Source: Pseudonocardia sp. SCN 73-27
GTDB lineage: Bacteria > Actinomycetota > Actinomycetes > Mycobacteriales > Pseudonocardiaceae
DNA: 64,000 bases
NCBI GenBank assembly: GCA_001725415.1
Contig: MEGH01000004.1
Coordinates: 223,377 to 287,376, forward strand
Direction of reading: 5' to 3'
Shown here: positions 1 through 64,000 of the stretch, piece by piece
How positions within the stretch are numbered: the stretch's first letter is position 1
How the letters are laid out: the number at the start of each line of letters is the position of its first letter
Translations under genes and position numbers: made by a program
The notes under the pieces: generated by a model
Seen by the model: the letters and a program-made list of their open reading frames with translations, nothing else
What the model was told of the DNA's origin: nothing
The model's database searches: none

Positions 1-893
1 CCGGCTCCCTGCTGGAGCTGCTGCTGCGCGCCGAGCCCGACGCCGAGACGACGCTGGAGACCGTCGCGCCCGACCCCGGTGACGACGAACGTCCCGATGA
101 AGAGACGACGCTCGGGCTCATGGCCTCCGATGTCGAGACCCTGTCGACCCGGGCGTTCGCCGAGTGCCGCGAGGAGGAGCTGGAGACGTTGCGGCGCATC
201 ATGTCCCGCATCCGACTCCGCCCCCCGATGCGCCGCACCCGCCGCACCCGCGCCGCTCGCCGCGGCCGACGTCACGACCTGCGCGCCACCGTCCGCCGCT
301 CCCTGCGCACCCACGGCGAGCTCGTCGAACTGCGCTACCGGCGCCGCCGCGTCCGCCCCCGCCCGCTCGTGCTGATCCTCGACATCTCCGGTTCCATGGC
401 CGACTACTCCCGCGCCCTGCTGCAGTTCGCGCACTCCGCCCAGCGCGGCGCCCGGTTCCGCGTCGAGGTGTTCTGCTTCGGCACCCGGCTCACCCATCTC
501 ACACCGTCGCTGCGCACCCGCAGTCCCGACGAGGCGCTCGCACGCGCCGCCGACCTCGTCGTCGACTGGGAAGGCGGGACCCGCATCGGGCAGGCGATCG
601 ACGAGTTCGTCCGACGCTTCGGCCGTCGCGGGATGGCGCGCGGCGGGATCGTCGTCGTGTGTTCCGACGGGCTCGACCGCGGCGACCCCGAGCTGCTGGA
701 GTCGGCGATGCAGAAGCTCGCGCGGCTCTGCCACCGCGTGGTGTGGACCAACCCGCACGTCGTCGCCGGAGGCAGAGGGGTGCCGCGGACCGTCGGCATG
801 CTCGTCGCCGAACCGTACGTCGACCTGCTGCTGTCGGGGCGCGACCTCGGCAGTCTCGACGAGCTGGCGGCGCTGCTGCCGGAGCTGGGATAG
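1..893 (+). CDS. coxE: CoxE-like VWA-domain protein (5' end cut by window)
   Basis: The frame is open from base 3, so the start lies outside the window; the stop is TAG at 891-893. The visible part has an acidic stretch, an Arg-rich linker, then a von Willebrand A domain. The MIDAS motif reads DISGS, followed by the Thr of GGTRIG and an acidic SDGLDRGD loop, matching the CoxE family. CoxE is an accessory protein that works with the MoxR-type ATPase CoxD in maturing the copper-molybdenum centre of aerobic CO dehydrogenase, which fits the two coxMSL cassettes nearby. A coxD gene would be expected just upstream, outside the window. The next gene starts 9 bp downstream in the same direction. Confidence 0.88.
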   Translation, partial: GSLLELLLRAEPDAETTLETVAPDPGDDERPDEETTLGLMASDVETLSTRAFAECREEELETLRRIMSRIRLRPPMRRTRRTRAARRGRRHDLRATVRRSLRTHGELVELRYRRRRVRPRPLVLILDISGSMADYSRALLQFAHSAQRGARFRVEVFCFGTRLTHLTPSLRTRSPDEALARAADLVVDWEGGTRIGQAIDEFVRRFGRRGMARGGIVVVCSDGLDRGDPELLESAMQKLARLCHRVVWTNPHVVAGGRGVPRTVGMLVAEPYVDLLLSGRDLGSLDELAALLPELG

Positions 894-902
894 GAGCGGA
901 TC

Positions 903-1190
903 ATGCGGTGGAGTGTGGGACTCGAGGCCCAGGGGGACCGGCTGGTCACCCACGACGAGATCGTCGAGCTCGCCGACGCCGTCGCCCCGCACGGCGGCAT
1001 CGCCTCCGGCATCGGCACCGACCGCTACGGGGCGCAGATCATCGTCGTCGCCTCGACCCACGACGAGGCCGTGGAACGTGGAACGGCGACCTTCCGCGCC
1101 GCCGCAGCCACCGCGGGCCTTCCTGAGTTCCCGATCGTCCGTGCGGAGGCGGTGAGCGAGGCCGACGACGACCTCGCCTGGGAGGCATGA
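903..1190 (+). CDS. conserved-looking hypothetical protein, 95 aa, next to coxE
   Basis: This is a soluble 95-residue protein with no signal peptide or membrane segment and no family I recognise. It has an alpha/beta pattern (VTHDEIVELADAV, then QIIVVASTHDEAVERG) that could be a small ferredoxin-like fold. An AGGAG ribosome site sits 7 bp before the ATG. Its stop overlaps the next gene in an ATGA at 1187-1190, so it is translationally coupled to it and probably in one operon with coxE. Coding potential and context support the gene; the function is unknown. Confidence 0.7.
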   Translation: MRWSVGLEAQGDRLVTHDEIVELADAVAPHGGIASGIGTDRYGAQIIVVASTHDEAVERGTATFRAAAATAGLPEFPIVRAEAVSEADDDLAWEA

Positions 1191-1576
1191 TCCGCCTCGG
1201 CTCGTTGGCGGGCTACGCCTTCTCCGGTCCCCGGCTGCTCGCCGGCTGGGACCCGCCTGCCGAGCCGGGCGTCTACGCGATCCTCTACAAGCCCGAACCC
1301 GAGCGGGAGCGCTACGCGGTCGTCTACGTCGGCCATGCCGACGACCTCACCAGCGAGGGCCTGCCCCTGCGCCACCCCCGCGCCCACTGCTGGACCCAAC
1401 GCGCCGGCGGGAAGTGGCGCCTGCACGTCGCGACCCTGTCGATCCCGGGCGGCACGAAGGGCCACCGCGAGATGGTCGCCGAGGAACTGATCTCGATGTA
1501 CACCCCCCACTGCAACGCCGAGCGCTACGAGGGCGCGTGGCGGGAGGAATGGATCGGCACGGACAAGCCCCTGTGA
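1187..1576 (+). CDS. small GIY-YIG-fold-like protein, 129 aa
   Basis: Residues 28-55 carry a pattern like the GIY-YIG nuclease core: PGVYAILY, then about ten residues on VVYVGHADDL. It continues with an Arg-bearing stretch (HPRAHCWTQRA), a Glu in a helix (EMVAEELISMY) and a downstream Asn (PHCNAERYE), matching the order of catalytic Arg, Glu and Asn in that superfamily. This is inferred from spacing only. It is coupled by ATGA to the previous gene and apparently belongs to the coxE operon, where a nuclease-like protein is unexpected. Its stop codon lies inside the first palindrome of the repeat family (1573-1612). Confidence 0.6.
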   Translation: MIRLGSLAGYAFSGPRLLAGWDPPAEPGVYAILYKPEPERERYAVVYVGHADDLTSEGLPLRHPRAHCWTQRAGGKWRLHVATLSIPGGTKGHREMVAEELISMYTPHCNAERYEGAWREEWIGTDKPL

Positions 1577-1612
1577 GCGGTAATAGTCGCTATCGCGACT
1601 ATTACCGCTCAC
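1573..1612 (+). repeat. palindromic 3'-end element, copy 1
   Basis: Two perfect 18-bp arms (gtgagcggtaatagtcgc and its reverse complement) flank a tatc loop. The left flank is CCCTG and the right flank CGACC, defining plus orientation. The TGA of the preceding gene is formed by the first arm. It is one of six related copies in the window, each placed at a gene 3' end; it probably acts as a transcription terminator or mRNA-stabilising hairpin. No U-tract follows. Confidence 0.85.
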
Positions 1613-1697
1613 GACCTCCTGTCCACATGCACCCGCGCTGATCCACAGATCGCCCAACGGTCCCGACGGAGGCAGCGCGCGCAGCGATCGTCGTCCG

Positions 1698-2690
1698 ATG
1701 ACGATCATCAATACGTCTACCGGGGTCGTCGCCGTCCCGACGGCGAACGACCGACGACAAGCATGTTCAGCACTGCTCGAACGGCAGCACGGCATGGCGT
1801 CGCTGACGCAGCTGCAGGAGCTCGGTATCAGCTGGAGCGCGGTCGTCGCCCAGACGAAGGCGGGCCGTTGGCGACGCCACCTCCCGCGCGTCTACGCGAC
1901 GTTCACCGGTCCGCTTCCGCGCGCGGCGAGCATAAGCGCCGCATTGCTGTACGGCGGAGCGCATGCGGTGCTTAGCCATCGGACGGCAGCGGAGGAGTGG
2001 GGGCTGGTCCGTCATGAGGACGGGCCCATCCACGTGACGGTGCCGTACGGCACCTCTGCCATCTCGCAGCCCGGGCTCGTCGTGGTTCACCGCTCCCGCG
2101 CGTTCCACCACATCGTCGTCGCCTCCGACCCGCCGCGGACCAGCCCGGGCGACACGGCGATCGACCTCGCCGCTGCCGAGACCGACGCGGTACAGGCCCG
2201 CCGGACACTCGTCGCGCTGCTGACGACCGGCCGCGTCGGGCCGGACCGTCTCCGGCAGCGTCTCCTCGAACGGCCGCCGCGGCGACATCGTCGTGCGCTC
2301 TCCGATGCGGTCGCCCTGGTGCGGGACGGGGTCCAGTCGGCACTCGAGGAGCTGTACGCGTCGGATGTCGAAGGGGCGCACGGGCTTCCCACCGGCCGTC
2401 GGCAGACACCGATGTCGGTCGACGGGTTCACGCTGTACGAGGACGTGACCTACGACCACGCCGGCGCGGACGTCACGATCCGTCTCGACGGACGGACGCA
2501 CCTTGCCGAGGGGACGTCGTTCCGAGACCGCCGCCGGGACAACGCCGCTGAGCTTGCTGGGCGGGCCCGGCTGGTCTATGGCTGGATGGACCTGTCGAGC
2601 GATCCGTGTGCGGCGGCCCGGGAGGTGGCGACGGTGCTGACCCGTCGTGGCTGGTCAGGACGGCCGACGCGGTGCCCCCGCTGCAGGTGA
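1698..2690 (+). CDS. AbiEi-like antitoxin-family / DNA-binding protein, 330 aa
   Basis: Residues about 15-70 look like the N-terminal helix-turn-helix of the actinobacterial 'type IV toxin-antitoxin AbiEi family antitoxin' proteins (LLERQHGMASLTQLQELGIS, then a wHWRRHLPRVY-like turn ending in VYATFTGP). The middle holds ALSHRTAAEEWGL. The C-terminal third resembles a degenerate DUF559/Vsr endonuclease-like fold (DVTIRLDGRTHL, then RDRRRDNAAELAGRARLVYGW). No AbiEii nucleotidyltransferase toxin gene follows: the next gene is convergent. It may therefore be an orphan regulator rather than a working toxin-antitoxin half. There is no clear ribosome site before the ATG. Confidence 0.65.
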   Translation: MTIINTSTGVVAVPTANDRRQACSALLERQHGMASLTQLQELGISWSAVVAQTKAGRWRRHLPRVYATFTGPLPRAASISAALLYGGAHAVLSHRTAAEEWGLVRHEDGPIHVTVPYGTSAISQPGLVVVHRSRAFHHIVVASDPPRTSPGDTAIDLAAAETDAVQARRTLVALLTTGRVGPDRLRQRLLERPPRRHRRALSDAVALVRDGVQSALEELYASDVEGAHGLPTGRRQTPMSVDGFTLYEDVTYDHAGADVTIRLDGRTHLAEGTSFRDRRRDNAAELAGRARLVYGWMDLSSDPCAAAREVATVLTRRGWSGRPTRCPRCR

Positions 2691-2696
2691 GGGCTC

Positions 2697-2736
2697 GTGC
2701 GCGGTAATAGTCGCCATAGCGACTATTACCGCGCAC
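2697..2736 (-). repeat. palindromic 3'-end element, copy 2
   Basis: Perfect 18-bp arms (gtgcgcggtaatagtcgc) surround a cata loop. The CCCTG flank is on the minus strand, next to the stop of the leftward gene at 2741. Relative to copy 1, the fourth base of each arm is changed in a compensatory way (A to C, with T to G opposite), which indicates selection for pairing. It lies between two convergent genes and could terminate both. Confidence 0.85.
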
Positions 2737-2740
2737 AGGG

Positions 2741-3082
2741 TCAGCGGGGTGCGTAGCCGACCCCGTCGAAGAGGCGGGACCGGCGGCGGCCGGCGGCCGG
2801 CACCGCGACGGCGGGACGGACCGGGGTCGGCGACACTTTGCCGACGATCTGCTCCGCCATGCCGTAGACCAGCGGCAGGGCACCGGAGAGGGTCCCACCC
2901 GAGCGGTTGATGTGCTCGACCCCCGGGCCGATGAGAGCGGCGTCCCGGTTGACCTGCTGGACGCTCTCCTCGCAGGTCTCGAGGTTCGTCGCGATCCTCG
3001 TCAGGAGCGTGCCCACCCGGAACAGGTAGAACGCCAGCCCGGCGATGAGCAGGACGATCACCACGACGGTCAGGACGATCAT
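2741..3082 (-). CDS. single-pass membrane miniprotein 5 of 5 (113 aa)
   Basis: Last gene of a tight leftward operon of five small membrane proteins. Residues 2-20 (VLTVVVIVLLIAGLAFYLF) form one transmembrane helix. A predicted amphipathic helix follows (RVGTLLTRIATNLETCEESVQQV), then a loop and a basic C-terminus. The ATG overlaps the stop of the preceding gene in ATGA (3079-3082), which fixes the start. I recognise no named family. The shared design of a membrane helix followed by a long helical tail suggests the five proteins are distant paralogues that assemble together. A longer in-frame ORF upstream is antisense or off-frame noise. Confidence 0.75.
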   Translation of the reverse strand: MIVLTVVVIVLLIAGLAFYLFRVGTLLTRIATNLETCEESVQQVNRDAALIGPGVEHINRSGGTLSGALPLVYGMAEQIVGKVSPTPVRPAVAVPAAGRRRSRLFDGVGYAPR

Positions 3083-3390
3083 CGGGACGCTCCGTTCGTG
3101 ACCGGGGCAGGGGCGGGGGTCGGGATCGACGGCAGGACCCGACCCAGGAACAGGTGGTGCTGCAGGCCCTCGGCGAGGACGCGGTCGACGGCGTCGCCGG
3201 TGGGGTCGATCAGCGCGGTCGACGCCGTGTTGGCGGCGACCTTCTCCAGCGTGCCCGTGATGTCGGTGACCCGGCGGTCGATGGTCTTGACCAGGTTCAC
3301 GAGCAGCTGCAGCAGGGCCGCGACGACGATGACGACGACGAACCCGGCGATGATCGCGATCCACCACGCGGTGGTGTCGGCGCTGGACAT
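3079..3390 (-). CDS. single-pass membrane miniprotein 4 of 5 (103 aa)
   Basis: The protein has a short N-terminus (MSSADTTAWW) and a transmembrane helix at about residues 11-30. A helical segment rich in Leu, Val and Thr follows (VNLVKTIDRRVTDITGTLEK), and the tail is Pro-rich (PSIPTPAPAPV). It begins 2 bp after the stop of miniprotein 3 and overlaps miniprotein 5 by 4 bp. The middle (ASTALIDPTGDAVDRVLAEG) resembles a periodic coiled-coil-like helix. Function unknown; context suggests a membrane module linked to the cox genes. Confidence 0.75.
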   Translation of the reverse strand: MSSADTTAWWIAIIAGFVVVIVVAALLQLLVNLVKTIDRRVTDITGTLEKVAANTASTALIDPTGDAVDRVLAEGLQHHLFLGRVLPSIPTPAPAPVTNGASR

Positions 3391-3392
3391 GA

Positions 3393-3635
3393 TCAGCCTC
3401 CCAGCCGGGCGCGGCCACGGGCGAGGCCCGCGGTGATGGTGTCGGCGAAGTCGATCGTCTCGGCCAGGGCGGCGAGCGGGCGGGTGTTGACCTCCGCCTG
3501 CTGCAGCCCGGCGTTGATCGACTGCGCCTGGCGACCGATCCGCGCGGCCAGCACCAGGATCGGCACCACCAGCGCGACGACGACGAGCACCACGACGATG
3601 CCGATCACGAACCCCACGATCCATCCGGTGCTCAT
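3393..3635 (-). CDS. single-pass membrane miniprotein 3 of 5 (80 aa)
   Basis: Residues 5-32 form a long hydrophobic helix (WIVGFVIGIVVVLVVVALVV and onward). The cytosolic helix ARIGRQAQSINAGLQQAE and a short tail (AGLARGRARLGG) follow. The ATG directly abuts the TAG of the preceding gene (3636-3638), so translation is almost certainly coupled. The tail shares an 'N-T/S-x-x-L-x-x-L' style pattern (NTRPLAALAE) with the neighbouring miniproteins. No family assignment. Confidence 0.75.
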   Translation of the reverse strand: MSTGWIVGFVIGIVVVLVVVALVVPILVLAARIGRQAQSINAGLQQAEVNTRPLAALAETIDFADTITAGLARGRARLGG

Positions 3636-3863
3636 CTAGACCCCCGCGCAGAAGTCGCGGACCGGCTTCAGGTTCGCATTCACCGAGGTGAGACGCGACG
3701 GGACGGGCGCGGTCGAGGCGACGATCGCGCCGACCCCGCCGTCGAGCGCGGCCAGGGTCTGCGAGACGTGCCGCAGGTGCAGGATCACCCGCAGCAGCCC
3801 GATCCCGGCGACGGCGATGATGAGGGCGGCGATGACGATCGTCGCCCACGCAGCAGCGGGCAC
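3636..3863 (-). CDS. single-pass membrane miniprotein 2 of 5 (75 aa)
   Basis: The GTG start lies one base after the TGA of miniprotein 1; a GAAGGAG ribosome site sits within the end of that gene. Residues 5-26 are hydrophobic (AWATIVIAALIIAVAGIGLL). The tail (LHLRHVSQTLAALDGGVGAI, then STAPVPSRLTSVNANLKPVR) is helical and polar. The motif P-V-P-S-x-L is shared with miniprotein 1 (DPVPSMLATTDA), which supports common ancestry. Function unknown. Confidence 0.73.
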   Translation of the reverse strand: MPAAAWATIVIAALIIAVAGIGLLRVILHLRHVSQTLAALDGGVGAIVASTAPVPSRLTSVNANLKPVRDFCAGV

Positions 3864-3864
3864 G

Positions 3865-4131
3865 TCAGTTCTCCTTCGGCGGCAACAGGACCGCGACGCT
3901 GCCCGCGTATCGGACGGCGCCGGCGGACACCTGGGCGACGGTCGCGTCGGTCGTCGCGAGCATGGAGGGGACGGGGTCGAGCGCGCCGGCCAGCTGCACG
4001 CCGCCGGCGAGGATGTCGTCGGCCGCCCAGCGGATGCGTTCGACGGCGGCGAGCACCCGGTTGAGCAGGGCGATCACCACCGGGAGCACCACGAGCAGCA
4101 GGACGGCGTTGCCGATCCACCACAGCACCAT
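3865..4131 (-). CDS. single-pass membrane miniprotein 1 of 5 (88 aa)
   Basis: First gene of the five-gene miniprotein operon. A strong AAAGGAGG ribosome site (minus strand, around 4141-4149) precedes the ATG and rules out the very long ORF that runs through this frame. Residues 3-22 form a transmembrane helix (LWWIGNAVLLLVVLPVVIAL). Next come an amphipathic helix (RVLAAVERIRWAADDI) and the P-V-P-S-M-L segment shared with miniprotein 2. It starts 68 bp after the end of coxG in the same direction, with palindrome copy 3 between. It may be part of the cox transcript by read-through, or a separate unit. Confidence 0.76.
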   Translation of the reverse strand: MVLWWIGNAVLLLVVLPVVIALLNRVLAAVERIRWAADDILAGGVQLAGALDPVPSMLATTDATVAQVSAGAVRYAGSVAVLLPPKEN

Positions 4132-4163
4132 GTCTTCTCGCCTCCTTTCGCAGGTCAGGGGTC

Positions 4164-4203
4164 GTGAGCGGCAATGGTCGCCATAGCGACCATTGCCGCT
4201 CAC
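4164..4203 (-). repeat. palindromic 3'-end element, copy 3
   Basis: Perfect 18-bp arms (gtgagcggcaatggtcgc) with a cata loop. It is minus-oriented: the CCCTG flank faces the leftward coxG gene, whose TGA lies within the element, exactly as in copy 1. It separates coxG from the membrane miniprotein operon and could terminate or attenuate transcription between them. Confidence 0.85.
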
Positions 4204-4790
4204 AGGGGTTGGACGGGACGCGTGCTCGGGCCGAAGAACCGGCGGGCCACCCGTTTCAGCGCCATGACTGCCGCCGACAGGGCGATCCGGAAACCGCTCG
4301 CCGGCGCCGCCCGGGTCACGACGACGGTGCCGCCGCGGGAGCGGGCCTCGGCGTTGGCGGCGATGCAGTCGGTGAAGGCACCCAGCAGGACGCTCGTGAC
4401 GTCGGAGATCATGCCGCGCCCGTACTGGGCGGCGGCGCCGGAGATCTGCAGGTCCTGCACCACGTGCATCGACGTCGCACCCGCACCGGCCGGCGCGAGC
4501 GTGGCCGTCACCGACATCTCGGCGGTGCCGCGGCCGCGGGCCTCGGACCCCGCGGCGTGCAGCACCATGGTGTGCGTCGACGCGTCCGACGTGCGGATCT
4601 CCGCGACGCCGGTGAACCGCAGCGACACCGGACCCATGCTGACCTTGACCCCGCCGGTGAACGAGCCGTCGGGCTGCTCCCCGGTGAGCTCCGCACCCGG
4701 CAGGCACGGGGCCAGCGCGGGGACGTCCTGCAGGAACTCCCAGACGTCGTCGAGCGGGGCGGCGAGGCGGAAGTCGTTCTCGATGAGCAT
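4200..4790 (-). CDS. coxG: CoxG, CO dehydrogenase-associated SRPBCC protein
   Basis: This 196-residue protein has the CoxG start (IENDFRLAAPLDDVWEFL) and the conserved DVPALAPCLPGAEL segment. A beta-rich SRPBCC lipid-binding fold extends to about residue 150. A basic amphipathic C-terminal extension follows (ALSAAVMALKRVARRFFGPS) that could bind membrane. CoxG proteins have been linked to membrane attachment and quinone supply for aerobic CO dehydrogenase. It starts 3 bp after the coxL stop and closes the minus-strand cox cassette. Its stop codon sits inside palindrome copy 3. Confidence 0.9.
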   Translation of the reverse strand: MLIENDFRLAAPLDDVWEFLQDVPALAPCLPGAELTGEQPDGSFTGGVKVSMGPVSLRFTGVAEIRTSDASTHTMVLHAAGSEARGRGTAEMSVTATLAPAGAGATSMHVVQDLQISGAAAQYGRGMISDVTSVLLGAFTDCIAANAEARSRGGTVVVTRAAPASGFRIALSAAVMALKRVARRFFGPSTRPVQPL

Positions 4791-4793
4791 CGC

Positions 4794-7202
4794 TCACTCC
4801 GTCCGGAAGGGAGGGGCGCCGGACACGTCGTCGCCGGTGTGGGCGGCGTGCCAGACGCGGTCGGGCAGCAGCGGCATGTCGATGTTGCGCACACCGGTGG
4901 GCCGCAGTGCGTTCATGACCGCGTTGACGTAGGCCGCGGGCCCGCCGACGGCCGCGCACTCGCCGACGCCCTTGGCGCCGATCGGGTGGTGCGGCGAGGG
5001 CGTGACGACCTCGTGCAGCTCGAAGCCCGGGGTCTCCCACGCCGTCGGCAGCAGATAGTCCATGTAGTTGGCGCCCACGAGGTTGCCGTCGGTGTCGTAG
5101 GTCTGGAACTGCATGTTCGACATCGCGTAGGCCTCGGTGAGGCCGCCCATGATCTGACCCTCGACGATCATCGGGTTGATCCGGACGCCGCAGTCGTCGA
5201 CGGCGACGAACCGCAGCACGTCCCACACCCCGGTCTCGGGGTCGACCTCGACCGTCGCGATGTAGCAGGCGAACGGCCAGGTCAGGTTGGGCGGGTCGTA
5301 GTAGGCGTTGTTCTCCAGGCCGGGTTCCATGCCGTCGGGCATGTTCGAGTACGCGGCCATCGCGCACTCCTGGATCGTCACGCCCCGGCTCTCGGCACCG
5401 CGGACGAAGAACCTGCCGAGCTCCCACTCGACGTCCTCCTCCAACACCTCCAGCAGGTGCGCGGCGAGCTTGCGCGCCTTGGCCCGGATCTTGCGGGCGA
5501 CCATCGCGGTGGCCGCCCCGGCGACCGGCGTCGACCGGGAGGCGTAGGTACCCATGCCGAACGGTGTGTGGTCGGTGTCGCCGTGCTCGACGACGATGTC
5601 GAGCGCCGGGATGCCGAGCTCGTGGGTGACGATCTGGGCGAAGGTCGTCTCGTGGCCCTGGCCCTGGGTCTGCGCACCGATCTTGAGGACGGCCTTGCCG
5701 GTCGGGTGCACCCGCAGCTCGGCGGAGTCGAACATCTTGATGCCGAGGATGTCGTACTCGCGGCTGTTGCCTGCCCCGAGCGGCTCGGTCATCGTCGAGA
5801 TCCCGATGCCCAGCAGCCGGCCCTGTTTGCGGGCCTCGGCCTGCTCGACGAGGAAGTCGTCGTAGCCGATCGCGTCGAGCCCCACCTGCAGGCACGTGAG
5901 GTACTGCCCGGAGTCGGTGAGGAACCCGAACGGCGTGCGGTAGGGGAACTGGTCGTCGCGGACGAGGTTGCGGCGCCGGAACTCGGCCTGGTCCATGCCG
6001 ATGTCGTCGGCGGCGGCCTGCATCATCCGTTCCTGGAAGAACATCGCCTCGGTGACCCGGAACGAGCACCGGTAGGCGACGCCACCGGGCGCCTTGTTGG
6101 TGTACATGCCCTGCGCGGTGATGTGGCCGACGGGCACGTCGTAGCAGGCGAACGACGAGTGCACGAGCCCGATCTTGAACTTCGTGGGCTGCGCGTCGGC
6201 GTAGAAGGCGCCCTGGTCGGTCGTGGCGTGGTAGCGGACGGCGAGGATCTTCCCGTCGCGGGTCAGCGCCATCTCCGAGTCGAGGTACATGTCGCGGCCG
6301 AACCCGGTCGACGACAGGTTCCCGGTGTTGTCCTCGATCCACTTCACCGGTTTCGCGGTGAGGATCGAGCACAGGATCGCGCAGACGTAGCCGGGGTAGA
6401 CCGGGACCTTGTTGCCGAACCCGCCCCCGACGTCGGGGGAGATGATCCGGATCATGTGCTCGGGCAGCTCGGCGATCAGCGCGACGGCCGCCCGCACGAT
6501 GTGCGGGGCCTGGCTCGTCAGGTAGACGGTGAGCTTGCCGGTGGCGTTGTTGAAGTCCGCGACCGCGCCGCAGTTCTCGATCGGCGACGGGTGGCTGCGC
6601 GGGTAGTGCAGCCGCAGCGTCGACACGACGTCGGCACGGGCGAACGCCGCGTCGGTGCCGGCCTTGTCGCCGACCTCCCAGCTGTAGGCGACGTTGTCGG
6701 CCTGGCCCGCCTTGTCGTCGCGGATCAGCGGTGCACCGGGCGCGAGCGCTTGCTCGGGGTTCACGATCGGGGGCAGCGGCTCGTACTCGACGACGATCGC
6801 GTCGCACGCGTCCTTGGCGATGTAGGGGTCCTCGGCGACGACGCAGGCGACCTCCTGACCCTGGAACCGCACCTTGTCGGTGGCGAGGACGGCCTGGGTG
6901 TCGTAGGACAGCGTCGGCATCCAGGCGAGGTTGCGCTGCGCGGCCATCTCACCGGTCAGCACCAGCTTGACGCCCGGAACCGCCCAGGCCGCGCTGGTGT
7001 CGATCGACTTGATCCGGGCGTGCGCGAGCGGGCTGCGCAGGATCTCCATGTGCAGCATGCCCGGCAGCGTCACGTCCTCGACGTAGTTGCCGCGGCCGCG
7101 GATGAACCGGGCGTCCTCGACGCGCGGCCGGCTCGACCCGAGCCCGCCGATCTTGACCTCGTCGAGCGCCTGGGACGCGGCGGGCTCAGCTGTCGCCGTC
7201 AC
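4794..7202 (-). CDS. coxL: form I CO dehydrogenase large subunit (cassette 1)
   Basis: 802-residue molybdopterin-containing catalytic subunit of aerobic CO dehydrogenase, oxidising CO to CO2. Residues 376-382 read AYRCSFR, the exact form I active-site signature; the Cys (379) would hold the Cu of the Mo-Cu centre. The GGGFGNK molybdopterin-binding motif is near residues 259-265. Near the C-terminus, GAKGVGE supplies the catalytic Glu. The GTG start overlaps the coxS stop in GTGA (7199-7202), fixing the start; the in-frame extension upstream is spurious. Gene order is M-S-L-G, and the length fits the family. This cassette looks fully functional for CO oxidation. Confidence 0.95.
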
Positions 7203-7705
7203 TGGGCCTCCTTCTCGGCCGCCCACCGGACGGCCTTGACGATGTTCTGGTAGCCGGTGCAGCGGCAGAGGTTCCCCGACAGGCCCCACCGGATCTCGTC
7301 CTCGGACGGATCGGGGTTGCGGTTCAGCAGGGCGCGGGCGGCCAGCATCATGCCGGGCGTGCAGAACCCGCACTGCAGGCCGTGCTCGGCTGCAAAGCCC
7401 TCCTGCACCGGGTCGAGCTCGCTGGGCGTGCCCAGTCCCTCGACCGTCGTCACCTCGTGCCCGTCGGCCTGGACGGCCAGCATCGTGCAGGACTTCACGG
7501 GCGCGCCGTCGTAGAGGACGGTGCAGGCGCCGCAGTTCGTGGTGTCGCAGCCGACGTGGGTGCCGGTGAGCGCGAGGCCCTGGCGCAGCAGGTGCGCGAG
7601 CAGCAGCCGGGGCTCGACCTCGGCGACGCGGCGTTCGCCGTTGACGGTCACGGTGATGCGCCGGGTCGGGACCTCGGTCTCCGCGACGGGTTCGGTGGCA
7701 GTCAT
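7199..7705 (-). CDS. coxS: CO dehydrogenase small [2Fe-2S] subunit (cassette 1)
   Basis: 168 residues. The N-terminal plant-type ferredoxin domain has [11 protein letters not shown] and a later KSC for the first cluster. The C-terminal helical domain has CGFCTPGM and CRCTGYQNI for the second. These carry electrons from the Mo-Cu site of CoxL to the FAD of CoxM. A GGAGG site lies 4 bp before the ATG at 7703-7705; a TTG one codon earlier is less likely. It overlaps coxL by 4 bp and follows coxM by 18 bp. Confidence 0.95.
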
Positions 7706-7723
7706 CAATCCTCCGTTGGACCC

Positions 7724-8599
7724 TCAGGCCGCCGCGCCGGCAGGCGCGCGTTCGGCGGTCAGGATGCGGCGCACGAACGTCGCGACGACGTGGCGCTTGT
7801 AGTCGGCGGTGCCGCGGTGGTCGGTGCGGGGCCGGGCGACGGCGGCGGCCAGGTCGGCGGCGCGGTCGACGACGTCAGGGTCCAGCCGGGATCCGACGAG
7901 CGTCTGCGCGGCCTCGGTCGCGGCGATCGTCGCCGGGCCGACACCGGTCAGCGCAATGCCCGCCCGCACGACCTCCTCTCCGACGGACTCCAGCGCGACC
8001 GCGACGCCGGCCGTCGCGAAGTCGCCGACACGGCGTTCCAGCTTCAGGTACGAACCGGACCGGGCACCCTGAGCCGCAGGGACGACGGCCTCGACAGCGA
8101 TCTCGTCGTACTCCAGCGCGTTCTGGAAGGTGCCGACGACGAACTCGCCGACCGGGATGGTCCGGCGCCCGCGGGCGCTCGTGGCGACGACCGAGCCGCC
8201 GAGGGCGAGCATCACCGAGGCCCAGTCGCCCTGCGGGTCGGCGTGGCACAGCGATCCGACGAGCGTGCCGCGGGTGCGCACGATCGGATCGGCCACGAGC
8301 GGTGCGGCGGCGGCCATCGTCGGCTGGGCGCCGGGCAGGACCGTGGAGTGTTCGAGATCGACGTGGCGGCACAGCGCGCCGACGCGCATGCCGCCGCCGG
8401 GGGTCTCCTCGTGGTGTCCGAGACCTTCCAGACCGTTGATGTCGACGAGCACACCCGGCGCGGCGAAGCGCAGCTTCATCATCGGCACCAGGCTCTGGCC
8501 GCCGGCGAGGATCTTCGCCTCGTCGCCGTGCTCTGCGAGCAGCGCGAGGGCCTCGTCGAGGGTGCGGGGTGCCTCGTAGCGGAAGCGGGACGGGTACAT
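7724..8599 (-). CDS. coxM: CO dehydrogenase FAD subunit (cassette 1)
   Basis: 291-residue medium subunit that passes electrons from CoxS to the respiratory quinone pool. FAD-binding motifs are AGGQSLVPMMKLR (residues about 32-44) and TLVGSLCHADPQGD (about 111-124), characteristic of the CoxM/CutM family. The C-terminal domain ends with TADYKRHVVATFVRR, also typical. The ATG overlaps the stop of the small upstream gene in ATGA (8597-8601), so it is coupled to it. Confidence 0.94.
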   Translation of the reverse strand: MYPSRFRYEAPRTLDEALALLAEHGDEAKILAGGQSLVPMMKLRFAAPGVLVDINGLEGLGHHEETPGGGMRVGALCRHVDLEHSTVLPGAQPTMAAAAPLVADPIVRTRGTLVGSLCHADPQGDWASVMLALGGSVVATSARGRRTIPVGEFVVGTFQNALEYDEIAVEAVVPAAQGARSGSYLKLERRVGDFATAGVAVALESVGEEVVRAGIALTGVGPATIAATEAAQTLVGSRLDPDVVDRAADLAAAVARPRTDHRGTADYKRHVVATFVRRILTAERAPAGAAA

Positions 8600-8892
8600 C
8601 AGATGTCCTCTCGCGCGTGCCTGGGCTCTCCGGATCCGTGCTCACCGGGCCTGGGCGGCTCGACGATCGCGACGGGCAGCGGCTCGTCGTCGGGATCGGG
8701 CCGTGGCTGCTGGTGCGGAGGCCAGGGGCCGGCGACGGGCTTCCCGGCGACCTGCAGCCAGCCGACCATCCCGGGGAACGACCAGATCGTCGGACTGGAC
8801 CCCGCCGGGACGTCGCGAGGGGCACTCTCGAAGAGCTCGAACGCCCGCCCGGTTCGACCGCCGGGGGCGTTCGGTGGAGGATCGTTGGTCAT
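8599..8892 (-). CDS. small proline-rich protein leading the cox cassette (97 aa)
   Basis: First gene of the minus-strand cox operon. The ATG at 8890-8892 starts a 97-residue protein rich in Pro and polar residues, with a central folded-looking core (SPTIWSFPGMVGWLQVAGKPV) between disordered ends. Its TGA overlaps the coxM ATG, so ribosomes would pass from it to coxM. I do not recognise a family. It may be a cassette-specific accessory or a translational leader. A longer in-frame upstream extension crosses the 25-bp tandem duplication and is less likely to be coding. Confidence 0.6.
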   Translation of the reverse strand: MTNDPPPNAPGGRTGRAFELFESAPRDVPAGSSPTIWSFPGMVGWLQVAGKPVAGPWPPHQQPRPDPDDEPLPVAIVEPPRPGEHGSGEPRHAREDI

Positions 8893-9108
8893 CGTCGACT
8901 CATTCCTCTGGTGCGCGGGCGCGTCGTGGCCTCTGGTGCGCGGGCGCGTCGTGGACGGGACGGCCGCGTGGTGGCCGGAATGCTCCACCTGCAGCAACAC
9001 CCCCGCACCCCTGCCCTAAGCGAAGCCTTAAGTGGGGTTTGGACTCCGCACCCGCGGCGCGCCACCATGGTCACCACGACCCCGGCGGTCGGTGACGGGA
9101 GGAGCGGC
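8893..9108. promoter_or_regulatory. divergent promoter region between the two cox cassettes
   Basis: These 216 bp separate the leftward cassette (first ATG at 8892) from the rightward cassette (start at 9109), so both promoters must lie here or overlap the genes. It contains the 25-bp tandem duplication and one less GC-rich stretch at 9015-9040 (around cctaagcgaagccttaag) holding a TAAG...CTTA inverted repeat that could be an operator. I cannot assign -35/-10 boxes with confidence. Confidence 0.55.
8905..8954. repeat. perfect 25-bp tandem duplication
   Basis: Positions 8905-8929 and 8930-8954 are identical 25-bp units that begin cctctggtgc and end gcgtcgtgg. The duplication lies 13 bp upstream of the first ATG of the minus-strand cox cassette, in its promoter or leader. 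It could be a doubled regulator site or a recent slippage event. Confidence 0.85.
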
Positions 9109-9993
9109 GTGCAGGTCCCCGCGTTCTTCGAGTACCAGCGCGCGACGAGCGTCGCGCACGTCGTCACGCTGCTCGAACGGTTCGGCCCCGAGGCCCGGAT
9201 CGTGGCGGGCGGGCACAGCCTGATCCCGATGATGAAACTGCGGCTCGCGCAGCCGGAGCTGCTCGTCGACGTCAACGACCTCCACGAACTGGCGGGGATC
9301 ACCGTCGAGGACGGGGTACTCCGGATCGGCGCGCTCACGCGGCACGCGGAGCTGCTGGCCAGTCCGCTGGCAGGCGAGCACTTCCCGATCCTGCACGACG
9401 CCGAGCGCGTCATCGCCGACCCCGTGGTGCGCAACCGAGGCACGATCGGCGGCTCGGTGTGTCAGGCCGACCCGTCCGAGGACCTGTCCGGGGTGTTCAC
9501 CGCGCTTCGGGCGGTCGCCGTCGTCCGAGGGGTCGACGGCGACCGGACCGTGCCGATGCGGGAGTTCTTCCACGGCCCCTACGAGACGGCGGTGCGGCCC
9601 GCGGAAATCCTCGTCGAGCTGCGGGTGCCGCTGCAGCCCGGCGCCGGCAGCGCCTACGTGAAGGTCGACCGGCGGGTGGGGGACTGGGCCGTCGCGGCGG
9701 CCGGCGCGGTCGTGTCGCTCGGCCCGGGGGGCGTCGTCGAGCAGGTCGGCATCGGGCTCACCGCGGTCGGCGACGCCGACTTCACCGCCGTCGAGGCCGA
9801 GGACCTGCTGCGGGGCCGGGTCGCCGACGAGTACACGTTCGCGGCAGCGGGAGAGGCGGCGGCGACGCACTGCCGTCCGGTCGCCGACCAGCGTGGGCCC
9901 GTCGACTACAAGCGCCACCTCGCGGGCGAGCTCACAGTCCGCGCACTGCGCGACGCGACGGCCCGCGCCCACCGCGGCGGGTCCACCGAGTGA
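9109..9993 (+). CDS. coxM: CO dehydrogenase FAD subunit (cassette 2)
   Basis: Second CoxM paralogue. With the GTG at 9109, which follows a GGGAGGAG ribosome site by 5 bp, the protein is 294 residues and begins VQVPAFFEYQRATSV, as in the family. An ATG at 9067 would add 14 residues. FAD motifs are AGGHSLIPMMKLR and TIGGSVCQADPSED. In the second motif the usual His-Ala-Asp is Gln-Ala-Asp, and in the first Gly-Gln-Ser is Gly-His-Ser. These differ from cassette 1, so the two copies have diverged. It overlaps coxS by GTGA. Confidence 0.92.
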   Translation: MQVPAFFEYQRATSVAHVVTLLERFGPEARIVAGGHSLIPMMKLRLAQPELLVDVNDLHELAGITVEDGVLRIGALTRHAELLASPLAGEHFPILHDAERVIADPVVRNRGTIGGSVCQADPSEDLSGVFTALRAVAVVRGVDGDRTVPMREFFHGPYETAVRPAEILVELRVPLQPGAGSAYVKVDRRVGDWAVAAAGAVVSLGPGGVVEQVGIGLTAVGDADFTAVEAEDLLRGRVADEYTFAAAGEAAATHCRPVADQRGPVDYKRHLAGELTVRALRDATARAHRGGSTE

Positions 9994-10469
9994 GGGTGGG
10001 GGTGACGGTGAACGGGGTCGAGCAGGTGCGGGACATCGAGCCTCGGCTGCTGCTCGTGCACCTGCTGCGCGACGAGCTGCGCCTCACCGGGACGCACTGG
10101 GGCTGCGACACGTCCAACTGCGGGGCGTGCACGGTCTGGATGGACGGGCTGCCCGTGAAGTCGTGCACCGTGCTCGCCGTGATGGCCGACGGCCGCAGCG
10201 TCCGCACCGTGGAGGACCTCGAAGGACCGTTCGGGCTCGACCAGGTGCAGCAGTCGTTCATGGACTGCCACGGCCTGCAGTGCGGCTTCTGCACCCCCGG
10301 GATGCTCATGACGGCCCGCAAGCTCCTCGACGACAACCCCGACCCCACCGACACCGAGATCCGTGAGGCCATCTCCGGCCAGATCTGCCGGTGCACGGGC
10401 TACCGCAACATCGTCGCGGCCATCCGGCACGCCGCCGACGCCGAAGCCGCCGGTCGGGGGGACACGTGA
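9990..10469 (+). CDS. coxS: CO dehydrogenase small [2Fe-2S] subunit (cassette 2)
   Basis: 159-residue second CoxS. The start is a GTG overlapping the coxM stop (9990-9993). Cluster ligands are CDTSNCGACTV plus KSC, then CGFCTPGM and CRCTGYRNI, so both [2Fe-2S] sites are intact. Its TGA overlaps the GTG of coxL at 10466-10469. It is shorter than the cassette 1 copy only at the N-terminus. Confidence 0.94.
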   Translation: MRVGVTVNGVEQVRDIEPRLLLVHLLRDELRLTGTHWGCDTSNCGACTVWMDGLPVKSCTVLAVMADGRSVRTVEDLEGPFGLDQVQQSFMDCHGLQCGFCTPGMLMTARKLLDDNPDPTDTEIREAISGQICRCTGYRNIVAAIRHAADAEAAGRGDT

Positions 10470-12874
10470 CCGGCACCCTCGAGGGGTGCGCGGGGCCGGG
10501 CTTCGGCTCGGTCCCGCGCAAGGAGGACGGGCGCTTCGTCCGCGGCCGCGGCCGGTTCGTCGACGACATCGCCCTGCCCGGGATGCTGCACGGCGCCGTG
10601 CTGCGCAGCCCTTACGCGCACGCCCGGATCCGGGCGGTCGACGCGACCGCCGCGGAGTCGCACCCCAAGGTCCGCGCCGTCATCACCGGCGAGACGCTGG
10701 CCGCGCGTGGCATGGCGTGGATGCCGACGTTCTCCCACGACGTCGCGGCCGTCCTGGCCACCGACAAGGTCCGCTACCAGGGCCAGGAGGTGGCGTTCGT
10801 CGTCGCCGAGGACCGCTACGCCGCCCGCGACGCCCTCGCGCTGATCGACGTCGACTACGAGCCGCTCCCGCCGGTCGTCGACGCGCGGCTCGCGCTCTCG
10901 CCGGAGGCCCCGGTGATCCGGGACGACCTTCTCGACAGGACCGACAACCACGTCTTCGACTGGGAGACCGGCGACGCCGACGCCACCGCAGCCCTGTTCG
11001 CCCGCGCCGCGCACGTCTCCGAGTGCGATCTCGTCTACCCACGGGTGCACCCGGCGCCGCTGGAGACGTGCGGGACCGTCGCCGACTTCGACCGCATCTC
11101 CGGCAAGCTCACCGTCCACGCCACCGCGCAGGCCCCGCACGCCCACCGGATGCTCTACGCCCGGATCGCCGGGATTCCCGAACACCGCATCCGGATCATC
11201 GCGCCCGACATCGGTGGCGGCTTCGGCAACAAGGTCGGCATGTACCCCGGCTACCTGTGCGCCGTCGTCGGCTCGATCGTCACCGGTGCGCCGGTCAAGT
11301 GGGTGGAGGACCGCTCCGAGAACCTGATGAGCACCTCGTTCGCGCGCGACTTCCACATGCACGGCGAGATCGCCGCCGACGCCGACGGCCACATCCTCGC
11401 CATCCGCGTCTCGGTGCTCGCCGACCACGGCGCCTTCAACGCGACCGCCCAGCCGTCGAAGTTCCCGGCCGGCTTCTTCGGCGTCTTCACCGGCTCCTAC
11501 GACATCGCTGCCGCGCACTGCCGGGTCACCGGCGTCTACACCAACAAGGCGCCCGGGGGAGTGGCCTACGCCTGCTCGTTCCGCGTCACCGAGGCCGTCT
11601 ACCTGGTCGAACGGCTCGTCGACGTGCTCGCCCGCGACACCGGCCGCGACGCCGCCGAGCTGCGGATGGCCAACCTGCTCACTCCAGACCGGTTCCCGTT
11701 CCGCAGCGCGACGGGCTGGGAGTACGACTCCGGCGACTACCCGCGGGCGCTGCGGACCGCACTGGAGATGGCCGACTACCCGTCGGTGCGCGCCGAGCAG
11801 AAGGACCGGTGGGCGGCCTTCGAGCGCACCGGGAAGGGCCCGCTCACCGGCGTCGGGATGAGCGTCTTCACCGAGGCCGTCGGCGCCGGGCCGCGGCGGC
11901 TCATGGACATCATGGGCCTCGGCATGGCCGACGGTGCCGAGCTGCGCGTGCACCCCACCGGCAGCGCCGTGCTGCGGCTGTCGTGCATGAGCCAGGGGCA
12001 GGGCCACGAGACGACGTTCGCCCAGATCGTCTCCCACGAGCTCGGGCTGCCCGTCGACGCCGTCGAGGTGATCCAGGGCGACACCGACAACACCCCGTTC
12101 GGCCTGGGCACCTACGGCTCCCGCTCCACGCCCGTCTCCGGCGCGGCGGCGTCGGTCGCGGCGGGCAAGGTCCGCGAACAGGCCCGGCAGGTCGCCGCTG
12201 TGCTCCTCGAGGTCGCTGCCGACGACCTGCGCTGGGACGTCGGCACCGGAACCGCCGACGGCGGCAGCTTCTCGGTCGCCGGCGTGCCCGGGGTCTCGGT
12301 CAGCCTGCGCGAGATCGCCATGGCCGCCCACGGCGGGCTCGACCTGCCGGACGGCGTCGAGGGCCAGCTCGCCGCCTCCACCGTCTACAACCCGCCCAAC
12401 CTGACGTTCCCCTTCGGCGCCTACGTCTGCGTCGTCGACGTCGACCCCGGCACCGGCGAGGTCGAGGTGCGGCGGTTCGTCGCCGTCGACGACTGCGGCG
12501 TCCGGATCAACCCGATGATCGTCGAGGGGCAGATCCACGGCGGCCTCGCCGACGGCATCGGCATGGCGCTCATGGAGCTCGTCGCGTTCGACGACGACGG
12601 CAACCACCTCTCCGCCTCGTTCATGGACTACCTGCTGCCCACGGCCATGGAGTGCCCGCCGTGGGAGCTGGCCGCGACCGTCACCCCGTCGCCGCACCAT
12701 CCCCTGGGCGCCAAGGGCGTCGGCGAGTCGGCGACCGTCGGGTCCCCGCCCGCCGTCGTCAACGCCGTCCTCGACGCCATCGGCGTCCGCCACGCGGACA
12801 TGCCGCTGACCCCCGCCCACGTCTGGCGCGCCCTGCAGGGCCGCCCGATCCGGCCCGACATCGCGATCAGGTGA
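10466..12874 (+). CDS. coxL: form I-like CO dehydrogenase large subunit (cassette 2)
   Basis: 802 residues, exactly the length of the cassette 1 CoxL. Residues 367-373 read AYACSFR: it keeps the Cys (370) and SFR of the form I signature but has Ala where cassette 1 and classical enzymes have Arg. The GGGFGNK pterin motif and the C-terminal GAKGVGES Glu are present. The enzyme should still bind Mo, and Cu through the Cys, but the Arg-to-Ala change beside the copper ligand could alter substrate preference or affinity. The GTG start overlaps the coxS stop. The gene is followed 7 bp later by the XdhC-YHS gene. Confidence 0.93.
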   Translation: MTGTLEGCAGPGFGSVPRKEDGRFVRGRGRFVDDIALPGMLHGAVLRSPYAHARIRAVDATAAESHPKVRAVITGETLAARGMAWMPTFSHDVAAVLATDKVRYQGQEVAFVVAEDRYAARDALALIDVDYEPLPPVVDARLALSPEAPVIRDDLLDRTDNHVFDWETGDADATAALFARAAHVSECDLVYPRVHPAPLETCGTVADFDRISGKLTVHATAQAPHAHRMLYARIAGIPEHRIRIIAPDIGGGFGNKVGMYPGYLCAVVGSIVTGAPVKWVEDRSENLMSTSFARDFHMHGEIAADADGHILAIRVSVLADHGAFNATAQPSKFPAGFFGVFTGSYDIAAAHCRVTGVYTNKAPGGVAYACSFRVTEAVYLVERLVDVLARDTGRDAAELRMANLLTPDRFPFRSATGWEYDSGDYPRALRTALEMADYPSVRAEQKDRWAAFERTGKGPLTGVGMSVFTEAVGAGPRRLMDIMGLGMADGAELRVHPTGSAVLRLSCMSQGQGHETTFAQIVSHELGLPVDAVEVIQGDTDNTPFGLGTYGSRSTPVSGAAASVAAGKVREQARQVAAVLLEVAADDLRWDVGTGTADGGSFSVAGVPGVSVSLREIAMAAHGGLDLPDGVEGQLAASTVYNPPNLTFPFGAYVCVVDVDPGTGEVEVRRFVAVDDCGVRINPMIVEGQIHGGLADGIGMALMELVAFDDDGNHLSASFMDYLLPTAMECPPWELAATVTPSPHHPLGAKGVGESATVGSPPAVVNAVLDAIGVRHADMPLTPAHVWRALQGRPIRPDIAIR

Positions 12875-12881
12875 GGCGACC

Positions 12882-13796
12882 ATGACCACGACCGAGATCC
12901 GCGCCCACGCCGACCGGCTCCACCGCGACCGCGTTCCCTACGTGCTGGCGACGGTCGTCCGCGCCGAACGGCCCACCAGCGCCAAGCCGGGCGACAGCGC
13001 GCTCGTGCTGCCCGACGGTTCGATCGACGGGTTCGTCGGCGGGGTGTGCGCGGAGTCGACGGTGCGGCTGGAGGGGTTGCGGCTGCTGGCGTCGGGGGAG
13101 TCGGAGCTGCTGCGGGTCACGCCCTCGGCGGCCGAAGCCGTCGCGCCAGAAGGGGTGCGGGTCGTCGAGAACCCCTGCCTGTCGGGTGGGACGCTGGAGA
13201 TCTTCCTGGAGGCCGTCATCCCGCCGGTGCTCGTGCGGGTGTTCGGGGACTCGCCGATCGCCCGGGCCGTCGCGCAGGTCGGGACGGCGCTGGACCTCGA
13301 CGTGCAGAACGACGTCGACGCCGTACGTGCGGTCGCCCCGGACACGACGGCGGTCGTCGTCGCTGCCCACGGCCGCGACGAGGTCCCGGTCCTGCGCGCG
13401 GCCCTCGACGCGCACGTGCCCTACATCGCGCTGGTCGCGAGCCCGAAACGGTCGGCGGCCGTGCTGGCCGAGCTCGACGTCCCCGGCGACGAACGCGCCC
13501 GCATCCGCGCCCCCGCCGGCCTCGACATCGGGGCGCGCACCCCGCACGAGATCGCGCTGTCGATCTACGCCGAGATCGTGGCGCGCCGCCCGCGCGCTGA
13601 TCCATCCGTCCCCGCGGCAGACCCGGTGCCCGCCCCGGCCGAGGCCCTCGATCCGGTGTGCGGCATGACCGTCGCGGTCAGCCCGGCCAGCCTGACGTTG
13701 GCGCACAAGGGTGTCGACTGGTACTTCTGCGGCTCCGGCTGCCGCGATGCCTTCCGCGACGCCCCCCAGCGCTACCTCGCCTCGGTCGGCGCCTGA
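12882..13796 (+). CDS. XdhC-family maturation protein fused to a C-terminal YHS domain
   Basis: 304 residues. Residues about 10-70 match the XdhC/CoxI N-terminal domain (PYVLATVVRAERPTSAKPGD, then GFVGGVCAES). Residues about 115-235 are the Rossmann-like C-terminal domain, ending with the family's GLDIGARTPHEIALSIYAEI. Residues about 255-302 form a separate YHS domain: DPVCGMTV, later WYFCGSGCRDAF and a final RYL. XdhC-type proteins bind and sulfurate molybdenum cofactor for this enzyme family. YHS domains bind metal, often copper, so the fusion may help load the Mo-Cu site. It closes cassette 2. Confidence 0.88.
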   Translation: MTTTEIRAHADRLHRDRVPYVLATVVRAERPTSAKPGDSALVLPDGSIDGFVGGVCAESTVRLEGLRLLASGESELLRVTPSAAEAVAPEGVRVVENPCLSGGTLEIFLEAVIPPVLVRVFGDSPIARAVAQVGTALDLDVQNDVDAVRAVAPDTTAVVVAAHGRDEVPVLRAALDAHVPYIALVASPKRSAAVLAELDVPGDERARIRAPAGLDIGARTPHEIALSIYAEIVARRPRADPSVPAADPVPAPAEALDPVCGMTVAVSPASLTLAHKGVDWYFCGSGCRDAFRDAPQRYLASVGA

Positions 13797-13882
13797 GAGG
13801 CGCGCACCCCGGGGCCCGCGCAGAAGAACCCGGGTGGTGGAGCCCGCGATGACTTCAGGTGGAGCGGACGGTCTACTCCGGC

Positions 13883-14434
13883 ATGGGCATCCTCAGCTAC
13901 ACGATGAGCGTCTCTCTCGACGGCTACATCGCCGACCCCGCCGGCAACATCGGCTTCTCCGCCCCGGACGAGGAGGTGCACCGCTTCGCCAACGAGCAGA
14001 CCCGCGACACCGCGGTACTGCTGTTCGGTCGCGGTCTCTACGAGGTGATGGAGGACTTCTGGACCGACCCCGCCCGGGCCGACGGCGGCGAGGTCGAGGC
14101 CGAGTTCGCCCGCGAGTACGTCGCCACCCCCCGGGTCGTGTTCTCCGACTCGCTGCAGTCGGTCGCGCCCGGCTGCCGGCTGGTGCGCCGCGCCGACGCG
14201 GTCGGCGAGGTCACCCGGCTCAAGGCGGAGACCGACGGAGAGCTGGCCGTCGGCGGGGCCGCGCTGGCCGCGTCGTTGCTGGACCTGATCGACGAGTTCG
14301 GCGTCCGCGTGGTGCCGGTGGCCGTCGGCGGGGGCACGCCCTTCTTCCCGCTGGGCGAGGGCCTGCGGCTGCGGCTCGTCGACCAGCGCGCCTTCGGCTG
14401 CGGCACCGTCCACCTGCGTTATGCGAGAGCCTGA
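13883..14434 (+). CDS. RibD C-terminal / dihydrofolate reductase-like protein
   Basis: 183 residues if started at the ATG 13883 (an in-frame GTG at 13859 would add 8). The start ILSYTMSVSLDGYIAD and the later AVLLFGRGLYEVMEDFW and AVGGAALAASLLD are typical of the RibD C-terminal reductase family (Pfam RibD_C). These bind NADPH in a DHFR-like fold and are often annotated 'dihydrofolate reductase family'. The substrate is unknown. It lies between the cox region and a TetR/efflux pair and converges on the TetR gene across a large palindrome. Confidence 0.85.
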   Translation: MGILSYTMSVSLDGYIADPAGNIGFSAPDEEVHRFANEQTRDTAVLLFGRGLYEVMEDFWTDPARADGGEVEAEFAREYVATPRVVFSDSLQSVAPGCRLVRRADAVGEVTRLKAETDGELAVGGAALAASLLDLIDEFGVRVVPVAVGGGTPFFPLGEGLRLRLVDQRAFGCGTVHLRYARA

Positions 14435-14440
14435 CGCGAC

Positions 14441-14472
14441 GCGCAACCTCACGGTCGTTCCCGGGCCCCGGG
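14441..14472 (+). repeat. short repeat related to 44318-44352
   Basis: About 32 bp starting gcgcaacctcacggtcgt and running into a C/G-rich ccgggccccggg core. It matches the sequence at 44318-44352 with a few substitutions and one inserted base. Both copies sit just after a rightward gene. Here the inverted partner arm seen at 44359-44370 is missing, and the 43-bp palindrome follows instead. Confidence 0.6.
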
Positions 14473-14478
14473 ACGATG

Positions 14479-14521
14479 GAACGACACAGTCGCGCAACTC
14501 AGTTGCGCGACTGTGCCGTTC
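14479..14521. terminator. 43-bp palindrome between convergent genes
   Basis: Two 21-bp arms (14479-14499 and 14501-14521) flank a single central C. They pair at 20 of 21 positions; the core reads cagtcgcgcaact / agttgcgcgactg. It lies between the end of the RibD-C gene and the end of the leftward TetR gene, the right place for a bidirectional terminator. Perfect cruciform symmetry of this size is unusual and may also be a binding site. Confidence 0.8.
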
Positions 14522-14544
14522 GTTCGGAATGCGGGAGCCGCAGC

Positions 14545-15207
14545 TCAGCAGTGCGGCAGGTGGCGGCCGCAGGCGTCCTCGAGCTGGGCGAGGTCGAGTG
14601 CCGGGTGGCCGAGCGGGGTCGGACCGTCGCGGCGGGTGCACAGGCCGTCGAGCACGATCCGCAGGTAGCGCCGCCAGGCCTGCGGGTCGGCGGCCTCGGT
14701 GAAGCTCGCGACCTGGGTGAGCATGACCTGCAGCGGGGCGAAGTCGGTCAGCGCGAAGTCGGGGCGCAGGACCCCGGCCTCGATCGCCCGGCACACACCC
14801 TGCTGGACGAGCGGCAGGAGTTCGGCCCGCCGCTCGCGGAAGGTCTCGTGGTCGCCGACCGCCCCGAAGATGACGTCCTTGAGGCCGCGGTCCTCGATCT
14901 GCATGGCGATCAGCGACTCGAGGGCGGCGCACAGGCCCTCCCACGGGTCGGGGTGGGCGATCGCCTCCTTGACGGTGGCCACGACCTGGTCGAGCCGCTC
15001 CTCGAACAGCGCCGTGACCAGCGCGGTCTTGTCGGGGAACCGTCGGTAGACGGTGCCGGTGCCGACGCCCGCGTGGCGGGCGATCTCGTCGAGACCGGCC
15101 TCCAGGCCGCGGCGCGCGAAGACCTCGCGTGCCGCGGCCAGGACCCGTTGCCGGTTGCGCTCGGCGTCCGCGCGCAGCGGCTTCTCGGACTGCTGGGTGG
15201 TCGTCAT
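14545..15207 (-). CDS. TetR-family regulator of the adjacent efflux pump
   Basis: 220 residues from the ATG at 15205-15207. The N-terminal helix-turn-helix spans residues about 15-62 (RVLAAAREVFARRGLEAGLD, EIARHAGVGTGTVYRRFPDK), typical TetR. The C-terminal ligand domain is of the common actinobacterial type. It lies 49 bp downstream of a DHA2 efflux gene on the same strand, so it is probably co-transcribed and represses that pump. Thirteen in-frame residues upstream (Arg-rich) are likely not translated. Confidence 0.9.
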   Translation of the reverse strand: MTTTQQSEKPLRADAERNRQRVLAAAREVFARRGLEAGLDEIARHAGVGTGTVYRRFPDKTALVTALFEERLDQVVATVKEAIAHPDPWEGLCAALESLIAMQIEDRGLKDVIFGAVGDHETFRERRAELLPLVQQGVCRAIEAGVLRPDFALTDFAPLQVMLTQVASFTEAADPQAWRRYLRIVLDGLCTRRDGPTPLGHPALDLAQLEDACGRHLPHC

Positions 15208-15256
15208 CCTCGACTTCCGTTCCCGCCGTCGCCGGCGGACCGTCACGTGGACGGGG

Positions 15257-16858
15257 TCAGTGCATCATGACCGGCGCGCCGGTGCCCGCCGCGTCGTCCT
15301 CCTCGAGCGGTGCCGGCTTGCGCTTGGGCAGCAGCACGAGGGCGACGACGAACGCGACGGCGACGAACGCGAGCGCCCACCAGAAGGTCTGGCCGAACGC
15401 CGTGGCCTGGATCGAGAGGATCTGGGCCTGCACCTCCGGCGGCAGCGCGGCGAGCCCGGCGGGCGATGCGCCCGCTCCGGCGGCCGGGCCGAAGGCCTCG
15501 GTGAGCTTGTTCGTCGCGATGACGTACAGGATGACCGTCATCAGCGCGGTGCCGATCGAGGCGCCGACCTGCTGGGTGATGTTCAGCGTCGTGCTGGCGT
15601 TGGCGATCGAGCGGCGGCGCAGCGTCTGCAGCGCACCGGTGAACGTCGGCATCATCGTGAAGCCCATGCCGACACCCATGACGAACAGCGCGATGCCCAG
15701 GTGCCAGTAGGAGGTGTCGGCCTGCAGGCCGGTCAGCCACCAGAACGAGCCGGCGATGATCGCGAGGCCGACGGGCACGATGCGGCCGACACCGGTGCGG
15801 TCGGCCAGCTGGCCGGCGATGGGCATGGCCAGCATCGCGCCGATGCCCTGCGGTGCCAGCAGCAGGCCGGTGTCGAGCGCGGACTCGAAGCGGACGGTCT
15901 GCAGGTAGATCGGCAGCAGCAGCATCCCGCCGAACACGGCGATGATCATCAGGACCATCGTGACGATCGACGCCGAGAACACCTTGTTGGCGAACAGGCG
16001 CAGGTCGATCAGCGGCTGCGGGGTGCGCAGCGCGTGCCACACGAAACCGGCGAGCAGGACGGCGCCGACGGCCATCGGGGCGATGACCTGGGCGTGGCCG
16101 AAGCCGTGCAGGGCGCCGTACTCGGCGAAGCCGTAGATCAGCAGGGCGAGACCCGGCGAGAGCAGGGCGAGGCCGAGGGCGTCGAGCTTGCTGGCGACGG
16201 CCTTGCCGTCGCGCGGCAGGATGCGCGCGGCGAGGATCAGGCCGAGGATGCCGATCGGCAGGTTGATGAAGAAGATCCAGCGCCACGAGAAGCTGTCGAC
16301 GAGCCAGCCGCCGAGGATCGGGCCGCAGATCGGGCCGAGCAGCATCGGGACGCCGATGATCGACATGACGCGACCGACGCGGTGCGGGCCCGCGGCGCGG
16401 GTCAGGATCGTCATGCCGACGGGCATCAGCATGCCGCCGCCGAGGCCCTGCAGGACGCGGAACACGAGCAGCGACGTGATGTCCCACGCGAAGCCGGCGA
16501 GCACCGAGCCCGCGACGAACAGCGCGATCGAGATCATGTAGAGGCGCTTCGTGCCGAACCGGTCGCCCGCCCACGCGGTGAGGGGGATGACCGTGGCGAG
16601 CGCCAGTGTGTAGCCGGTGGCGATCCACTGGATCGTGGTGAGCTCGACGTTGAAGTCGCGCTGCAGGGTCGGGATCGCGACGCTCACGACGGTCACGTCG
16701 AGGATCGACATGATCGCGCCGATGACGACGACCGAGGCGATGGTAAGGACGCCGCGGTCGAGCTTGTCGGCGTTCTTACCCGTCCCCGGGGCGGTGGGAG
16801 CCGCGGGGTTCGGCTCCTCGGGCAGTGTGCTCTGCCCGGAGTCAGGGGTGGACGACAT
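15257..16858 (-). CDS. DHA2-family multidrug efflux MFS transporter (533 aa)
   Basis: Residues about 35-510 hold about 14 predicted transmembrane helices, the size of drug:H+ antiporter family 2 (EmrB/QacA). Helix 1 carries the motif LDVTVVSVAIPTLQRDF. The loop after helix 2 holds motif A as GDRFGTKR, and motif C appears as GPICGPILGGWL. The N-terminal 30 residues are polar, and the C-terminus is charged (LPKRKPAPLEEDD). With the following TetR gene it forms a pump-repressor pair. Substrate unknown. Confidence 0.92.
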   Translation of the reverse strand: MSSTPDSGQSTLPEEPNPAAPTAPGTGKNADKLDRGVLTIASVVVIGAIMSILDVTVVSVAIPTLQRDFNVELTTIQWIATGYTLALATVIPLTAWAGDRFGTKRLYMISIALFVAGSVLAGFAWDITSLLVFRVLQGLGGGMLMPVGMTILTRAAGPHRVGRVMSIIGVPMLLGPICGPILGGWLVDSFSWRWIFFINLPIGILGLILAARILPRDGKAVASKLDALGLALLSPGLALLIYGFAEYGALHGFGHAQVIAPMAVGAVLLAGFVWHALRTPQPLIDLRLFANKVFSASIVTMVLMIIAVFGGMLLLPIYLQTVRFESALDTGLLLAPQGIGAMLAMPIAGQLADRTGVGRIVPVGLAIIAGSFWWLTGLQADTSYWHLGIALFVMGVGMGFTMMPTFTGALQTLRRRSIANASTTLNITQQVGASIGTALMTVILYVIATNKLTEAFGPAAGAGASPAGLAALPPEVQAQILSIQATAFGQTFWWALAFVAVAFVVALVLLPKRKPAPLEEDDAAGTGAPVMMH

Positions 16859-16945
16859 GGTCTCCTCTTAAGCGGAAGGACTCTCTCCGGATGGACCGTA
16901 GCGGGGTCGGGTGAACGAGAGCCAACGGGTTTTCCGTGGCCTCGG

Positions 16946-18553
16946 TCACGATCCGGTTGAACAAGGGTCGGAAATGGGTACGGGCGGGGGCTCGTCGGCG
17001 CCGTCCGTGGCCACGGTGTCACGGAGTGCGATCGCGGCGATGACCGCGATCGCCGCGGCCACCACCGCTGCGGCGCCCGAGGTGAGCTGCAGCCCGCTCA
17101 CGAACGACTCGCGGGCGGTGGCCAGCAGGGCGTCGGCCGTGGGGCCCGGCAGGCCGCCCGCCACGGAGACCGCGCCGCCCAGGGTGTCGCGCGCCGCGGC
17201 TGCGGCCTCGGAGGGCAGCCCGGCCGGCAGGCCCGTCGCCACCCCCGCACGGTAGATCGCTGCACCGACACTCCCGAGCGCCGCGATGCCCAGCGCCCCG
17301 CCCAGCTCGGCGGCGGTCTCGGAGACACCCGACGCCGCGCCCGCCTTCTCCTCCGGCGCCGAGCCGACCACCATCTCCGTGGTCAGCCCGAACACCGGGC
17401 CCATCCCGACGGACACGACCACCGACGCCACGACGAGCACGGCCAGTCCGTCGTGGACGCCGACCAGGGTGAGCATGCCCAGCCCAGCTGCGGCGGCACC
17501 CAGGCCGGCGGCGACGACCGTCGAGGCGCGGAAGCGGGCGACGATGCGCGGCCCGAGCTGCGAGCCGAGCACGAACCCGGCCGCCGACGGCACCGACCAC
17601 AGCCCCGCCTGCAGCGGTGAGAGGCCGAGGACGAGCTGCAGGTACTGCCCGATGAACAGGAAGTAGCCGACCATCACGAAGATCGCGAGGAAGTTGACCA
17701 GCAGCGCGCTGCGGAACGCGCGGATGCGGAACAGACCGACGTCGAGCATCGGGTCGGTGAGCCGGCGCTGCCGGCGCCACCACGCGAGGCCGACGACCGT
17801 GCCGCCGACGACGAGCGCCACCGACAGCGCGCTCACGCCGTCCTGGACGAGCTCCTTGAGCCCGCCGACGACGGCCAGCAGCGCGACGATCGACATGACG
17901 ACGCTGCGCAGGTCGAGACGCCCGGCGCCCGGGTCGCGGTACTCGGGCAGGAGGCGCGGGCCGACCACGAGCAGCGCGCCCATCACGGGCAGGGCCAGCA
18001 GGAACACCGCGCCCCACCAGAACGCCTCCAGCACCAGCCCGCCCAGCACCGGGCCGATCGCGCTGCCCGCGGAGAACGCGCTGATCCACACCCCGACCGC
18101 GAGCGAGCGCTGTTTCGGGTCGGTGAACATCGCGAAGATCAGCGACAGCGTCGACGGCGCCACGGTCGCGCCCGCGATCCCCAGGAGCGCGCGGCTGACG
18201 ATGAGCATCTCCGGCGTCGTGGAGAACGCAGCCAGCACCGACACGGCGCCGAACGCGGCCGCGCCGATGAGCAGCAGCCGGCGGCGGCCGATGCGGTCGC
18301 CGAGCGTGCCCATCGTGACCAGGGCGCCCGCGACCATGAAGCCGTAGACGTCGATGATCCACAGCAGCTGGGTGCTGCTGGGGCGGAGGTCCTCGGTCAG
18401 CTGCGGCACCGCGAGGTGCAGCACCGTGAGGTCCATGACGTAGAGCAGACAGGCCAGCGAGAGCACGGCGAGGCCGACCCACTCGCGGCGGCCGGCGCGG
18501 CGGGGCGCCGTGGTCGCGGGTCGGTCGCCACCACCACGAGCGGGCGTGTCCAT
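16946..18553 (-). CDS. DHA2-family MFS transporter, LfrA/SmvA-like (535 aa)
   Basis: A 14-helix efflux transporter with motif D1-type MDLTVLHLAVPQLTEDL in helix 1, GTLGDRIGRRR (motif A) after helix 2, and IGPVLGGLVLEAFWW (motif C) in helix 5. The sequence resembles LfrA/SmvA-type quaternary ammonium and drug pumps of actinomycetes. It runs leftward 87 bp upstream of the first pump gene. The two share direction and family but differ greatly in sequence, so they are not a recent duplication. Confidence 0.91.
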   Translation of the reverse strand: MDTPARGGGDRPATTAPRRAGRREWVGLAVLSLACLLYVMDLTVLHLAVPQLTEDLRPSSTQLLWIIDVYGFMVAGALVTMGTLGDRIGRRRLLLIGAAAFGAVSVLAAFSTTPEMLIVSRALLGIAGATVAPSTLSLIFAMFTDPKQRSLAVGVWISAFSAGSAIGPVLGGLVLEAFWWGAVFLLALPVMGALLVVGPRLLPEYRDPGAGRLDLRSVVMSIVALLAVVGGLKELVQDGVSALSVALVVGGTVVGLAWWRRQRRLTDPMLDVGLFRIRAFRSALLVNFLAIFVMVGYFLFIGQYLQLVLGLSPLQAGLWSVPSAAGFVLGSQLGPRIVARFRASTVVAAGLGAAAAGLGMLTLVGVHDGLAVLVVASVVVSVGMGPVFGLTTEMVVGSAPEEKAGAASGVSETAAELGGALGIAALGSVGAAIYRAGVATGLPAGLPSEAAAAARDTLGGAVSVAGGLPGPTADALLATARESFVSGLQLTSGAAAVVAAAIAVIAAIALRDTVATDGADEPPPVPISDPCSTGS

Positions 18554-18695
18554 GGGTCGGTCCCTCCGGGAGCTGCGGAGCTCGGTCGAAAGCTCTGACG
18601 ACCGGCACTCCCGGAACTCATCGCCGCGGCCGCCGTGGATGTCACGCGGCTGGCCGTGACGCGCACCTCACCAGGGGGCGTCCGACGGACATCCC

Positions 18696-19412
18696 CTAGC
18701 GGCGCAGGTCGAGCAGCTGCTCGTAGAACCCGCCGATCTCGCGCTCCCGGTCGACCAGGTGGACCTCGAGGATCCAGTGGCAGACCCTGCCCGACCTGTC
18801 GGTGCGGCGCATGGGATGCGGGTTCCCGGGCGCGATGTAGCTCTCGATGCGCTCGCCGTCGACGAGCTCGTGGGGGAACTCGCCGACGAGGTGCCCGCTG
18901 TGGGCGCCGCCGAACTCCCAGCCCACCTTCTCCGTCAGCTCGCACACGTGGGCGTACAGCTCGGCACCGGTGACGTCGGGGTGGGAGTCGAAGAACTCGG
19001 CGCCGGCACGCCACACCGTCTCGAGGTCGTCGCGCAGCCGCGCCTTCACCGGGTCGTGGCCCAGGACGTAGGTGCGGCCGAAGTCGGCCTCCCACTCGAC
19101 GAAGATCGGCCCGAAGTCGAGGAAGACGATGTCGTCGTCGCCGATGGCGCGATCGGGCGGGTTGGCCCTGAACGGGTGCAGGGTGTTGGGGCCGGAGCGG
19201 ACGATCCGCTTGTGCCAGTGGCGGTCCACGCCGAACATGTCGGCCGCGAGGTCGCGGACGCGGTCGCTGATCGCCGACTCGGTGACGCCTGCCTCGATCA
19301 GGCCGCGGGCGGCCACCTCGTCGAACAGGGCGACGGCCTTCTCCTCGGCCGCGACCAGCTCGGCGGCGCGGCGGTCCTCGGCGATCGCGCCGTCGGTGAT
19401 GTCGGTGCGCAC
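18696..19412 (-). CDS. M24-family (creatinase/aminopeptidase P-like) metallohydrolase
   Basis: 238 residues from a GTG at 19410-19412 with GGAG upstream. Only the 'pita-bread' catalytic domain is present. Candidate metal ligands sit in FLDFGPIF and EADFGRTY (two Asp), GAHSGHLVG (His), and WILEVHLV (Glu). Such stand-alone M24 proteins can be peptidases or act on other amide bonds. The upstream in-frame extension overlaps the HAD gene region and is not supported. Confidence 0.85.
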   Translation of the reverse strand: MRTDITDGAIAEDRRAAELVAAEEKAVALFDEVAARGLIEAGVTESAISDRVRDLAADMFGVDRHWHKRIVRSGPNTLHPFRANPPDRAIGDDDIVFLDFGPIFVEWEADFGRTYVLGHDPVKARLRDDLETVWRAGAEFFDSHPDVTGAELYAHVCELTEKVGWEFGGAHSGHLVGEFPHELVDGERIESYIAPGNPHPMRRTDRSGRVCHWILEVHLVDREREIGGFYEQLLDLRR

Positions 19413-19488
19413 GTGCTCACTCCCCGTCGGTGGTGCGGTGTCCTCGCGGCTCGGCCCCCGGCCCCGGGACGGCACGACAGCAGCGAGT

Positions 19489-20181
19489 CTAGGCGGGCGG
19501 CAGGGCGAGAAGGCCCGCGACGACCTCGTCGAGCCCCCCGGCGACGACGTGCGGGGCGAGCACCGTGTCGGGGACCCGGCCCTCCAGCCGCAGGCACAGG
19601 CCGCCGACCAGCCCGGCCGACATCGCACCGTGCACGTCCCACGAGTGCACGGCGACCAGCGCCGTCGCCTCGGGCGGTGAGCCGACCCGTGCACACGCCC
19701 ACTCGTAGACGCGCGGTGGCGGCTTGAACGAGCCGAGCTCCTCGCACGAGTGCACCCCGGCGAGCAGGTCACCGACGCCGGCCGCGGCAAGCGCGTCGCC
19801 CGCCACCCGGGCGGAGCCGTGGGTGAAGGCGTGGGCGGGCACGCCCGCGTCGGCGAGCAGCCGGAACGCGGCGGGCACGTCGGGGTGCACGGGCAGCGTC
19901 GCGAAGCCGTCGAGGACGTGCGCCACCTGCGCGTCGGTGAGGTCCGGGCCGCTGGTGCGGCGCAGCATGTCCGCGGCCACGGCCCGGAACGGCGGCGCTC
20001 CGCCCGCGAGGGTCAGGGCCATGCCGTGGTGCAGCAGCCGGGCGAAGAACAGGTCGAGGTCCGACTCCGGCCGCCCGATCCCGGCGAACCGGGGCCGCAG
20101 CGCGTCGAGCTGCAGGCAGGTCTCGAACACGTCGAAGAGGACGACGCCGGGGCGCCGGGCAGGGGCGGTCACGGTCCGCAT
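19489..20181 (-). CDS. HAD-superfamily hydrolase, 2-haloacid dehalogenase type II-like
   Basis: 230 residues from the ATG at 20179-20181, preceded by a GGAG site. Motif I is VVLFDVFETC, with the nucleophilic Asp but Cys where type II dehalogenases usually have Leu. Motif II is AFTHGSARV, motif III Lys lies in LGSFKPPPRVYEWA, and motif IV in AVHSWDVHGAMSAG. This arrangement is that of type II haloacid dehalogenases, although many family members have other substrates. It is transcribed leftward upstream of the M24 gene with a 76-bp gap. Confidence 0.84.
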   Translation of the reverse strand: MRTVTAPARRPGVVLFDVFETCLQLDALRPRFAGIGRPESDLDLFFARLLHHGMALTLAGGAPPFRAVAADMLRRTSGPDLTDAQVAHVLDGFATLPVHPDVPAAFRLLADAGVPAHAFTHGSARVAGDALAAAGVGDLLAGVHSCEELGSFKPPPRVYEWACARVGSPPEATALVAVHSWDVHGAMSAGLVGGLCLRLEGRVPDTVLAPHVVAGGLDEVVAGLLALPPA

Positions 20182-20290
20182 GCTCCAGGACACCGCCGCC
20201 CTCGCACAACGCACCTCCTCGCACGGCACGAGGATGCTCCGCGCGCGCAGCCGCAGGCACTCAGCGGCGGACGCGGGTGAGCATCGGGGG

Positions 20291-20577
20291 ATGACCGACC
20301 AGGTGGTGCTCGTGACGGGTGCGGCGCGGGGGACCGGGCCGGCGCCGGCCCGTGGCTTCCTCGCCGCGGGCGACACCGTCGTCGCTGCGGACCGTGACTG
20401 GGCGTCCCCGCCGTCGCGGGGGATCCGCGAGAGCGGGCGCGGGGGAGCAGTCGTCATGGTCTCGGCGTCCGGGTCGGCGACGACCCGCCAGGACGACGGC
20501 AGCCGGCGTGCGCCGCAGGAGGATCCGCGCAACCAGCCCTACGAGGCGTCGAAGGCGGCGGTCGACTCCGGGAGGCC
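20291..20577 (+). pseudogene. remnant of a short-chain dehydrogenase/reductase
   Basis: From the ATG at 20291 the translation starts like an SDR (DQVVLVTGAARGTGPAPARG, then GDTVVAADRDW). It then jumps to a late-SDR segment (GGAVVMVSASGSA) and the catalytic-loop-like NQPYEASKAAV. About 70-80 central residues, including the NAG motif, are missing, and the homology ends right after the YxxxK. The frame then runs into antisense of the CoA-transferase gene. This is an internally deleted, 3'-truncated SDR gene. Confidence 0.7.
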
Positions 20578-20590
20578 GGGAGGTGGAGCC

Positions 20591-21841
20591 TCAGATCGCC
20601 CCGGCCGCCCGCAGCCGCGCGATCCGCTCGTCGGACATCCCGCCGAAGGAGCGCAGCAGCATGTCGGTGTGCTCGCCGACGCGCGGGGCGATCCCGCGTG
20701 GGTCGGCGGGGGTGCGGCCGAGTTTGATCGGGGTGCCGAGCATCCGCAGCTCGCCCAGCTCGGGGTACTCGACGTCGACGATCATGTCGCGGGCGGCGGT
20801 GTGCGGGTCGGCGACGATCTCGTCGACGCTCTTGATGGCCGACAGCGGCACGTGGTCGGCGGCCATCTCCTCGAGCTCGGCCTTGGTGCGCTCCGCGAAC
20901 CAGCCCTCCAGCAGCGGGTGCACGCGCTTGGCGTAGGTGTCGGCGTCGAACCGCTTGCTCATCGTGTCGATCTCGGGGTCCTGCGCGAGCTCCGGCTGCC
21001 CGAACATCTCGCAGGTCAGGCGCCAGAACTTGTCGGTGTAGCCGCCGAAGAAGACGTAGCCGTCGGCACACGGGTAGAGCTCGTACGGCCGGACGAAGGG
21101 GTGGGCGTTGCCCAGCGGGGACGCCACCTTCTTCTCGACGGTGTAGGACACCACCGTCGACTCGGTCAGCGTCATCACCGAATCCTGCTGGGAGACGTCG
21201 ACGAGCTGGCCCTCGCCGGTGTGCTCGGCGTGGCGCAGTGCCGCGAGGGTGCCGATGACGGCGTACATCGTGGCCGCCATGTCGCCGATGATCGTGCCGA
21301 CCCGCACGGGTGGCCGGTCAGGGTAGCCGTTCTGGGCCCACAGCCCGCCGGTGGCCTGCGCGCTGTTGTCGTAGGCGGGGCGGCGGCGGTAGGGGCCGGT
21401 CTGGCCGTAGCCGGAGATCGCGGTGTAGACCAGCCGTGGGTTGACCGCGCGCAGGTTGGCCTCGCCGACGCCGAGCTTGTCCATGACCCCGGCGCGGAAG
21501 TTCTCCACCAGGACGTCGGACCGTGCGACGAGCTCGCGCAGGACCTCCTTGCCCTCGTCGGTGGACAGGTCGAGGGTCAGTCCGAGCTTGTGCCGGTTGT
21601 ACTGCGCGAAGTAGGCGCTGAACCGGCCGTCGGTGTCGTCGGCGTCGCCGAGGAAGGGCGGGAAGTCGCGCGCGTAGTCGGGTTCCTTCGGATTCTCGAT
21701 CTTGATGACGGTGGCACCGAGGTCCGCGAGGATCATCGAGCAGAAGGGGCCGGCGACGACCCGGGTGATGTCCAGGACGACCACCCCTGACAGCGGCCTG
21801 CGGCCCGCGGCAGGGTCCGGATCGCCTGCGCTCCTGTCCAT
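20591..21841 (-). CDS. CaiB/BaiF family (class III) CoA-transferase
   Basis: 416 residues from the ATG at 21839-21841, with GGAGG 5 bp upstream. Family features are LSGVVVLDITRVVAGPFCSM near the N-terminus, TVIKIENPKEPD, the catalytic-region AYDNSAQATGGL (residue Asp in YDN), and DVSQQDSVMTL. Such enzymes move CoA between carboxylic acids. The gene diverges from the PucR-type regulator with a candidate operator between. It probably activates an acid made or used by the nearby Hyu-type enzyme. The much longer ORF in this frame is spurious. Confidence 0.9.
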   Translation of the reverse strand: MDRSAGDPDPAAGRRPLSGVVVLDITRVVAGPFCSMILADLGATVIKIENPKEPDYARDFPPFLGDADDTDGRFSAYFAQYNRHKLGLTLDLSTDEGKEVLRELVARSDVLVENFRAGVMDKLGVGEANLRAVNPRLVYTAISGYGQTGPYRRRPAYDNSAQATGGLWAQNGYPDRPPVRVGTIIGDMAATMYAVIGTLAALRHAEHTGEGQLVDVSQQDSVMTLTESTVVSYTVEKKVASPLGNAHPFVRPYELYPCADGYVFFGGYTDKFWRLTCEMFGQPELAQDPEIDTMSKRFDADTYAKRVHPLLEGWFAERTKAELEEMAADHVPLSAIKSVDEIVADPHTAARDMIVDVEYPELGELRMLGTPIKLGRTPADPRGIAPRVGEHTDMLLRSFGGMSDERIARLRAAGAI

Positions 21842-21913
21842 TCCGCCTCCGCCCGGTGACCGTTTTCCACTCGACGACCGCGCAACCGTAAGGGCGGGCG
21901 GCGGGCGGGGTGT

Positions 21914-21930
21914 ATGGGTGATCCGCCCAT
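21914..21930. promoter_or_regulatory. candidate operator, site 1 (RTGGKKRATCSGCCCAY)
   Basis: ATGGGTGATCCGCCCAT is a 17-bp imperfect palindrome between the divergent CoA-transferase and PucR-type genes. It matches two more sites (24066-24082 and 24099-24115) upstream of the hyu operon, with TGG, ATC and GCCCA invariant. A CACAGATGTG block at 21969-21978 also has a reverse-complement counterpart at 24091-24102. The likeliest binder is the adjacent PucR-type protein. Confidence 0.6.
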
Positions 21931-22021
21931 AGCTCTGCGCTCTCGCGTGGGTTCTCTGTGTTGCGGAGCACAGATGTGTGTCAGATTGTGGGTGGGTACC
22001 CCCGACCGCGCGGAGGCGACG

Positions 22022-24037
22022 TTGCCACTCACCGGGACCGTCCGGACGACCGAGCTGCAGCAGCCCCGGCTGCCCGAGCCGATCACCGATCGGGACACCG
22101 GTCGCGAGGTGGCGGTCCCGCACCGGATGTCGGTCGACGGGGTGCTGGCGCTGCTGCGGTCGATCCGCGCGGACTCCGGGCCCGGTCGCGGGGTGGCGGG
22201 CCTGCTCGCCCCCGAGGACCTGCCGTCGGAGGTGCTCGCCCTGCTCGAGGACGAGGTCCTGCGAGTACAGGGGACGGTGACGCGGCTGGCCCGGCGCGAG
22301 CACGAGCTGTCGGCGCTGTTCTCCTCGGCGCGCGAGCTCGCCGAGGAGCGCGAGCCGACCCTGCTGCTGCGCCGGCTGGTGCAGCGCGCCTTCGACCTGC
22401 TGGGCACCGATGTCGCCTACGTGGCGTCGTTCGAGCAGCCCAGCGGGGTGCTCGTCATCCACGAGGCCGTCGGCTCGGTGACCCCGGAGCTGATGGGGGT
22501 GCGGGTGCCGCCGGGCAAGGGGCTGGCGATGAAGGTCGCGCAGAGCCGTGCGGCCTGCCGCAGCACCCGCTACATGCAGGACCACGGCATCGACCACGAC
22601 GACGAGGTCGACGCGGTCATCGACGGCGAGGGCATCGTGTCCATGATCGGCGTGCCCATGCTGGCGGGCGACGACGTCGTCGGCGTGCTCGTCGCGGCGA
22701 ACCGGTCGATGCGCACGTTCTCGACCGAGGAGATCGCGCTGCTCTCGGCCTTCGCCGACCACGCGTCGGTGGTGCTGCAGACGGCGCGGCTGCTCGACGA
22801 CGCGGTCGCGTCGGCCGCCGCGGCGGAGCAGGCGTGCGCCGAGCTGACCCGCCAGACCTCGGCGATGGAGCGGACGGCCGCGGTGCACTCCGAGCTGACC
22901 GCGGCGGTGCTGCGCGGCGGCAATGCGCAGGAGGTGGCCGACATACTCGGCGGCGTGCTGCGCCGGCGCATCACGATCCTCGACCGGCGCGGTACCCCGC
23001 TCGCCGACTCCGGCGGGCGGGCCGCGGCAGCCGCGGAACCGCTCGAGGACGGCGAGGAGCACACCGGCTTCCCGACGGCGATCCGCGCCGCGTTGCGGGA
23101 GAGCCGCCGCACCGGGCAGTGCGTGCCGTTGCGCGAGGATGCGTCCGGGCTCGCCGTCGCCGTGGTGGCGGGGGAGTCGCTGATGGGTGCGATCCTGGTC
23201 GACGACGGCGAGATCGCCCTGACCCCGGCCGACCGGCGGACCGTCGAGCGCGCCAGCCAGATCGTCGCCCTGCTGACGCTGCGCCAGGAGGCGGTCGCCG
23301 ACGCCGAGGAGCGCGTGCGCGGCGAGCTGGTGTCCGACCTGCTCGGGGCGCGGTCGGTGTACCGCCACGAGCTGCTGCTGCGGGCCCGCTCGCGCGGCAT
23401 CCGCATCGACGAGCTGCGCACCCCGGTCGTGGTGATCGTCGAACCGGAGTACCGCCGCGCCGCCCTGCGTGCCGCCCACGACATCGTCCCCGGCGGGTTG
23501 GCGGGCGAGCACGAGGGCACGGTCGTCGTGCTGGTGTCGGAGGGGCCCGGCGCGGCGGCGGACCTCGTCCGCACCCGGTTGTCGGCGACGCTGGGCTGCC
23601 CGCTGCTCGTCGTCGCCGGGCCGGCGGGAACGCCGGAGTCGCTGGCCGACCGGTTCGACCTGGCACGGCGCTGCGCCCGGCTGCTCGGCGCGCTCGGGCG
23701 GACCGACACCGCGGCCACCACCGACGGCTACGCCCCCTACCTGGCGCTGTTCGGCTCGGGCCGCGAGGACCTGGGCGCGTTCATCGAACAGACCCTCGGG
23801 CCGGTCATCGAGTGGGACGCCGAGCGCGGCACCGACCTCGTCGCGACGCTGCTGGGCTTCGTCGAGGCCAACGCGAGCCCGACGAAGACGGCGCGCAACC
23901 TCGGCCTGCACACCAACACCGTCCTGCAGCGCCTCGACCGGATCACGACGTTGCTCGGCGAGTCCTGGCGCGACGCCGAGCCCCTCTTCCGGATATCCAT
24001 CGCCGCGCGGCTGCACCAACTCGCCGCGGTCGTGTGA
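22022..24037 (+). CDS. PucR/CdaR-family transcriptional regulator with GAF domain
   Basis: 671 residues if started at the TTG 22022, which has GGAGG 5 bp before it. In-frame ATGs at 21914 and 21974 would lengthen it but would overlap the candidate operator. Residues about 110-255 form a GAF sensor domain (LLRRLVQRAFDLLGTDVAYV ... VSMIGVPMLAGDDVVGVLVA). A second, less conserved sensory and linker part follows. The C-terminus is the PucR helix-turn-helix (TLLGFVEANASPTKTARNLG, LHTNTVLQRLDRI). It is flanked by a divergent CoA-transferase and the downstream hyu operon, which it probably controls. Confidence 0.88.
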   Translation: MPLTGTVRTTELQQPRLPEPITDRDTGREVAVPHRMSVDGVLALLRSIRADSGPGRGVAGLLAPEDLPSEVLALLEDEVLRVQGTVTRLARREHELSALFSSARELAEEREPTLLLRRLVQRAFDLLGTDVAYVASFEQPSGVLVIHEAVGSVTPELMGVRVPPGKGLAMKVAQSRAACRSTRYMQDHGIDHDDEVDAVIDGEGIVSMIGVPMLAGDDVVGVLVAANRSMRTFSTEEIALLSAFADHASVVLQTARLLDDAVASAAAAEQACAELTRQTSAMERTAAVHSELTAAVLRGGNAQEVADILGGVLRRRITILDRRGTPLADSGGRAAAAAEPLEDGEEHTGFPTAIRAALRESRRTGQCVPLREDASGLAVAVVAGESLMGAILVDDGEIALTPADRRTVERASQIVALLTLRQEAVADAEERVRGELVSDLLGARSVYRHELLLRARSRGIRIDELRTPVVVIVEPEYRRAALRAAHDIVPGGLAGEHEGTVVVLVSEGPGAAADLVRTRLSATLGCPLLVVAGPAGTPESLADRFDLARRCARLLGALGRTDTAATTDGYAPYLALFGSGREDLGAFIEQTLGPVIEWDAERGTDLVATLLGFVEANASPTKTARNLGLHTNTVLQRLDRITTLLGESWRDAEPLFRISIAARLHQLAAVV

Positions 24038-24065
24038 ACGCGGATTCCCCTGGTCGGAGAGCGCC

Positions 24066-24115
24066 ATGGGGAATCGGCCCACCCCCTCCGCCACATCTGT
24101 GGTGGATCGGCCCAT
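24066..24115. promoter_or_regulatory. candidate operators, sites 2 and 3, upstream of the hyu operon
   Basis: ATGGGGAATCGGCCCAC (24066-24082) and GTGGTGGATCGGCCCAT (24099-24115) match site 1. They are spaced 33 bp, about three helical turns, which suits cooperative binding. The palindrome CCACATCTGTGG (24091-24102) overlaps the start of site 3. They lie 157-206 bp before the first gene of the operon. Confidence 0.6.
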
Positions 24116-24271
24116 GGCCGGTTCGGTGAGCGTCGCCATATGGTCCGGCTCACACGGCGTTCTCCCTGGCACCGGACCGGTAGGCCCGATCCGACACCTG
24201 TCGGCACCGAGAGAACGACGAGTCACCGCCGGAAGTCGACCAGGTCGAGTACACGACAAGAGGAGGACGAC

Positions 24272-24523
24272 GTGACAGACGGACCCAGCGTGGCGCCCGG
24301 GCTCAGCGTCGAGCGCGAGGACGTCTCCGAGGACGAGCTGCGTGAGCTGGGGGTCGACACCTCCGGGGCGCCGGCCTCGGACTTCAAGCGGTACCCGGTC
24401 CTCTCGGAGGGCGGCTGGTACATCGTGATCAAGAATCAGAAGACCATGGAGACGGTGCACCGCAAGAAGTGGACGCTGCTCGGTCCCATCAAGCTGGTCA
24501 CCGACGGTCTGCACATCGCCTGA
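24272..24523 (+). CDS. small protein (83 aa), candidate third subunit of the Hyu-type enzyme
   Basis: GTG start with AGGAGG 5 bp upstream; upstream in-frame residues are not supported. The N-terminal half is acidic (VEREDVSEDELRELGVDT). The C-terminal half is basic and beta-like (YPVLSEGGWYIVIKNQK, then HRKKWTLLGPIKLV). I do not recognise a family. It sits 28 bp before the HyuA-type gene. Acetone and acetophenone carboxylases, which are built on HyuA/HyuB-type subunits, also have small extra subunits, so this may be a structural subunit. Assignment is by position only. Confidence 0.6.
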   Translation: MTDGPSVAPGLSVEREDVSEDELRELGVDTSGAPASDFKRYPVLSEGGWYIVIKNQKTMETVHRKKWTLLGPIKLVTDGLHIA

Positions 24524-24551
24524 CATCCACGACGAGAGGAGCGGCATCTCA

Positions 24552-26588
24552 ATGAGCATGATCGGAGTGGACGTCGGCGGGACCTTCACCGACGTCGTAT
24601 CGATCGAGGACGGGGAGATCAAGACCGTCAAGGTCTCCACCGACGTCCGCAACACCCACCTGGCGGTGCTCGAGGGCGCCCGCGAGGCGGGTGTCCAGAA
24701 CGCCACCGTGTTCAACCACGCCAGTACCCACGGCCTCAACGCCGTCATCACCCGTCGCCTGCCCAAGATCGCGTTCCTCACGACGCTGGGTCACCGCGAC
24801 ATCCTGGACATCGGGTCGAGCTACCGCCCGCTCGACGCGCTGACCGACGCCAGCTGGCGCCGCGGCTTCGGCGACGCCATGCGCCCGCTCGTCCCCCGGT
24901 ACCTGCGCCGCGGAATCCGTGAGCGGCTCAAGACCGACGGCAGCGCGCTCATCCCGCTCGACGAGGCCCAGGCCCGCGAGGAGCTCGCCGTCCTGCGCAA
25001 GTGCGGCGTCCAGGGCGTGTCGATCTGCCTGATCAACGCATACGTCAACCCGAGCCACGAGGAGCGGCTGCGCGAGATCGTCCACGAGGAGCTCGGCGCC
25101 GACATCCCGGTGTCGATCTCCAGCGAGACCTCCCCGCTGGCCAAGGAGTGGGCGCGTGCGTCGACCACGACGATCGACGTGTTCATGAAGCTCATCTACG
25201 GCGACTACACGAAGAAGCTGGGCGACGGCCTGCGCGAGCAGGGCTTCTCCGGCGACTTCAACTACGCCAACTGTGCCGCGCAGCTGCTCAACGCCGACAT
25301 CGCGATGGAGCAGCCGTTCGAGATCGTCTTCGCCGGTCCCGCGGCGGGCACGATGGCGAGCGCGCACTTCGGCAAGCTGATCGACCGCGGCAACCTGCTC
25401 TGCGTCGACCTCGGTGGCACCTCGTGCGACATCTCGATGGTCTCGGGCGGCGACCCGTACGTGAACACCACGTTCCTGCTCGAGCACGACCTCATCGTCA
25501 ACGCGCTCTCCAACGAGGTCGAGTCGATCGGTGCCGGTGGCGGCTCGCTGGTCAAGATCGCCCCCAGCGGTGAGGTCCTGGTCGGCCCCGGCTCGGCCGG
25601 CGCGGACCCCGGTCCGGCCTGCTACGGCAAGGGCGGCACCGAACCCGCGACGACCGACACCCTGATCATGATGGGCGTCATCGACCCGAAGACGTTCGCC
25701 GGTGGCCGGATGTCGCTGGACCCCTCGCTCTCGGAGCGGGCGTTCAACGACCTCGACGCCCCGCAGCTCTCGCTGCACCAGCGCGTCAACTACGCCTTCA
25801 ACATCGGCATCAACAACATCGCCGAGGGCGTCACCAACATCGCGATCAAGCACGGTATCGACCCGCGTGACTACAGCCTCGTCGCGTTCGGCGCCGCCGG
25901 TCCGATGCTGCTGCCCGCGTGCCTGGACCTGGTCCACGCCCGCGACGTCATCGTGCCGCCGCACCCGGGCCTGTTCTCCGCGCTGGGCCTGGTCTCCTCC
26001 GACCAGGTGTACGGCGACAGCCGCAGCTCCTACGTGATGCTGGGGCACGACGCGGCCGAGTCGATCAACAAGATCTACGGGCAGATGGAGGAGAAGCTGC
26101 GCGAGCGCTTCGACGACTCCGCCGCCAACGTCGAGTTCGTCCGTTCCATGGACGCCCGCCTCGCGGGTCAGACGTGGGAGACGCCGTTCGTCTCGGTGCC
26201 GTCGGGCACGATCGACGCCGGGAAGGTCGACGAGATGATCGAGACCTTCCACCAGGTCTACGAGTCGCGCGCCGGTAACCGTTTCGACGGTCTCCCGGTG
26301 CAGGCGGTCACCTACCGGGTGGAGGCCGTCATCAAGGTCGACAAGGTCGACTACCCGCGGCTGGAGAAGGGCAACGGCGACGTCCTGACGCCGGAGTCCA
26401 CCTTCGAGCTGCGGTACCTGACCGACGAGCCGGTCACCGCGGGTCGCTACCAGCGGGAGACCTTCAAGGCCGGCGACCGGATCGAGGGCCCCGCGGTCAT
26501 CCACGAGGCGCTCTCCACGACCTTCATGCTGCCCGGCCAGGTTGCCGAGGTCGGCGAGTACGGCGAACTGCGGATCACCAGGGCCTGA
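24552..26588 (+). CDS. HyuA-family (hydantoinase/oxoprolinase A, carboxylase-type) subunit
   Basis: 678 residues, with an N-terminal ATPase-like start (MIGVDVGGTFTDVVSIEDG) and the later VDLGGTSCDISMVSGG phosphate-binding loop. These are the actin/hexokinase-like ATP motifs of the hydantoinase A/oxoprolinase family. The family covers ATP-dependent N-methylhydantoinase, 5-oxoprolinase, caprolactamase, and acetone/acetophenone carboxylase subunits, so the substrate is open. A GAGGAG site lies 10 bp before the ATG. HyuB follows 11 bp later. Confidence 0.92.
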   Translation: MSMIGVDVGGTFTDVVSIEDGEIKTVKVSTDVRNTHLAVLEGAREAGVQNATVFNHASTHGLNAVITRRLPKIAFLTTLGHRDILDIGSSYRPLDALTDASWRRGFGDAMRPLVPRYLRRGIRERLKTDGSALIPLDEAQAREELAVLRKCGVQGVSICLINAYVNPSHEERLREIVHEELGADIPVSISSETSPLAKEWARASTTTIDVFMKLIYGDYTKKLGDGLREQGFSGDFNYANCAAQLLNADIAMEQPFEIVFAGPAAGTMASAHFGKLIDRGNLLCVDLGGTSCDISMVSGGDPYVNTTFLLEHDLIVNALSNEVESIGAGGGSLVKIAPSGEVLVGPGSAGADPGPACYGKGGTEPATTDTLIMMGVIDPKTFAGGRMSLDPSLSERAFNDLDAPQLSLHQRVNYAFNIGINNIAEGVTNIAIKHGIDPRDYSLVAFGAAGPMLLPACLDLVHARDVIVPPHPGLFSALGLVSSDQVYGDSRSSYVMLGHDAAESINKIYGQMEEKLRERFDDSAANVEFVRSMDARLAGQTWETPFVSVPSGTIDAGKVDEMIETFHQVYESRAGNRFDGLPVQAVTYRVEAVIKVDKVDYPRLEKGNGDVLTPESTFELRYLTDEPVTAGRYQRETFKAGDRIEGPAVIHEALSTTFMLPGQVAEVGEYGELRITRA

Positions 26589-26599
26589 GGGAGGACCAG

Positions 26600-28567
26600 A
26601 TGACCGATCTCGGAGTGGGCAAGACCCCCATCAAGGAACTCACCGACGCGGAGTTCGAGGCGCGGTACAACTGCGACCGCTACACCGCCACTGTGCTGTC
26701 GAACCGCATGCGCTACATCGTCGAGCACATGTGCACGAACCTGCTGCACCACGCGTTCTCGCTGATCCTGCGTGACTGGTACGACTTCGCCGCGACGATC
26801 TCGGGCCCGGCGTCGATGAACTACCCGATGTCGACGGTGTCGAACTCCCTGGTGCTGTTCTCCGGCGCCATGGAGCACGCCGTGCGCAACGCGGTGGAGG
26901 AGTACGGCCCGGAGAACCTCAAGCCCGGCGACGTTCTCATGGTCAACGACCCGTACCGGGCCGGCAACCACGTCAACGACATCTGCTTCATCCGGCCGGT
27001 GTTCCACGACGACCAGCTCGTCACGTTCGTCGCACTGCGGGCCCACCAGCTCGACATGGGTGGCATCGTCCCGGCCGGCTTCTCGGCGACCAAGAAGGAC
27101 GTCTACGAGACGGGCCTGGTCATCCCGCCGATGCTGGCCTACGAGAACGACCAGCCGGTGCAGCACTCGTTCCACCTGATCTTCAACAACGCCCGGTACT
27201 GCGCGCTGCTGCTGCCGGACATGATCACGATCTACCAGAACCTGCTGCTCGGCGAGCGGCTGATGAAGGAGAGCTTCGAGCGCTACGGCGTCGACGCCTG
27301 GCTCGGCGCGATCAACTACAGCGTCGACGTCCCGGCCGAGTCGATGGCCGCAGCCATCAAGGCGCTGCCGGACGGCGTGTACGAGGGCAGCGACCTCGTC
27401 GACGCCGACGGCATCGACGACACGCTCGAGTACGAGATCAAGGTCAAGATCACCAAGGCGGGCGAACGCCTGGAGGTCGACTTCTCGGGTACCTCGCAGC
27501 AGGCGCGCACGTCGATCAACGCGGGTGTGTTCGACACGCTCACGGCGACCGGTGTCGCGCTCAAGTACGTCCTCGACCCGAAGACGGCGTTCAACTCGGG
27601 CGCCTACCGCAACGTCGACGTCGTGCTACCCGGAGGGACGATCTGTTCGGCGACGCCGCCGGACGGCCCGGTCTTCCTCTACTGGGAGGCCGCGCAGCCG
27701 GTGCTGCTGGCCATCTTCAAGGCCCTCGAGCCGGCGGTCGGGGAGAACGCGGTCGGTGGCGACTACGGGTCGCTGTCGATCCACAACGGCCACGGTGTGC
27801 TGCCCGACGGGACCCCATGGGTCACGGTGGCGCAGTGCGGTGGTGAACACGGGCCGTGGGGTGCCACCAAGTCCGGTGACGCCGACTCCTACGGCGGCTT
27901 CTACATGGCCAACAACCTGGACCCGGCCACCGAGGCGATCGAGTCCGAGCTGCCGATCGTGGTGCTGCGCAAGGAGTACGTGCCCGACACCGCGGGCGTC
28001 GGCTACAACCGCGGTGGGGCGTCCGTGCTGCGCGACAGCATGTACCTCACCGAAGCTCACCACACGTCGAGCCCGGTGCACACCAAGCGCTCCTCGGGCG
28101 CCGGTGTGCACGGCGGCAAGGACGGTCGCAACGGCGCGACCTGGCTGTTCTCGGCCGAGGGTGGTTTCGACGTGGCCCAGCGCAAGGACCTCATCCCGGT
28201 GCTCGACCCGGAGGCCTACCGCCAGTCGACGCCCGTCTCCGGCATGCTCGACCCGGACACGAAGGCGATCGACGTCGAGAAGGGCGAGTACTTCTGGTTC
28301 GGCGCGAACCCGTTGTGGCACACAAAGTCCAACGACGTGTTCCGCTACATCACCTGTGGCGGCGGCGGCTGGGGCAACCCGTACACCCGCGAGCCGGAGC
28401 GGGTGCTGCGCGACGTCCGTGACGAGTACGTCTCGATCGAGGCCGCCGCGCGCGACTTCGGCGTGATCATCACGGGCGACCCGCAGAAGGACCCGGAGGG
28501 CCTCTCGATCGACGAGGCCGCGACCGACGCCCGCCGCGCGGAGCTGCGCAACGCCGGCATGGCCTGA
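26600..28567 (+). CDS. HyuB-family (hydantoinase/oxoprolinase B) subunit
   Basis: 655 residues with the family's MVNDPYRAGNHVNDICFI block (residues about 113-130) and the later AQCGGEHGPWGATKSGDADS and VGYNRGGASVLRD regions. It pairs with HyuA in a two- or three-subunit ATP-dependent enzyme. The ATG is preceded by GGGAGGA. A strong hairpin terminator follows, so the operon is three genes: small protein, HyuA, HyuB. Confidence 0.92.
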   Translation: MTDLGVGKTPIKELTDAEFEARYNCDRYTATVLSNRMRYIVEHMCTNLLHHAFSLILRDWYDFAATISGPASMNYPMSTVSNSLVLFSGAMEHAVRNAVEEYGPENLKPGDVLMVNDPYRAGNHVNDICFIRPVFHDDQLVTFVALRAHQLDMGGIVPAGFSATKKDVYETGLVIPPMLAYENDQPVQHSFHLIFNNARYCALLLPDMITIYQNLLLGERLMKESFERYGVDAWLGAINYSVDVPAESMAAAIKALPDGVYEGSDLVDADGIDDTLEYEIKVKITKAGERLEVDFSGTSQQARTSINAGVFDTLTATGVALKYVLDPKTAFNSGAYRNVDVVLPGGTICSATPPDGPVFLYWEAAQPVLLAIFKALEPAVGENAVGGDYGSLSIHNGHGVLPDGTPWVTVAQCGGEHGPWGATKSGDADSYGGFYMANNLDPATEAIESELPIVVLRKEYVPDTAGVGYNRGGASVLRDSMYLTEAHHTSSPVHTKRSSGAGVHGGKDGRNGATWLFSAEGGFDVAQRKDLIPVLDPEAYRQSTPVSGMLDPDTKAIDVEKGEYFWFGANPLWHTKSNDVFRYITCGGGGWGNPYTREPERVLRDVRDEYVSIEAAARDFGVIITGDPQKDPEGLSIDEAATDARRAELRNAGMA

Positions 28568-28580
28568 CGGTCCCGTAGAC

Positions 28581-28622
28581 GACGCGGGGCCTGCCGACAA
28601 CGGAGTCGGCCGGCCCCGCGTC
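28581..28622 (+). terminator. two-part hairpin terminator after hyuB
   Basis: Outer arms GACGCGGGGCC and GGCCCCGCGTC (11 bp, perfect) enclose an inner GCCGAC / GTCGGC stem with an AACGGA loop. It begins 14 bp after the hyuB stop. There is no U-tract, as is common in high-GC actinomycetes. Confidence 0.85.
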
Positions 28623-28650
28623 TCCATGTCCGGGTCGGACGGGGGAGCCG

Positions 28651-28827
28651 GTGACGGCTGACCCGGCCTTCGACGCCCTGGCGGACCCCGTCCGGCGGGA
28701 GATCCTCGCCGTGCTGGCCGCGTGCGACGAATGCAGCGCCGGCGCGCTCGCCGAGCAGATCATCTCCGTCGGTCGCACCGCGGTGTCGACGCCGGTACAG
28801 GAGACAACTCGACGAGGAGTTCCTTCC
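28651..28827 (+). pseudogene. truncated ArsR-family regulator remnant, in frame with the next gene
   Basis: The first 46 codons (GTG start with a GGGGGAG site) encode the N-terminal part of an ArsR winged helix: AFDALADPVRREILAVLA, then ECSAGALAEQI and VGRTAVS. It stops just where the recognition helix would continue into the dimerisation region. After about 12 unrelated codons the frame runs without a stop into the acyl-CoA synthetase. It is either a deletion remnant or a real ArsR-ligase chimera; the ribosome site before 28828 favours a remnant. Confidence 0.65.
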
Positions 28828-30345
28828 GTGTTCGATCTCGCTCGCGTGCTCGACCACCACGTCGCCCGCCATCCCGACCGCGAGGTGCTGGTCCAGGGCG
28901 AGCACCGCATCCCCGCGGCCGGGCTGCGCGCCCGGGTCGACGCCGTCGCCTCCGGGCTCGCCGCCCTCGGCGTGCAGCGGGGCGAGGTCGTCGCGCTCCT
29001 GCTCTACAACCACGTCGAGTTCCTGGAGACGGTCCTCGCCGCGGGCCGGCTCGGCGCCGTCGTCCTCCCGCTGAACTACCGGCTCGCCCCCGACGAGTGG
29101 CGCTACATCCTCGACAACGCCGGCACCGTCGTGATCGTCACCGAGGACGAGTTCCGCGAACGCGTCGACACCCTCGCCCCGCGGCTGCCCACGCTGCGGC
29201 ACAAGGTGCTGCTCGGCGCCGACGCCCCCGGCGGCTGGACCGCGTTCGAGACCCTTGCCGCCGACGGGGCCGCCGCAGCCCCGGTGCCGGCCGGGATCGT
29301 CGACGACCAGGACGTCCTCGCCCGGCTCATGTACACCTCCGGCACCACGTCACGGCCGAAGGGCGTGCGGATCACCCACGGCAACGTCGCCTGGAAGAAC
29401 CTGGGGCTGATCGTCGAGCTCGGCCTCACCGCCGACGACACCGTCCTGGTCTGCGGGCCGCTCTACCACTGCGGGGGCCTCGACCTGCCCGGCCTCGCCG
29501 CCTTCCACATGGGCGCACGGCTGGTGCTGCTGCGCTCGTTCGACGCCGTCGGCGTCCTCGACGCGATCGAACAGGAGAAGGTCTCCGTCGTCTGGCTCGC
29601 GCCCGCGATGATGAACGCCGTCCTGCAGGTCCCCGACCTCGCCGACCGCGACACCTCGTCGGTGCGCTGCATCATCGGCGGCGGGGAGAAGATGCCCGAA
29701 CCCGTGGTGCGCCGCATCCTCGAGGCCTTCCCCAACACCTGGTTCGCCGACGCCTACGGGCTCACCGAGACCGTCTCCGGGGACACGTTCCTCGACCGCG
29801 AACACAGCCTTTCCAAGATCGGCTCGGTCGGGCGGCCCATCCCGCACGTCGCGGTCCGGATCGTCGACGAGCAGGGCGCCGACGTCGCGACCGGCGAGGT
29901 GGGGGAGATCGCGCTGCGCGGGCCCAAGGTGTTCGGCGGCTACTGGCGCGACGAGGAGGCCACCGCGCGGGCGATCCGGGACGGCTGGTTCCACACCGGC
30001 GACGTCGGCCGCCTCGACGCCGACGGCTTCCTCTACGTCGAGGACCGGCTCAAGGACATGATCATCTCGGGTGGGGAGAACATCGCCACCCCGGAGGTCG
30101 AGCGCGTCCTCTACGAGCACCCCGCCGTGCTGGAGGCGGCCGTCGTCGGCATGCCCCACGAACGGTGGGGCGAGGTGCCCCGCGCGATCGTGGTGCTGCG
30201 GCCGGGGGAGCAGGCCGACCCCGAGGCGATCCGCGCGTTCTGCCGCGAACGGCTCGCCAAGTTCAAGGTGCCCGTCGCCGTCGACTTCCTCGACGAGCTG
30301 CCCCGGACCCCGTCGGGCAAGGTGCTCAAGCGGGAGCTGCGGTGA
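28828..30345 (+). CDS. AMP-forming acyl-CoA synthetase (505 aa)
   Basis: ANL-superfamily ligase that activates a carboxylic acid via acyl-AMP. Motifs are the P-loop MYTSGTTSRPKGVRITHGN (usual Gly-Arg-Pro is Ser-Arg-Pro), DAYGLTET, GWFHTGDVGRLDADGFLYVE with KDMIISGGENI, and the C-terminal PRTPSGKVLKREL with the adenylation Lys. I place the start at GTG 28828, with AGGAG 8 bp upstream, giving the usual N-terminus (FDLARVLDHHVARHPD). The substrate is not evident; a fatty or aromatic acid is likely. It overlaps the convergent TetR gene by 20 bp. Confidence 0.9.
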   Translation: MFDLARVLDHHVARHPDREVLVQGEHRIPAAGLRARVDAVASGLAALGVQRGEVVALLLYNHVEFLETVLAAGRLGAVVLPLNYRLAPDEWRYILDNAGTVVIVTEDEFRERVDTLAPRLPTLRHKVLLGADAPGGWTAFETLAADGAAAAPVPAGIVDDQDVLARLMYTSGTTSRPKGVRITHGNVAWKNLGLIVELGLTADDTVLVCGPLYHCGGLDLPGLAAFHMGARLVLLRSFDAVGVLDAIEQEKVSVVWLAPAMMNAVLQVPDLADRDTSSVRCIIGGGEKMPEPVVRRILEAFPNTWFADAYGLTETVSGDTFLDREHSLSKIGSVGRPIPHVAVRIVDEQGADVATGEVGEIALRGPKVFGGYWRDEEATARAIRDGWFHTGDVGRLDADGFLYVEDRLKDMIISGGENIATPEVERVLYEHPAVLEAAVVGMPHERWGEVPRAIVVLRPGEQADPEAIRAFCRERLAKFKVPVAVDFLDELPRTPSGKVLKRELR

Positions 30346-31021
30346 CCGCGCCCAGCCGCGGCAGGTCGGGATGCGCCGCCCGGTACCGCGCCGTCTCCTC
30401 CTCGACCGTCGACGGGTCGTACCCGGCCGCGGCGAACCCACGGAACAACGTCGCGCAGTACTGCTGCGACAGGTGCGCGACGTCCCACCGTCCCGTCGGG
30501 CGGACCCATTGGTAGGTGTGGTTGTGCATGTTGAGGAACTGCAGCATGCCGAGGCGCACGTCCATCTCGCGGAACTCGCCCGCCTCGACGGCCGCGGCCA
30601 GCAGCTGCGCGACGACGTCCTCGAACGCGTGCCGCTGGGCCACCAGTGTGGCCTGGTTCTCCGCCGACAGCTGCCGGTAGTCGTGCTCGTAGACCCAGAT
30701 GTGGTCGAGCCGCTGCACGATCTGCTCCAACAGCAGCTCGGAGAGCAGCCGCAGCCGCACGACCGGGCGTACGTCGAGCTCGGCGACCGCGTTGGCCGTG
30801 GCCAGCAACGGGACCAGCACCGCCGACTGGATCTCGACGAGCAGCTGTTCCTTGCTGCCGATGTAGTAGTACAGCGCGCCGCGGGCCAGGCCGACGGCCT
30901 CGCAGATCTCGGTGATCCCGGTCGCGGCGTACCCACGACGGGCGAACAGCTCGGCGGCGGTGTCGATGATCTCCCGGCGCCGCGGCTCGAAGGCCGAGCC
31001 GTGGCCTGGCGGTCGGGGCAT
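30326..31021 (-). CDS. TetR-family regulator (231 aa)
   Basis: The helix-turn-helix at residues about 15-62 (REIIDTAAELFARRGYAATG, EICEAVGLARGALYYYIGSK) is clear TetR. The C-terminal ligand domain includes HIWVYEHDYRQLSAENQ. It is divergent from the SDR-SDR-enoyl-CoA hydratase genes that begin at 31159, which makes these the likely targets. An imperfect CCGG...CCGG repeat near 31033-31045 could be an operator, but it is weak. Confidence 0.9.
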   Translation of the reverse strand: MPRPPGHGSAFEPRRREIIDTAAELFARRGYAATGITEICEAVGLARGALYYYIGSKEQLLVEIQSAVLVPLLATANAVAELDVRPVVRLRLLSELLLEQIVQRLDHIWVYEHDYRQLSAENQATLVAQRHAFEDVVAQLLAAAVEAGEFREMDVRLGMLQFLNMHNHTYQWVRPTGRWDVAHLSQQYCATLFRGFAAAGYDPSTVEEETARYRAAHPDLPRLGAVTAAPA

Positions 31022-31158
31022 CGCTCCTCGCTACCGGTTCCACCGGAGGTTCCGCGGGCACGGTGTGCACGCGTCGGCGATCCTACGCGGCCGGTCCGAC
31101 GGCCAGCGTGTCGTGCGCGAACTCATGCAACTCCACCAGCAGGAAGGTGACCACAGGA

Positions 31159-31908
31159 ATGGCACAGAACGGGATCAGCACAGCCGTCGACCTCACCGGG
31201 CAGGTCGCGATCGTCACCGGCGGCGCACGCGGCATCGGGCAGGCGACGGCGCTCGCGCTGGCCAGGGAGGGCGCCGACATCGTCGTCGGCGACATGCTCG
31301 ACACCGACGAGACCGTGAAGAAGGTGGAGGCGCTGGGCCGCCGGGCCGCCGGGCTGCGCACCGACGTCACCAGCACCGCCGACAACGCCGCCCTGGTCGC
31401 GGCAGCCGTCGACGGGTTCGGCCGCCTCGACGTCCTCGTCACCTGCGCGGGCGTCTACGGCGAGGGTGCACTCGAGGTCGACGCCGACGAGTTCGACCGC
31501 GTCTACGCGATCAACGCCAAGGGCACGTACCTGAGCGTGCAGGCCGCGTGGCCCGCGCTGGAGGACGGCGGCGGGAAGGTCGTGTGCGTCGGCTCGATCG
31601 CGGGCAAGGTCGGCGGCGTGCTCGCCGGCCCGCAGTACGCTGCCAGCAAGGGCGCGGTCCACGCGATGGTGCGGTGGTTCGCCAAGTACGGCGCCTCACG
31701 CGGTGTGCTGGTCAACGGCATCGCGCCCGGGGCCGTCGCCACCGAGATGATCAAGGGCCGCGGCTACCGCGAGTCCGACTGGCCGCTGGGCCGGTTCGCC
31801 GAGCCCGAGGACATGGCCGAGGCCGTCGTCTACCTGGCGGGCCAGGGCTCGAACTTCTTGACGGGCAAGGTGCTGTCGGTCGACGGCGGCCTGCTCCTGC
31901 AGGACTGA
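31159..31908 (+). CDS. short-chain dehydrogenase/reductase (249 aa)
   Basis: Classical SDR: NAD(P)-binding TGGARGIG near residue 20, then a TCAGVYG block where NNAG is usual. The catalytic set appears as CVGSIAGKVGG (Ser) and QYAASKGAV (Tyr-xxx-Lys). The C-terminus ends in the usual VDGGLLLQD. I start at ATG 31159; the longer in-frame ORF upstream is unlikely. It is followed 3 bp later by a second SDR, and both probably act on hydroxyacyl or alcohol intermediates. Confidence 0.9.
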   Translation: MAQNGISTAVDLTGQVAIVTGGARGIGQATALALAREGADIVVGDMLDTDETVKKVEALGRRAAGLRTDVTSTADNAALVAAAVDGFGRLDVLVTCAGVYGEGALEVDADEFDRVYAINAKGTYLSVQAAWPALEDGGGKVVCVGSIAGKVGGVLAGPQYAASKGAVHAMVRWFAKYGASRGVLVNGIAPGAVATEMIKGRGYRESDWPLGRFAEPEDMAEAVVYLAGQGSNFLTGKVLSVDGGLLLQD

Positions 31909-31911
31909 GCG

Positions 31912-32646
31912 GTGGCCGATCCCGACCGGGTCGTCCTGGTCACCGGTGCCGCGGGTGGGCTCGGCGCGGCGGTCGCGCGCCGGCTCGCCGAGCCCGGCAC
32001 GGCGCTGGTGCTGTGCGACCTCTCCGGTTCCGGTCTCTCCGAGGTGGCGGGTTCCCTGGACGTGCCGACCCTGACCCGGGTCGTCGACGTCGGCGACGCC
32101 GTGCAGGTCGACGCGGCCGTCGCCGCCGCGGTCGAGGAGTTCGGCGGGCTGAACGTCATGGTCAACAACGCCGGCGTCATCGCCCCCAACGCCCGCATCC
32201 ACAACCTCACCGCCGCCGACTGGGACCTCCAGGTGCGCGTCAACCTGATGGGCGTCGTCCACGGGATGACCGCGGCGATCCGCGTCATGCGAAAGGCGGG
32301 CGGCGGCTCGATCGTCAACACCGCGTCGGTCGCGGGCCTCACGGCCTGGGCCTACGCGGCGCCCTACTGTGCGACCAAGGCCGCGGTCGTGCACCTGACC
32401 AAGGTCGCGGCCGTCGAGTACGCCAAGGAACGGATCCGGGTCAACTGCGTGTGTCCAGGGACCTTCTCCTCGGGCATGTCCGAGAAGATCCCGCGTGAGG
32501 CGATGGCCGCGCTGGAGGCGAAGCACCCGCTGGGGTTCGGCACCCCCGACGATCTCGCCGGAGCGTTCGCCTACCTCGCCGGCGACGAGTCGCGCTGGAC
32601 GACCGGGGCTGCGATCGTCGTCGACGGCGGTTACGCGGCCCCATGA
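31912..32646 (+). CDS. short-chain dehydrogenase/reductase (244 aa)
   Basis: Second SDR of the pair, with a GTG start 3 bp after the first. Cofactor motif TGAAGGLG, NNAG in MVNNAGVIAPN, catalytic Ser in NTASVAGL, and Tyr/Lys in APYCATKAAV; it ends VDGGYAAP. It resembles FabG-like 3-oxoacyl reductases or beta-hydroxyacyl-CoA dehydrogenases as much as alcohol dehydrogenases. Palindrome copy 4 follows it. Confidence 0.9.
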   Translation: MADPDRVVLVTGAAGGLGAAVARRLAEPGTALVLCDLSGSGLSEVAGSLDVPTLTRVVDVGDAVQVDAAVAAAVEEFGGLNVMVNNAGVIAPNARIHNLTAADWDLQVRVNLMGVVHGMTAAIRVMRKAGGGSIVNTASVAGLTAWAYAAPYCATKAAVVHLTKVAAVEYAKERIRVNCVCPGTFSSGMSEKIPREAMAALEAKHPLGFGTPDDLAGAFAYLAGDESRWTTGAAIVVDGGYAAP

Positions 32647-32656
32647 GAACAAGCCT

Positions 32657-32696
32657 GTGAGTGGCGATGGTCGCCATGACGACCATCGCCGCTGAC
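32657..32696 (+). repeat. palindromic 3'-end element, copy 4 (degenerate)
   Basis: The left arm gtgagtggcgatggtcgc pairs with 32679-32696 with three mismatches; the loop is catg. Flanks GCCTG and CGACC are conserved, giving plus orientation after the rightward SDR gene. It is the only copy whose arms are losing complementarity. Confidence 0.75.
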
Positions 32697-32718
32697 GACC
32701 CCTCCTGGAAGGGCACCC

Positions 32719-33495
32719 ATGAGCATCGAGTTCGACGTCGACGGCGCCGTCGCGACGATCACCATCAACCGTCCCGAGGCCCGCAACAGCCTCGATCCGG
32801 AGCACAACAGCCTGCTCGCCGAGGCCTACCAGCGGTTCCAGGCCGACGACGCGCTGCGGTGCGCGGTGCTGACCGGCGTCGGCAACTCCTTCAGCGCGGG
32901 TGCCGACCTCAAGAAGCTCATCCCCGTCGTGCGTGAGACCGTTCTCGACGACACCGCCGAGCCCTGGGTGATGGGCGGCATGACGATGGTGGCCGAGGCA
33001 GGCAAGCCGATGATCGCCGCGGTCAACGGGCACGCCCTCGCCGGCGGCCTGGAGCTGGCGCTGGCCTGCGACTTCCGGATCTGCGTGCCGCAGGCGACGT
33101 TCGGGCTCGCCGAGGTGCGCTGGGCCATCATCCCCGGGGCCGGTGGGACGCAACGGCTCCCGCGCGCGGTGCCGGTCGGCGTCGCCACCGAGATGATCCT
33201 GACCGGCGACCCGATCGACGCCGACGCCGCGTTGCGCCACGGCCTGGTCAACCGCATCGTGGAACCCGACGAGCTGCTGGGGGAGACGATGCGGGTCGCG
33301 AAGGTGATCGCCTCGCGCGGGCCGGTCGCGGTGCGGGCGGCGAAGGAGGCCATCCAGACCGGGCTGCGCGAGGGCCTGGCCGCCGGGCTGCTCGCCGAGC
33401 AGCGGCTGCTGGCCGAGTGCATGCGCACCGAGGACGCCGCCGAGGGCCCGCGGGCGTTCGCCGAGAAGCGTGAGCCCGTCTACAAGGGCAGGTGA
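32719..33495 (+). CDS. enoyl-CoA hydratase/isomerase (crotonase) family protein
   Basis: 258 residues with the oxyanion-hole segments GVGNSFSAGADLKKL and AAVNGHALAGGLELALACD, and the later Glu-bearing EVRWAIIPGAGGTQRLPR, as in true enoyl-CoA hydratases. An AAGGGCACCC stretch, not a strong ribosome site, precedes the ATG. It follows two SDR genes and fits beta-oxidation-type processing of the acid activated by the acyl-CoA synthetase upstream. Confidence 0.9.
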   Translation: MSIEFDVDGAVATITINRPEARNSLDPEHNSLLAEAYQRFQADDALRCAVLTGVGNSFSAGADLKKLIPVVRETVLDDTAEPWVMGGMTMVAEAGKPMIAAVNGHALAGGLELALACDFRICVPQATFGLAEVRWAIIPGAGGTQRLPRAVPVGVATEMILTGDPIDADAALRHGLVNRIVEPDELLGETMRVAKVIASRGPVAVRAAKEAIQTGLREGLAAGLLAEQRLLAECMRTEDAAEGPRAFAEKREPVYKGR

Positions 33496-33533
33496 GCGCT
33501 GGCGGTCACGCCGTCCCCGATCTACCCTGTTTC

Positions 33534-33552
33534 ATAGACCGATCGTTACACA
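33534..33552. promoter_or_regulatory. candidate promoter/TetR-type operator before the monooxygenase gene
   Basis: The stretch around 33530-33560 is markedly less GC-rich than its surroundings (ttcatagaccgatcgttac). It holds CGATCGTTAC at 33540-33549. The same ten bases occur in the operator at 53744-53759 next to a TetR gene. It lies about 45 bp before the monooxygenase start, so it probably overlaps its promoter. Confidence 0.5.
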
Positions 33553-33591
33553 AAACTCGTTCCGGCCCGGGCGTCGGAGACGGAGAGCGCG

Positions 33592-35541
33592 ATGGACCCC
33601 CACCAGATCCGGATGACCGCCGACGACGACAGCCTCCGCGAGGCACTCGAGTCGGCCAACATCCCGACCCTGCTGCTGGTGCTCGCCCACCTCACCGGCG
33701 ACCGGGCCTGGCTCGCCGAGCCCTACCTGCCCAGCCGCTCGATCGCCACCGACGACAACGACACCGCCGGCTTCCCCGAGGAGCTGCAGGCACACGTCCG
33801 CCACGAGGCGTTCGAGTTCCTGCGCGCCTGGCGCGACGGCCGCGCGACCCTCGCCGACCCTCCGCCCGTCGATGACGTCGCCGCCCGCGTCGGCATCTCC
33901 TGCGGCGAGGACGTACCACCCGAGTACGACGTCTCCATGGCCGAGGAGGCCGGTCTCGCCGACCGCGACGCCCACTGGACCGCCGAACCCCCCGCCCGCC
34001 GCGACGACCTGCGCATCGTCGTCGTCGGCGCGGGGGAGGGCGGTATCTGCGCCGCGGTCAAGCTCGGCGAGCTCGGCCTGGACTACACCGTCATCGAACG
34101 CCACGACGCCGTCGGCGGCATCTGGCTGGAGAACGGCTATCCCGGCGCCGGCGTCGACACCGCCAGCGCGCTCTACTCCTTCTCCTGGGCGCAGAAACCC
34201 GACTGGTCGCGCTACTTCGCGAAGCAACCCGAGATCCTCGGCTACCTCCAGGACGTCGCCCGCGCCCACGGCATGCTCCCGCACGTCCGGTTCGGCACCG
34301 AGCTCGTCGCCGCCCGCTGGGACGACGACCAGTGCGTCTGGCGGATCGGGGTGCGCCCGGCCGCCGACCCCGACGCCCCCGTCGAGGAGATCGTCGCCGA
34401 CGTGCTCATCAGCGCCGTCGGCCAGCTCAACCGGCCCGCCTACCCGGCGCTGCCCGGCCTCGAACGCTTCGCCGGACCGATGTTCCACTCCGCCCGCTGG
34501 GACGACGGCGTCGACCTCGAGGGCAAGCGGGTCGGCGTCGTCGGCACCGGCGCCAGCGCCATGCAGATCGTCCCGACCATCGCGGGCGTCCCGTCGCGGC
34601 TCACGATCTTCCAACGCTCACCGCAGTGGACCATCCCCAACAACAACTACCACCGCGAGCTCACCCCGCAGACCCGGCTGCTCATGGAACAGGTTCCCTG
34701 GTACGCCTCCTGGTACCGGCTCCGGCTCATGTGGATCTACCAGGACAAACTCCACGCCACCCTGCGCCGCGACCCCGAGTGGGAACACCCCGACCGGGCC
34801 GTCAACGCCATCAACGACCGGCACCGCCGCTTCTTCGTCCAGCACCTGGAGAAGGAGATCGCCGGTCACGAGGACCGGCTCCTGGACAAGGTGCTGCCGA
34901 CCTACCCGCCCTACGGCAAGCGGATGCTCATCGACAACGGCTGGTTCGCCGCCCTGCGCCGCGACGACGTCGACCTCGTCACCGAGAAGGTCGCCGCCGT
35001 CGACGAGAAGGGCGTTGTCCTCGCCGACGGGTCCCGCGTCGACCTCGACGTGCTCGTCATGGCCACCGGCTTCCAGAGCCGCCGCATGCTGTCGCCCATG
35101 GACATCCGCGGTCGCTCCGGACAGTCGCTGCGCGAGATCTGGGGCGACGACGACGCCCACGCCCACCTGGGCATCACCGTCCCCGACTTCCCCAACCTGT
35201 TCCTCGTCTACGGCCCCAACACCAACCTCGGCCACGGCGGCAGCGTCATCTTCCACACCGAGTGCCAGGTCTCCTACATCACGAAGATGCTGGTCAAGAT
35301 GCTCGAGGGCGGCGTCCGGACCGTCGAGGTGCGACCCGAGGTCTGCGACGACTACAACCGCCGCGTCGACGAGGCCCACGCCGAGCTGGTGTGGACCCAC
35401 CCGGGCATGACGAACTGGTACCGCAACGCCGCCGGCCGCGTCGTCACCAACAGCCCCTGGCGGCTCGTCGACTACTGGAGCATGACCCGCGAGCCCGACC
35501 TGTCGGAGTTCGAGACGACCGCGGTCCCCGCAGCCCTGTGA
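33592..35541 (+). CDS. type I Baeyer-Villiger monooxygenase with N-terminal extension (649 aa)
   Basis: FAD motif GAGEGG is at residues 146-151, so about 140 residues precede the usual start of the fold. The Baeyer-Villiger fingerprint FAGPMFHSARW is at residues 293-303. The NADPH motif GTGASA follows around 318. Such enzymes insert oxygen next to a ketone to give an ester or lactone. The length and the long N-terminal extension resemble 4-hydroxyacetophenone monooxygenase (about 640 aa), suggesting an aryl or bulky ketone substrate. It stands alone after the enoyl-CoA hydratase gene. Confidence 0.9.
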   Translation: MDPHQIRMTADDDSLREALESANIPTLLLVLAHLTGDRAWLAEPYLPSRSIATDDNDTAGFPEELQAHVRHEAFEFLRAWRDGRATLADPPPVDDVAARVGISCGEDVPPEYDVSMAEEAGLADRDAHWTAEPPARRDDLRIVVVGAGEGGICAAVKLGELGLDYTVIERHDAVGGIWLENGYPGAGVDTASALYSFSWAQKPDWSRYFAKQPEILGYLQDVARAHGMLPHVRFGTELVAARWDDDQCVWRIGVRPAADPDAPVEEIVADVLISAVGQLNRPAYPALPGLERFAGPMFHSARWDDGVDLEGKRVGVVGTGASAMQIVPTIAGVPSRLTIFQRSPQWTIPNNNYHRELTPQTRLLMEQVPWYASWYRLRLMWIYQDKLHATLRRDPEWEHPDRAVNAINDRHRRFFVQHLEKEIAGHEDRLLDKVLPTYPPYGKRMLIDNGWFAALRRDDVDLVTEKVAAVDEKGVVLADGSRVDLDVLVMATGFQSRRMLSPMDIRGRSGQSLREIWGDDDAHAHLGITVPDFPNLFLVYGPNTNLGHGGSVIFHTECQVSYITKMLVKMLEGGVRTVEVRPEVCDDYNRRVDEAHAELVWTHPGMTNWYRNAAGRVVTNSPWRLVDYWSMTREPDLSEFETTAVPAAL

Positions 35542-35572
35542 GCTGCAGCGACGGTTGCCCCTCACCAGGGCT

Positions 35573-35880
35573 TCAGCAGGGGCGCCAGGTCGTGCCGCCG
35601 GGGGCGTGGCAGCGCGCACCGGTGTAGCCGGGGTACGGATTCGCCGACGAACCGCCGCCGGCCGACGACCCACCGGAGCTCCCGCCGGCGGAACCGCCGC
35701 CCGACCGCTGCTCGACCGCTGCCGGTGCCGGAACCCGACCGGTTCGTCGCGGCATCGCGCTGCGCCTGCGCGCGGGCCTCGGCCTGGCGGGCCGCCTCCG
35801 CCCGGGCAGCGTCGGCACGCGTCGCCTCCGCCGCCTCGGCGTCCTTTTCTCGCCGACCAGCCCGGTTCCGTTACCCGCGC
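35573..35880 (-). pseudogene. frameshifted remnant of an excalibur-type calcium-binding protein
   Basis: On the minus strand the 3' part (35573-35700) encodes a Gly/Ser linker and NPYPGYTGARCHAPGGTTW, the form of a cysteine-bearing excalibur-type C-terminus. Further upstream (about 35735-35865), in another frame, lies an Ala/Glu-rich helix (EAARQAEARAQAQRDAA). A frameshift near 35705-35735 separates them, and no start codon is available in the helix frame before a stop. One frame is open to an ATG at 35980, so a recoded short gene is possible but less likely. This fills most of the 456-bp gap here. Confidence 0.55.
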
Positions 35881-35997
35881 CGGACCGGCCGCTCACCGCC
35901 TGTGGGCGTTCCTCTCTGATCGTCACCGCGCGCAGCCGAGTGGTCACGGATAGCATCCGCGCGTCCCAGATCGAGCACACGGAGGGGGGCGCGTGCG

Positions 35998-37101
35998 GTG
36001 ACGGTGCAGTCGGGGTTCACGAGCGGGATCCACACCAAGCGCGTGCTGGTCGACGTCTCGCACGCGATCGAGCACTACGCGCTCGCGGCGGGCCCGCCCG
36101 AGCAGACGATGGTCGTCGCGATGTTCCAGCGGCTGTCGTACTTCCTGCGCGAGGTCGAGGTCTACCGGCGGATCGCGGCGCGGGGCGTCCGGACCGTCGT
36201 CGGGATCGTCGAGGACCTGCCGCCCGCGCTGCCGCCGGGGATCGACCACGTCCTGCTGCGCGACGACGAGCGGCTCGCGCGGGAGTGGAGTGTCACGGTG
36301 CTCTCGCCCGGGTCGGGGGCGACGTTGGTCGCGACCGACCTCGAGACCGTCTCGGCCGACGCGACGACCCTGGAGAGCGGGCGGCAGTTCCGCGGCGGCT
36401 GGTCGTTCCTGCGCGAGGACGCCTACGCCCAGGCAATGCGGCTGCGCCACGCGCTGGGCCCGCGCCTTCACCCGACGACGGCCGACGGGCTCGACGACGT
36501 GCTGCGCACCGTGACGACGACGCCCGTGCGCGAGGAGGAGCGGCCCGCCGACGCGGCGCTGCACCACCTCGCACAGCGGCTGTCGGGGCGGCTGGCCGAC
36601 GTGGCGTCGCTGCGGGTGCGTCTCGACGCCGCGCCCGGTGGAAGCGGTGTGCGCGATCCGCGCAGCGGGCTGCCCGCCGCGGCGTACCTGGACGGGTGGC
36701 TGCGCGGCGCGGGCAGCGGGACGTTGCCGCTGGGGCTGTTGCTGGTGCGGGTACACGAGATCGCGGCGGTGCGCGCCGAGTTCGGGGTCCGGGCGGAGCT
36801 GGCGGCGTTGCAGCTGGTGGGGGAGCGGCTGCGGTCGCGGCTGTCGGGGCCCGACCGGGCGGTCAGCCTCGGGTCGGGCGACTTCCTGCTCCTGCTGCCG
36901 ACGCGCGGTGGCGGCGAGCTCGACCACCTCTACAAGGCCGTCGCCCACGATCTCGGCGCGGCGCGGGAGCGTTACCCGTTCGTGCCGCTGCGCTCGTCGG
37001 GTGCGGCGACGGTGACCCGGGGCCGGCCGTTGCCGTTGCCGCAGCTGCTGCGGGCGGTGGGGGCGTCGCGGTTGCCGGAGCCTGTCCGCATCGGCGCCTG
37101 A
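35998..37101 (+). CDS. DICT sensory domain protein with degenerate GGDEF domain
   Basis: GTG start after a GGAGGGGGG site; 367 residues. Residues about 10-130 fit the DICT domain (KRVLVDVSHAIEHYALA, VVAMFQRLSYFLREVEVYRR), a sensory module linked to diguanylate cyclases and two-component proteins in cyanobacteria and actinobacteria. Residues about 220-350 look like a GGDEF domain (LLVRVHEIAAVRAEFG ... LQLVGERLRSRL), but the signature is SLGSGDFLLLLP. The loss of GGDEF predicts no cyclase activity, so it may bind nucleotide or act as a scaffold. Confidence 0.75.
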   Translation: MTVQSGFTSGIHTKRVLVDVSHAIEHYALAAGPPEQTMVVAMFQRLSYFLREVEVYRRIAARGVRTVVGIVEDLPPALPPGIDHVLLRDDERLAREWSVTVLSPGSGATLVATDLETVSADATTLESGRQFRGGWSFLREDAYAQAMRLRHALGPRLHPTTADGLDDVLRTVTTTPVREEERPADAALHHLAQRLSGRLADVASLRVRLDAAPGGSGVRDPRSGLPAAAYLDGWLRGAGSGTLPLGLLLVRVHEIAAVRAEFGVRAELAALQLVGERLRSRLSGPDRAVSLGSGDFLLLLPTRGGGELDHLYKAVAHDLGAARERYPFVPLRSSGAATVTRGRPLPLPQLLRAVGASRLPEPVRIGA

Positions 37102-37208
37102 CCCGAGCCGACGGGCGCCGGCAGGAGCACACTGGGACGGGAACGCCGCGTCGAACCGGGCGTGCGCGGGTAGTCCATGTCGCCAGATCGTGACGGGGAG
37201 GCGAGAGC

Positions 37209-37796
37209 GTGCCGGAGATGACGGTCGTGGCGGTGGGAATGGACCCGGCAGGCACCCAGCCGGTGCTGTTGCTGCGGGAGGTGCCGGAGCCGCGCAGGCA
37301 GCTCCCGGTGCTGATCGGGCTCCCGGAGGCGGCGGCGATCGAGCTGCAGCGCCAAGGGGTCGACCCGCCGCGGCCGCAGACCCACGACCTGATCCGCAAC
37401 GTCGTCGCCGCATTCGGCCGGAGCCTGCAGCGGGTGCGGATCACGGCCCTGCGCGACGGCATCTACCACGCGGAGCTGCAGTTCGACGACGACACGAGGG
37501 TGTCGTCGCGACTCACCGACGCGGTCGCCCTCGCCGTGCGCGACGGCATCCCGATCGAGGCGGAGGAGGACGTCCTGGAGGCGGGGGCGGCGCCGGTGCA
37601 GCTGCTCGACCTGACCGGCTCCGACGATCCCGGCGCCGACGCGCCCGAGGCAGAGGACCCCGACGCGCCGCCCGCCTCGGCGGGCGGCGCGATCGACGAG
37701 GCCGCGGAGGTCGAGGAGCTGCGCCGCTTCCTCGACACCGCGACCCCGGACGACTTCGGTGGCGACGACCCCGACCCCGAGAAGGGGAAGTCCTAG
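37209..37796 (+). CDS. bifunctional nuclease (BFN/DUF151) family protein
   Basis: 195 residues. Residues about 1-130 fit the DUF151 domain (PVLIGLPEAAAIELQRQGV, TRPQTHDL-like RPQTHDLIRNVVAAFG, VRITALRDGIYHAELQF and SSRLTDAVALAVRDGIPI). The last 65 residues are acidic and disordered. In actinomycetes such genes commonly lie near the MerR/FtsR region, and their role is unclear. Its TAG overlaps the stop of the convergent NADH dehydrogenase gene in CTAG (37793-37796). Confidence 0.88.
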   Translation: MPEMTVVAVGMDPAGTQPVLLLREVPEPRRQLPVLIGLPEAAAIELQRQGVDPPRPQTHDLIRNVVAAFGRSLQRVRITALRDGIYHAELQFDDDTRVSSRLTDAVALAVRDGIPIEAEEDVLEAGAAPVQLLDLTGSDDPGADAPEAEDPDAPPASAGGAIDEAAEVEELRRFLDTATPDDFGGDDPDPEKGKS

Positions 37797-39181
37797 GTCG
37801 CCGCCTTCTTCGCGACGGCGTCGCGGCCGTCGACGGTCCGGCCGTCGGCGGGGCGGGTCGAGAGCGGCACGGCGTTGCCGCGCACCAGGCCCAGCTGGGC
37901 GACGGGCCGGCGCAGGACGGCGTCGAGCAGCCAGTCGACGACGACCCGGGTCCTGTTGCCGGGCATCGCGATCAGGTGGTAGCCGCGGGTGACGGCGGTC
38001 GCGAGGAGCCCCGACAACGGGATGCCCAACGGGTTGGCGGCGGCGTCGCGGCCGCCCAGCTCGACGACGAACCCGAGATCGTGGTGCGAGTAGGGGCGGG
38101 CCTCGCCGACGCCGAGCGATGCGGCGACGTTGTGGGCGGCGAGCGTGCCCTGGCGCTGCGCGTGCTGCGCGGTCATCGCGGTGAGCTGCCCCGGGCGGGT
38201 GCGGTCGGGGACGGCGGCGATGTCACCGCATGCCACGACGTCGGGGCGGCCGGGGACGCGCAGGTGGTCGTCGACGCAGAGCCGGCCCTTCTCGGTGGCC
38301 AGGTCCAGCCCCTCGACGATGGGGTCGGGCCGCACCCCGACGCACCAGACGACCGTGTGCGTCGGCAGCTCCTCCCCGGTGGTGAGGCGGACGCCCCGGG
38401 AGTGGGCCTCCTCGATCGAGGTGCCCGTCCGCACCTCGACGCCGCGGCCGCGCAGCACCTCGTCGGCGGTCCGCGACAACCGCGTCGACAGCTCCGGCAG
38501 CACACGGGGTGCGAGGTCGAGCAGCAGCCAGCGCACCCGCTGGTCGCGCAGCGACCGGTGGGCGCGGCGGAGCTGGTCGGTGAACAGCACTCCCTGCGCG
38601 GCGACCTCGGTACCGGTGTAGCCCGCGCCGACGACGACGAACGTGCAGCGGGCGTCGCGCTCGGCTGCGTCGTGCGAGGAGGCCGCGAGGTCGAGCTGGC
38701 GGACGATGTGATCGCGCAGGTAGACGGCTTCGGCGATCCCGCGGAACCCGTGCGCGTGCTCGGCCACGCCGGGGATGGGGAGGAGCCTGTTGACGCTGCC
38801 CGCCGCGATGACGAGCCGGTCCCACGTCGTCTCGCCGCGCCCGCCCTCGGGGTCGGTCCAGCCGACGGTGTGCCCGTCGAGGTCGATGGCGTCGACCGTG
38901 CCGAGGACGACGTCAGCCCCCGGCAGCGCGGTCGCGAGCGGTACGGCGACCCGGCGGGGGTCGAGCACACCGGTTGCGACCTCGGGCAGCAGGGGCAGGT
39001 AGAGGAAGTAGTCGGTCGCGCTGATGACGACGACCTCCGCCTGCGGCATCAGCTTCGTCAGCCTCTTCGCGGTGGCGAACCCGGCGAACCCGCCGCCGAT
39101 CACGACGACTCTCGGCCGTCCCCCCGCGCCTCGTCCCCCCGCGCCCAGTCCCCCCGCGGTCACCTGCCCGTCGTCGGTCAT
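37793..39181 (-). CDS. type II NADH:quinone dehydrogenase-like flavoprotein
   Basis: 462 residues. An Ala/Gly-rich 22-residue N-terminus precedes the FAD motif VVVIGGGFAGFATAKRL. The second dinucleotide motif is FVVVGAGYTGTEVAAQG. C-terminal blocks VVACGDIAAVPD and TAQHAQRQGTLAAHNVA are typical of NDH-2. Such enzymes feed electrons from NADH to menaquinone at the membrane face without pumping protons. No transmembrane helix is obvious; membrane binding would be by the amphipathic C-terminus. Confidence 0.88.
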   Translation of the reverse strand: MTDDGQVTAGGLGAGGRGAGGRPRVVVIGGGFAGFATAKRLTKLMPQAEVVVISATDYFLYLPLLPEVATGVLDPRRVAVPLATALPGADVVLGTVDAIDLDGHTVGWTDPEGGRGETTWDRLVIAAGSVNRLLPIPGVAEHAHGFRGIAEAVYLRDHIVRQLDLAASSHDAAERDARCTFVVVGAGYTGTEVAAQGVLFTDQLRRAHRSLRDQRVRWLLLDLAPRVLPELSTRLSRTADEVLRGRGVEVRTGTSIEEAHSRGVRLTTGEELPTHTVVWCVGVRPDPIVEGLDLATEKGRLCVDDHLRVPGRPDVVACGDIAAVPDRTRPGQLTAMTAQHAQRQGTLAAHNVAASLGVGEARPYSHHDLGFVVELGGRDAAANPLGIPLSGLLATAVTRGYHLIAMPGNRTRVVVDWLLDAVLRRPVAQLGLVRGNAVPLSTRPADGRTVDGRDAVAKKAAT

Positions 39182-39392
39182 CCGTCCCCCCGCCTCGCCG
39201 TCGGATCCGCTCGCGGGGACGATGCTGCTGCACTGGGGCGCGGCGCGTCGACCCGTTGGAGGTCCCGGTCGGCGGGCGGCTACCCGGGGCAGGCGCCGGT
39301 CACGCCTGTGCCGGGGACATGATCACGACTCAGCACGTCCCCGACCAACCGGGCACGACCGCGCGGTCCTCCCCAGGACGGGACGGGAGGGG

Positions 39393-40784
39393 TCAGTGGC
39401 CGCAGCCGCCGTGGCCGGTGCCGGCAGTGGTGCCGCCGAGGCCCAGCGGGTCGAGGTCGCGGGGGTCGTCGACGGGCACCCAGCGTCCGTCGACGCACTC
39501 GTAGGTCCACCGCGGCCCGTTCTCGACGAGCTCGTGCAGCGCGGCGACGAGCCGGTCGACGTCGGACGCCGTGGTCCCCAGGCCCAGGCCGGCGCGGACG
39601 GCGCCCTCGGCCCAGCCGGTCAGCCGGTCGACCAGCGGGTGTGCGCAGAACTTGCCGTCGCGCACCGAGATGCCGTGCTCGGCCGACAGGTAGGCGGCGA
39701 CGAGACCCGCCGGGTGGCCGTCGACGACGAAGGTGTGGACGCCGACGCGGTCGGGGGCGTCGTGCCAGATGCGCAGCGGGCGCACGCCGGGGCAGGACTC
39801 GAGCCCGGCGCCGAGCCGGTCGGACAGCGCGCGCTCCTGGGCGACGGCGTCGTCGAAGCAGGCGTCGAGCGCCTCGCAGGCCGCGGCGAGCGCGACGGCG
39901 CCGGGCACGTTGGGAGTGCCGGCCTCGTGGCGGTGCGGGGCGGGGGCCCAGCTGACCTCGGCGGCCGTGCCGGTGCCGGCCGCGGTGACGCGCTGGACCG
40001 CGCCGCCGCCTGCCAGGTACGGGGTGGCCACGTCGAGCCAGTCGCGGCGGCCGACCAGCGCGCCGGAACCGAAGGGCGCGTAGAGCTTGTGCCCGGAGAG
40101 GGCGACGTAGTCGATGCCGGCGGACTCGATGTCGACGCGGCGGTGCGGGGCGAGCTGGGCGGCGTCGACGACGATGCGGGCGCCGGCCTCGTGGGCGATG
40201 CGGGCGATCTCGGCGAGGGGGAGGACCTCCCCGGTGACGTTGGAGGCGCCGGTCACCGCGACCAGCGCGGTGGGGGTGTCGGCGAGGGCGTCGCGCAGGT
40301 CGGTGAGGGTCGCGTCGACGGTGGCGGCGGCGCGCAGGATTCGGTGCGACCCGCCGCGCCAGGCCAGCAGGTTGGCGTGGTGCTCCACGTCGAGGCACAG
40401 CACGGAGCCGGGGACGGCGCCGGCCAGCAGGTTCAGCGCGTCGGTGGTGTTGCGGGTGAAGACGACGACATCGTCGGCGCGGGCCCCGACGAACCGGCCG
40501 ACCGTACGGCGGGCGGCCTCGAGGGCGGCGGTGCACACCTGCGAGGCGTAGCCGGCGCCGCGGTGCACGCTGGCGTGGTAGGGCAGCAGCGCGGCGACGC
40601 GGTCGGCGACGTACTGCAGGGCGGGGGCGCTCGCGGCGAGGTCGAGGTTGGCGTGGGGGACGGTCGTCCCGTCGACCACCGGGACGGGCAGGCCGGCGCC
40701 GAGGACGGCGGGCAGCGTGGCGCCGGTGGCGGCGTCGGTGTCCGCGGGAACGGTCGTACAGGTGGCAGCGAGCTGCGTGGGCAC
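39393..40784 (-). CDS. aminotransferase class V / cysteine desulfurase-like enzyme
   Basis: 463 residues from GTG 40782-40784 (GGAGG 6 bp upstream). PLP Lys is K233 in ALSGHKLYAPFG. D207 and Q210 in VVDAAQLAPH and the HH pair in VEHHANLLAW complete the PLP site. A SufS-like Cys (C380) lies in VRDGKFCAHP. The C-terminus ends in a His/Gly/Cys-rich tail (GTGHGGCGH) that might bind metal. The predicted SAM-type riboswitch upstream suggests a role in sulfur metabolism. Confidence 0.87.
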   Translation of the reverse strand: MPTQLAATCTTVPADTDAATGATLPAVLGAGLPVPVVDGTTVPHANLDLAASAPALQYVADRVAALLPYHASVHRGAGYASQVCTAALEAARRTVGRFVGARADDVVVFTRNTTDALNLLAGAVPGSVLCLDVEHHANLLAWRGGSHRILRAAATVDATLTDLRDALADTPTALVAVTGASNVTGEVLPLAEIARIAHEAGARIVVDAAQLAPHRRVDIESAGIDYVALSGHKLYAPFGSGALVGRRDWLDVATPYLAGGGAVQRVTAAGTGTAAEVSWAPAPHRHEAGTPNVPGAVALAAACEALDACFDDAVAQERALSDRLGAGLESCPGVRPLRIWHDAPDRVGVHTFVVDGHPAGLVAAYLSAEHGISVRDGKFCAHPLVDRLTGWAEGAVRAGLGLGTTASDVDRLVAALHELVENGPRWTYECVDGRWVPVDDPRDLDPLGLGGTTAGTGHGGCGH

Positions 40785-40785
40785 A

Positions 40786-40935
40786 GCGGACCTCCGGGTC
40801 CGGACAGGGACCCGAGGCGTCGTCGGCGGGTCCGCGCTTGCCGTTCGCGAGTGTCGCGACGGCCTGGTCGTCACCCGGAGCACCCCGCCGCGGAGGAGGG
40901 TTGCCGGCCAGCGAGCCGGGGCTTGACGCTGGCGC
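40786..40935 (-). ncRNA. probable SAM-type riboswitch with SD-masking hairpin
   Basis: On the minus strand the leader of the aminotransferase gene holds a conserved-looking aptamer core (roughly 40935-40855) with GGCCGGCAACCCTCC, a short P3-like stem (CTCC...GGGG), GGTGCTCCGGGTGA, and a closing CCAGGCC. The GGCAACC and GGTGCT blocks match SAM-I/IV-type aptamers. Just before the start, GGACC and GGTCC (complement of 40788-40801) form a hairpin overlapping the GGAGG ribosome site. An upstream GGGTCC can instead pair with GGACCC, giving an on/off switch. I cannot tell which SAM class applies. Confidence 0.6.
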
Positions 40936-41030
40936 TCTTGACCTGGCGAGGACTGTAGGCGACCGTCGGCGGCCCGCGCAACAGTGGCGGCCGTCACTGT
41001 GGCGCTGCCGTCGCTGCGGCGGCAGGAGAG

Positions 41031-42194
41031 TCAGAGGCTCGACGCGGGGGCGAGGCGAAGCTCGGGATCGCTGTCGCCCGCCAGGTCGCAGACCATGCGC
41101 CCCAACGCCGTCGCGAACTTGAAACCGTGCCCGGAGAACCCGGCCGCCACGACGAGCGGGCCGTTGCGTTCCACGAGGAACTCGGCGTCCGGTGTGGACA
41201 CGAATGCGCATCGGAACGGGGTCGGCGCGCCCACGTCGAGACCCGGCAGGAACGCCTCGACGTACTCCTGGAGCCGGCTCAGCTGCGTCGGCTCGGGGGC
41301 CGAATCGGTGCGCTCGGGGTCCCACTGCGAGCCGGCGCCGCCGAACCCGACCTTGACCCCCTCGCACGGCACGCCGACGCCGTAGACGCCACCGGGCCAG
41401 CCGTCGTCGGGGCCGGTGTGATGGATGAACGTGGGCCAGCGCAGGTCGGTGGGGACCGACGGGGTGCCTCCCACCAGCGGGAACACCGCCGGCTGCTCCT
41501 CGGTGACCTGCAGCGGCGGAAGCGGCACGAGGTGGCCGACGAGCCCCGCCGTCCACGCCCCGGCCGCGAGGACGACGCGACGGGTCCGGATCGAGCCGCC
41601 CGGCGTGTGGACCTCGGCGAGATCGGTGCCGACGATCTCGATGTGCTCGACGGGCGTCGAGTAGCGGACGGTGGCGCCACGGCCCATCGCGGCGGCCGTC
41701 AGCGCGGCGACGGCTTGGTCGGCGCGCAGCCGCCCGGCCGAGTCGGGCTGGTGCAGGACGGGCCCGTCGAACTGCATGCCCGGCCAGCGTGCGGAGGCCT
41801 CGGCAGGATCGAGCCACTCGTGCCGGATGCCTTGCCCGGCAAGTGTCCTCGCGATGGCGGTGGTGGCGTTCTGGTCGCCGTGGTCGATGCCGCCGGTGAG
41901 GGTGAGCAGCGCCGCCCCGGTCTCCTGCTCGAGCTGACGCCAGCGCCGCAACGACTCCGCGGCGAGCTGGACGTGCAGCGGCGAGGTGTAGCCCTGACGG
42001 AAGACGCGCGCCGCGCCGTGCGGCGAGACGCGCGGATGACACAGCTCCGCCTTCTCCAGGACGACGACGTCGTGGCCGCGGCGGGCCAGCTGCCACGCCG
42101 CTGCGGCGCCGATGACACCGCCGCCGACGACGACCACCTCCACCGACGCGGATCGTCTGCCTGGGCACGGCACCGCATCGGGGAGAAGGGTCAT
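41031..42194 (-). CDS. monomeric sarcosine oxidase/N-methyltryptophan oxidase-like flavoprotein
   Basis: 387 residues with the FAD motif VVVVGGGVIGAAAAWQLARR at residues 20-38. The C-terminal block has RCAFVSTPDAEFLVE, where Cys329 matches the covalent flavin-linking Cys of monomeric sarcosine oxidase, followed by VVAAGFSGHGFKFA. Such enzymes oxidise secondary or N-methyl amines to imines with O2, making H2O2. A GGAGG site, within a 10-bp palindrome (42195-42204), precedes the ATG. It is leftward, next to the riboswitch-controlled aminotransferase gene. Confidence 0.88.
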   Translation of the reverse strand: MTLLPDAVPCPGRRSASVEVVVVGGGVIGAAAAWQLARRGHDVVVLEKAELCHPRVSPHGAARVFRQGYTSPLHVQLAAESLRRWRQLEQETGAALLTLTGGIDHGDQNATTAIARTLAGQGIRHEWLDPAEASARWPGMQFDGPVLHQPDSAGRLRADQAVAALTAAAMGRGATVRYSTPVEHIEIVGTDLAEVHTPGGSIRTRRVVLAAGAWTAGLVGHLVPLPPLQVTEEQPAVFPLVGGTPSVPTDLRWPTFIHHTGPDDGWPGGVYGVGVPCEGVKVGFGGAGSQWDPERTDSAPEPTQLSRLQEYVEAFLPGLDVGAPTPFRCAFVSTPDAEFLVERNGPLVVAAGFSGHGFKFATALGRMVCDLAGDSDPELRLAPASSL

Positions 42195-42467
42195 GGAGGC
42201 CTCCGACTGTCGACGGAACGTGGTGGAGCGGACAGTCGTCGGCCGCGTGTTCAGGGTGCTCGGGGCACCGCGGGACCGTCGAGGGGCACGGCGCGGAATG
42301 ACCGCGGTGGTCGGACCAGTGACCCCGCAACGATCGGAACCGACTCAACAGGGAATGGCCGGCCAAGTCAAGCGTCGTCGCGGACCTCCCCGAAGCGGCC
42401 CTCGGGCGCCATGCACGCCGTCGTCGTGTCGTACGGTCGGCGCAGCCCGCCGAAGGAGTCACCCGCC

Positions 42468-43385
42468 GTGTCCGCAGCCGCATCCGCCACCACGACCTCC
42501 CTCGGCGACCCGCCGGCATGGTTCAAAGACGCCCTCGCCGTCGAGGCCGAACCCGGCGAGGTCGACGTCGACGGCGTGACCGTCCGCTACCGCAGCTGGG
42601 GCCCGCCCGGCGACGGGCTCGTCCTCATCCACGGCGGTGCCGCACACGCCCGCTGGTGGGACCACATCGGACCGTTGCTCGCCCGCCCCGAGGGCCGCCG
42701 CGTCGTCGCCATGGACCTGTCCGGGCACGGCGACTCCGGCAGCAGGTCGGAGAGCTACTCGCTCACCGGCTGGGCCGACGAGGTCATGGCCGTCGCCGAG
42801 GCGTCGGGCACCGGCCCGCTGCCCACCGTCATCGGGCACAGCATGGGCGGCATGGTCGCCCTCACCGCCGCGCAGCGTCACGGCGAACGGCTTGCCGGAG
42901 CTGTCGTCGTCGACACCCCGGTGCGCGAACAGACGCCGGAGGAGACCGCGGCCCGCGACCAGCGCGCCTTCGGGCCGCTGCGCGTCTACCCGACCCGCGA
43001 GGAGGCGATCGCCCGGTTCCGGCTCGTCCCCGACCAGGAGGCGCAGCTCCCGTACGTCGTCGCGCACATCGCCGAGCACTCGCTGCGCGAGGTCGAGGGC
43101 GGATGGAGCTGGAAGTTCCACCCGGCCGTCTTCGCCCGCAGCGCGATGGTGCCCGCCGACCTCGCCGTGCCCGGCTGCCGCGTCGCCCTCTTCCGCGCCG
43201 AGCACGGGCTCGTCCCCGCCGACATGGGCGAGATGATCGTCGACAGGCTGGGCAACGGCGTCCCGCTCATCGAGATCCCGACCGCTGCGCACCACGTGAT
43301 GGTCGACCACCCGCTCGCCCTGGTCACCGGCCTGCGTGCGCTTCTGGCCGACTGGCGCCACTCCCGGGCCCACCGCCGCGCCTAG
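42468..43385 (+). CDS. alpha/beta-hydrolase fold protein (305 aa)
   Basis: GTG start at 42468 with GAAGGAG 9 bp upstream. The fold markers are LVLIHGGAAHARWWDHI (oxyanion HGG), the nucleophile elbow IGHSMGGMVAL, an acid in the PADMGEM region, and a catalytic His near TAAHHVMVDHP. It could be an esterase, lactonase or C-C hydrolase. With the Baeyer-Villiger enzyme 7 kb away an ester or lactone hydrolase role is possible, but nothing here proves it. Palindrome copy 5 follows the stop. Confidence 0.87.
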   Translation: MSAAASATTTSLGDPPAWFKDALAVEAEPGEVDVDGVTVRYRSWGPPGDGLVLIHGGAAHARWWDHIGPLLARPEGRRVVAMDLSGHGDSGSRSESYSLTGWADEVMAVAEASGTGPLPTVIGHSMGGMVALTAAQRHGERLAGAVVVDTPVREQTPEETAARDQRAFGPLRVYPTREEAIARFRLVPDQEAQLPYVVAHIAEHSLREVEGGWSWKFHPAVFARSAMVPADLAVPGCRVALFRAEHGLVPADMGEMIVDRLGNGVPLIEIPTAAHHVMVDHPLALVTGLRALLADWRHSRAHRRA

Positions 43386-43391
43386 GAACCT

Positions 43392-43430
43392 GTGAGCGGT
43401 GATGGTCGCCGTGCGACCATCACCGCTCAC
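43392..43430 (+). repeat. palindromic 3'-end element, copy 5
   Basis: Perfect 18-bp arms (gtgagcggtgatggtcgc) with a 3-base loop (cgt), 6 bp after the hydrolase stop. Flanks ACCTG and CGACC give plus orientation. The T and G at arm positions 9-10 (TG here, TA or CA elsewhere) are matched by compensatory bases in the other arm. Confidence 0.85.
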
Positions 43431-43514
43431 GACCCCAAGCCTGCCGCGCGCAGCATCAGGGAATCCGGCACGGATCCCGCTGTCCGCCGCCGCCCGGCCG
43501 ACCAGGCTGGACCG

Positions 43515-44273
43515 ATGGGGTCGATGGAGGGCAAGGCAGGGCTGGTCACGGGCGCCGCCAGCGGCATCGGACGGGCCACCGCCGTCCGCGCCGCCGCCGA
43601 GGGCGCCTCGGTGCTGGTGTCGGACCTGGAGTCCGCCCGCGAGGGCGGTGAGGAAACCGTCGCGATCATCCGCAAGGACGGTGGCACAGCCGAGTTCCAG
43701 GTCTGCGACGTCTCCCGGCCCGACGACCACGACGCGCTCGTCGCGACCGTGCTCGAGCGCTGGGGCAAGCTCGACTTCGCGCACAACAACGCCGGCGTCG
43801 GCGGTGGTGGGAAACTGCTGGCCGACATCGCCGACGAGGAGTTCGACCGCGTCATCGCGATCAATCTGCGCGGGGTCTTCCTCGGCATGAAACGCCAGAT
43901 CAAGGCCATGCTCGCCGGCGAAGGCGGGTCGATCGTCAACACCGCCTCCAACGCCGGGCTGCGCGGGGTGAAACGCCTGGCGCCCTACACGGCCGCCAAG
44001 CACGGGCTGGTCGGGCTGACCAAGAACGCCGCCGTCGAGTACGCCGAGGACCTCATCCGGGTCAACGCCGTCGCCCCTGGAACGATCATGACCGGCTTCG
44101 CCCGCGGCGCCACGCCCGAGCGGCTCGCCGAGATCATGAAGCCGCAGGCGCTGCAGCGCATCGGCGAACCCGAGGAGGTCGCCGCCGCGGTCGTGTGGCT
44201 GATGTCCGACGACGCCTCCTTCGTCACCGGCGTGACGCTGCCCGTCGACGCGGGGTCCGTCGCGGGCTGGTAG
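43515..44273 (+). CDS. short-chain dehydrogenase/reductase (252 aa)
   Basis: Classical SDR with TGAASGIG, NNAGVGGG, catalytic Ser in NTASNAGL, and Tyr-xxx-Lys in APYTAAKHGL. It starts at the ATG 43515; an ATG three codons later (MEGK) is possible. It is preceded by palindrome copy 5 and followed by a separate hairpin at 44316, so it is probably its own transcription unit. Substrate unknown. Confidence 0.9.
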   Translation: MGSMEGKAGLVTGAASGIGRATAVRAAAEGASVLVSDLESAREGGEETVAIIRKDGGTAEFQVCDVSRPDDHDALVATVLERWGKLDFAHNNAGVGGGGKLLADIADEEFDRVIAINLRGVFLGMKRQIKAMLAGEGGSIVNTASNAGLRGVKRLAPYTAAKHGLVGLTKNAAVEYAEDLIRVNAVAPGTIMTGFARGATPERLAEIMKPQALQRIGEPEEVAAAVVWLMSDDASFVTGVTLPVDAGSVAGW

Positions 44274-44315
44274 CCGTTCTCGCGCTGCCGAACCTCTGGA
44301 GGCGGCCGGTTCGTC

Positions 44316-44370
44316 GCGCGCAACCTCATGGTCGTCCTCCCGGCCCCGGGGCAGCGACGAGGTTGCGCGC
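44316..44370. terminator. large hairpin, related to the repeat at 14441
   Basis: Arms GCGCGCAACCTC (44316-44327) and GAGGTTGCGCGC (44359-44370) pair perfectly, extended by one more G-C and by inner GTCG/CGAC. The loop is rich in C and G. The left arm and loop match 14441-14472. It lies 43 bp after the SDR stop and would terminate its transcript. Confidence 0.75.
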
Positions 44371-44434
44371 GTTCGCACGGGTTCGTGCGCGGCGGCCATT
44401 CCGGGCCGGGACCCCGGTTGTCGACGATGGGTCC

Positions 44435-45449
44435 ATGTCGACCGCCCCCGACCCCGTCGAGCTCTACCGGCAGATGGTTCGCATCCGTGAGTTCGAGGAG
44501 CGGGTCAAGAGCTCCTTCGCCGACCACCCCGGCGTCATCCGGGGGCACACGCACCTGGCCGACGGGGCGGAGGCGTCGATCGTCGGGTCGATCGCGGCGA
44601 TCCGGCCCGGGGACCAGGTCATGGCCACCTACCGCTGCCACGGCTACCCGATCGCGCTGGGCACCGACACGACGGCGATGCTCGCCGAGATCTACGGCCG
44701 CTCGACGGGGCTGTGCGGCGGCTACGGCGGCTCGATGCACCTGGCCGACCCGGAGCGCGGGTTCCTGGGGACGTCTGGGATCGTCGGCCAGTCGATCCCG
44801 CAGGCCACGGGCGCGGCGTATGCGGCGCAGGTCAGGGGCGTCGGCGAGGTCGTCCTCTGCTTCTTCGGCGACGGGGCGAGCAAGCAGGGGGCGTTCCACG
44901 AGTCGCTGAACATCGCGTCGCTGTGGAAGCTGCCGATCGTGTTCGTGATGGAGAACAACAGCTTCTCGGGTTCGACGCACCGAGCAGGAGGACGCCAACG
45001 CCGCGGCGGGGGAGCCGTTGGCCACCAAGGCGAAGGCGTACAGCATGCCGGGCGTGACCGTCGACGGCGGCGACCCGCTGCTGGTCCACGAGCACGTCGC
45101 CGTGGCGGTCGAACGGGCCCGCGCCGGTGAGGGTCCGACCCTGGTGGAGACGCTGGTGTACCGGCTGTCGGCGCACGGCAACACGATCGCGCCGCCCGGG
45201 GTGCCGTTGAAGTACCCCGAGCACGAGGCGGTCCGGGTGTTCGGCGCAGTGGCCGAGTACGAGGCGGCGCTGCGCGGCGACCCGATCCCACGCGCGCGGG
45301 CGCGCTTCGTGGCCGACGGTGTGCTCACCGCCGACGACGCCGCCATCATCGCGGCCGAGGCCGCGGCGGAGATGGACCGCGCCGAGGCGGACGCCCTCGC
45401 CGCGCCGGAGCCCGCCCCCGGGGACGCGTTGCGCTTCGTGCAGGCGTGA
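44435..45449 (+). pseudogene. TPP-dependent dehydrogenase E1-alpha subunit, frameshifted
   Basis: The first part (from ATG 44435) encodes a normal E1-alpha start (RQMVRIREFEERVKSSF), the TPP motif FFGDGASKQGAFHESLNIA and VFVMENN, then loses frame at about 44977-44981. A different frame resumes with EQEDANAA and AKAYSMPGVTVDGGDPLLV to the stop at 45449. A two-base loss (or one-base gain) in the HRxxEQED region would explain it. No E1-beta or E2 gene follows, so the gene is orphaned as well as broken, unless the frameshift is a sequencing error. It resembles acetoin/pyruvate dehydrogenase alpha subunits. Confidence 0.8.
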
Positions 45450-45492
45450 GACCCGCGTCTCGGAGGATGGGAATCACGTCTCAGAAGCTGGA

Positions 45493-45505
45493 TTAGCGGT
45501 GCTAA
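45493..45505. promoter_or_regulatory. TTAGC-GGT-GCTAA inverted repeat before the MFS gene
   Basis: A perfect 5-bp inverted repeat with a 3-bp spacer lies 34 bp upstream of the transporter start, in a locally AT-richer patch. Size and position suit an operator near the -10 region. No regulator gene is adjacent, so the binder is unknown. Confidence 0.4.
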
Positions 45506-45539
45506 CCTCCCGGCAGCGCAGACGTCGAGGAGGACCCCG

Positions 45540-46742
45540 GTGACCGTGACGACGGCCGAGCACACACGATCGCGACGCCGCTGGCTCGTGCTCGCGATCG
45601 GAGTGTTCTCCCAGGCCTCGGCCTGCGCGTTCGTCTACGGCATCCCGTTCCTCGTCCCGCAGCTGCGCGACACGTTCGGCCTGTCGCTCGCGGAGGTCGG
45701 TGTGTACGTCGCGGCCCCCACCGCGGGCCTGCTGCTGACGCTCGTCGCCTGGGGCGCGGCCGCCGACAGGTTCGGCGAACGCCGCGTCATGGCCCTGGGC
45801 CTGAGCGCCGGGTCGCTCGCGATGGGCTGGGTCGCGCTCGGGCCGCACGACAACGGCGCCGGCGTCGTCGTCCTGCTGGGGCTGGCGGGGGCGTTGTCGT
45901 CATCGGTGTGGGCGGCCAGCGGGCGCATGGTCATGGGCTGGTTCCCACGCAGTGAACGCGGCGTCGCCATGGGCATCCGGCAGACCGCGCAACCGCTCGG
46001 GGTGGGCATCGCGGGCCTGGTCCTGCCGACGCTCGGTCAGCATCTAGGTCCCTTCACCGCGCTCGCCGTCCCGGCCGGGCTGTGCCTGCTCGCCGCCGTC
46101 CTGATCGCGACGCTCGCGCCCGACCCGCCCCGTGAGCCCCGTGCCGAGGGTGAGCCCGCGGCGCGGTCGCCGTACGTCGGCACCCCGCTCTGGCGGATCC
46201 ACCTGTCGAGCGCGCTGCTGGTCGTGCCCCAGTTCGCGATCGCCGTGTTCTCCACCGAGTACCTCGTCCGTGAGCAGCACTGGGCCGCCGCCGGCGCGGG
46301 CGCGTTCGTCGCGGTCATGCAGGTCGTCGGCGCCGCGGGCCGGATCGGGGCGGGCTGGTGGTCCGACCGCGTCGGGTCCCGGATGCGCCCGATGCGCCAG
46401 CTCGCCGCCGGTGCCACGCTCGTCCTGCTGGCGTTCTCCCTGGGCGACCTGGTCGCGCCGTGGCTGGCCGTGGCGGCGCTCGCGGTCGGCGCGGTGGTGT
46501 CGGTGGCCGACAACGGCCTGGCCTACACCGCCGTCGCCGAAATGGCCGGGTCGTCGTGGTCCGGCCGGGCCCTGGGCATCCAGAACACCGGCCAGAACCT
46601 CGTCTCCGCCGCCGCCCCGGTGGCCCTCGGCGCGATCATCGGGGTCGCGGGCTACGCCGTCGGGTTCGCCCTGGCGGCACTCGCCCCGCTCGCCGCCGTC
46701 GCGACGACGCCGGTCAAGGGCGAGCGCCCGCCCTCTTGGTAA
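45540..46742 (+). CDS. MFS transporter, 12-helix (400 aa)
   Basis: GTG start. About 12 predicted transmembrane helices with a short central loop near residue 195 (PDPPREPRAEGEPAARSP). Motif A appears as AAADRFGERR after helix 2, and GMGIRQTAQPLGVGIAGL-type residues lie in helix 5. This size and layout fit carboxylate or sugar-acid transporters (ACS-like or MCP-like) as well as drug exporters. It follows the broken E1-alpha gene and overlaps nothing. Substrate unknown. Confidence 0.88.
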   Translation: MTVTTAEHTRSRRRWLVLAIGVFSQASACAFVYGIPFLVPQLRDTFGLSLAEVGVYVAAPTAGLLLTLVAWGAAADRFGERRVMALGLSAGSLAMGWVALGPHDNGAGVVVLLGLAGALSSSVWAASGRMVMGWFPRSERGVAMGIRQTAQPLGVGIAGLVLPTLGQHLGPFTALAVPAGLCLLAAVLIATLAPDPPREPRAEGEPAARSPYVGTPLWRIHLSSALLVVPQFAIAVFSTEYLVREQHWAAAGAGAFVAVMQVVGAAGRIGAGWWSDRVGSRMRPMRQLAAGATLVLLAFSLGDLVAPWLAVAALAVGAVVSVADNGLAYTAVAEMAGSSWSGRALGIQNTGQNLVSAAAPVALGAIIGVAGYAVGFALAALAPLAAVATTPVKGERPPSW

Positions 46743-46746
46743 GGAC

Positions 46747-47763
46747 TCAGCCCTTGGCGCGCAACGCCTTCGCCGTAGCGAGGACCAGTTCGGAGTCGGC
46801 GTCGTAGGGGGTGTTGAGCGAGACCCGCGTCGCGAGCCCGTCGAACCGCGCGTGCAGGCCGGTCGCGACCTCCTCGGGCGTCCCGCCGACGGCGAACGTG
46901 TCGACGATCTCGTCGGTGATCAGGCCGGCCATCTCGTCCCACGCCTGCTGCCGCGACAGCTTGTTGAGCGTGACATGCAGGTCGCCCCAGCCGTGCGCGT
47001 CGAGCACCGGCTTGTACGCGGGGGTCGAGGCGTAGAACGCGAGCTGGCGACGGGTCCCGGCCAAGGCCTTCGCGCGGGCGTCCTCGTCGGCACCGAGCAC
47101 GACGAACGCCGGCATGCTGACGGTGAACCCGTCCAGCGAGCCGCCGCGGGCCTCGCGCAGCGTCGGCAGGATCGCGTCGGAGAGGTAGGCCCGAGAGGTC
47201 AGCGGATGGCACATGATGCCGTCGGTGACGCGGCCCGCGACCTCGACCATGCGCGGCCCGACCGCGGCCAGCAGCACCGGCGGGTTGCCGTAGGGGTTGG
47301 GGCCGGGGGAGAAGATCTCGGTCAGCAGGCTGTGCGAGTAGAACTCGCCCGTGAACGACAGCCGCTCACCGGAGGCGAAGGCGTCCCAGATGACGCGCAT
47401 CGCGGAGACGAACTCCTCCATCCGCGCCGCCGGCCGGCTCCACGGCATCGCGAAGCGGCGCTCGATGTGCGCCTTGACCTGCGACCCGATCCCGAGCTCG
47501 AAGCGCCCCTTGGAGATCAGGGCGATGTCGTTGGCGGCCATCGCGAGCGTCATCGGGGTGCGGGCGAACGCGACGGCGATCGCGGAGTTCAGCGTGATGG
47601 ACTCCGTCGCGTGGGCGGCGAGCGCGAGCGCGACGAACACGTCGTGCTGGGTCTCCGGGACGCCCACACCCGAGTAGCCCTCCTGCTCGGCGCGAACCGC
47701 GGCGGCCTCGACGCCCTCCGGCTCGTTGCGGACGTCGACGACGGCTTCGACCAGCACGGACAA
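46747..47763 (-). CDS. LLM-class flavin-dependent oxidoreductase (F420-type, luciferase-like)
   Basis: 338 residues from a TTG with GGAG 5 bp upstream; a GTG two codons later is the alternative. Luciferase-like TIM-barrel features are AIAVAFARTPMTLAMAANDI, SKGRFELGIGSQVK, and PPVLLAAVGPRMVEVAG. In actinomycetes most such proteins use coenzyme F420. It converges tail-to-tail with the MFS gene, only 4 bp apart. Substrate unknown. Confidence 0.87.
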   Translation of the reverse strand: MSVLVEAVVDVRNEPEGVEAAAVRAEQEGYSGVGVPETQHDVFVALALAAHATESITLNSAIAVAFARTPMTLAMAANDIALISKGRFELGIGSQVKAHIERRFAMPWSRPAARMEEFVSAMRVIWDAFASGERLSFTGEFYSHSLLTEIFSPGPNPYGNPPVLLAAVGPRMVEVAGRVTDGIMCHPLTSRAYLSDAILPTLREARGGSLDGFTVSMPAFVVLGADEDARAKALAGTRRQLAFYASTPAYKPVLDAHGWGDLHVTLNKLSRQQAWDEMAGLITDEIVDTFAVGGTPEEVATGLHARFDGLATRVSLNTPYDADSELVLATAKALRAKG

Positions 47764-48136
47764 CCACGCTCCTTCGCATCGGCTGCCCCGATCCACTCAC
47801 ACGTGCCGGACCCGGGTCCACCCGGGTCCGGCAACGTCACTGGGGCGTCACGATCTCCCTCGCGGGTGATCGCCCGGCGGCCGGAACGTCGCGGGCTGCT
47901 CGCCGTGCTCGAACAGCTCGGCGGCCGGGCCCGCGATGAGCCGGTCGGGCGCACCGACGAGTCCGACGTGGACGTCGCTGTGGACGCGGTGGTCGAGGTC
48001 GCGGTGGGAACCGCGGGCGTCGCCGGGGGAGGCATCGGGGGACGTGCGGTGTCACATCGGGCTCACACGCGCGTGTGCAAGGATCGATCTCGGGTTGGCC
48101 GCGACCGGCCACCTCAGTCGACGGAGGTCCGAGCAG
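47764..48136. other. 373-bp divergent intergenic region, no supported gene
   Basis: It lies between the LLM gene (leftward) and the DsbA-like gene (rightward). One plus-strand frame is open over about 47869-48060 and reads like a short protein fragment (LLAVLEQLGGRARDEPVG), but it has no start context and no family resemblance. I see two likely promoters and perhaps a degraded gene piece, nothing firmer. Confidence 0.4.
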
Positions 48137-48919
48137 GTGAGCGCACGGCCGAACCGCACGCCCGGCGGCGCGCGCGTGTCCGCGGCCCGGCGCCGCGGGG
48201 GATCGGGCACGATCGCAGGCGTCGCGGTCGTACTGGTCGTCGCCGCGGCGATCGTGATCGGGCTCGTCGTGCACGCCCACCGCACCGACACGGCCGCGCA
48301 GGCCACGATCCCGGTCGTCCACTCCGGCGACGCGGCCGCGCCGGTGTCGGTCGACCCGCAGGCCGCGGTCGTCACCGTCGGCGCGCCCGGCGCGCCGGTC
48401 ACCCTCGACGTCTACGAGGACTTCCTCTGCCCCGTCTGCGGGCAGTTCGAGCAGGTCTACGGCGACCAGGTCCGCCAGGCCGTCACGGCGGGCGACCTCG
48501 ACGTCCGCTACCACGTCGTCGACCTCCTCGACGACCGCTCCGACCCTCCCGGCTACTCACTGGCCGCGGCGTCGGCGGCGCTCGCGGTCGCGGAGACCGA
48601 CCCGGGCGCGTTCACCTCGTTCCACGACTCGCTCTACGGCACCCAGCCCACCGAGGGCGGCCGCGGCTACGACGCCTCCCAGCTCGACGCGCTCGCCACC
48701 GCACTCGGCGTCCCGAAGGGCCGCGTCGCCGACGCCCTGTCCGCCCACACCTACGACGCCGCCGTGCAGGCCTCCCTGCAGAAGGCGGCCGTCGACCCGA
48801 CCCTGCAGCAGAACACCTCGGCCGGCTCCGGCTTCGGCACGCCGACCGTGGTGTACGACGGCCGGCTCCTCGACATCACGAACCCGGACTGGCTGTCGGC
48901 GCTCCTGCCCCGGCACTGA
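48137..48919 (+). CDS. membrane-anchored DsbA/thioredoxin-like oxidoreductase
   Basis: 260 residues from GTG 48137, with GGAGG 9 bp upstream. A basic N-terminus is followed by one transmembrane helix (residues about 23-45, IAGVAVVLVVAAAIVIGLVV), then an extracellular thioredoxin-fold domain with a CPVC active site in YEDFLCPVCGQFEQV. A cis-Pro loop occurs at GFGTPTVVYDG. It probably forms or reshuffles disulfides in exported proteins. The layout is the DsbA-type thioredoxin domain common in actinomycetes. Confidence 0.9.
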   Translation: MSARPNRTPGGARVSAARRRGGSGTIAGVAVVLVVAAAIVIGLVVHAHRTDTAAQATIPVVHSGDAAAPVSVDPQAAVVTVGAPGAPVTLDVYEDFLCPVCGQFEQVYGDQVRQAVTAGDLDVRYHVVDLLDDRSDPPGYSLAAASAALAVAETDPGAFTSFHDSLYGTQPTEGGRGYDASQLDALATALGVPKGRVADALSAHTYDAAVQASLQKAAVDPTLQQNTSAGSGFGTPTVVYDGRLLDITNPDWLSALLPRH

Positions 48920-48988
48920 CGCCGCGGGGCCACCACACCCCGGCCGACCCGGTCCCACGCAGCACCACGACCAGGGGGAAACACCACG

Positions 48989-50332
48989 ATGACTCTCGTG
49001 GAAGGCGTCCGACGACGTGTGCTCGGCTTCGTCGTGCCGCTCTACATGCGATGGCGCAACCGTCGCGGCGGCGGCGCGCTCGACATCACCGAGATCCTGC
49101 CCGACGAGGCGCTCATGCCGCTGCGCCGCGTCGGTGTCGACCCGGTCGCGGAGCTGGGGGAGCTCCGTGACCGCGAACCGGTCTCGGCGCTGAACGCGCC
49201 CTACGGCATCCGGGCGTGGCTGGTCACCGGCTACGAGGAGTCGAAGGCCGTCCTGACCGCGACCGACGCGTTCAGCAACGACTTCACCCACCTCGTCGGC
49301 AGGCTGGGTATCACGGCCGAGCAGGATCCGGGCGGCCTCGGGTTCGCCGACCCGCCCGACCACACCCGGCTGCGCAGGTTTCTCACCCCGGAGTTCACCG
49401 TCCGGCGGCTGCGCCGGCTCGCGCCGCGCATCGAGGCGATCGTCGAGGGCCAGCTCGACGTCATGGCCGAGACGGTCGCGAACGGCGGTCGGGCCGACCT
49501 CGTCCGCGACTTCGCGCTGCCCATCCCGTCGCTCGCGATCTGTGAGCTGCTCGGGGTCCGCTACGAGGACCGCGGCGACTTCGAACGGCTCTCCACCGCC
49601 CGGTTCGACCTGCTCGGCGGGTTCTCCGGCTCGTTCGGCGCCATGTCGGAGTCGGTGGGCTACCTGCTCGAGGTCGTCGCCAAGGAGCGCGAGGACCCCG
49701 GCGACGGCCTGCTGGGCATGCTGGTGCGTGAGCACGGCGACGAGATCGACGACCGCGAGATGGCCGGGATCGCCGACGGCCTGCTCACCGGCGGGCTCGA
49801 GACGACCACCAGCATGCTGGCGCTGGGTGGGCTCGTCGTGATGCGCGACGAGGCGCTGCGCGCGTCGCTGCTGGCCGACGAGGCCGCGCCCGACAAGCTC
49901 GTCGAGGAGCTGCTGCGGATCATCACGCCGGTGCAGGTGGCGTTCCCGCGCTTCGCCCGGACCGAGACGACCGTCGGCGGCAAGACGATCCTGCCCGGCG
50001 ACGTCGTGCTGTGCTCGCTGTCGGCAGCCGACCGCGACCCGCGCATCGGCGAGGACATGGACGGCGTCGACGCCGCCCGCAAGGTCCCGCCGCACCTGGC
50101 GTTCGGCTACGGCATCCACCGTTGCGTCGGCGCCGAGCTGGCCCGCATGGAGCTGCGGACGGCATACCCCGCGCTGATCCGCCGGTTCCCGGAGATCCGT
50201 GCCGCCGCCACCGACGCGGAGCTGCCGTACAGGCCGCTCTCGTTCGTCTACGGCGTCGACGCGTTGCCGGTCGAGCTCGGAACGGCGGCGCCGGTACCGG
50301 CGCCGGCAGCCGCCCCCGTCGAACCGGCCTGA
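48989..50332 (+). CDS. cytochrome P450 (447 aa)
   Basis: Heme-binding loop FGYGIHRCVG places the ligand Cys at residue 379. The I-helix segment TGGLETTTS (267-275) has Glu-Thr at the oxygen-activation position, and ELLR supplies the ExxR pair. The N-terminal 25 residues are basic with a hydrophobic stretch (VLGFVVPLYMRW), possibly a membrane-interacting tail. Electron donors are not adjacent. The last 28 codons overlap the convergent EEP gene by 85 bp. Confidence 0.92.
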   Translation: MTLVEGVRRRVLGFVVPLYMRWRNRRGGGALDITEILPDEALMPLRRVGVDPVAELGELRDREPVSALNAPYGIRAWLVTGYEESKAVLTATDAFSNDFTHLVGRLGITAEQDPGGLGFADPPDHTRLRRFLTPEFTVRRLRRLAPRIEAIVEGQLDVMAETVANGGRADLVRDFALPIPSLAICELLGVRYEDRGDFERLSTARFDLLGGFSGSFGAMSESVGYLLEVVAKEREDPGDGLLGMLVREHGDEIDDREMAGIADGLLTGGLETTTSMLALGGLVVMRDEALRASLLADEAAPDKLVEELLRIITPVQVAFPRFARTETTVGGKTILPGDVVLCSLSAADRDPRIGEDMDGVDAARKVPPHLAFGYGIHRCVGAELARMELRTAYPALIRRFPEIRAAATDAELPYRPLSFVYGVDALPVELGTAAPVPAPAAAPVEPA

Positions 50333-51342
50333 GCGGTCGGGACGGCCAGCCGCGCGAGTACCGCGCGGTGGTCGCTGCCGGGCAGGCTCAGGAACCGGAC
50401 GGAGTCGGCCTCGATACCCGAGGTCGCCAGCACGTGGTCGATCTGTGGGCCGACCGAGCCGCCCCGCGGGCCCCACGTCGGGGTGAGGCCCTCCCCGCGC
50501 TGGGTCGCGGCGTCCCCGCAGCCGCGGGTCGCGTCGCGTAGCACCGAGTGGTCGAAGGTGGCGTTGAGGTCGCCCGCCACGACGGTGGGCTGCGTCGCGC
50601 CGCACCAGGTGGGCAGTGTCGCGAGGTCCGTGCGCCACATCGCGATCCGGCTGGGCGTCGGCGCCCGGGAGTGGACGGCGACGAACCGCAGGTCCCCGAG
50701 CGTGCCGCCCGTCACGACCAGCGCCGGGATGGTCATCGAGGTGTCGACGGTGGTCCGCACGGACCCGAGGCGGTCGGCGACGAGCACCGTCACGCCATGG
50801 ACGTCGGCGACGCCGGGGCGGGTCGACGACTGCGCGTGGTAACCCGGCCCGACGAGCGCGGCGATGCGGTCGCGGTAGCGGGCACCCGCCTCCGGCAGGG
50901 ACACGAGATCGGGCTGCTCGGCGCGGATCACCGCCGCCAGCGCGGCGGGGTCGGCCCGGCCCTCGTAGACGTTGAACGACAGGACGTTCAGCATCGGGGC
51001 GCTCGCGGGTGGCGGGGGATCGGCCACCAGCCGTGGTGCGACGATCCCTGCGCCCACGACCCCGACCGCGAGCAGGCCGGCGGCGAACGGCCACGTCCGG
51101 CGGCGGAACACCGTCGCCACGAGCGCGACCAGTCCCAGCAGCCCGACGGCGACCACCACGTAGGGCCGGAACGCCACGATCTGGGCGAACGGGGTCCAGC
51201 GGTCGAGCCCCCCGAGCCGGTCGGGAAGCGTCGTCAGCGCGGCGACCGCGGTGAGGGCACCCGCCGCGGCGAACCGCGGCCACCGTCGCCGGGGCGGTCG
51301 GGTGTCGGCGGGCGACCCCGTCACGGGGGAGGTCGTCGTCAT
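50248..51342 (-). CDS. membrane-anchored endonuclease/exonuclease/phosphatase family protein
   Basis: 364 residues from the ATG at 51340-51342. Three hydrophobic helices lie at about residues 25-40, 60-80 and 85-105, then an EEP domain with LNVLSFNVYEG (catalytic Asn), DLVSLPEAG (Glu site changed context), VVAGDLNATFDH (Asp-x-Asn) and GSDHRAVL (Asp-His). It resembles the small actinobacterial membrane EEP proteins, perhaps phosphodiesterases. Its Ser/Gly/Ala C-terminus overlaps the P450 gene. Confidence 0.87.
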   Translation of the reverse strand: MTTTSPVTGSPADTRPPRRRWPRFAAAGALTAVAALTTLPDRLGGLDRWTPFAQIVAFRPYVVVAVGLLGLVALVATVFRRRTWPFAAGLLAVGVVGAGIVAPRLVADPPPPASAPMLNVLSFNVYEGRADPAALAAVIRAEQPDLVSLPEAGARYRDRIAALVGPGYHAQSSTRPGVADVHGVTVLVADRLGSVRTTVDTSMTIPALVVTGGTLGDLRFVAVHSRAPTPSRIAMWRTDLATLPTWCGATQPTVVAGDLNATFDHSVLRDATRGCGDAATQRGEGLTPTWGPRGGSVGPQIDHVLATSGIEADSVRFLSLPGSDHRAVLARLAVPTAQAGSTGAAAGAGTGAAVPSSTGNASTP

Positions 51343-51426
51343 CGCCCGCCATCCTGCCCGGCCCGGATGAGAGCAACCTGAGACCCCGGCTGCCGGCTGT
51401 CCGGGGCGGGCGACGACCATCGCGGG

Positions 51427-52299
51427 ATGCTGCTGCTCGCGATCGGCTTCGCGCTCCTGGCGGCGCTGCTGTTCGCCGTCGCATGGGTGGCGCAGCAGCG
51501 CGCGGCGTCGGCGGTGCCCGACGAGCAGGCCCGCGGCCTGCGGCTGATCCTGCGGCTGGTGCGCAGCCCGCTGTGGTGGGCGGGGTTCGTCGGCGATGTC
51601 GGCGGGTTCCTCGCGCAGGCCGCGGCGCTCGCTTTCGGCTCGTTGCTGCTGGTCCAGCCGTTGATCGTGACGTCGTTGCTGTTCGCGCTGCCGCTGGGCG
51701 CCCGGTTCGCCGGCCGGGTCCTGCGTCGGTCCGACCTCGGCTGGGCCGCCGTGCTGACCGTCGCGCTGGCCGCGTTCGTCGTCGTCGGCGACCCGACGGA
51801 GGGGAGCCCGACCGCGCCGACGGGGCACTGGGTCCCGACGGGCGCGGTGCTGGTGGGACTCCTCGTCGTGTGCGTCGTCGCGGCGGGACGGCGGCGCGGG
51901 ACGGCGCGGGCGCTGCTGCTCGCGGTGGCCACGGCGATCGCGTACGGGGTGCTCGCGGCCGCGACGAAGGCCGTCGTCGCCCTCCTCGAGCACGGGATCG
52001 GGCCGGCGCTCACCGGCTGGGAGACCTACCTGCTCGTCGTCGCCGCGGTCGGCGGGACGTTGCTGCAGCAGTCGGCGTTCCAGGCGGGCGACCTCGCGGC
52101 GTCGATCCCTGCCGTGACCGTCGGCGAGCCCGTGGTGGCGGCGATCGTCGGCGTCACGGTGCTCGACGAGCGGATCGCCGCCGCCGGGCCGGGACGGCTG
52201 CTGGTCGGGGTGCTCGTCGTGGTGATGGCGGCGGCGACGATCGCGCTGGCGCGCTCGTCCGCGAGGGCGACGACGGACACGTCCGCCGCCGTGTCCTGA
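51427..52299 (+). CDS. DMT-superfamily (EamA-like) transporter
   Basis: 290 residues with about nine or ten hydrophobic helices, in two repeat halves (residues 1-130 and 135-285). Characteristic turns are LLVQPLIVTSLLFALPLG and IPAVTVGEPVVAAIVG. It diverges from the EEP gene with an 84-bp gap. Members export amino acids or other metabolites; the substrate here is unknown. Confidence 0.85.
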   Translation: MLLLAIGFALLAALLFAVAWVAQQRAASAVPDEQARGLRLILRLVRSPLWWAGFVGDVGGFLAQAAALAFGSLLLVQPLIVTSLLFALPLGARFAGRVLRRSDLGWAAVLTVALAAFVVVGDPTEGSPTAPTGHWVPTGAVLVGLLVVCVVAAGRRRGTARALLLAVATAIAYGVLAAATKAVVALLEHGIGPALTGWETYLLVVAAVGGTLLQQSAFQAGDLAASIPAVTVGEPVVAAIVGVTVLDERIAAAGPGRLLVGVLVVVMAAATIALARSSARATTDTSAAVS

Positions 52300-52309
52300 C
52301 GCGCACCCA

Positions 52310-52374
52310 CCGCCGAGTTCGACGTGACGCGGACGTCGCCGCGCCCGGACGCAGTCCGGCGTCGAACTCGGCGG
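52310..52374. terminator. 15-bp inverted repeat after the DMT gene
   Basis: CCGCCGAGTTCGACG (52310-52324) is matched by its reverse complement at 52360-52374, with a 35-base loop. It follows the DMT stop and precedes the tandem repeats, between convergent genes, so it may terminate both. Confidence 0.65.
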
Positions 52375-52383
52375 GTTCCGGTC

Positions 52384-52451
52384 AGGCGCTCAACTCGGTC
52401 CGGCGCTCAACTCGGTCTGGCGCTCAACTCGGTCAGGCACGGAACTCGACC
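52384..52451. repeat. 17-bp tandem repeat, 3 near-identical units plus one degenerate
   Basis: Units at 52384-52400, 52401-52417 and 52418-52434 read nGGCGCTCAACTCGGTC (first base A, C or T, otherwise identical). A fourth (52435-52451) is degenerate and covers the stop codon region of the F420-reductase-like gene. The CAACTCGG core is also related to the inverted repeat at 52310. Confidence 0.8.
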
Positions 52452-53089
52452 GGGCGCTCGGGGGAGGCCTCGGCGAGGGCGGCGCGCACGCCGTCGGCGT
52501 CGAAGTCCTTGCCGTACACCGGCGTCCCGGGCTGCTGACGCCACGACTCGGCCAGCGACCCGGCGTCGACCGGGTCGAACCCGAGCGCGTCGACGAGGTC
52601 GAGGACGGTCTGCTTGCCGGGGCCGTCACCGGCGACGGGGAGCGCGATCCGCTCCTGCGTGCCGGCCGGGACGCCCTTCTCCCGCAGGTGCTTCCAGTAG
52701 ATCCCGTTGAACACCTTGAACACGGGCGAGTCGATCTGCTCGGCGACCCAGACGCTCTCCGGTGTGCCGTCCTCGATGGCGTCGATCCGGCCGTCGCGCT
52801 GCTGGGGGTAGTAGTTGTTCGTCTCGACGACCGGGGCGCCGTCGCGGGCCTTCGCGACGATCCCGGCCGCCAGGTCGGGCACGTTCTTCTGGGGGATGCT
52901 GACGATGACCAGGTCTGCGTCGGTGGCGGCGTCGGCGGCCCACACGGGCGTCGCGCCCGTCTCCGCGGCGAGGCCGGCGAGCGTCTCGGGGGCGCGGGAG
53001 TTGGCGACCCGGACCTCGTGACCGAGGCCGGTCAGCTTCCGGGTGAGCGTGCCGCCGATGTGTCCCGCACCGATGATTCCGATCCTCAT
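52433..53089 (-). CDS. NAD(P)-binding F420-reductase-like protein (218 aa)
   Basis: Rossmann start MRIGIIGAGHIGGTLTRKL with GxGxxG, then the DLVIVSIPQKNV and VVETNNYYPQQRDG segments typical of the F420-dependent NADP reductase/ProC-like family. It starts at ATG 53087-53089. Members may reduce NADP with F420H2 or be uncharacterised oxidoreductases, so the coenzyme is not certain. Its stop is covered by the tandem repeats. Confidence 0.82.
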   Translation of the reverse strand: MRIGIIGAGHIGGTLTRKLTGLGHEVRVANSRAPETLAGLAAETGATPVWAADAATDADLVIVSIPQKNVPDLAAGIVAKARDGAPVVETNNYYPQQRDGRIDAIEDGTPESVWVAEQIDSPVFKVFNGIYWKHLREKGVPAGTQERIALPVAGDGPGKQTVLDLVDALGFDPVDAGSLAESWRQQPGTPVYGKDFDADGVRAALAEASPERPVEFRA

Positions 53090-53177
53090 GTGGGCGCCAA
53101 CCCGGCCCGCCGCGGCCGCATTCCCGCAGCGTGCCGTCACCGTGACCGACGCCGCGGCGAATCCGGACCCGGAGGTC

Positions 53178-53217
53178 GTGAGTGGCAATGGTCGCTGTCG
53201 CGACCATTGCCACTCAC
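53178..53217 (-). repeat. palindromic 3'-end element, copy 6
   Basis: Perfect 18-bp arms (gtgagtggcaatggtcgc) around a tgtc loop. The CCCTG flank is on the minus strand, 6 bp from the stop of the leftward DUF1348 gene. Arm position 6 has T here (C in copies 1-3 and 5) with a matching A opposite. Confidence 0.85.
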
Positions 53218-53223
53218 AGGGTC

Positions 53224-53679
53224 TCAGTAGATGTCGAACGTCTTGCCGTGCTCGGACTCCGGTCGCGGGCCGAAGATACGGCGCTCGGACTCGTCGATCG
53301 GGCGGTCGTTGATGCTCGCCTCGCGGCGGGCCATGTAGCCCTCGGCGTCGAACTCCCAGAGCTCGTTGCCGTAGCTGCGGTACCACTGGCCCTGGGCGTC
53401 GTGGCTCTCGTACTGGAAGCGCACGGCGATGCGGTTGTCGGTGAACGACCACATCTCCTTGCGGAGCGCGTAGTCGAGCTCGCGCTCCCACTTCTGGGTC
53501 AGGAACTTGACGATCTCCTCGCGTCCGACGACGTGGGTGTCGCGGTTACGCCACACCGAGTCGACGGTGTAGGCGCCGGCGACCTTCTCCGGGTTTCGGG
53601 TGTTCCATCCGTCCTCGGCGGCCTGGACCTTCTTCGCGGCGCTCTCGGCGTCGAACGGGGGGAACGGCGGGCGGCTCAT
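53224..53679 (-). CDS. DUF1348 / NTF2-like (SnoaL-fold) protein
   Basis: 151 residues from the ATG at 53677-53679, with GAGGAGG 10 bp upstream; an earlier in-frame ATG at 53704-53706 lies inside the operator region. The sequence ([56 protein letters not shown]) fits the small NTF2-like DUF1348 family. It is divergent from a TetR gene with two operators between, so it is the probable main target of that repressor. Confidence 0.87.
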
Positions 53680-53708
53680 GGGCGGGGGACCTCCTCGGTT
53701 CGGCATCG

Positions 53709-53759
53709 GAGAACGACCGTTCTCCGGCTCGTGGAGTAGTGTAGAGAACGATCGTTACC
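53709..53759. promoter_or_regulatory. twin TetR operators between DUF1348 and TetR genes
   Basis: GAGAACGACCGTTCTC (53709-53724) is a perfect 7-bp inverted repeat. GAGAACGATCGTTACC (53744-53759) has the same left half and a weaker right half; the sites are 35 bp apart. A TAGTGT-type -10 sits between them (53736-53743). The TetR gene starts at 53779. The second site shares CGATCGTTAC with the monooxygenase promoter at 33540. Confidence 0.78.
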
Positions 53760-53778
53760 AGTCAAGCGGGGAGGCGGC

Positions 53779-54342
53779 GTGGAACTCGCGGAAGCAACCG
53801 ATCGGCTGCTGGTCGCCGCGGAACGGCTCTACTACCGCAACGGGATCGCGGCCGTCGGGATCGACGAGGTGCGCGCCGCGGCCGGCGTCTCGATGCGTCG
53901 GCTCTACCAGCTGTACCCGTCGAAGGAGCACCTGGTCGCGGCCTACCTCGACGCGCGTGACGTGCGGTGGCGCGGGCGCGTCACCGCCCACGTCGACGCC
54001 GCGGGCGACGACCCGGGAGCGCGGCTGCTGGCCGTGTTCGACTGGCTCGGCCTGTGGTTCGCCGAGGACGACTTCCGGGGTTGCGCGTTCATCAACGCGT
54101 TCGGCGAGATCGGCGGGGACTCACCGCTGATCCTGGCCGCGGTCCAGCGCCACAAGGACCTCTTCCGCGACTACCTGCTCGACCTCGCCCGCGCGTTCCC
54201 CACCGAGTCGCCCGAGTCGCTGGCCGCGGGCATCACGCTGCTCGCCGAGGGCGCGATGACCGTCGCCGCGATCGGGACCGACCCCGACGCCGCGGCCCAC
54301 GCGAAGGCCGCGGCGCAGGTGCTGCTGGACGCCGCGCGCTAA
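53779..54342 (+). CDS. TetR-family regulator (187 aa)
   Basis: GTG start. Helix-turn-helix at residues about 8-55 (RLLVAAERLYYRNGIAAVG, EVRAAAGVSMRRLYQLYPSK). The C-terminal part (LLAVFDWLGLWFAEDDFRGCAFINAF) is the TetR_C type common in small regulators of stress genes. It probably represses DUF1348 and itself through the twin operators. Its stop overlaps the convergent paaK stop by 4 bp. Confidence 0.9.
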   Translation: MELAEATDRLLVAAERLYYRNGIAAVGIDEVRAAAGVSMRRLYQLYPSKEHLVAAYLDARDVRWRGRVTAHVDAAGDDPGARLLAVFDWLGLWFAEDDFRGCAFINAFGEIGGDSPLILAAVQRHKDLFRDYLLDLARAFPTESPESLAAGITLLAEGAMTVAAIGTDPDAAAHAKAAAQVLLDAAR

Positions 54343-55667
54343 CGCGAGCGGCGGTCGACCAACCGCTGCAGCTTTCCGACGGACCGCTCCAGCGTCTCCG
54401 GCTCCACGATCTCGCAGGTGACGCTCACGCCGACGGTGTCCTTCACCGCCTTGACCAGCTCGGCCGCGGCGGCGTCGAGACGCTCGGCGGGTGTCGACGG
54501 CCGCGCCTCCACCCGCACGCCGAGCGCGTCCATGCGGCCCTGGGTCGTCAGCACCAGCTGGAAGTGCGGTGCCAGGCCCGCGGTGCGCAGGACGATCTCC
54601 TCGATCTGGGTCGGGAACACGTTGACCCCACGCAGGATGATCATGTCGTCGCTACGGCCGGTGATCTTGTCCATCCGGCGCATCCCGGGCCGGGCGGTGC
54701 CGGGACGCAGCGTCGTCAGGTCGCGGGTGCGGTACCGGATGATCGGCAACGCCTCCTTGGTCAGCGAGGTGAACAGCAGCTCGCCCTGCTCGCCGTCGGG
54801 CAGCGGGGTGCCGTCGATCGGGTCGACCACCTCCGGCAGGAAATGGTCCTCCCAGACGTGCAGCCCGTCCTTGGTCTCGACGCACTCCTGCGACACCCCG
54901 GGGCCCATCACCTCGGACAGGCCATAGATGTCGACGGCGTGCATGTCCATCCGGTCCTCGATCTCGAGGCGCATCTGCTCGGTCCACGGCTCGGCGCCGA
55001 AGATGCCCACCTGCAGCGACGACGTGCGCGGGTCGATGCCCTGCTTCTCGAACTCGTCGACGACGGTCAGCATGTAGCTCGGCGTCACCATGATCAGGTC
55101 GGGCCGGAAGTCCTGGATGAGCTGGACCTGGCGCGGCGTCATGCCGCCCGACACCGGGATCGCCGTCGCGCCCAGCTTCTCGATTCCGTAGTGGGCGCCG
55201 AGCCCGCCGGTGAACAGGCCGTAGCCGTAGGCGTTGTGCACCTTGTGGCCCGGGCGCCCGCCCGCGGCGCGGATGCTGCGCGCCATGACCGTCGCCCAGG
55301 TGTCGATGTCACGTTCGGTGTAGCCGACGACCGTCGGACGCCCCGTCGTGCCCGACGACGCGTGCACCCGGCGCACCTGCTCCTGCGGCACGGCGAACAT
55401 GCCGAAGGGGTAGTTGTCGCGCAGGTCGGCCTTGGTCGTCGTCGGGAACTTCGCCAGGTCGGCGAGCTCGCGGCAGTCGTTCGGGTGCACGCCCGCGGCG
55501 TCGAAGCTCTTCTTGTAGAACGGCACGTTGTCGTAGGCGTGGCGCAGCGTCCACCGCAGCCGTTCCAGTTGGAGCGCACGGAGTTCGTCGACGGACATGC
55601 GCTCGGCGGGGTCGAGGCTCTCCGGGTCCGGGGTGTCGCCGAGACGTCGGGCCGTCGCGGTGCTCAT
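54339..55667 (-). CDS. paaK: phenylacetate-CoA ligase PaaK
   Basis: 442 residues. Activates phenylacetate to phenylacetyl-CoA with ATP, the first step of the pathway. Motifs are ASSGTTGRPTVVGYT (P-loop), VDIYGLSEVMGPG, RTRDLTTL, and GRSDDMIILRGVNVFPTQIE near the C-terminus, all typical of PaaK. The ATG at 55665-55667 overlaps the paaZ stop in ATGA, so the two genes are coupled, with paaZ first. Confidence 0.95.
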   Translation of the reverse strand: MSTATARRLGDTPDPESLDPAERMSVDELRALQLERLRWTLRHAYDNVPFYKKSFDAAGVHPNDCRELADLAKFPTTTKADLRDNYPFGMFAVPQEQVRRVHASSGTTGRPTVVGYTERDIDTWATVMARSIRAAGGRPGHKVHNAYGYGLFTGGLGAHYGIEKLGATAIPVSGGMTPRQVQLIQDFRPDLIMVTPSYMLTVVDEFEKQGIDPRTSSLQVGIFGAEPWTEQMRLEIEDRMDMHAVDIYGLSEVMGPGVSQECVETKDGLHVWEDHFLPEVVDPIDGTPLPDGEQGELLFTSLTKEALPIIRYRTRDLTTLRPGTARPGMRRMDKITGRSDDMIILRGVNVFPTQIEEIVLRTAGLAPHFQLVLTTQGRMDALGVRVEARPSTPAERLDAAAAELVKAVKDTVGVSVTCEIVEPETLERSVGKLQRLVDRRSR

Positions 55668-57703
55668 GACGCGGTCTCCTTCTTCGCGACGAGCGTCAGC
55701 ACGTCGTAGCGGGCCACCGACTCGCCGTCCTGGCGGGTGACGTCGGCGTCCCAGCGGACCTCGCCGTACCCGGCGGTGTCGCGCGGAGTGAGCTGCTTGC
55801 AGGTCAACGTCACCGTCAGCTCGTCGCCGAAGCGGACCGGGGTGAGGAAGCGCAGGTCGTCGACACCGAAGTTGGCGAGCACCGGGCCCGGGTCGGGGTC
55901 GACGAACAGGCCCGCCGCCAGCGACACCACCAGGTAGCCGTGCGCCACGCGCTCCCCGAACAGTGGGTTCGCGGCGGCGGCCTCGGCGTCCATGTGGGCG
56001 TAGAAGGTGTCGCCGGTGAACTCGGCGAAGTGCTCGACGTCGTCCTGCGTCACCCGGCGCGGGCCGGCGACGATCGTGTCGCCCGGGCGCAGCTCCTCGA
56101 GGTGCTTGCGGAACGGATGGACGTCGGTCGCGTGGCGCTCCGAGCCGCGCACCCACCGTCCGGTGACCGCGGTGAGGGTGTCGGGGTCGGCCTGGACCGC
56201 GGTGCGCTGCATGTGGTGCAGGACGCCGCGGATTCCGCCCATCTCCTCCCCGCCGCCCGCGCGGCCGGGACCACCGTGGACCAGCGCCGGCAGCGGCGAA
56301 CCGTGCCCGGTGGACTCCTTCGCGTCGCGCTGGTTGAGGACCAGCACGCGCCCGTGCCACGGCGCCACACCGAGGACGATGTCGCGGGCGACGGCCGGGT
56401 CGGCGGTGACGACGGACCCGGCGAGGCTGCCGTTGCCGCGCGCGGCCAGCTCCACGACCTGCGGGACCGACGAGTAGCCCATGACCGTCGACACCGGGCC
56501 GAAGGCCTCGACTGCGTGCGGCGCGGGCTGGTCGGGGTCGGCGGTCAGCAGGACGGGGGAGAGGAACGCGCCGCGCTCGCCGTCGGCGCCGACGACGTCG
56601 ACCTTGTCGGGGTCGCCGTGCACGATCCGCCCGGTCTCGGCGAGGGCGGCGATGTTGCGGCGCACCTCGTCGCGCTGGTCGAGGCTCGCGAGCGCGCCCA
56701 TCCGCACGCCCTCGGCGTCGGGGGCGCCGACGACCGTCGTCGCCAGCTGCGCCGAGATCGCCTCGACGACGGCGTCGACGTGCTGGTCCGGCACGAACGC
56801 GCGCCGGATGGCCGTGCACTTCTGGCCGGCCTTGACCGTCATCTCGGCGACGACGCCCGTGACGTAGAGGTCGAACTCCGGCGACCCGGGCGCCACGTCC
56901 GGGCCGAGGATCGACATGTTGAGCGAGTCGGCCTCCGCGCTGAACCGCACGGACTCGCGCACGATCGTCGGGTGCGTCCGCAGCGTCGCGGCGGTGGCGG
57001 CGGACCCGGTGAACGACACCAGGTCCTGGCCGGTCAGGTGGTCGAACAGGTCACCGACGCCGCCGGCGACGAACTGCAGCGAGCCCTCCGGCAGCAGCCC
57101 GGACCCGATGATCAGCTCGACCAGCGCGGAGGTGAGGAATGCCGTCGGGCTCGCGGGCTTGACCAGGCTCGGGACGCCTGCGAGGAACGCGGGCGCGAGC
57201 TTCTCCAGCGGCCCCCACACGGGGAAGTTGAACGCGTTGACCTGAACCGCGACGCCGTGCAGGGGAGTGGCGACGTGCTGGCCGACGAACGTGCCGGCGC
57301 GCCCGAGGGGCTCGACCGCGCCGTCGACGTAGACGGTGTCGTTGGGCAGCTCGCGGCGGCCCTTCGAGGCGTAGGTGAGCAGGACCCCGATGCCGCCGTC
57401 GACGTCGAACTTCGAGTCGAACAACGTCGCGCCGGTGCGCGCCGACACCGCGTAGAGCTCCTCGCGGTGCTCACGCAGGTGTCCGGCGAGTGCCTTGAGC
57501 AGGGCCGCCCGCTGGTGGAAGGTGAGCTCGCGCAGCGCCGGACCGCCGACGCGGCGGCCGTGGTCGAGCGCCGCGGCCATGTCGATCCCAGCCGACGACA
57601 GCCGCGCCACCTCCTCGCCCGTCACCGCGTCGTACAACGGCCGGGCGTCGCCGTCGGGCGCCTGCCAGCTTCCGGCGACGTAGCTGCGGAGCGTCTCGGT
57701 CAT
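55664..57703 (-). CDS. paaZ: PaaZ, oxepin-CoA hydrolase / 3-oxo-5,6-dehydrosuberyl-CoA semialdehyde dehydrogenase
   Basis: 679-residue bifunctional enzyme that opens the oxepin ring and oxidises the aldehyde. Residues 1-525 are the aldehyde dehydrogenase domain with Glu257 (RFSAEADS) and Cys296 (AGQKCTAI), matching E. coli PaaZ Glu256 and Cys295. Residues about 540-679 are the MaoC-like hydratase (EHFAEFTGDTFYAHMDAE, with Asp and His in place; VAHGYLVVSLAAG). GGGAGGA lies 7 bp before the ATG. Both active sites look intact. It leads a leftward operon with paaK under a PaaR-type operator. Confidence 0.95.
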   Translation of the reverse strand: MTETLRSYVAGSWQAPDGDARPLYDAVTGEEVARLSSAGIDMAAALDHGRRVGGPALRELTFHQRAALLKALAGHLREHREELYAVSARTGATLFDSKFDVDGGIGVLLTYASKGRRELPNDTVYVDGAVEPLGRAGTFVGQHVATPLHGVAVQVNAFNFPVWGPLEKLAPAFLAGVPSLVKPASPTAFLTSALVELIIGSGLLPEGSLQFVAGGVGDLFDHLTGQDLVSFTGSAATAATLRTHPTIVRESVRFSAEADSLNMSILGPDVAPGSPEFDLYVTGVVAEMTVKAGQKCTAIRRAFVPDQHVDAVVEAISAQLATTVVGAPDAEGVRMGALASLDQRDEVRRNIAALAETGRIVHGDPDKVDVVGADGERGAFLSPVLLTADPDQPAPHAVEAFGPVSTVMGYSSVPQVVELAARGNGSLAGSVVTADPAVARDIVLGVAPWHGRVLVLNQRDAKESTGHGSPLPALVHGGPGRAGGGEEMGGIRGVLHHMQRTAVQADPDTLTAVTGRWVRGSERHATDVHPFRKHLEELRPGDTIVAGPRRVTQDDVEHFAEFTGDTFYAHMDAEAAAANPLFGERVAHGYLVVSLAAGLFVDPDPGPVLANFGVDDLRFLTPVRFGDELTVTLTCKQLTPRDTAGYGEVRWDADVTRQDGESVARYDVLTLVAKKETAS

Positions 57704-57744
57704 CGGATGTCCTCCCGGGGACGGCCGGTCGAGGGGCGCGGCCG

Positions 57745-57765
57745 CCGAACGATCGTTCGGTCAGT
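57745..57765 (-). promoter_or_regulatory. PaaR-type operator before paaZ
   Basis: CCGAACGATCGTTCGG is a perfect 16-bp palindrome followed by TCAGT, 42 bp upstream of the paaZ ATG. Read on the minus strand it begins ACTGACCGAACG, the same as the operator at 57817. This resembles the ACTNACCG-type half-site described for actinobacterial PaaR. Confidence 0.8.
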
Positions 57766-57816
57766 CCCGGCAAGCTAGCACCTCCACCCCGTGAACGGAA
57801 CGCCGCGCGACGCCCG

Positions 57817-57837
57817 ACTGACCGAACGATCGGTCGG
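57817..57837 (+). promoter_or_regulatory. PaaR-type operator before the enoyl-CoA hydratase gene
   Basis: Starts ACTGACCGAACGATCG and ends GTCGG, a near copy in inverted orientation of the paaZ operator. It lies 21 bp before the hydratase ATG. A TAGCAT-like -10 is at 57847-57852, close enough to the ATG that a leaderless transcript is likely. Confidence 0.78.
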
Positions 57838-57857
57838 AGAGCCGTTAGCATGACCCG

Positions 57858-58649
57858 ATGGCCGACTCTCCCGCCGTCCTCGTCGAGCGCGACAGCGCCG
57901 ACCCCGCCGTCGCCGTCGTCACGATGAACCGGCCCGAGCGGCACAACGCCCTCACCGTCGAGCTCAAGGTCGCCCTGCGCGACGCGCTCGTCTCCGTCGC
58001 AGGCGACGACAGCGTCCGCGCGATCGTGCTCACCGGGTCCGGGCGCTCCTTCTGCGTCGGCCAGGACCTCGGCGAACACGCCGCCGCCCTGGCCGAGGGC
58101 GCCGAGTTCACCACGGTCGAGGAGCACTACAACCCCATCGTCCTGGCCATGGCCGAGGCGCCCAAGCCGGTCATCGCGGCCATCAACGGCACTTGCGTCG
58201 GCGCCGGGCTGGGCTTCGCGCTGGCCGCCGACCTGCGCGTCACCGCCGCCGGCGCGACCTTCGCGACGGCCTTCACCGGCATCGGCCTCACCGCCGACTC
58301 CGGGCTGTCCGCCACGCTGGCGCACATGGTCGGCGTCGCCCGCGCCACCGAGCTGCTCCTGCTCGGCGAGCGCTTCACCGCCGAGGACGCCGCCGCCTGG
58401 GGGCTGGCCAGGATCGCCCAGGGCGAGGCGATCGACGACGCCCTGCAGCTCGCCCGCGCCCTCGCCGCAGGACCCACCATCGCCTACGGCGAGGTCAAGG
58501 CCGCCGTCCGGTTCGGCGCGGTCAACGAGCTGCCCGCGGTGCTGGCCAACGAGGGCCGCGGCCAGGCCCGCCTCGTCGGCACCGCCGACCACGCCGGCGC
58601 CGTCGCCGCGTTCCTCGACAAGCGCAAGCCGACCTTCGAGGGTCGATGA
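57858..58649 (+). CDS. enoyl-CoA hydratase/isomerase, PaaG/PaaB-type
   Basis: 263 residues with the crotonase motifs GSGRSFCVGQDLGEHA and AAINGTCVGAGLGFALAADLR (oxyanion hole). The catalytic region TAFTGIGLTADSGLSATLAH follows, in which Asp in the place of Glu suits isomerase-type members such as PaaG. It probably isomerises ring-1,2-epoxyphenylacetyl-CoA to oxepin-CoA or acts in lower steps. It is coupled to the 81-bp linker ORF by ATGA and is the first gene of the paaR operon. Confidence 0.88.
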   Translation: MADSPAVLVERDSADPAVAVVTMNRPERHNALTVELKVALRDALVSVAGDDSVRAIVLTGSGRSFCVGQDLGEHAAALAEGAEFTTVEEHYNPIVLAMAEAPKPVIAAINGTCVGAGLGFALAADLRVTAAGATFATAFTGIGLTADSGLSATLAHMVGVARATELLLLGERFTAEDAAAWGLARIAQGEAIDDALQLARALAAGPTIAYGEVKAAVRFGAVNELPAVLANEGRGQARLVGTADHAGAVAAFLDKRKPTFEGR

Positions 58650-58726
58650 ACGAGCGCCGGCGAGTGGATCATCGACACAGCGTCCGCGCGAAGCGCTGCC
58701 CGAGCCTTGGCGAGGGCATGCGATGA
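58646..58726 (+). CDS. 81-bp linker ORF A (26 codons)
   Basis: ATG at 58646 overlaps the hydratase stop (ATGA), and its TGA overlaps the paaR ATG (ATGAG at 58723-58727). The product begins MNERRR and ends LGEGMR. It has the same length, end position pattern and much of the same DNA sequence as linker B (60748-60828), though the peptides differ in the middle. It may be a translational-coupling device rather than a functional peptide. Confidence 0.5.
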
Positions 58727-59340
58727 GCACGGTGAATGCGGGCCGCGCGGTGCGGCCGCGGGGGCCCAGTGGTGGCTCGGAGTCGGTGCTCGACAAGGCC
58801 GTCCTCGAGTTCAACGCCCGGGGTTACGACGCCACCAGCATGGAGGACCTCTCCCGCGCGGTGGGGATCACGAAGTCGTCGTTCTACCATCACTTCGCGG
58901 GCAAGGAGGCGCTGCTGCGGGCGGCGCTCGAACGGGCTCTCGACGGGCTGTTCTCCGCACTGGAGGAGCCGCCCGGCGCCGAGCCGCCCATCGGGCCCTC
59001 GGACCGTCTGCGGCGCATCGTGACCCGCCAGGTCCGGGTGCTCATGGACGAGCTGCCCTACGTCACCTTGCTGCTGCGGGTGCGGGGCAACACCGACACC
59101 GAGCGCTGGGCGCTGGAGCGCCGCCGCGAGTACGACGGGCAGATCGCCGCACTGGTGCAGGCGGCCGCCGACGCGGGGGAGATTCGCGAGGGCGTCGACC
59201 CCGTGCTCGCCGCCCGCCTGCTGTCGGGTCTCGTCAACTCCGTCGCCGAGTGGTATCGGCCCGGCCGGCGCGGGATGTCGGGGCTGCCCGAGGACGTCGC
59301 CCGCGCCGCCGTCGAGGGGATCCTCCCGGCGGGCCACTGA
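58723..59340 (+). CDS. paaR: PaaR, TetR-family repressor of phenylacetate genes
   Basis: 205 residues. Helix-turn-helix at residues about 22-68 ([40 protein letters not shown]). The C-terminal domain is of the type in actinobacterial PaaR. Flanking operators at 57745, 57817 and 59461 and the paa genes on both sides make this the likely phenylacetyl-CoA-responsive repressor. The ATG overlaps linker ORF A. Confidence 0.9.
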
Positions 59341-59460
59341 CCCCTTCCGCCGAGCTCGGAGTCAGGCTGGTTCCGCGGGCGCGGCGAACGGTGTGGCGTC
59401 GCACTCGGCGTGGTGGGCGCCGCGTGGGTTGCGGTCCGGGCTCCGCTGCGCCATCCTTGG

Positions 59461-59476
59461 CCGAACGAACATTCGG
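59461..59476 (+). promoter_or_regulatory. PaaR-type operator before paaA
   Basis: CCGAACGAACATTCGG matches the other two operators in both half-sites (CCGAACG and TTCGG). It lies 13 bp upstream of the paaA start and just before its GAGGAG ribosome site. Confidence 0.75.
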
Positions 59477-59489
59477 TAGAGGAGTCGTC

Positions 59490-60449
59490 GTGGCCGAGGA
59501 GACCGAGGCACTCGAGGCCCAGTTCGACGCGACCGTCGCCGCCGACCGGCGCATCGAGCCGCGCGACTGGATGCCCGAGGGCTACCGCAGGACGCTGATC
59601 CGTCAGATCGCCCAGCACGCGCATTCCGAGATCATCGGGATGCAGCCCGAGGGGAACTGGATCCTGCGGGCGCCGTCGTTGCGCCGCAAGGCGATCCTGC
59701 TCGCCAAGGTGCAGGACGAGGCCGGCCACGGCATGTACCTCTACGCCGCCGCCGAGACCCTCGGTGTCGACCGCGAGGACCTTACCGAGCGCCTCATCGA
59801 CTCCCGGCAGAAGTACTCGTCGATCTTCAACTACCCGGCCCTGTCCTACGCCGACATCGGCGTCATCGGCTGGCTCGTCGACGGCGCGGCGATCTGCAAC
59901 CAGGTCCCGCTGTGTCGCTGCTCCTACGGTCCCTATGCGCGGGCGATGATCCGCATCTGCAAGGAGGAGTCGTTCCACCAGCGGCAGGGCTACGAGCTGC
60001 TGCTGGCCATGGTCAACGGCACCGACGCGCAGCGCGAGATGGTGCAGGAGTCGGTGAACCGCTGGTGGTGGCCGTCGCTGATGATGTTCGGCCCGCCCGA
60101 CGGCGACTCGCCCAACACCCAGCAGTCCATGGCGTGGGGCATCAAGCGCCACACCAACGACGAGTTGCGGCAGCGGTTCGTCGACATGTCGGTACCGCAG
60201 GCCGCGGCCCTGGGCATCACGCTGCCCGACCCCGACCTGCGCTGGAACGCCGAACGCGGCGCCCACGACCACGGCGAGCCCGACTGGGCCGAGTTCAAGG
60301 CCGTCATCTCCGGGTCCGGCCCGGCCCACGCGCAGCGCATCGCCCACCGCCGCCGCGCCCACGAGAACGGTGCCTGGGTCCGCGAGGCGGCGCAGGCCTA
60401 CGCCGACAAGCAGGCGGCCCGCGTCGCCGGGAAGGGGGCGGCGGCATGA
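59490..60449 (+). CDS. paaA: PaaA, phenylacetyl-CoA 1,2-epoxidase catalytic subunit
   Basis: 319 residues from GTG 59490 with GAGGAG 5 bp upstream. Diiron ligands sit in [17 protein letters not shown] (Glu), [13 protein letters not shown] (Glu, His) and [14 protein letters not shown] (Glu, His), in the ferritin-like fold. It epoxidises the ring of phenylacetyl-CoA. It starts the paaABCDE operon. The very long in-frame ORF upstream through paaR is spurious. Confidence 0.96.
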
Positions 60450-60748
60450 GCTCCGAGCCGACCAACAAGCGCACCTGGCCGCTCTACGAGGTGTTCGTGC
60501 GCGGCAAGCGCGGACTCAACCACGTCCACGTCGGCTCCCTGCACGCCGCCGACGACGAGATGGCCCTGCACAACGCCCGCGACGTCTACACCCGACGCAA
60601 CGAGGGCGTCAGCATCTGGGTGGTCCGGGCCGACCTGATCACCGCGTCGAGTCCCGACGAGAAGGACCCCTTCTTCGCCCCGTCGGCCGACAAGGTCTAC
60701 CGGCACCCGACGTTCTACGCGATCCCGGACGAGGTGCCGCACCTCTGA
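60446..60748 (+). CDS. paaB: PaaB, phenylacetyl-CoA epoxidase small subunit
   Basis: 100 residues. Typical PaaB pattern [40 protein letters not shown] and [11 protein letters not shown]. It is an adaptor linking PaaAC heterodimers. The ATG overlaps the paaA stop in ATGA, and its stop overlaps the ATG of linker ORF B in TGATG. Confidence 0.96.
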
Positions 60749-60828
60749 TGAGTGAGCGCAGCGAACGAACCGATGACACCGCGCCCGCGCGCAGCGCCGA
60801 CCGAGCCCTCGGCGAGGGAGTGCGATGA
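60748..60828 (+). CDS. 81-bp linker ORF B (26 codons)
   Basis: ATG at 60748 shares a base with the paaB stop, and the TGA overlaps the paaC ATG (60825). The product begins [10 protein letters not shown] and ends LGEGVR. The DNA, especially the last 54 bp, matches linker A with one single-base gap, so the peptides are out of frame in the middle while the overall length is the same. It probably keeps paaB and paaC translation coupled. Confidence 0.5.
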   Translation: MSERSERTDDTAPARSADRALGEGVR

Positions 60829-61739
60829 GCCCTCACGCGCAGGAAGAGGACCCGACCAACGCCTACCAGTCGCTGTCGGAGACCACCGAGCACGACGACC
60901 CGCGCTGGGCGTTCGGCTCCGGGTTCGAGGACGTCCAGGCCGAGATCGAGGCGCCCGTCCCCGACGGTGTCGACGCCGCCGACCTCGCCGAGTACTGCCT
61001 GATGCTGGGCGACGACGCGTTGGTCTGCAGCCACCGCATCTCCGAGTGGGTGTCCAACGCGCCGGAGCTGGAGGAGGAGGTCGCGCTCGCCAACACCGCG
61101 CTGGACCTGCTCGGCCAGGCCCGGGTGCTCCTGTCGCGGGCGGCACAGGTGGAGGGCGCGGGCCGTGACGAGGACGCGCTGGCCTACCTGCGCGGGGAGG
61201 CGGAGTTCCGCAACGTCGGACTCGCCGAGCTGGGCGACGACCTCGACTTCGGCGTCGCCGTCGCCCGCCTGCTCGTCTTCTCGACGTGGCGGCTCGCCCT
61301 GCTCTCGCGGCTGCGCGACTCCCGCGACCCGGTCGTGGCGGCCGTCGCGGCGAAGGGCGTCAAGGAGCTGACCTACCACCGCGACTGGGCCGCCCGCTGG
61401 GCGCTGCGCCTGGGTGACGGCACCGACGAGTCGCACCGCCGCATGCAGGCCGGCCTGGAGACGGTGTGGCCGCACGTCGATGAGCTGTTCCGGACCTCCG
61501 ACGTCGAACGGCGGCTCGTCGACGCAGGCGTCGCGACCGACCCCGCAGCCACTCGCGACGAGGTCGACGCGGTGCTCGACCAGGTGTTCGCCGCGGCCAC
61601 GCTGACCCGCCCGACCCTGCCCGGTCGCGGCCCCCTCGGCGGGCGCGCGGGGCGACAGGGCGCGCACACCGAGGCGCTCGGCCACGTCCTCGACCGGCTG
61701 CAGAGCCTCGCCCGCGCACACCCGGGGGCGTCGTGGTGA
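60825..61739 (+). CDS. paaC: PaaC, phenylacetyl-CoA epoxidase structural subunit
   Basis: 304 residues, with an N-terminal 45-residue extension of acidic and polar residues, then the PaaC ferritin-like fold (LAEYCLMLGDDALVCSHRIS, ALDLLGQARVLLSRA, VKELTYHRDWAARWALRLGD). PaaC pairs with PaaA and lacks the full diiron set. It overlaps the linker ORF before it and paaD after it. Confidence 0.95.
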   Translation: MSPHAQEEDPTNAYQSLSETTEHDDPRWAFGSGFEDVQAEIEAPVPDGVDAADLAEYCLMLGDDALVCSHRISEWVSNAPELEEEVALANTALDLLGQARVLLSRAAQVEGAGRDEDALAYLRGEAEFRNVGLAELGDDLDFGVAVARLLVFSTWRLALLSRLRDSRDPVVAAVAAKGVKELTYHRDWAARWALRLGDGTDESHRRMQAGLETVWPHVDELFRTSDVERRLVDAGVATDPAATRDEVDAVLDQVFAAATLTRPTLPGRGPLGGRAGRQGAHTEALGHVLDRLQSLARAHPGASW

Positions 61740-62224
61740 CCGCCCGCGAGGTCGTCGCCCGCGTCGTCGACCCCGAGATGCCCATGCTCACCCTCGACGA
61801 CCTGGGCGTCGTGCGCGACGTCACCACCGAGGGCGACGCCGTGACCGTCACGATCACACCGACCTACTCCGGCTGCCCCGCCGTCGAGGAGATGCGCACC
61901 GACCTCGCCGACGCCCTGCGCGCCGCCGGGTTCGGGCCCGTCCGCGTCCGCACCGTGTTCGCGCCGGCGTGGAGCACCGACTGGATCAGCGAGGCCGGGC
62001 GTCGCAAGCTCGCCGCGGCCGGCGTGGCGCCGCCCGGCTCGGCCCCACGCCCCTCCGCAGGTCCCGTTCCGTTGACGTTGACCGTCCCGACGAGCGTCGT
62101 GACCTGCCCGAACTGCGGGTCGCGGGCCACCGAGGAGCTGTCGCGCTTCGGCCCGACCGCCTGCACGGCGCTGCGCCGCTGCACCGCCTGCCGGGAGCCC
62201 TTCGAGCACATGAAGGAGATCTGA
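61736..62224 (+). CDS. paaD: PaaD, Fe-S maturation factor of the epoxidase
   Basis: 162 residues. Starts at GTG 61736, overlapping the paaC stop; a GTG one codon earlier is also open. N-terminal MIP18/DUF59 domain (ARVVDPEMPMLTLDDLGVV, PTYSGCPAVEEM) with the conserved Cys, and a C-terminal zinc-ribbon-like CPNCGS ... CTALRRCTACREPF. It helps insert the cluster into PaaE or the diiron site. Confidence 0.94.
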   Translation: MTAREVVARVVDPEMPMLTLDDLGVVRDVTTEGDAVTVTITPTYSGCPAVEEMRTDLADALRAAGFGPVRVRTVFAPAWSTDWISEAGRRKLAAAGVAPPGSAPRPSAGPVPLTLTVPTSVVTCPNCGSRATEELSRFGPTACTALRRCTACREPFEHMKEI

Positions 62225-62227
62225 GGC

Positions 62228-63316
62228 GTGTCCACAGCCACCGAAGCGAGCCCCGACCGCACGGGGACCTTCCACGCCTTACGCGTCGCCGCCGTCGACC
62301 GGCTCTGCGACGATGCCGTCGCCGTCACCTTCGACGTGCCCGACCACCTCGCCGGCACCTACGACTTCCGGCCCGGCCAGTACCTGACGCTGCGGCTGCA
62401 CACCGCCGTCGGCGAGGAACGCCGCTCCTACTCGATCTGCGCGCCCGCAGGCGCGCCGCCACGCGTCGGGGTCCGGCGCGTCGACGGCGGCCGCTTCTCG
62501 GAGTGGATCGTCGACCGGCTGGAGGCGGGGGAGGAGATCGAGGTCGGCCCACCGTCGGGCGGCTTCACCCCCGACCTCGCCGCCGGCACCCACCACGGCC
62601 TGGTCGCCGCCGGGTCGGGCATCACGCCGGTGCTGTCGATCGCGGCGTCGCTGCTCGCCGCGCACCCCGACACCCGCATCACCCTGCTCTACGGCAACCG
62701 CCGCACCGACACCGTCATGTTCACCGAGGAGATCGCCGACCTCAAGAACGCCTACGGCCCGCGCCTGCACCTGCTGCACGTGCTGTCGCGTGAGCCGATG
62801 GAGGCCGACGTCTTCAGCGGCCGCCTCGACGGCGCCAAGCTGCGGCAGCTGCTGACCCTGCTGGTCGACGTCGAGGGTGTCGACGACTGGTGGCTCTGCG
62901 GCCCGCTCGGCATGACCGAGGACGCCGTCGCGGTGCTGGGGGAGCTGGGTGTGGAGCGGCGCCGCGTGCACCGCGAGCTGTTCTACGTCGACGCCCCGCC
63001 GCCCGAGCTGCACCGCGCCGACGAGGTCGTCGACGGGGAGACCAGCGAGGTCACCGTCGTGCTCAACGGCCGGTCGACGACGCTGACCCTGCCCCGCGAC
63101 GAGTTCGTCCTCGACGCCGCCCAGCGCATCCGCGGCGACCTCCCGTTCGCCTGCAAGGGCGGCGTCTGCGGGACGTGCCGGGCCAAGGTGTGCGACGGCG
63201 ACGTCCGCATGGTGCGCAACTACGCGCTGGAGGACGACGAGGTCGCGGCCGGGTTCGTCCTCACCTGCCAGACCCGCCCGCTCTCGGACGCGGTGACCGT
63301 CGACTACGACGCCTGA
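62228..63316 (+). CDS. paaE: PaaE, phenylacetyl-CoA epoxidase reductase
   Basis: 362 residues from GTG. FAD-binding RSYSICAP (residues about 80-87), NAD(P) region GITPVLSIAASLL and YGNRRTDTV, then a C-terminal [2Fe-2S] domain with CKGGVCGTCRAKV and LTCQ. It passes electrons from NAD(P)H to PaaA. Last gene of the operon. Confidence 0.95.
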   Translation: MSTATEASPDRTGTFHALRVAAVDRLCDDAVAVTFDVPDHLAGTYDFRPGQYLTLRLHTAVGEERRSYSICAPAGAPPRVGVRRVDGGRFSEWIVDRLEAGEEIEVGPPSGGFTPDLAAGTHHGLVAAGSGITPVLSIAASLLAAHPDTRITLLYGNRRTDTVMFTEEIADLKNAYGPRLHLLHVLSREPMEADVFSGRLDGAKLRQLLTLLVDVEGVDDWWLCGPLGMTEDAVAVLGELGVERRRVHRELFYVDAPPPELHRADEVVDGETSEVTVVLNGRSTTLTLPRDEFVLDAAQRIRGDLPFACKGGVCGTCRAKVCDGDVRMVRNYALEDDEVAAGFVLTCQTRPLSDAVTVDYDA

Positions 63317-63318
63317 CC

Positions 63319-63360
63319 CCCGCGAGCGGGTCGTCGCGACACGGGACGGGGGTCACCCCC
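63319..63360 (+). terminator. paired hairpins after paaE
   Basis: CCCGC-GA-GCGGG (63319-63330) and GGGGG-TCA-CCCCC (63348-63360) follow the paaE stop within 45 bp. Either could terminate the paa operon; neither has a U-tract. Confidence 0.55.
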
Positions 63361-63430
63361 ACCCTGACGGGACATCCGACGCGGACAGGCGCAGGATGGG
63401 TTTCGGAGACCCTGGAGGAAGGTTCGGATA

Positions 63431-64000
63431 GTGACGCAGCGCTGGGCCGTGCTGATCGCGACGGTCGCCCTGCTGGCCTGGGCCGCCGCCCAGGCGTGGA
63501 TCGTCCTGCGGACCAAGCCCGCACGGGTGAAGCTGGCCGCTGCGTCCGGGTTCGCGGCCGTCGGGATCGCCGCGCTGGGCGTCGGGTTCGCGTTCACCCA
63601 GGGCGCCGCCGACGACAACGCCGCCCCGCCGCGGGTGTCGAGCTTCGCGCAGTCGGTTGACCCGACCCGGGTCGGTGAGCCCGCGACCGTGGCGCCGACC
63701 GTCGACGTCCCGCCGCCCGCCGAGGGCCCGGCCGCTGTCGTCGTCCCCCAGCCCGACGTCCCGCAGCCTGCCGTCCCCAACCGGGCGCTTGCGCTCGCGC
63801 CCGGAGCGCCCGCTGTCGTGCGGGCACCCGCCGTCGTGCCGCCGCCGGCGCCGCCCGCGGCGGCCGCACCTGTCGGGACGCCCGTGCTCCCGCCGGCCGT
63901 GCCGCCCCCCGCGCCGCCTGTCGTTGCACCGCCGGTCGCGCCTCCCGGCGGTGCCGAGGGCACCACCACCCCGCCGACCACTGCGAGCGGCACCAACGGG
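63431..64000 (+). CDS. proline/alanine-rich membrane protein (3' end beyond window)
   Basis: Open from GTG 63431 to the window edge; an AAGG-containing site precedes it. Residues about 5-25 and 38-58 are hydrophobic helices (AVLIATVALLAWAAAQAWIV; then a second one ending GVGFAFTQ), followed by a long Pro/Ala/Val-rich stretch (PPPAPPAAAAPVGTP type). The opposite-strand Gly-rich ORF is a shadow. It is likely a membrane-anchored cell-envelope protein; the C-terminal domain is not visible. Confidence 0.7.
   Translation, partial: MTQRWAVLIATVALLAWAAAQAWIVLRTKPARVKLAAASGFAAVGIAALGVGFAFTQGAADDNAAPPRVSSFAQSVDPTRVGEPATVAPTVDVPPPAEGPAAVVVPQPDVPQPAVPNRALALAPGAPAVVRAPAVVPPPAPPAAAAPVGTPVLPPAVPPPAPPVVAPPVAPPGGAEGTTTPPTTASGTNG

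Follow-up and report, generated by a model that had tools for sequence, protein, structure and literature searches.

How the cytoplasmic enzymes that oxidise atmospheric CO and H2 pass their electrons to the quinone of the membrane is an open question. CO dehydrogenase (CODH) is a cytoplasmic enzyme, and in a 64,000 nucleotide stretch of DNA from Pseudonocardia sp. SCN 73-27 (the window) its genes are followed by five small genes, here named A to E. An earlier note on this DNA had put their products forward as a candidate undescribed docking or scaffold complex for CODH at the membrane. What these five proteins are, and whether they belong to CODH alone, was examined by comparison across genomes.

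The genes lie on the minus strand in the order coxM-coxS-coxL-coxG, then A to E. The coxM ORF (7724..8599) has relatives in other loci, and relatives of the coxS ORF (7199..7708) adjoin coxL there. The form-I coxL (4794..7202, start codon inferred), of the lineage called type 1 here, encodes AYRCSFR, the form-I CoxL motif. The product of coxG (4200..4790) is an SRPBCC-type protein (Pfam COXG PF06240, E 3.7e-13) with the basic C-terminal tail already remarked on in the earlier note; at least four of the last 30 residues are K or R in 84/84 relatives. After a gap of 68 bp comes A (3865..4131, 88 aa), in which an N-terminal transmembrane (TM) helix is followed by a kinked, putatively cytoplasmic helix with a PVP break and the conserved end RYAGSVAxLL. 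B (3636..3863, 75 aa, GTG start) and C (3393..3635, 80 aa) each have a TM helix and a helical tail, ending in SVNAxLKPVRDF and GLxRGRxRLGG respectively. The tail of D (3079..3390, 103 aa) follows its TM helix and bears a CODH-linked VLAEGLxHHLFLGRV motif, and in E (2741..3082, 113 aa) the TM helix runs on as one long amphipathic helix, with a CODH-linked basic tail, PASGRRRSRL. The five lengths, the gaps of 1, 0, 2 and -4 bp and the position directly downstream of coxG on the same strand were all as first described. A second form-I coxL, of the other lineage, called type 2 here (10499-12835, plus strand, AYACSFR), diverges from the first cox operon, and this head-to-head pairing recurs in many relatives.

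The block is bracketed by two copies of a palindrome, one at each end. The copy at 4164..4203 is perfect, has 18-bp arms, lies in the coxG-A gap and overlaps the coxG stop; that at 2697..2736, of the same family, is just beyond the end of E. Six near-identical palindromes with arms of about 18 bp occur in the window (1573-1612, 2697-2736, 4164-4203, 32657-32696, 43392-43430 and 53178-53217), giving 12 half-sites where 0.12 would be expected by chance. The family is possibly a REP-like or terminator element, and the 4164-4203 copy may be an attenuator or a REP-like element.

A to E are real genes. Their dN/dS values (NG86, two relatives) are 0.06-0.41, with 0.09-0.22 for coxG, and these values and the synteny rule out chance ORFs. 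No Pfam family was matched above its curated cut-off by the window's five proteins, by any of 54 A and 53 E proteins or by nine B, C and D proteins, whose hits all fell below it, and no NCBIfam family was matched above cut-off by the window's five or by four hydrogenase-linked relatives. Membership of a known DUF or Pfam family was rejected, the matches being sub-threshold only (e.g. DUF2561, DUF6007 and ATP-synt_B).

A single N-terminal TM helix had been attributed to each protein, and one N-terminal hydrophobic segment was indeed found per protein in 75-77 distinct sequences per family. No member of A, C or D has a second hydrophobic window above the cut; two of B and six of E do. In all five families K and R together average 0.01-0.39 before the TM helix, compared with 1.4-4.1 in the 20 residues after it, and 371 of 379 sequences have more after than before (A to E: 76/77, 76/77, 73/75, 75/75 and 71/75). 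From this charge bias the tails of A to E are predicted to face the cytoplasm. The tails had also been called helical, and this held for most of them: an alignment-averaged periodicity of 3.45-3.55 residues is strong in E, B and A (equalled in 0, 0 and 1 of 2000 shuffles) and moderate in C (32 of 2000), but weak in D (106 of 2000). Single-chain AlphaFold2 models gave E as one helix (2-83) with a loose tail (mean pLDDT 81.7, pTM 0.35) and A as two helices, 2-51 and 54-82, with a kink (pLDDT 94.1, pTM 0.50). A Foldseek search of the PDB with the A model returned no fold match.

The linkage of the set to CODH was followed in 62 genomes of the genus and by a scan of an 84,980-genome collection with the A profile. 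In the genus A is present in 20/62 genomes. A CoxL sharing at least 82% identity with that of the window occurs in 18 genomes (19 places), and all 18 are among those 20. It is absent from 9/9 genus genomes having only the other CoxL lineage (58-60% identity, E up to 1e-200). The 17 loci of other genomes with both A and a type-1 CoxL (L003-L019) all read coxL-coxG-A, and 16 have all five genes, L007 being cut inside B. The scan confirmed 101 places, 80 of them as named loci, which overlap with the genus loci (the same Pseudonocardia genomes) and come from hosts across the Actinomycetota, among them Pseudonocardia, Amycolatopsis, Nocardioides, Frankia, Kineosporia, Trebonia and Acidimicrobiales. 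All five genes occur in the same order in 76 of the 80, the other four running off the contig, so that order is kept in 76/76 complete sets; coxL is present in 75/80 and coxG lies directly upstream of A in 78/80. This is the neighbourhood conservation in actinomycetes that the earlier note had proposed as a check. The two loci without coxG are L106, which starts at A, and L107, where a stand-alone CODH-type A-E set (L107:1-2600) has no coxG in the 1.1 kb upstream and is preceded by an ORF that looks regulator-like by eye.

Starting instead from coxL in 296 genomes of the class, 11 further type-1 loci were found and 10 had the set, with 3-5 of the five families listed per positive locus as an overlap filter hid some neighbours; the eleventh (L164) ends soon after coxL. 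The set was absent from all nine type-2 coxL loci fetched (9 of 40 type-2 places), and it is missing from many form-I CODHs, the enzyme of Afipia carboxidovorans OM5 among them. These results support A to E as a conserved partner of the coxMSL-coxG genes of one form-I CoxL lineage.

The two genus members with A and without type-1 CoxL (G021 and G023) led away from CODH. In both, the genes of a [NiFe]-hydrogenase are flanked by A and B at one end and by C, D and E at the other. The large subunit of this hydrogenase, P0007, has 5aa5 as its nearest PDB entry (E 2.1e-141, 476 bits), called a group 1h enzyme in the available part of PMC9561532. P0007 is 38-42% identical to hydrogenases of 58 of the 296 genomes of the class. 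One of these, L178, gave 5aa5 as its best PDB match with 1093 bits and, because of this one tested member, they are called group-1h-like here. Among 20 loci fetched as such from the 58 genomes none had the set, which rules out the group-1h-like hydrogenase as its usual host, L233 being an exception. Matches to P0007 (E up to 1e-160) occurred in 18 of 396 genomes of the phylum, and 20 hydrogenase loci, covering 21 of 27 places, were fetched. Profiles built from CODH-linked proteins only match in 16 of the 20, four of these to D alone. With combined profiles, which also take in hydrogenase-linked sequences and so are circular for L215-L234 though not for L264-L266, all five were found in 10/20 (L215, L216, L217, L218, L225, L226, L227, L229, L230 and L233). 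The complete set is enclosed by hydS and hydL, in the order C-D-E-A-B, in L225, L226, L227, L229 and, independently, L264; in L265 and L266 they are beside one subunit gene at the contig end. The combined profiles gave no match in 35 control loci. There was likewise none in L219 and L220, whose hydrogenase is of the kind that carries the module, or in L231 and L234, where the flanking sequence is short. L233 has a full C-D-E-A-B set with a 53%-identical large subunit, and also C-D-E (L233:3608-4600) immediately next to a second large subunit, which shares only 39% identity with P0007. The split from the group-1h-like enzymes is therefore not absolute.

In profile-profile comparison of CODH-linked with hydrogenase-linked families the like pairs, A-A to E-E, scored 98.8-99.7% probability, and reversed-sequence controls stayed below 6%. 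Like pairs were favoured by the way in which the hydrogenase-linked members had been assigned to families, namely by best CODH profile, but conservation of the blocks A-B and C-D-E in both systems supports the pairing independently. The sorted sets hold a few odd members, namely two long coiled proteins of L218 and one of L067, and one L068 protein placed in E is B by position. An artefact of TM composition was ruled out by the reversed-sequence controls and by the lack of matches in the control loci (638 kb). As judged from these comparisons, A to E are one-to-one homologues of five small proteins of [NiFe]-hydrogenase clusters. The five had earlier been suggested to be paralogues of one another, and this stood in part. 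With CODH-linked profiles alone C-D is clear (97%), with A-C at 20% and B-E at 25%; against the hydrogenase-linked profiles the values for A-C, A-D and B-E are 81-96%. Two paralogous groups, {A, C, D} and {B, E}, are therefore likely, and five equal paralogues of one family are unsupported.

A search that started from the module found A in at least 36 other genomes of the 396. It accompanies type-1 CoxL of 80-82% identity in L237, L238, L240, L241, L242, L245 and L246, and a CoxL of 74% in L261 (in line) and L258 (within 20 kb, on the opposite strand); in L252 it lies with coxG at a contig start. In L262 and L263 it has the order C-D-E-A-B and accompanies a different CoxL lineage. Hydrogenase or hyp genes are its neighbours in L239, L243, L244, L247-L251 and L264-L267, as in the loci fetched with P0007, and RuBisCO in L254; L253, L255, L256 and L260 are short contigs. 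L257 and L259 have no CODH, hydrogenase or RuBisCO neighbour within 20 kb, and L268 is weak. L067, like L254, has the module beside a RuBisCO large-subunit gene, and in G084 the five genes occur with RuBisCO, PRK and FBPase genes (Pfam), a large subunit 73% identical to P0007 being on another contig; such placement suggests a link between trace-gas oxidation and carbon fixation. L068:2709-6013 holds relatives of all five and a 520-aa membrane-type protein, and neither coxL (E 1e-150) nor a P0007-type hydrogenase (E 1e-20) was found in its genome, which is 82% complete. Some modules are accompanied by longer proteins, in which a single membrane segment is combined with a repetitive helical stretch (L067:5325-6643, and in L248, L252, L257 and L261); these are possibly extra partners.

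A module found only with CODH is ruled out by these hydrogenase, RuBisCO and isolated contexts. The same contexts go against the expectation, set beforehand as a refutation test, that the five genes never occur without cox genes. What stands of the earlier proposal is the conserved partnership with coxMSL-coxG. A wholly undescribed set peculiar to CODH gives way to a module common to several trace-gas enzymes, in view of the orthologues in 1l- and 1m-like hydrogenase clusters, classes assigned here by gene arrangement and content and not by a hydrogenase tree, and of the published HylTM1-5 proteins discussed below. CODH may have acquired the module more than once. In a FastTree tree of 52 CoxL sequences the proteins of L262 and L263 belong with the other CoxL lineage (support 1.0). 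An IQ-TREE tree of the concatenated module, for which the best copy at each locus was used (so that copies are mixed in L233 and L248), joins these two loci to L259 (100) and separates them from the main CODH set (100). Several deep branches of the module tree are weak (28-79) and FastTree sets L262 and L263 next to the main set (0.61), so two separate uptakes by CODH are suggested, not proven.

The ends of D and E differ with the enzyme. HHLF is present in D in 84/84 type-1 CODH-linked sequences versus 0/23 linked to hydrogenase or other genes, and R[RQ]SR in E in 78/82 (one fragment of 83 dropped) versus 0/15, with some genomes taken in twice in both counts. HHLF is kept and the RRSR tail missing in L261, with its 74% CoxL, and its relative L252 (the cox1b set); L262 and L263 (the cox2 set) have neither end. 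The conserved ends are candidate CODH-docking sites, and a docking scaffold would require just such a combination of a shared core and ends particular to each enzyme.

Our preferred reading, held with somewhat better than even confidence, is that the module acts as a membrane scaffold of five helices, keeping cytoplasmic trace-gas dehydrogenases at the membrane so that their electrons can pass to menaquinone. A to E would be subunits of one hetero-oligomeric scaffold, orthologous to HylTM1-5, each inserted into the cytoplasmic membrane by its N-terminal helix (N outside), with an amphipathic helix reaching into the cytoplasm. These helices would pack together into a stalk whose enzyme-specific ends, for CODH HHLFLGR of D and the basic PASGRRRSRL of E, may hold soluble CoxMSL at the membrane, and electrons from CoxMSL would pass to menaquinone, in the CODH case probably via CoxG. 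Linkage and homology across enzyme systems are observed, and assembly, binding of the enzyme and a role in quinone reduction are what we infer. Counted against the scaffold are the weak periodicity of D, L233, L219 and L220, the modules that stand alone or beside Calvin-cycle genes, the lack of a sequence match of A or E to the hydrogenase scaffold HucM and of a PDB fold match for A, the cox1b set without RRSR and the cox2 set without both ends. The enzymes without the set count against it as well: form-I CODHs and group-1h-like hydrogenases manage without it, and it must therefore be dispensable for the chemistry. A bolder version, tentative at best, would have A to E form a membrane stalk of five subunits that is not tied to any one enzyme and corresponds, as a hetero-oligomer, to HucM. 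At least two CODH lineages, the group 1l and 1m hydrogenases and perhaps Calvin-cycle gene sets would each have acquired it on their own, and it would link any soluble dehydrogenase with the right docking ends to the menaquinone pool.

Three other explanations were weighed. As a special case of the scaffold, A to E might themselves make up a hydrophobic tube through which menaquinone reaches the enzyme, with CoxG as its loader. The amphipathic helices of most subunits would suit a tube, as would the precedent of HucM and the likeness of the E profile to PDB entries of designed coiled coils (best E 2.8e-5); but D has little periodicity and a menaquinone-binding role is already reported for CoxG in the part of PMC13240472 available, and we consider the tube rather unlikely. 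A membrane-bound platform for maturation or assembly, inserting metal or cofactor and forming no part of the working enzyme, would explain why hyp and CooC-like maturation genes surround the hydrogenase-linked copies, and OM5 has maturation-type genes (MoxR, VWA, XdhC) between coxL and coxG. However, the cofactors of CODH and [NiFe]-hydrogenase are unrelated, related enzymes with the same maturation needs do not have the set and none of the five matches a Pfam family above cut-off, which makes such a platform improbable. The module could also organise the membrane of starved or lithotrophic cells in a general way, being regulated together with the trace-gas enzymes and never touching them. This would fit the stand-alone and RuBisCO-linked copies (L067, L107, L254, L257 and L259) and the longer helical membrane proteins, but the placement between hydS and hydL, the strong bias to certain enzyme lineages and the enzyme-specific ends of D and E point to contact, and this reading is very doubtful.

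The scaffold reading can be set beside four known systems. The closest is HylTM1-5, five short TM proteins encoded between the subunit genes of the group 1l [NiFe]-hydrogenase according to the available part of PMC9561532, which credits them to Ortiz et al. 2021. They too are five short proteins encoded together, each with one predicted TM helix, and each of A to E has its own counterpart among the five proteins of such loci, the identity of these being taken from the published arrangement; a plasmid search for group 1l gave 12 records, with identity of at most 43.2%. The window set differs in its place, after coxG and not between hydrogenase subunit genes, in its order (A-B-C-D-E, not C-D-E-A-B) and in the CODH-linked ends of D and E. 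As it follows coxG and its genome has no match to P0007 at E 1e-20, it is a CODH-linked orthologue and not a hydrogenase component.

For group 1m [NiFe]-hydrogenase clusters the same excerpts of PMC9561532 describe two small single-TM proteins of 82-92 aa. L053 has the published 1m content (protease, NifU, CbiA/CooC-like ATPase, TPR, BPL_C and DUF1059), and its two small proteins correspond to A and B. C, D and E, unmentioned in those excerpts, lie on the other side of the hydrogenase genes, and by homology A-B plus C-D-E complete the picture for 1m-like clusters.

HucM is described in the available part of PMC10017518 as an all-helical scaffold that forms the oligomer of Huc (group 2a) and a hydrophobic tube to the membrane. 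Like the proposed stalk it is an all-helical protein of a hydrogenase operon that links the enzyme to membrane and quinone, and it counts as a precedent for the scaffold by showing that a helical scaffold can join a hydrogenase to the membrane and to menaquinone. It differs in being the product of one gene, present in four copies per complex and peripherally associated with the membrane, and it was matched neither in sequence by the A or E profiles nor in fold by the A model. CoxG (PF06240), reported as menaquinone-binding for CODH in the accessible text of PMC13240472, citing Kropp et al. 2025, is encoded next to A but belongs to an unrelated sequence family. The CoxG profile found no match in 28 hydrogenase loci, module carriers included, so the module is not merely an anchor for CoxG.

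Within the literature searched, from which subscription papers are mostly missing so that novelty is unproven, no publication linked such proteins to CODH in its title or accessible text; the name HylTM occurred only in PMC9561532, and 'coxG' is absent from that paper. A module known there by name only from the group 1l hydrogenase now has a CODH version. The HylTM proteins thereby gain a second, independent system and, with the same five-protein set beside two unrelated enzymes, a common membrane interface becomes directly testable.
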